The notes beneath the pieces are model-generated. The model was not told the DNA's origin, ran no database searches, and saw only the letters and a list, made by a program, of their open reading frames with translations. From positions 1 through 10,643 of the forward strand of contig JAUWYT010000028.1 in assembly GCA_030615705.1 (NCBI GenBank): a stretch of DNA of 10,643 nt, given 5' to 3'. Within the stretch, counting starts at the first letter, position 1. Every line of letters begins with the position of its first letter. This stretch comes from Chloroflexota bacterium. Its GTDB lineage: Bacteria > Chloroflexota > Anaerolineae > VGOG01. Of the stretch, positions 1 to 10,643 are shown in pieces. Both the position numbers and the translations under genes were made by a program.

Positions 1-814
1 CCACCAGGTCGCAGCCGTAGATCTCCCGTTTGAAGTCCAATATGTGGACCTCGACGATGCGCTCGCTGCCGATCTCAAAGCTGGGCCGCACGCCGACGTT
101 GGCCACGCCTTGGTGACGCTCCTTCCCCAGTCTGGCGTAGACGGCGTAAGTTCCGTCGGCAGGGATGATCCGCTCCTTCCGTACTTCCAGGTTGGCTGTG
201 GGAAAGCCCAGACAATGCCCACGCTGGCTTCCCCGCACCACTTCGCCAGCCAGGCTGGGATAGCGTCCCAACAGTTGAGCGGCCTTGCGCACTTTCCCTT
301 GCAGTAGCAGGGAGCGGATACGAGTGCTAGATATAATCTGGCCCTGCCAGGTCAAGGGCTCGATCACTCGTACGGTGAAGCCCAGCTCCTGCTCCATGGC
401 TCGCAGAGCGGTCACATTCCCTTGGCGTGCGCGCCCTAAAGCGAAATCCTCCCCCACCCAAAGCTCCACCATGTGCAGGTGTCGGCGGACCAGGTCTATG
501 AAATCCCGGGCGGAGGTCTGCGCCATCCCCTGATCGAAGGGCAGGATGGCTAGGATGTCCAAGCCCAACCTTTCCAGTAGGGCGGCCTTCTCACCTGGGG
601 TGCTCAGGTAGCGGGTTGGGTTGTAGGGCGAGAGCACTGCGCCGGGATCAGGGTAGAAGGTGATCAAGCCAGCCAAACGCTTTGCCTGCCTGGCCTCCTC
701 TACCATTTGCTGGATCAGGTGCCGGTGCCCCCGGTGGACACCGTCAAAGGCTCCGACGGTGAGGATTGTATCGCCGTCTGGGTTGACGGACGACAGGTCA
801 TCAATTATCTCCAT
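1..814 (-). CDS. ribF: Bifunctional riboflavin kinase / FMN adenylyltransferase, 3' end outside window
   Basis: Makes FMN from riboflavin and ATP, then FAD from FMN, in the cytoplasm. I translated it from an ATG at 814-812; 271 codons are visible and about 40 C-terminal residues probably lie beyond the left edge. The N-terminal nucleotidyltransferase domain shows GAFDGVHRGH (residues 21-30, HxGH-type site) and the ISSTRIR segment (161-167). The C-terminal riboflavin kinase domain shows GHCLGFPTANLE (199-210, with the PTAN metal/ATP motif), GVANVGVRPSF (236-246) and VEVHILDF, whose E255 matches the family's catalytic glutamate. ribF often follows truB, as here; the truB stop is 73 nt upstream. 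The ribosome-binding region is not a normal Shine-Dalgarno but an octamer tandem repeat ending GCTGAGCA-ATG. Family assignment is secure. Confidence 0.95.
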   Translation of the reverse strand, partial: MEIIDDLSSVNPDGDTILTVGAFDGVHRGHRHLIQQMVEEARQAKRLAGLITFYPDPGAVLSPYNPTRYLSTPGEKAALLERLGLDILAILPFDQGMAQTSARDFIDLVRRHLHMVELWVGEDFALGRARQGNVTALRAMEQELGFTVRVIEPLTWQGQIISSTRIRSLLLQGKVRKAAQLLGRYPSLAGEVVRGSQRGHCLGFPTANLEVRKERIIPADGTYAVYARLGKERHQGVANVGVRPSFEIGSERIVEVHILDFKREIYGCDLV

Positions 815-816
815 TG

Positions 817-848
817 CTCAGCGTCTCAGTGTCTCAGCGTCTCAGCGG
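817..848. repeat. Tandem octamer repeat, four units, at the ribF start
   Basis: Four consecutive 8-bp units on the plus strand: CTCAGCGT, CTCAGTGT, CTCAGCGT, CTCAGCGG. On the coding strand it reads as repeated ACGCTGAG and ends 2 nt before the ribF ATG, so the only Shine-Dalgarno-like bases for ribF (GAG) are supplied by the repeat. The last units also form one arm of the adjacent hairpin. Confidence 0.85.
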
Positions 849-889
849 CAAGGCGGGCGCTCGCTGTGACGCTATGCCGCTAAGACGCT
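836..889 (-). other. 15-bp inverted repeat / hairpin overlapping the truB stop
   Basis: Arms 836-850 (AGCGTCTCAGCGGCA) and 875-889 (TGCCGCTAAGACGCT) are complementary at 14 of 15 positions. The odd pair becomes a G-U wobble in the minus-strand RNA, so the transcript can form an uninterrupted 15-bp stem around a 24-nt loop. It contains two bases of the truB stop codon and lies between truB and ribF. No U-tract follows, so it looks more like an RNA-processing or stability element, or a mobile palindrome, than a terminator. Confidence 0.75.
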
Positions 890-1850
890 AGGACGCTGCA
901 AATACCTTCTGGGGTTGCCAGAGCCCCGTCTGGGGGTCACGTCTTAGGATGGCGATTAACTCCCCTTTTTGGGAATAGGCACGGCGGAGGCCAGAGGTGT
1001 CGGGACCTTGAACCTGTTGGCCGTGGCGGATGCGCGTCTCCGTCTGGGCATCAACTACCATGAGTTCGAAATCCAGCAGAGCTTCGTCGAGAGGGTGTAT
1101 GAACTTCTGCCAATTCACCTGCTTGTACTGAGCCCCGCCGAAGTAAGCGAAGGCCTCTGCCAATTCATCCAGGCTCACCGCCTTTTCCAGGGTGAAATGG
1201 CCGCTGGCCAAGCGAGTCAAGCTTTGCAGATGGGCCCCGCAGCCCAGCTTTTGGCCCAGGTCGCGAGCCAGGGCGCGGATGTAGGTGCCTGGCGAACATT
1301 CCACCCGAATGGTGAGCAACTTGTACTGAGCCTGTCGAAGTAGCGGCGGCGACCACTTGTACTGAGCTTTGGCGAAGTAATCGAGCAACTCGATGTTATG
1401 AATCTCAACCGAGCGAGGCTCTCGCTCCACGGTAATGCCCTGCCGAGCCAGCCTGTACAGGGGTATTCCCTTATGTTTCAAGGCTGAATACATGGGCGGT
1501 ACCTGCTGGATGGAGCCGATGAAGGAAGCCAGGGCTTCTCGCACTTCCTTCTCGCGGACATCAACCTCTGTTGTGGCGGTCACCTCGCCCTCGGCATCGT
1601 GGGTGTCAGTGCTCACCCCCAGGCGAATCTGGGCCCGATAGACCTTGTCCGAGGCCATAAGATACTCGGCCACTCGGGTGGCCTGACCCAGGCAGACAAC
1701 CAGCACCCCTGTGGCCAAGGGGTCGAGGGTACCGGCGTGACCGACCCTTTTCGTGCCCGACAAATGCCGCACGTGGGCGACCACATCGTGGGAGGTCATC
1801 CCCGCAGGCTTATCAATGTTGAGGATGCCGGAAATCTGCTGCCTTCTCAA
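888..1850 (-). CDS. truB: tRNA pseudouridine(55) synthase TruB with three repeat-derived insertions
   Basis: Converts U55 to pseudouridine in the T-loop of most tRNAs. The start is TTG at 1850: the next Met (residue 18) already lies inside the conserved N-terminal block GILNIDKPAGMTSHDVV, and a GAGGAGAGGA purine run precedes the TTG. GHAGTLDPLATG (37-48) holds the catalytic D43. QVPPMYSALKHKG, CSPGTYIRALARDLG and CGAHLQSLTRLASG follow in normal order, and the C-terminal PUA-like region spans about 255-320. At 320 residues it is slightly long. The extra length is three 8-residue blocks, at 158-165 (YFAKAQYK), 170-177 (LRQAQYK-type) and 236-243 (YFGGAQYK). Each is a 24-nt copy of a palindromic repeat. 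Removing the first two restores ELLDWSPPLLTIRVEC, a normal TruB strand. The catalytic core is intact, so the enzyme is probably active. Confidence 0.96.
   Translation of the reverse strand: MRRQQISGILNIDKPAGMTSHDVVAHVRHLSGTKRVGHAGTLDPLATGVLVVCLGQATRVAEYLMASDKVYRAQIRLGVSTDTHDAEGEVTATTEVDVREKEVREALASFIGSIQQVPPMYSALKHKGIPLYRLARQGITVEREPRSVEIHNIELLDYFAKAQYKWSPPLLRQAQYKLLTIRVECSPGTYIRALARDLGQKLGCGAHLQSLTRLASGHFTLEKAVSLDELAEAFAYFGGAQYKQVNWQKFIHPLDEALLDFELMVVDAQTETRIRHGQQVQGPDTSGLRRAYSQKGELIAILRRDPQTGLWQPQKVFAAS
1122..1145. repeat. Palindromic repeat copy inside truB (copy 1)
   Basis: A 24-nt unit that reads CTTGTACTGAGC then CCCGCCGAAGTA on the plus strand. On the coding strand it encodes YFGGAQYK, in frame, residues 236-243. 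It is one base longer in the centre than the intergenic form, which makes the unit exactly eight codons. Confidence 0.85.
1320..1343. repeat. Palindromic repeat copy inside truB (copy 2)
   Basis: A 24-nt unit containing CTTCGACAGGCTCAG on the coding strand, the closest of the truB copies to the presumed consensus. It encodes LLRQAQYK (residues 170-177) in frame. It lies only 12 nt from copy 3. Confidence 0.88.
1356..1379. repeat. Palindromic repeat copy inside truB (copy 3)
   Basis: A 24-nt unit encoding YFAKAQYK (residues 158-165) in frame. Coding-strand TACTTCGCCAAAGCTCAG followed by TACAAG is the same element as the other copies, with a diverged centre. Confidence 0.85.
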
Positions 1851-1877
1851 GCCCCTTCCTCTCCTCGGCTCGAAGAC

Positions 1878-1906
1878 TCAGTAGATCACAATTTGTGATC
1901 TACTGA
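1878..1906. repeat. Perfect 29-bp palindrome covering the nrnA stop codon
   Basis: Two perfect 14-nt arms, TCAGTAGATCACAA and TTGTGATCTACTGA, around a single T. The palindrome supplies the last codon (CAG) and the stop (TAG, 1900-1902) of nrnA and fills over half of the nrnA-truB gap. In RNA it would fold into a hairpin of about 12-13 bp with an A/U loop. There is no trailing U-run. Confidence 0.85.
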
Positions 1907-2880
1907 ACTTGGTCTTTTATGGCTTCCTTGACCGCCGACAGCACTTTCTCCTGCGTCTCGTTCAGGTCGCCATGCAGCGTGCAGCCAGCAGCCTGGGGAT
2001 GGCCACCGCCGCCCAGGTCCAGGGCGACAGCAGATATATCAACACCGGGCACGGCCCGCATGTTCACCTCGATCCGGCCGTCGTCTTTCTCGACGAACAC
2101 GATGGCCACATCGGCCTCGTCGGTGGTGCCCAAGAAGTTGACCAGGCCGGCATCGCCCTTCGGCAGGCTCAGGACATCGCCGTTCTCGGAGAAGGCGCAC
2201 TCCTGGCGCATGGCCCGGGTGATCTGGCTCCAGATGATCCTCCCATCCAACTGGACGCCGTTCAGGGCCTTGGCCCACAGGCATATGGCCGAGAAGGGGC
2301 GCCGGTTGAAGATATGATCGGTGATCTCCGGAAGCTGTGCTCCCGCCCCCATCAGTTTTAGGGCCGCCCGCATAGTCCGAGGGGTCGTATTGGGGGTGCG
2401 AAAACCGCGTGTATCGGTGACAATTCCGTTGAGGAGGCAGAGGGCTATGTCGGAGTCGAGGGGGACGTGCAGGCTCTCAAGCAGGTCCAGCACCATCTCG
2501 GCCGTGGATGCCGCCCCCGTATCAGCCCAATTGACAGTGCCAAAGTGCGTGTTGGTCACGTGGTGGTCAATGTTGATGATGGGAAGGCCAGCCAAGGACT
2601 CGTCGTAGGCCGCCCCCAGCCGTTCCAAGTCGCCACAGTCGAGGCTGATGACCAGGTCATATTCGCCCTTTGGCCTGGTCACTATCGCCTCGCTGCCGGG
2701 CAGGTAGGTAAACCCCTTGGGCACTGGGTCGGCGCAGGCCAGAGTGTACTCCTCGCCCAGCCAGCGCAAGGCCCAGCCCAGGCCCAGAAGGGAGCCGATG
2801 GCGTCCCCATCAGGTGCCACATGGGTGATGACCATCACTCTCCGAGCGTCGCGGATGAATCGTTCGATGGCCCCCTTCAC
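1900..2880 (-). CDS. nrnA: DHH/DHHA1 phosphoesterase, NrnA-type oligoribonuclease / pAp phosphatase
   Basis: This family degrades 2-5 nt RNAs and dephosphorylates 3'-phosphoadenosine 5'-phosphate using Mn2+. The start is GTG at 2880, preceded by AAGGAGG six nt upstream; that Shine-Dalgarno overlaps the rbfA stop, which suggests translational coupling. The 326-residue product shows the DHH metal motifs in order: HVAPDGDAIGS (20-30), SLDCGD (79-84), NIDHHVTN (103-110) and VTDTRGF (154-160). The C-terminal DHHA1 substrate-binding motif is GGGGHPQAAG (290-299). Residues 235-242 (DVLSLPKG) are a 24-nt palindromic-repeat insertion; without it the local sequence is the family-like ENGDAGLVNFL. nrnA often sits between rbfA and truB, as here. 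The family is certain; which substrate dominates is not visible. Confidence 0.94.
   Translation of the reverse strand: MKGAIERFIRDARRVMVITHVAPDGDAIGSLLGLGWALRWLGEEYTLACADPVPKGFTYLPGSEAIVTRPKGEYDLVISLDCGDLERLGAAYDESLAGLPIINIDHHVTNTHFGTVNWADTGAASTAEMVLDLLESLHVPLDSDIALCLLNGIVTDTRGFRTPNTTPRTMRAALKLMGAGAQLPEITDHIFNRRPFSAICLWAKALNGVQLDGRIIWSQITRAMRQECAFSENGDVLSLPKGDAGLVNFLGTTDEADVAIVFVEKDDGRIEVNMRAVPGVDISAVALDLGGGGHPQAAGCTLHGDLNETQEKVLSAVKEAIKDQVQ
2155..2178. repeat. Palindromic repeat copy inside nrnA
   Basis: The core CCTTCGGCAGGCTCAGG (2157-2173) is in reverse orientation to the truB copies relative to its gene. On the coding strand it is flanked by GGCGATG on both sides, a 7-bp direct repeat that resembles a target-site duplication. 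Insert plus one GGCGATG equals 24 nt, so the reading frame is kept. Confidence 0.85.
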
Positions 2881-2886
2881 TTGTTT

Positions 2887-2893
2887 CCTCCTT
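2887..2893 (-). promoter_or_regulatory. Shine-Dalgarno of nrnA overlapping the rbfA stop
   Basis: The coding strand reads TTAAGGAGG then AAACAA and GTG. The AAGGAGG lies within and just after the rbfA TAA stop, which fixes the GTG at 2880 as the nrnA start and suggests that ribosomes finishing rbfA re-initiate on nrnA. Confidence 0.85.
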
Positions 2894-3236
2894 AAGAGTT
2901 CCTGTTCTGCTGGATTTCCTTCAAAAGTTGATCGATGCGCTCGCCCCGCTCCAGCGAGTGGTCCAGGTGAAAGGTCAGCTCAGGCACATAGCGTAAAGCC
3001 AAGCGAGAGCCGAGCTCACGTCGTAGGAAGCTGGCAGCATGATCGAACCCTTTCATCGCCTCCTGTGGGTTTCCCATGGTGCTGACAAGAATGTGTGCGT
3101 GGCGCAGGTCGGGGCCGATCTCGACTGCGGTGATGGTCGCAAAGTCAAGGCGCGGATCGCTAACTTTCTTCTCTAACAAGTCGCTGAGTTCTTCTTGAAT
3201 GAGGCTGCTGACCCGTCTCTGACGACGAGTAACCAT
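2892..3236 (-). CDS. rbfA: 30S ribosome-binding factor RbfA
   Basis: RbfA is a small KH-type RNA-binding protein that helps mature the 16S rRNA 5' end and the 30S subunit, mainly in the cold. The 114-residue product has the usual length and pattern: RRQRRVSSLIQEELSDLL helix, DPRLDFATITAVEIGPDLRHAHILVS (central KH strand and helix region), then a C-terminal block with LRYVPELTFHLDHS and ERIDQLL. The ATG at 3236-3234 fits the family N-terminus. No convincing Shine-Dalgarno precedes it; the 40 nt upstream hold a GAGCGA-type low-complexity repeat. It follows infB after 70 nt, the usual order. Confidence 0.95.
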   Translation of the reverse strand: MVTRRQRRVSSLIQEELSDLLEKKVSDPRLDFATITAVEIGPDLRHAHILVSTMGNPQEAMKGFDHAASFLRRELGSRLALRYVPELTFHLDHSLERGERIDQLLKEIQQNRNS

Positions 3237-3241
3237 TGGCT

Positions 3242-3274
3242 TATCGCTCGCTCACTTCGTTCGCTCTATCGCGC
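3242..3274. repeat. GAGCGA-type short repeat in the infB-rbfA gap
   Basis: On the coding strand the run GCGATAGAGCGAACGAAG continues into TGAGCGAGCGATA. GCGATA flanks it on both sides as a direct repeat. It takes the place where the rbfA Shine-Dalgarno would be. It is not a good hairpin. Confidence 0.55.
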
Positions 3275-3306
3275 ATAGCCCATCGTCTGCTGCGACAGGC
3301 GATATG

Positions 3307-5097
3307 CTAGCTCTCCCTTTCCTTCTTGTACAACTCTATGATGTCGCCTTCTTCGAAGTCCTTAAAGCCCTCCAAACCCACGCCACATTCGAATCCTTCC
3401 CTAACCTCTCTAACATCCTCGGTGAAGCGTTTCAGGGATGAAACTCGACCATCATAGACCAGTTGATCGTTCCGCCCTATTCGGGCCAGGGAATTACGGG
3501 CGACGTGGCCATCGGCTACATAGACGCCGGCGATTTTGCCCACGCGGGGGATGGTGAAAACGGCTCTCACCTCGGCGTGGCCGCTGACCACATCCTTGTA
3601 AACGGGCTCCAGGAGGCCCTTTAGTGCTCTGTCCACATCGTCAATCAGCTCATAAATGATATCGTAAAGGCGGATATCAACCCCCTCGGCTTCCGCTGTG
3701 CGGCTTGCGGCCGGATCGACCTTGACATTGAAACCGATGATTATAGCCCGGGAGGCTACTGCCAACATGGCGTCGGATTCACTGATGTTGCCTGCTCCCT
3801 GGTGGAGGATGTTGACTTTTAGATCCTCGTCGCCCAGCTTTTCCAGGGAGTCAACGATGGGTTCGATGGTGCCTCGGACATCAGCCTTGAGGATTAGATT
3901 AAGTTCTTTTACCTGCCCGGCCCTGATTTGATCTAAAATCTCGTCCAGGCTGAGCACCCTGGCCGGCTGGATAGCTGCTTTCTCTTTTTCCTCAGCCCGC
4001 CTGGCGGCCATGGCGCGGGCTGTCTTTTCGTTCTCCACCACTTTGAAGGTGTCACCGGGGTGAGGGACATTGGAGAGGCCCAGGACAACCACGGGCGTTG
4101 AAGGTGTAGCTTTCCTGACCTGCTCCCCCCGTTCGTTGAACATGGCTCTTACGCGGCCAGAGAGGTCCTCGATCAACAAGGCATCTCCCAACCGTAGGGT
4201 GCCGTTCTGCACCAGGAGGGTGGCAGTCGAGCCTCGGCTCTTGTCCAACTCGCCCTCGATGACCGTGCCCATGGCTGAGCGGTTGGGGTTCGCCTTGAGC
4301 TCGGCCAGCTCTGCTACCGCCAGGATGTTATCCAGCAAATCGTCAATGCCGGTCTTTTCCCTGGCCGAGACTGGCACGCAGATTGTCTGGCCTCCCCACT
4401 CCTCAATTTGCAATCCCACGTCGGCCAACTGTTGTTTAACCCTCTCCGGGTTCGCGTTGGCCTTGTCCATCTTATTCAAGGCGACGACGATGGGTACCCT
4501 TGCTGCTCGGGCATGGTCAATGGCCTCCTGGGTCTGGGGCATCACCCCGTCGTCGGCGGCCACCACCAGGATGGCGATGTCGGCTCCCTGGGCGCCACGG
4601 GCGCGCATAGCAGTGAAGGCCTCATGACCTGGGGTGTCCAAGAAGGTGATCTTCTTGCCCCGGTGCTCAAGTTGATAGGCGCCGATGTGTTGGGTTATTC
4701 CCCCTGCTTCACCAGCCACCACGTTGGTATGCCGGATCACATCCAACAGTGTGGTCTTGCCGTGGTCTACATGCCCCAGCATGGTGACCACCGGCGGCCG
4801 GGGCTCCAGGTCCTCAGGGGCCTCGCCTTCATAAATGCGCTCCTTGAGGGGTTGAGGGATCATGGGGATCTCTTCTTCGACAGCAGGAGGGGCCTTTGGC
4901 CTGGTCTCAAAGCCCATCTCCTCTGCTACAATGGCTGCCGTCTCGTAATCAATCTGCTGGTTGATGTTGGCCAGGATACCGTTGTCCATCAGCTCCTTGA
5001 TGACTTGGATGGGGCTGACCTCCATCAAATCAGCCAGTGCCCTGACGGTCAAGAAATCAGGTATTTCGACGGCCTTCCTGTTCTGTTTTTCGGTCAT
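3307..5097 (-). CDS. infB: Translation initiation factor IF-2
   Basis: IF-2 is the GTPase that brings fMet-tRNA to the 30S subunit and drives subunit joining. I chose the ATG at 5097, giving 596 residues: AAAGGGG lies six nt upstream, and [16 protein letters not shown] begins directly at the IF2_N domain (about 11-62). A longer frame to 5178 has no ribosome-binding site. The G domain has GHVDHGKT (108-115), [11 protein letters not shown] (131-141), DTPGHEAF (154-161), NKMD (208-211) and SAREKTG (244-250). Beta-barrel domain II, the IF-2 linker domain and the fMet-tRNA-binding C2 domain follow, ending in [13 protein letters not shown]. The long variable N-terminal extension of enterobacterial IF-2 is absent. 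The gene follows a gap of about 440 nt rich in inverted repeats, which may be its leader. Confidence 0.97.
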
Positions 5098-5538
5098 TTG
5101 TATCCCCTTTCTAGCGATTAACGCGGAATTTAGCGAACAGTGTTCTCCCTTGCGAACCCGGTGAGAGGGTTGTGTCAAGCCCTAGAGAAGTGCGTCGCAC
5201 CCTGCGAGAAACATCGACTCTCGCGGAGACCCCCTAGCAAGCTATTGTCTTCTGAGTTGGGTCTGACCAGAACAGCTTGGGGAGTGGAGCCTTCAGGCGG
5301 AAAAAGCCGGCTAAGGCTTCGACTCCAAGTCATTCTAGCTGCACTCTTCTGAGTTGTAATGACGCTTTAGCCAGGAGTTCTAAAAGACCCTTACTCTCTG
5401 GGATAAAGATGCGGAGTTAGTCTATGTGGGGAGAAGCGGGGTTAGCAGTGAGGGGATAGGCAGGTTCACGCTCAGATCAAGTCCTCATTGCCTTACCCCC
5501 GTTAGCTCCCATATATTCTATCTTGCACCTTGAGCCTC
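5098..5538 (-). other. Gene-free ylxR-infB gap with a series of inverted repeats; possible structured infB leader
   Basis: No credible ORF, tRNA or ylxQ remnant is visible; stops occur in all minus-strand frames. In transcription order the minus-strand RNA can form the following hairpins. H1 is 5483-5499 with 5438-5453 (about 14 Watson-Crick pairs). H2 is 5393-5408 with 5365-5378 (TAAAG/CTTTA, CTGG/CCAG, ACTC/GAGT). H3 is 5358-5363 with 5329-5334 (AATGAC/GTCATT). H4 is 5281-5326 (outer GGAGT/ACTCC, inner AGCCTT/AAGGCT). H5 is 5219-5226 with 5202-5209. H6 is 5167-5171 with 5155-5159. GAACAGTGTTC (5135-5145) is a further small palindrome. None is followed by a U-run. Whether this is one folded RNA, a processed operon leader or degenerate repeats cannot be decided from a single sequence. 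Confidence 0.55.
5104..5110 (-). promoter_or_regulatory. Shine-Dalgarno of infB
   Basis: AAAGGGG on the coding strand, six nt before the ATG at 5097. It decides between this start and the longer open frame beginning at 5178. Confidence 0.75.
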
Positions 5539-5820
5539 TCACTCCTCGGTCGCCTGCAGCCCTTGAGCGAATTCTTGCAGCGTTGCTCGCTCTTCATCGG
5601 TCAAGCTGGTTTTGAGAGCGTGCTCTAGGCGATCTTTCTGTAGCGCTATCTCCCAGCATTCTTGGCGTCGGCACAGGTAAGCGCCTCGGCCGGACCTCTT
5701 CCCTGTTTCGTCAATCTCCGCTCCGCGATCGGGCGTTCGGACGATGCGCACCATCTCCCGCTTGGGGCGTATCTTTCCACAGCCGACGCAGGTTCGTTGT
5801 GGTACGTGTTTGCGAGGCAT
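5539..5820 (-). CDS. rnpM: YlxR family RNA-binding protein (RnpM)
   Basis: Small DUF448/YlxR protein; the Bacillus subtilis member, RnpM, binds RNase P RNA and modulates its activity. The start is the ATG at 5820, giving 93 residues: AGAAGAG lies about seven nt upstream, whereas an in-frame TTG at 5826 would sit on top of that site. The product shows the family signature RTCVGCGKIRPKREMVRIVR near the N-terminus and SGRGAYLCRRQECWEIAL in the middle, with four cysteines and many basic residues fitting RNA binding. It starts 33 nt after nusA, the standard order. The ylxQ (L7Ae-like) gene that often follows is missing. Confidence 0.93.
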   Translation of the reverse strand: MPRKHVPQRTCVGCGKIRPKREMVRIVRTPDRGAEIDETGKRSGRGAYLCRRQECWEIALQKDRLEHALKTSLTDEERATLQEFAQGLQATEE

Positions 5821-5853
5821 GCTCAATCTCTTCTGGTGGAGAGGTGAGGAATA

Positions 5854-7827
5854 TTAGTAGTCCTGCCACTCCTCACGGCGACGGCCGGGCTTGCGGCGTC
5901 GCCTGGCTACTACCTTCCCTAGTTTCTCGTCGTAGACCAACTGGCGTTTCTTCTCTTTCTTTCGGCGTTCCTCTAATTCGTCTTCCTCCTCGTACTCGTG
6001 TACTTCCTCTTCTTCCTCATACTCTGCGATGGGCTCCATCTCCTCGACTGGCACCTCTTCCTCGACAGGCACGGCTTCGACTGCCTCTTCGGTTACCTCT
6101 TCTACCTCCGGAGCAGCCGGTTCGATCTCCTCTTCCTTGATCGCTTCCACCGGCTCTTCACTAACTGCCTCGATCTCTACTTCCTCCTCAACGGGGACGA
6201 AGCCTTTAGCCTGCAGCTTCTCTTCTAACTCAGCCAGCGATTTCAGGCCGAACTTATTGATGGCCAACATCTTTTCATCGCCTTTGGCTAGCCTCTCCAA
6301 TATCTCCCCTACCTTGGCAATTCCCGCTTGATTGAGGGAGTTGTACACCCGGGTGCTGAGGCCCAACACCTCGATGGGCACCTCACCCTCGACGGGGACG
6401 AAGCCTTTAGCCTGCAGCCTCTCTTTTAATTCAGCCAGCGATTTCGGGCCGAAGTTCTTTATGGCCAACATCTCTTCATCGCCTTCAGCTAGCTTCCTTA
6501 ATACCTCCTCTGCCCTGGTAATTCCCGCTTGATAGAGGCAGTTGTACACCCGGGTGCTGAGGCCCAACACCTTGATTGGGAGACCTTCTTTGGCTCTCTC
6601 TTTCGCAGTAGCTGTTTCTATCACATCAATCGCCTCTTTAAGCACCTGCAGCTCTGCGGCCGTGGGGGGAGCCTCCTCTTTTCTCATCAGAATAGCCTCG
6701 GCTAAGGCCAGGATGTCTTTCTTCTCGACTACAGCAGCTACTTGGGCGATCTCTTCTTCTTTGGCTTTTTGCAGTGCCTCTTTGGCAGCTTCCGTGGCGC
6801 TCTTGATGTCAATGCGCCAGCCGGTCAGCTTGGCCGCCAGGCGGGCATTTTGTCCCCCTTTGCCGATAGCCAGGGAGAGCTGGTAGTCGGGCACGAGAAC
6901 GGTGGCCGTCTTGCCCTTAGTGGGGTCATCGTTCAGATAGACGTTCATGACTTTTGCTGGACTCAGGGCGTTGGCGATGAAAACGCTTGTGTCAGGGTTC
7001 CATTCAACTACGTCAATCTTCTCGCCGCCCAGTTCTTTGACGACGCTTTGAATCCTGACACCGCGCATACCCACACATGCCCCCACCGGATCTATCCCCG
7101 CTTGAACAGCGTTTACAGCCACCTTTGACCGCGACCCCGCCTCGCGGGCAATGGCCTTGATCTCGACCGTGCCATTGAAGATCTCGGGCACTTCCAGCTC
7201 GAGCAGGCGGCGAAGCATATTGCGATGAGTGCGGGAGACGACGATCTGAGGGCCACGGTTTGTCTTGTGCACCTCAAGGACGTAGACCCGCACCCGCTGG
7301 TGGAGCCGGTAGTACTCACCGGGAATCTGTTGACTCCTAGGAAGGAGGGCCTCAGTTCGGCCCAGGTTTAGGGTTACACCTTGAGGCATAATGTTCTGTA
7401 CAGTACCGTTGATGAGCTCTCCCTCGCGCTCGACATAGCTGCTAAAGAGGGCATCGCGCTCAGCCTCGCGGATGCGCTGCAAGATGACCTGTTTGGCTGT
7501 CTGGGCAGCGATGCGCCCGAAGTGCTCGGGGGTGTTCTCGATCATCACTAACTCACCTAACTCGGCATCCTCGTTGACCCTCTTGGCCTTGGCCAAAGAA
7601 ATCTCAAAGCGCTCATCCTGGACTTCCTCTACCACCTCTTTGGCAGTGTAGAGCCTAGCCTGTCCGGTCTCCGGATCTATCTTGGCCGTGACATTCTGAG
7701 ATGAGCCGAAGTCTTTCTTGTAGGCCGTCAATAGGGCGACCTCAAGGGCTTCCAGGACTACCTCTCTGTCCAGGCTTCTCTCGCTGCAGATTTGGTTAAA
7801 GGCAACTGCAAAATCGCTCTTTTTCAA
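5854..7827 (-). CDS. nusA: Transcription factor NusA with tandem alpha-CTD-like domains
   Basis: NusA binds RNA polymerase and nascent RNA and governs pausing, termination and antitermination. The start is TTG at 7827 after a GGGGGAA ribosome-binding run. Domains: N-terminal polymerase-binding domain (1-130), S1 (137-202), KH1 (about 230-300, with GACVGMRGVRIQ) and KH2 (about 310-345, with IGKGGQNARLAAKLTGW). A linker follows, then two 67-residue repeats at 417-483 and 484-550. Each has the RNA polymerase alpha-CTD pattern LGLSTRVYN...AGI...FGxKSLAEL. Residues 550-620 are highly acidic (EEEEE runs), then a basic end (RRKKEKK, ARRRRKPGRRR). At 657 residues it is well above the roughly 350-500 of most NusA proteins. 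rimP, usually just upstream, is absent. The core assignment is certain; the role of the added domains is inferred. Confidence 0.96.
   Translation of the reverse strand: MKKSDFAVAFNQICSERSLDREVVLEALEVALLTAYKKDFGSSQNVTAKIDPETGQARLYTAKEVVEEVQDERFEISLAKAKRVNEDAELGELVMIENTPEHFGRIAAQTAKQVILQRIREAERDALFSSYVEREGELINGTVQNIMPQGVTLNLGRTEALLPRSQQIPGEYYRLHQRVRVYVLEVHKTNRGPQIVVSRTHRNMLRRLLELEVPEIFNGTVEIKAIAREAGSRSKVAVNAVQAGIDPVGACVGMRGVRIQSVVKELGGEKIDVVEWNPDTSVFIANALSPAKVMNVYLNDDPTKGKTATVLVPDYQLSLAIGKGGQNARLAAKLTGWRIDIKSATEAAKEALQKAKEEEIAQVAAVVEKKDILALAEAILMRKEEAPPTAAELQVLKEAIDVIETATAKERAKEGLPIKVLGLSTRVYNCLYQAGITRAEEVLRKLAEGDEEMLAIKNFGPKSLAELKERLQAKGFVPVEGEVPIEVLGLSTRVYNSLNQAGIAKVGEILERLAKGDEKMLAINKFGLKSLAELEEKLQAKGFVPVEEEVEIEAVSEEPVEAIKEEEIEPAAPEVEEVTEEAVEAVPVEEEVPVEEMEPIAEYEEEEEVHEYEEEDELEERRKKEKKRQLVYDEKLGKVVARRRRKPGRRREEWQDY
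6178..6579 (-). repeat. 201-bp tandem duplication in nusA encoding two alpha-CTD-like HhH domains
   Basis: The units are 6379-6579 (residues 417-483) and 6178-6378 (484-550), exact period 201 bp. Long stretches are identical at the DNA level, for example around the two copies of GACGAAGCCTTTAGCCTGCAG-like sequence and of TTGTACACCCGGGTGCTGAG. This implies a fairly recent or homogenised duplication. The frame is kept because 201 = 67 codons. Confidence 0.92.
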
Positions 7828-7870
7828 GTCTTGATTCCCCCTGTTTCGTGCTAGAACTTAAAATGTGGGT

Positions 7871-7892
7871 TTGCTAAGCTTTCTGATAGCAA
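7871..7892 (-). other. Small inverted repeat downstream of the proS terminator-like hairpin
   Basis: TTGCTA (7871-7876) and TAGCAA (7887-7892) pair across a 10-nt loop, directly next to the larger hairpin. It may extend that structure. Confidence 0.4.
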
Positions 7893-7917
7893 GAAAAGTG
7901 GGGGCTGCCCACTTTTC
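7893..7917 (-). terminator. Terminator-like hairpin between proS and nusA
   Basis: Perfect 10-bp stem GAAAAGTGGG / CCCACTTTTC with a 5-nt loop. In the minus-strand RNA the 3' arm ends CCCACUUUUCUUGCU, a short U-rich run, so it could work as an intrinsic terminator or attenuator after proS. It lies 25 nt past the proS stop and about 65 nt before nusA. The stem being rich in A-U at its base makes it moderate rather than strong. Confidence 0.6.
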
Positions 7918-7942
7918 CAATAAAACCCTTATCACATTTATA

Positions 7943-9619
7943 TTATAGCATGTTTGGGCAAATCGTGCAAGTCGTGGTTCCCTGTTGGGAGTTGGTGAAG
8001 AGGGACATCAACTCTCCAGGAGGGACTGCCTGCAAATCGGGGTGCTTGCGCCATCTGAGAGCCAACAATCTTTCGAGCTCTCTGGGAAGCACGTCTAAGG
8101 CGATGGTTTCATAGCCCTCTTTCCAACGCAGCTTGATCTCAATGGCATTTTCTTTCAGGGTACGATGGCTCAGAGTGAGGCGTAAGGGGACGCCGATGAG
8201 GTCAGCATCGTTGAACTTGACCCCAGCACTCTCATCGCGGTCATCATAGAGGACCTCGTAGGCCAGGGCGTTCAAGTTGGCGTAGACCTCCTCTGCTTTG
8301 GCCATTGCTCCCTCATCAGCTCCCAAGACAACAAGGTGGATCTGATAGGGGGCGATGGAGGCCGGCCAGATGATGCCCCTTTGGTCCTGATGCTGCTCGA
8401 CAACGGCGGCTATCAGCCGCGCCAGGTCTATGCCGTAGGAGCCTATAACGATGGGTTTGGCCTTGCCATCTTGATCAAGGTAGAGGGCCCCAGCAGCCCT
8501 CTCGCCACACTTCAAATAGCCAACTTCGATGCCGGGTGTTTCTGTCAGTTGACTGCGGCAACGGGGGCAAGCATAGCCGGCCTGAGCCTGGGCGATGTCT
8601 GCTAGGATATCGGCCCGGAAGTCACGGGGATAATTGACGTTCATTAGGTGGTAGCCATCCTCGTTGGCCCCGGCCACGAAGTTGGAGCCCAGCAGGACCG
8701 AGTTATCTGCCACCAGTTTCACACCGCCCACCGCCACGGGGGAGGCATAGCCAGGCACAGCCCCCGCGGCAAAGATTTCTTCTTCGGTAGCCGCGCGTAA
8801 ATCTGCGCTTCCTAGAGCATTTTTCAGTTTGGTCTCGCTGATCTTAAAGTCGCCGCGGATGACCACGAAGACCACTTCACCCCCCTCAGTTGCATAAAAC
8901 ACAGCTTTCAGGGTTCTTTTGGTGGGCACTCCGACGTAGTCAGCCAGGGCCGCGATGGTTTTGCAGTCTGGCGTGGCTACTTTCTCAACCGCCCTTTCCA
9001 CCTCCTGTGGCACTTCCGTCTTGGCGAACTCTGCTTCCTCGGCATGGGCGGCATAGTCACACTCGGAGCATAACATGAAAGTGTGCTTTCCCGCCTCGCA
9101 GGGGATGATGAACTCGTGGCCGACCTCGGTTTCTACGGCAACAGTCTCCAGGCGGCAGGAGTGGAAGATGTTTACATAAGCCTGGTAGATGCGTGGGTAG
9201 AAGTCGTTTAGGCCCTTTGAGTCGAGGTGAAAACTGAGGGCCTCCTTCGCTATGAACTCTCGGGCCTCCATCAAGCCAACTCGGGAGCGGTACTCGTCAC
9301 GGAATTTGGTGTGGATTTGGTAGATCAGGGTGGGCAGTTGGCGATAGGATTCGATCTCTTTGCGACACAGGTCAGCCACGATCTCCTCGGCGGTTAGGGT
9401 GAGGGGCATTAGCAGCTCCTGTCCTCCGATGGCTTCCATTTCCTGGCGCGCAATCTCTTCGATCTTGCGTAAAACTCGCCGCCCCAGCGCCAGGTAGGTG
9501 TATATGCCTGCGGCTGGGGGGCGGATGATGCCAGCCCTGAGAAGCAATTGATGGCTTGTGGTTTGTGCCTTGGAGGGCACCTGACGCAAGGTGTGGCCAA
9601 AAAGTGTCGACAGACGCAT
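7943..9619 (-). CDS. proS: Prolyl-tRNA synthetase-like protein with an eroded catalytic core
   Basis: By overall similarity a bacterial-type ProRS, which charges tRNA-Pro and clears mischarged alanine. The ATG at 9619 has AGGAGG seven nt upstream and gives 558 residues. Visible: the N-terminal MRLSTLFGHTLRQ block, FRDE of motif 2 (107-109 region), an INS editing domain (about 205-345), motif 3 GSYGIDLARLIAAVVEQ (393-409) and the anticodon-binding domain (about 420-515, DDRDESAGVKFNDADLIG). Odd: after GGQELLMP (65-72) about 37 residues of the usual core are missing, so LTLTAEEIVADL follows at once (THEE is TAEE). The usual G-x-GGSxSHEF loop is shortened to EVGHEF (165-170). HIFxLGTKYS is replaced by YLKCGERAA. 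The C-terminus has about 35 extra residues. The frame is open throughout. It may be an inactive or repurposed paralogue. Confidence 0.85.
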   Translation of the reverse strand: MRLSTLFGHTLRQVPSKAQTTSHQLLLRAGIIRPPAAGIYTYLALGRRVLRKIEEIARQEMEAIGGQELLMPLTLTAEEIVADLCRKEIESYRQLPTLIYQIHTKFRDEYRSRVGLMEAREFIAKEALSFHLDSKGLNDFYPRIYQAYVNIFHSCRLETVAVETEVGHEFIIPCEAGKHTFMLCSECDYAAHAEEAEFAKTEVPQEVERAVEKVATPDCKTIAALADYVGVPTKRTLKAVFYATEGGEVVFVVIRGDFKISETKLKNALGSADLRAATEEEIFAAGAVPGYASPVAVGGVKLVADNSVLLGSNFVAGANEDGYHLMNVNYPRDFRADILADIAQAQAGYACPRCRSQLTETPGIEVGYLKCGERAAGALYLDQDGKAKPIVIGSYGIDLARLIAAVVEQHQDQRGIIWPASIAPYQIHLVVLGADEGAMAKAEEVYANLNALAYEVLYDDRDESAGVKFNDADLIGVPLRLTLSHRTLKENAIEIKLRWKEGYETIALDVLPRELERLLALRWRKHPDLQAVPPGELMSLFTNSQQGTTTCTICPNML

Positions 9620-9625
9620 GCTCGT

Positions 9626-9634
9626 ACCTCCTAA
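9626..9634 (-). promoter_or_regulatory. Strong Shine-Dalgarno of proS
   Basis: The coding strand reads TTAGGAGGT with AGGAGG seven nt before the ATG at 9619. This rules out the longer frame that starts at 9745 and runs through the palindromic repeats. Confidence 0.85.
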
Positions 9635-9662
9635 TTTGCTGCGCTCGCAACTGCTCAACTCG

Positions 9663-9691
9663 ATAGTTAAAGACAGATCATCTCTTGGCAA
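9663..9691 (-). promoter_or_regulatory. Possible promoter upstream of proS
   Basis: TTGCCA (-35-like, 5 of 6) and AACTAT (-10-like, 3 of 6) are 17 nt apart, about 45 nt before the proS ATG and downstream of the two palindromic repeats. The weak -10 makes this tentative. Confidence 0.25.
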
Positions 9692-9701
9692 AATCACCTG
9701 A

Positions 9702-9726
9702 GTACCCTGAGCTCGTCGAAGGGTAC
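9702..9726. repeat. Intergenic palindromic repeat copy A
   Basis: Arms GTACCCT and AGGGTAC (7 bp, perfect) enclose GAGCTCGTCGA. On the minus strand the core is CTTCGACGAGCTCAG, the same family as the copies inside truB and nrnA. It lies in the proS upstream gap, 15 nt from copy B and in opposite orientation. Confidence 0.85.
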
Positions 9727-9741
9727 GCCGTTGCAGGCCCC

Positions 9742-9766
9742 GCATCCTTCGACAGGCTCAGGATGC
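9742..9766. repeat. Intergenic palindromic repeat copy B
   Basis: Arms GCATCCT and AGGATGC (7 bp, perfect) enclose TCGACAGGCTC. The core matches copy A, while the outer arm differs in sequence but stays fully complementary. Confidence 0.87.
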
Positions 9767-9801
9767 TTGTCATAACATCCGACGTGAGTAGTCACCTGCT
9801 C

Positions 9802-10643
9802 TCAAAGGCAGCCCACCTGGCGCAGGTATTCCACGCCGGACACGATTTCTTCCTCACTGTAGGGCCAATCGAATTCGCAGGTGCGGATGGCCTGGGCAGG
9901 CAGGTGGGAGGCGATCATAGGCCAGTTCATCTCGCACCTGCCAGTGATGCGATGATCGTGCAGCCCCACGATATCGTGGAGGTGCACGCCCACCATCCTC
10001 GAGGCGAATGCCTTGAACCATTCTTCGTGTCGGGTGAAACCCAGGTTCGCCAGATTTTGAGCGTGGCCGGTGTCGTGCCAATAGAAGACCATCGCTGGGT
10101 CTGACGAGGTCAAGAGAGCGCTCATTTCCTCTATGTTGGGGATCTCGTAGTAGTAATAGCGGTTCTCCAGGCCAAGCCTGATGCCGGCGGCTTGGGCGTA
10201 TTGACTGATCTCCTCCAGGCTCCTGGCCGCGGCAGCCAGGCTCTGGGCTTGCCCCCTGGCTCTAGCTTCCACCAGTTGCCACTTTGCGTCTTCGTACCCC
10301 TGAGTATCCTTCCTGCCTTCGTTGTATAGGTCACGCAATCGCCTCTCCAGCGAGGGATCTATATCCACTTTCCCCATGTGCAGGATCACGACGGGGGCCT
10401 TGAACTTTTGAGCCAAAGTGATGGTGTCCCTTGCCTGGGCTACAGCTTGCTTTCGTTTTCCCTCATCTAGAGAAGCCAAGTAGTCCCAAGGGCCTGGGTT
10501 AGCTGGGCAGGGGGCGTGGATGCTGGAAATTGTCTGCTGGCCTGGCTGCACTCCCCTGAACATCTCGGGCCTGACGGTGTGTCCCAGCTCAAATCGCTCG
10601 AAGCGCATGGCTTTACCGGCAGCGAAGAAATCGCTGAGGTTAT
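9802..10643 (-). CDS. Sugar phosphate isomerase/epimerase-like TIM-barrel protein, 5' end outside window
   Basis: Xylose isomerase-like / AP endonuclease family 2 TIM barrel. The open frame continues past the Met at 10608 to the window edge (NLSDFFAAGKA precedes it), and FERFELGHTVRPE looks like an early barrel strand, so the true start is probably outside and about 279 residues are seen. Barrel motifs in order: SIHAPCPANP, VVILHMGK, GIRLGLENR (putative metal-binding Glu), YWHDTGHAQ (Asp and His), VGVHLHDIVGLHDHR (His/Asp) and a final CEFDWPYSEEE (Glu). This set fits a divalent-metal site as in sugar epimerases and endonuclease IV-like enzymes. The substrate cannot be told. It is separated from proS by about 180 nt holding two palindromic repeats and is not part of the usual nusA cluster. 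Confidence 0.85.
   Translation of the reverse strand, partial: NLSDFFAAGKAMRFERFELGHTVRPEMFRGVQPGQQTISSIHAPCPANPGPWDYLASLDEGKRKQAVAQARDTITLAQKFKAPVVILHMGKVDIDPSLERRLRDLYNEGRKDTQGYEDAKWQLVEARARGQAQSLAAAARSLEEISQYAQAAGIRLGLENRYYYYEIPNIEEMSALLTSSDPAMVFYWHDTGHAQNLANLGFTRHEEWFKAFASRMVGVHLHDIVGLHDHRITGRCEMNWPMIASHLPAQAIRTCEFDWPYSEEEIVSGVEYLRQVGCL

Follow-up and report, generated by a model that had tools for sequence, protein, structure and literature searches.

truB in the window carries three in-frame copies of a 24-nt repeat

The window, meaning the whole stretch of DNA analysed here, is an entire 10.6-kb contig (C50) of the Chloroflexota MAG G000, which comprises 1.90 Mb in 322 contigs with a completeness of 79.6%. 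On its minus strand lies truB (888..1850), the gene for tRNA pseudouridine-55 synthase, identified by alignments and by Pfam matches to TruB_N (6.4e-56) and TruB_C_2 (5.5e-15). The gene hosts three plus-strand copies of one repeat, each 24 nt long: site 1 at 1356..1379 (residues 158-165, YFAKAQYK), site 2 at 1320..1343 (residues 170-177, LLRQAQYK) and site 3 at 1122..1145 (residues 236-243, YFGGAQYK). A first-pass annotation, made from the sequence alone, had described them as in-frame palindromic insertions of eight codons each, and its coordinates, peptides and frame were all borne out. As it also claimed, deleting the copies keeps the frame and restores the family sequence of the canonical TruB strands (ELLDWSPPLLTIRVEC / LAEAFAQVNWQKF). 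The term palindromic is fair, but the palindrome is weak: arms of 4 bp (TACT/AGTA) are followed by a GA/GA double mismatch and then 1-2 bp.

On the plus strand, CTTGTACTGAGC....CGAAGTA is common to all three copies. The site 3 copy is of type B (CTTGTA-CTGAGC..CGAAG-TA), and the site 2 copy is a 23-nt type-B unit with one base added. The core, from CTGAGC to CGAAG, measures 16 nt in two copies and 15 nt in the middle one, where one extra base follows, so that all three add 24 nt.

A fourth in-gene copy, absent from the first-pass annotation, was found in a DHH/DHHA1 phosphoesterase gene (1900..2880, minus strand; Pfam DHH 1.5e-16, DHHA1 3.4e-11). It lies at 2155..2178 on the minus strand, with approximate ends, and is of type A (GATGTC-CTGAGCCTGCCGAAG-GGC, read within NGDVLSLPKGDAG), with one mismatch to the core. 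Among 19 distant homologs, several show an 8-residue gap in this region, the position of which varies. The same element also occurs between genes nearby, as previously noted, here as an inverted pair with longer arms (7 bp) recovered by pattern search: one copy at 9702..9726 on the plus strand (GTACCCT..AGGGTAC) and one in the opposite orientation at 9742..9766 on the minus strand (GCATCCT..AGGATGC).

Both intergenic copies sit within a repeated unit of ~150 bp (9647-9795) with near-matching inverted ends (GTGACTACTCAC / TTGAGCAGTTGC). This unit recurs in a ribosomal-protein region of contig C31, flanked by ORFs that we take to be rplB and rpsC, where it holds two copies (one with a mismatch), and is partly present on contig C45 too. 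It resembles a MITE-like carrier.

The insertion sites are empty or variably filled in TruB homologs

The inserts correspond to gaps in all 27 other TruBs aligned. The records of 25 bear the label Chloroflexota or that of a group within it, and those of the other 2 say only 'bacterium'. For this alignment, 30 of 80 fetched loci were tried and L055, L061 and L064, labelled Clostridium, Dechloromonas and Oscillospiraceae, were omitted. In L035, from a Chloroflexota MAG whose TruB is 77% identical, gaps at the nucleotide level coincide with the three repeats; this locus is largely syntenic with the window, without the DHH gene.

We then considered a set of 121 TruB rows, composed of the window protein and the top 120 of the 7,999 homologs given by a protein search. 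Sites 1, 2 and 3 are filled in 9, 7 and 11 of these rows and empty in 112, 114 and 110, respectively, and all three sites are empty in 107. Among these 121 aligned protein sequences, we found no case of a repeat-free relative bearing the same residues at these positions.

The occupied sites are polymorphic among close homologs. All three inserts are present in P0001-P0004, of which P0002-P0004 are 94-97% identical to the window TruB. P0005 (93% identical) has sites 1 and 3 filled and site 2 empty, and it falls inside the well-supported six-row clade nearest to the window. P0006, P0014 and P0015 carry only the site 3 insert, and P0007 and P0016 only that of site 1. The chance that the inserts are an assembly artefact is practically nil: the MAG is indeed fragmented and incomplete, but the same inserts are found in proteins from other sources, all three in P0002-P0004 and two of three in P0005, which refutes this explanation.

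In P0023, the site 3 insert is 16 residues long and consists of the usual eight residues with DFGELSRA inside. Given that DFGELSRA is the translation of GACTTCGGCGAGCTCAGTCGAGCC, a repeat subtype, this insert reads as a copy within a copy.

Carriers are scattered on the TruB tree, which was built without the insert columns on 119 rows (2 short proteins of the 121 omitted). A second tree analysis and the AU test used 54 of the 121 rows. Site 1 requires at least 3 changes and site 3 at least 4 (119 rows) or 5 (54 rows), while 2 or 1 changes are needed at site 2. A single clade was rejected by the AU test for the carriers of site 1 (p 0.024) and of site 3 (p 0.0003), in a comparison whose groups were defined by the trait itself, on a tree with many weak branches. 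The scatter may stem from independent insertion, from precise loss or from transfer of truB stretches.

The extra residues were also mapped on an AlphaFold2 model of TruB (40 sequences; mean pLDDT 84.4), in which 20 residues fall under 50. Runs of at least 3 residues with pLDDT under 50 occur in two places only, 161-170 (overlapping insert 1) and 237-242 (overlapping insert 3). The surface-loop placement proposed for all three inserts thus agrees with the model for these two inserts; insert 2 (170-177) overlaps a low-pLDDT stretch at its first residue only, and the block 171-180 has a mean of 71. The prediction therefore fits flexible loops for two of the three inserts. We infer that these added residues are produced and have a neutral effect.

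Copies are dispersed and patchily distributed in Chloroflexota

A genome-wide count revealed a dispersed family with copies beyond chance. The core CTGAGCNNNTCGAAG occurs 30 times exactly in the 1.9-Mb MAG G000, compared to 0 for the reversed pattern used as control, and 103 versus 12 times when up to one mismatch is allowed. The two other genomes of the order hold 66 and 38 exact cores (controls 1 and 0, respectively). Across 150 genomes of the class, the distribution is patchy, e.g., 246 versus 2 in G115, 152 versus 0 in G049 and 35 versus 2 in G064; at least 10 cores are found in 23 genomes, at least 1 in 95, often at chance level, and none in 55. Among 201 genomes of the phylum, one (G235) has 229 copies and another of the same genus code (G333) has 6.

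With a looser pattern, 91 matches were obtained in 198 kb, compared to 2 and 2 in two controls, these regions having been picked for holding copies. Removing 6 matches with GGGACGAAG, a possible separate repeat family, gave the set of 85 copies used below, which also excludes one of the three transketolase copies (CTGAAC, off-pattern). Subtypes differ around the core, and the hairpin is usually preceded by CTTG, TTGT, GTGT, CCTG or GGCT.

Moreover, a second palindromic form, CTGAGCGGGACGAAG, has 11 copies on several G000 contigs (in the list allowing up to one mismatch) and is also nested in loops of the main element. At L010, L019 and L021, element copies lie in the loop of an apparently different palindromic repeat (GATTGCTTCGTCGC...GCTCCTCGCAATGAC).

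Copies within genes and a frame filter in tandem arrays

Among the 85 copies, 35 fall in gene-like ORFs, as called from ORF length and GC3 criteria, 40 lie outside and 10 are unsure. In the Pfam scan of 30 copy-bearing ORFs, 8 had no match at E 0.001; matches include transketolase, RpoB, LeuRS, ValRS, anaerobic ribonucleotide reductase and phosphotransacetylase, as well as a homocysteine methyltransferase-like protein, an alpha-2-macroglobulin-like protein and a FecCD permease. The transketolase shows three insertions of exactly 24 nt when compared to the orthologs in G001 and G002 (87-88% identical) and to a paralog, and they are visible against PDB chains too. Other cases are less clean: the copies in RpoB, LeuRS and ValRS lie in stretches that do not align to PDB chains, and that of the FecCD permease lies upstream of the PDB-aligned part. 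In the ValRS gene of L017, short tandem GGCAAGT repeats directly follow the element.

Tandem arrays reveal a frame filter: the element is not in every case a multiple of three, and genes retain the copies that are. Across 52 tandem neighbour pairs, the period is 24 nt in 37, 23 in 9, 25 in 4 and 21 in 2. The first-pass annotation had suggested checking whether in-gene copies are always multiples of three; the 24-nt period is kept throughout in 9 of 9 genic arrays versus 8 of 16 non-genic ones (Fisher one-sided p=0.012), in array regions that were picked for holding arrays and with two non-genic pairs that share a unit, hence partly dependent. The 9 genic arrays derive from 11 genic bins, two pairs of which are halves of one array. 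Two further arrays are of unsure genic status, one with the 24-nt period only and one not.

Some mitochondria bypass hairpins located within genes, and the inserts could in principle be removed by splicing or ribosomal bypass instead of being translated. Nothing was found in favour of this. Removal needs no rule of three, and the retention of the 24-nt period in genic arrays only argues that the copies are translated. We give the removal of the inserts hardly any weight.

The genic copies use all five stop-free frames (10, 10, 6, 6 and 3 copies), indicating that no particular peptide is selected: the same DNA yields unrelated peptides in unrelated proteins. A function in TruB and other proteins could be argued from the several state changes at the same codon at truB sites 1 and 3, and from the other palindromic repeats that target truB in other bacteria, as reported in part of PMC3733652. 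Against this, P0005 lacks the site 2 insert within the nearest clade and 107 of the 121 rows lack all three. Selection of the peptides for function is thus very improbable.

Hairpin structure, nesting and insertion ends

The case for a hairpin rests more on complementarity at the foot of the stem than on folding energy. Of the 85 copies, 82 have complementary bases immediately flanking the core, where 41.3 would be expected, and these foot pairs covary among three types (CG 52, AT 25, GC 5), as would be predicted for an imperfect stem of the REP kind. DNA folding predictions give the truB copies marginal energies of 0 to -1.9 kcal/mol, and the stem is interrupted by the GA/GA double mismatch. 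A structured leader was rejected as an identity, no Rfam family reaching the gathering score in the window, L001 or L117.

Copies are often nested. In the sequence examined, there are 32 cases of a copy enclosed by an outer CTGAGC...CGAAG whose foot pair is complementary. The outer span measures 39 or 40 nt in 27 cases, and 36, 38, 41, 42 and 46 nt once each. Spans of 63-64 nt occur as well, and double nesting is visible in C199 and C304. Since 39 versus 40 nt depends on whether the outer core is of 15 or 16 nt, the spacing alone leaves the insert length unfixed, and the length was therefore taken from the removal of exact units. In the GGCTCGACTGAGCTCGCCGAAGTC subtype (up to two mismatches), excising the exact 24-nt unit regenerates a core at the joint for 6 of 13 copies (raw count). 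The inner copy may have either orientation. Given that the loops of copies are a tiny part of the genome, nesting points to targeting, perhaps of single-stranded hairpin loops.

Six insertions could be resolved, three each in truB and transketolase; the direct repeat at their ends is 0-1 nt long, and no target-site consensus was evident by eye.

A mobile hairpin as the likely origin of the insertions

The first-pass annotation had proposed that a mobile repeat invades genes and is tolerated as peptide. This idea agrees with the empty sites, the TruB polymorphism, the presence of copies in unrelated genes in every stop-free frame and the frame filter. The gain is of exactly 24 nt in truB and transketolase, and copies nest within one another. 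It is very likely that the three truB repeats are separate insertions of a mobile hairpin that spreads by copying itself through Chloroflexota genomes, each read as eight additional residues. Under this proposal, a short element of 23-25 nt per unit, with 24 nt measured in genes, would have entered truB three times, as it would spread elsewhere, by insertion without target-site duplication and often into the loop of an existing hairpin, its own copies included. Insertions into conserved genes would persist only where they are a multiple of three bases, free of stops and at a tolerant position, and each surviving copy would then lengthen the protein by eight residues.

Replication slippage or template switching at hairpins could generate such repeats with no transposase, and the tandem arrays of identical units with short periods do look like slippage products. 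Single copies are, however, dispersed across unrelated genes and contigs, and heterotypic or reversed units nested in loops are beyond local slippage. This origin is therefore unlikely, and slippage as the sole cause is ruled out by the heterotypic and reversed nested copies.

If the mobile hairpin is retained as the preferred explanation, a sub-question is what moves it. The mover may be a single-strand transposase of the HUH/Y1 type (TnpA-REP-like) acting in trans, as circumstantial evidence suggests. In G000, there are four Y1_Tnp genes, three of them with ORFs of 198-244 aa (L126:84-677, L121:3930-4661 and L033:729-1391) and the HUH motif, 'RAYT-like' being a label given from length and motif. 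A Y1_Tnp match was found in 21 of 22 copy-rich genomes versus 14 of 22 copy-poor ones (raw counts, genomes of any size). The lack of target duplication and the imperfect stem with a double mismatch and a short 5' tail are as in the E. coli REPs described in part of PMC8266576. On the other hand, 36 Y1_Tnp loci (out of 104 matches in 44 genomes) were inspected, 26 from copy-rich genomes, and none has a copy closer than ~1.5 kb (or before the contig end). The tail usually reads CTTG, TTGT or the like rather than GTAG, and G064, copy-rich and 97% complete, has no Y1_Tnp match. Mobilisation by the genome's own Y1/HUH transposase (RAYT/TnpA-REP type), with the element as a REP-like non-autonomous unit, is thus a plausible but not quite even call.

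L033 and L156 share one type of RAYT-like gene, with a related upstream sequence coding for PNLFGV in both genomes. It is perhaps the gene's own flanking repeat, unrelated to the 24-nt element.

We also advance, more tentatively, a broader reading. In this case, single-strand hairpins of 23-25 nt would home throughout the phylum into loops, those of their own copies included, and would nest in 24-nt steps; their gain and loss in genes would be precise and repeated at the same codons, and the core proteins of copy-rich Chloroflexota would be continually lengthened by 8 (and 16) residues. This wider picture is possible, though we hold it to be somewhat doubtful.

Comparison with known repeats

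The copies behave as protein-coding palindromic repeats do: they are found in frame in conserved genes and are absent from orthologs, and they also occur outside genes, dispersed in the genome. The parallel with Rickettsia palindromic elements (RPEs), drawn in the first-pass annotation, is right for the class of mechanism and is drawn here as an analogy, with no claim to sequence kinship. Both are palindromic repeats in frame in protein genes, tolerated as peptide, and truB is a shared target, e.g., in R. conorii, according to the part of PMC3733652 consulted. The Chloroflexota element differs from RPEs, compared here by their description in that source only, in its 24 nt (8 residues) and its self-nesting.

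The likeness to GTAG REPs and REPtrons, as presented in parts of PMC8266576 and PMC3733652, includes a short imperfect hairpin whose stem has an internal double mismatch, a short 5' tail, high copy number, dispersion and genic location in some species. Head-to-head pairs of the BIME/REPIN kind are present but rare in our case, with 19 pairs in 7 of 19 copy-rich genomes and 0 in controls, and may be a further likeness. In contrast to GTAG REPs, the Chloroflexota element has no GTAG before its hairpin, 35 of its 75 clearly called copies are in genes, and 437 tandem-or-nested pattern matches in 13 genomes stand against the 19 inverted pairs in 19 genomes. It differs from REPtrons in that no copy flanks the 36 Y1_Tnp loci inspected. 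Membership of the GTAG REPs was rejected on the tag and on transposase linkage (0/36 Y1_Tnp loci). CGTC-tagged REPs are comparable in having intragenic units and no dedicated transposase known, as far as part of PMC3733652 describes them, but their sequence is other and the Chloroflexota stem is shorter than their 8-9 bp (Table 1 of that paper).

We also considered another class. MITEs of DDE transposases are small, non-autonomous mobile repeats, as the element would be, but it is far smaller and has no terminal inverted repeats beyond the hairpin. A DDE-type MITE was rejected, its target-site duplication of at least 2 nt contrasting with the 0-1 nt of the longest direct repeat at six sites.

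Intragenic REP-like insertions, including RPEs in Rickettsia and those of several REP-rich species, have already been described, and truB has been noted as a target in S. maltophilia, E. litoralis, S. alaskensis and R. conorii (PMC3733652, in part). RepRanger (PMC12306157, in part) lists Chloroflexota genomes, and the word 'intragenic' is absent from its main text. In the open-access literature, six 15-nt core forms were found in no paper, and six encoded peptides gave only two papers, both unrelated by title. The present element is different and smaller, and occurs at high density in a common environmental phylum and in core enzymes, with clean cases in TruB and transketolase and copies also within the ORFs of RpoB, LeuRS and ValRS. 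The recurrence of several palindromic repeats in truB is a lead that deserves a systematic count. Moreover, the mixed insertion combinations in close homologs, the reuse of codons and the nesting of exact units make this a favourable natural case for studying the movement of very short elements and the accommodation of small insertions by proteins. Automatic annotation will render this one element as unrelated peptides.

Other repeats in the window

Three other repeats were observed in the window. Within NusA, a 201-nt direct tandem duplication (6168-6569, 86% identical) corresponds to a repeated 67-residue unit. Between truB and the DHH gene, there is a perfect 14-bp inverted repeat (1878-1906; TCAGTAGATCACAA / TTGTGATCTACTGA). 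In the truB-ribF interval (815-900), short CGTCTCAGCG-like units, recognised by eye, face the inverted partner GCCGCTAAGACGCTAGGACGCTG and are probably another hairpin repeat.
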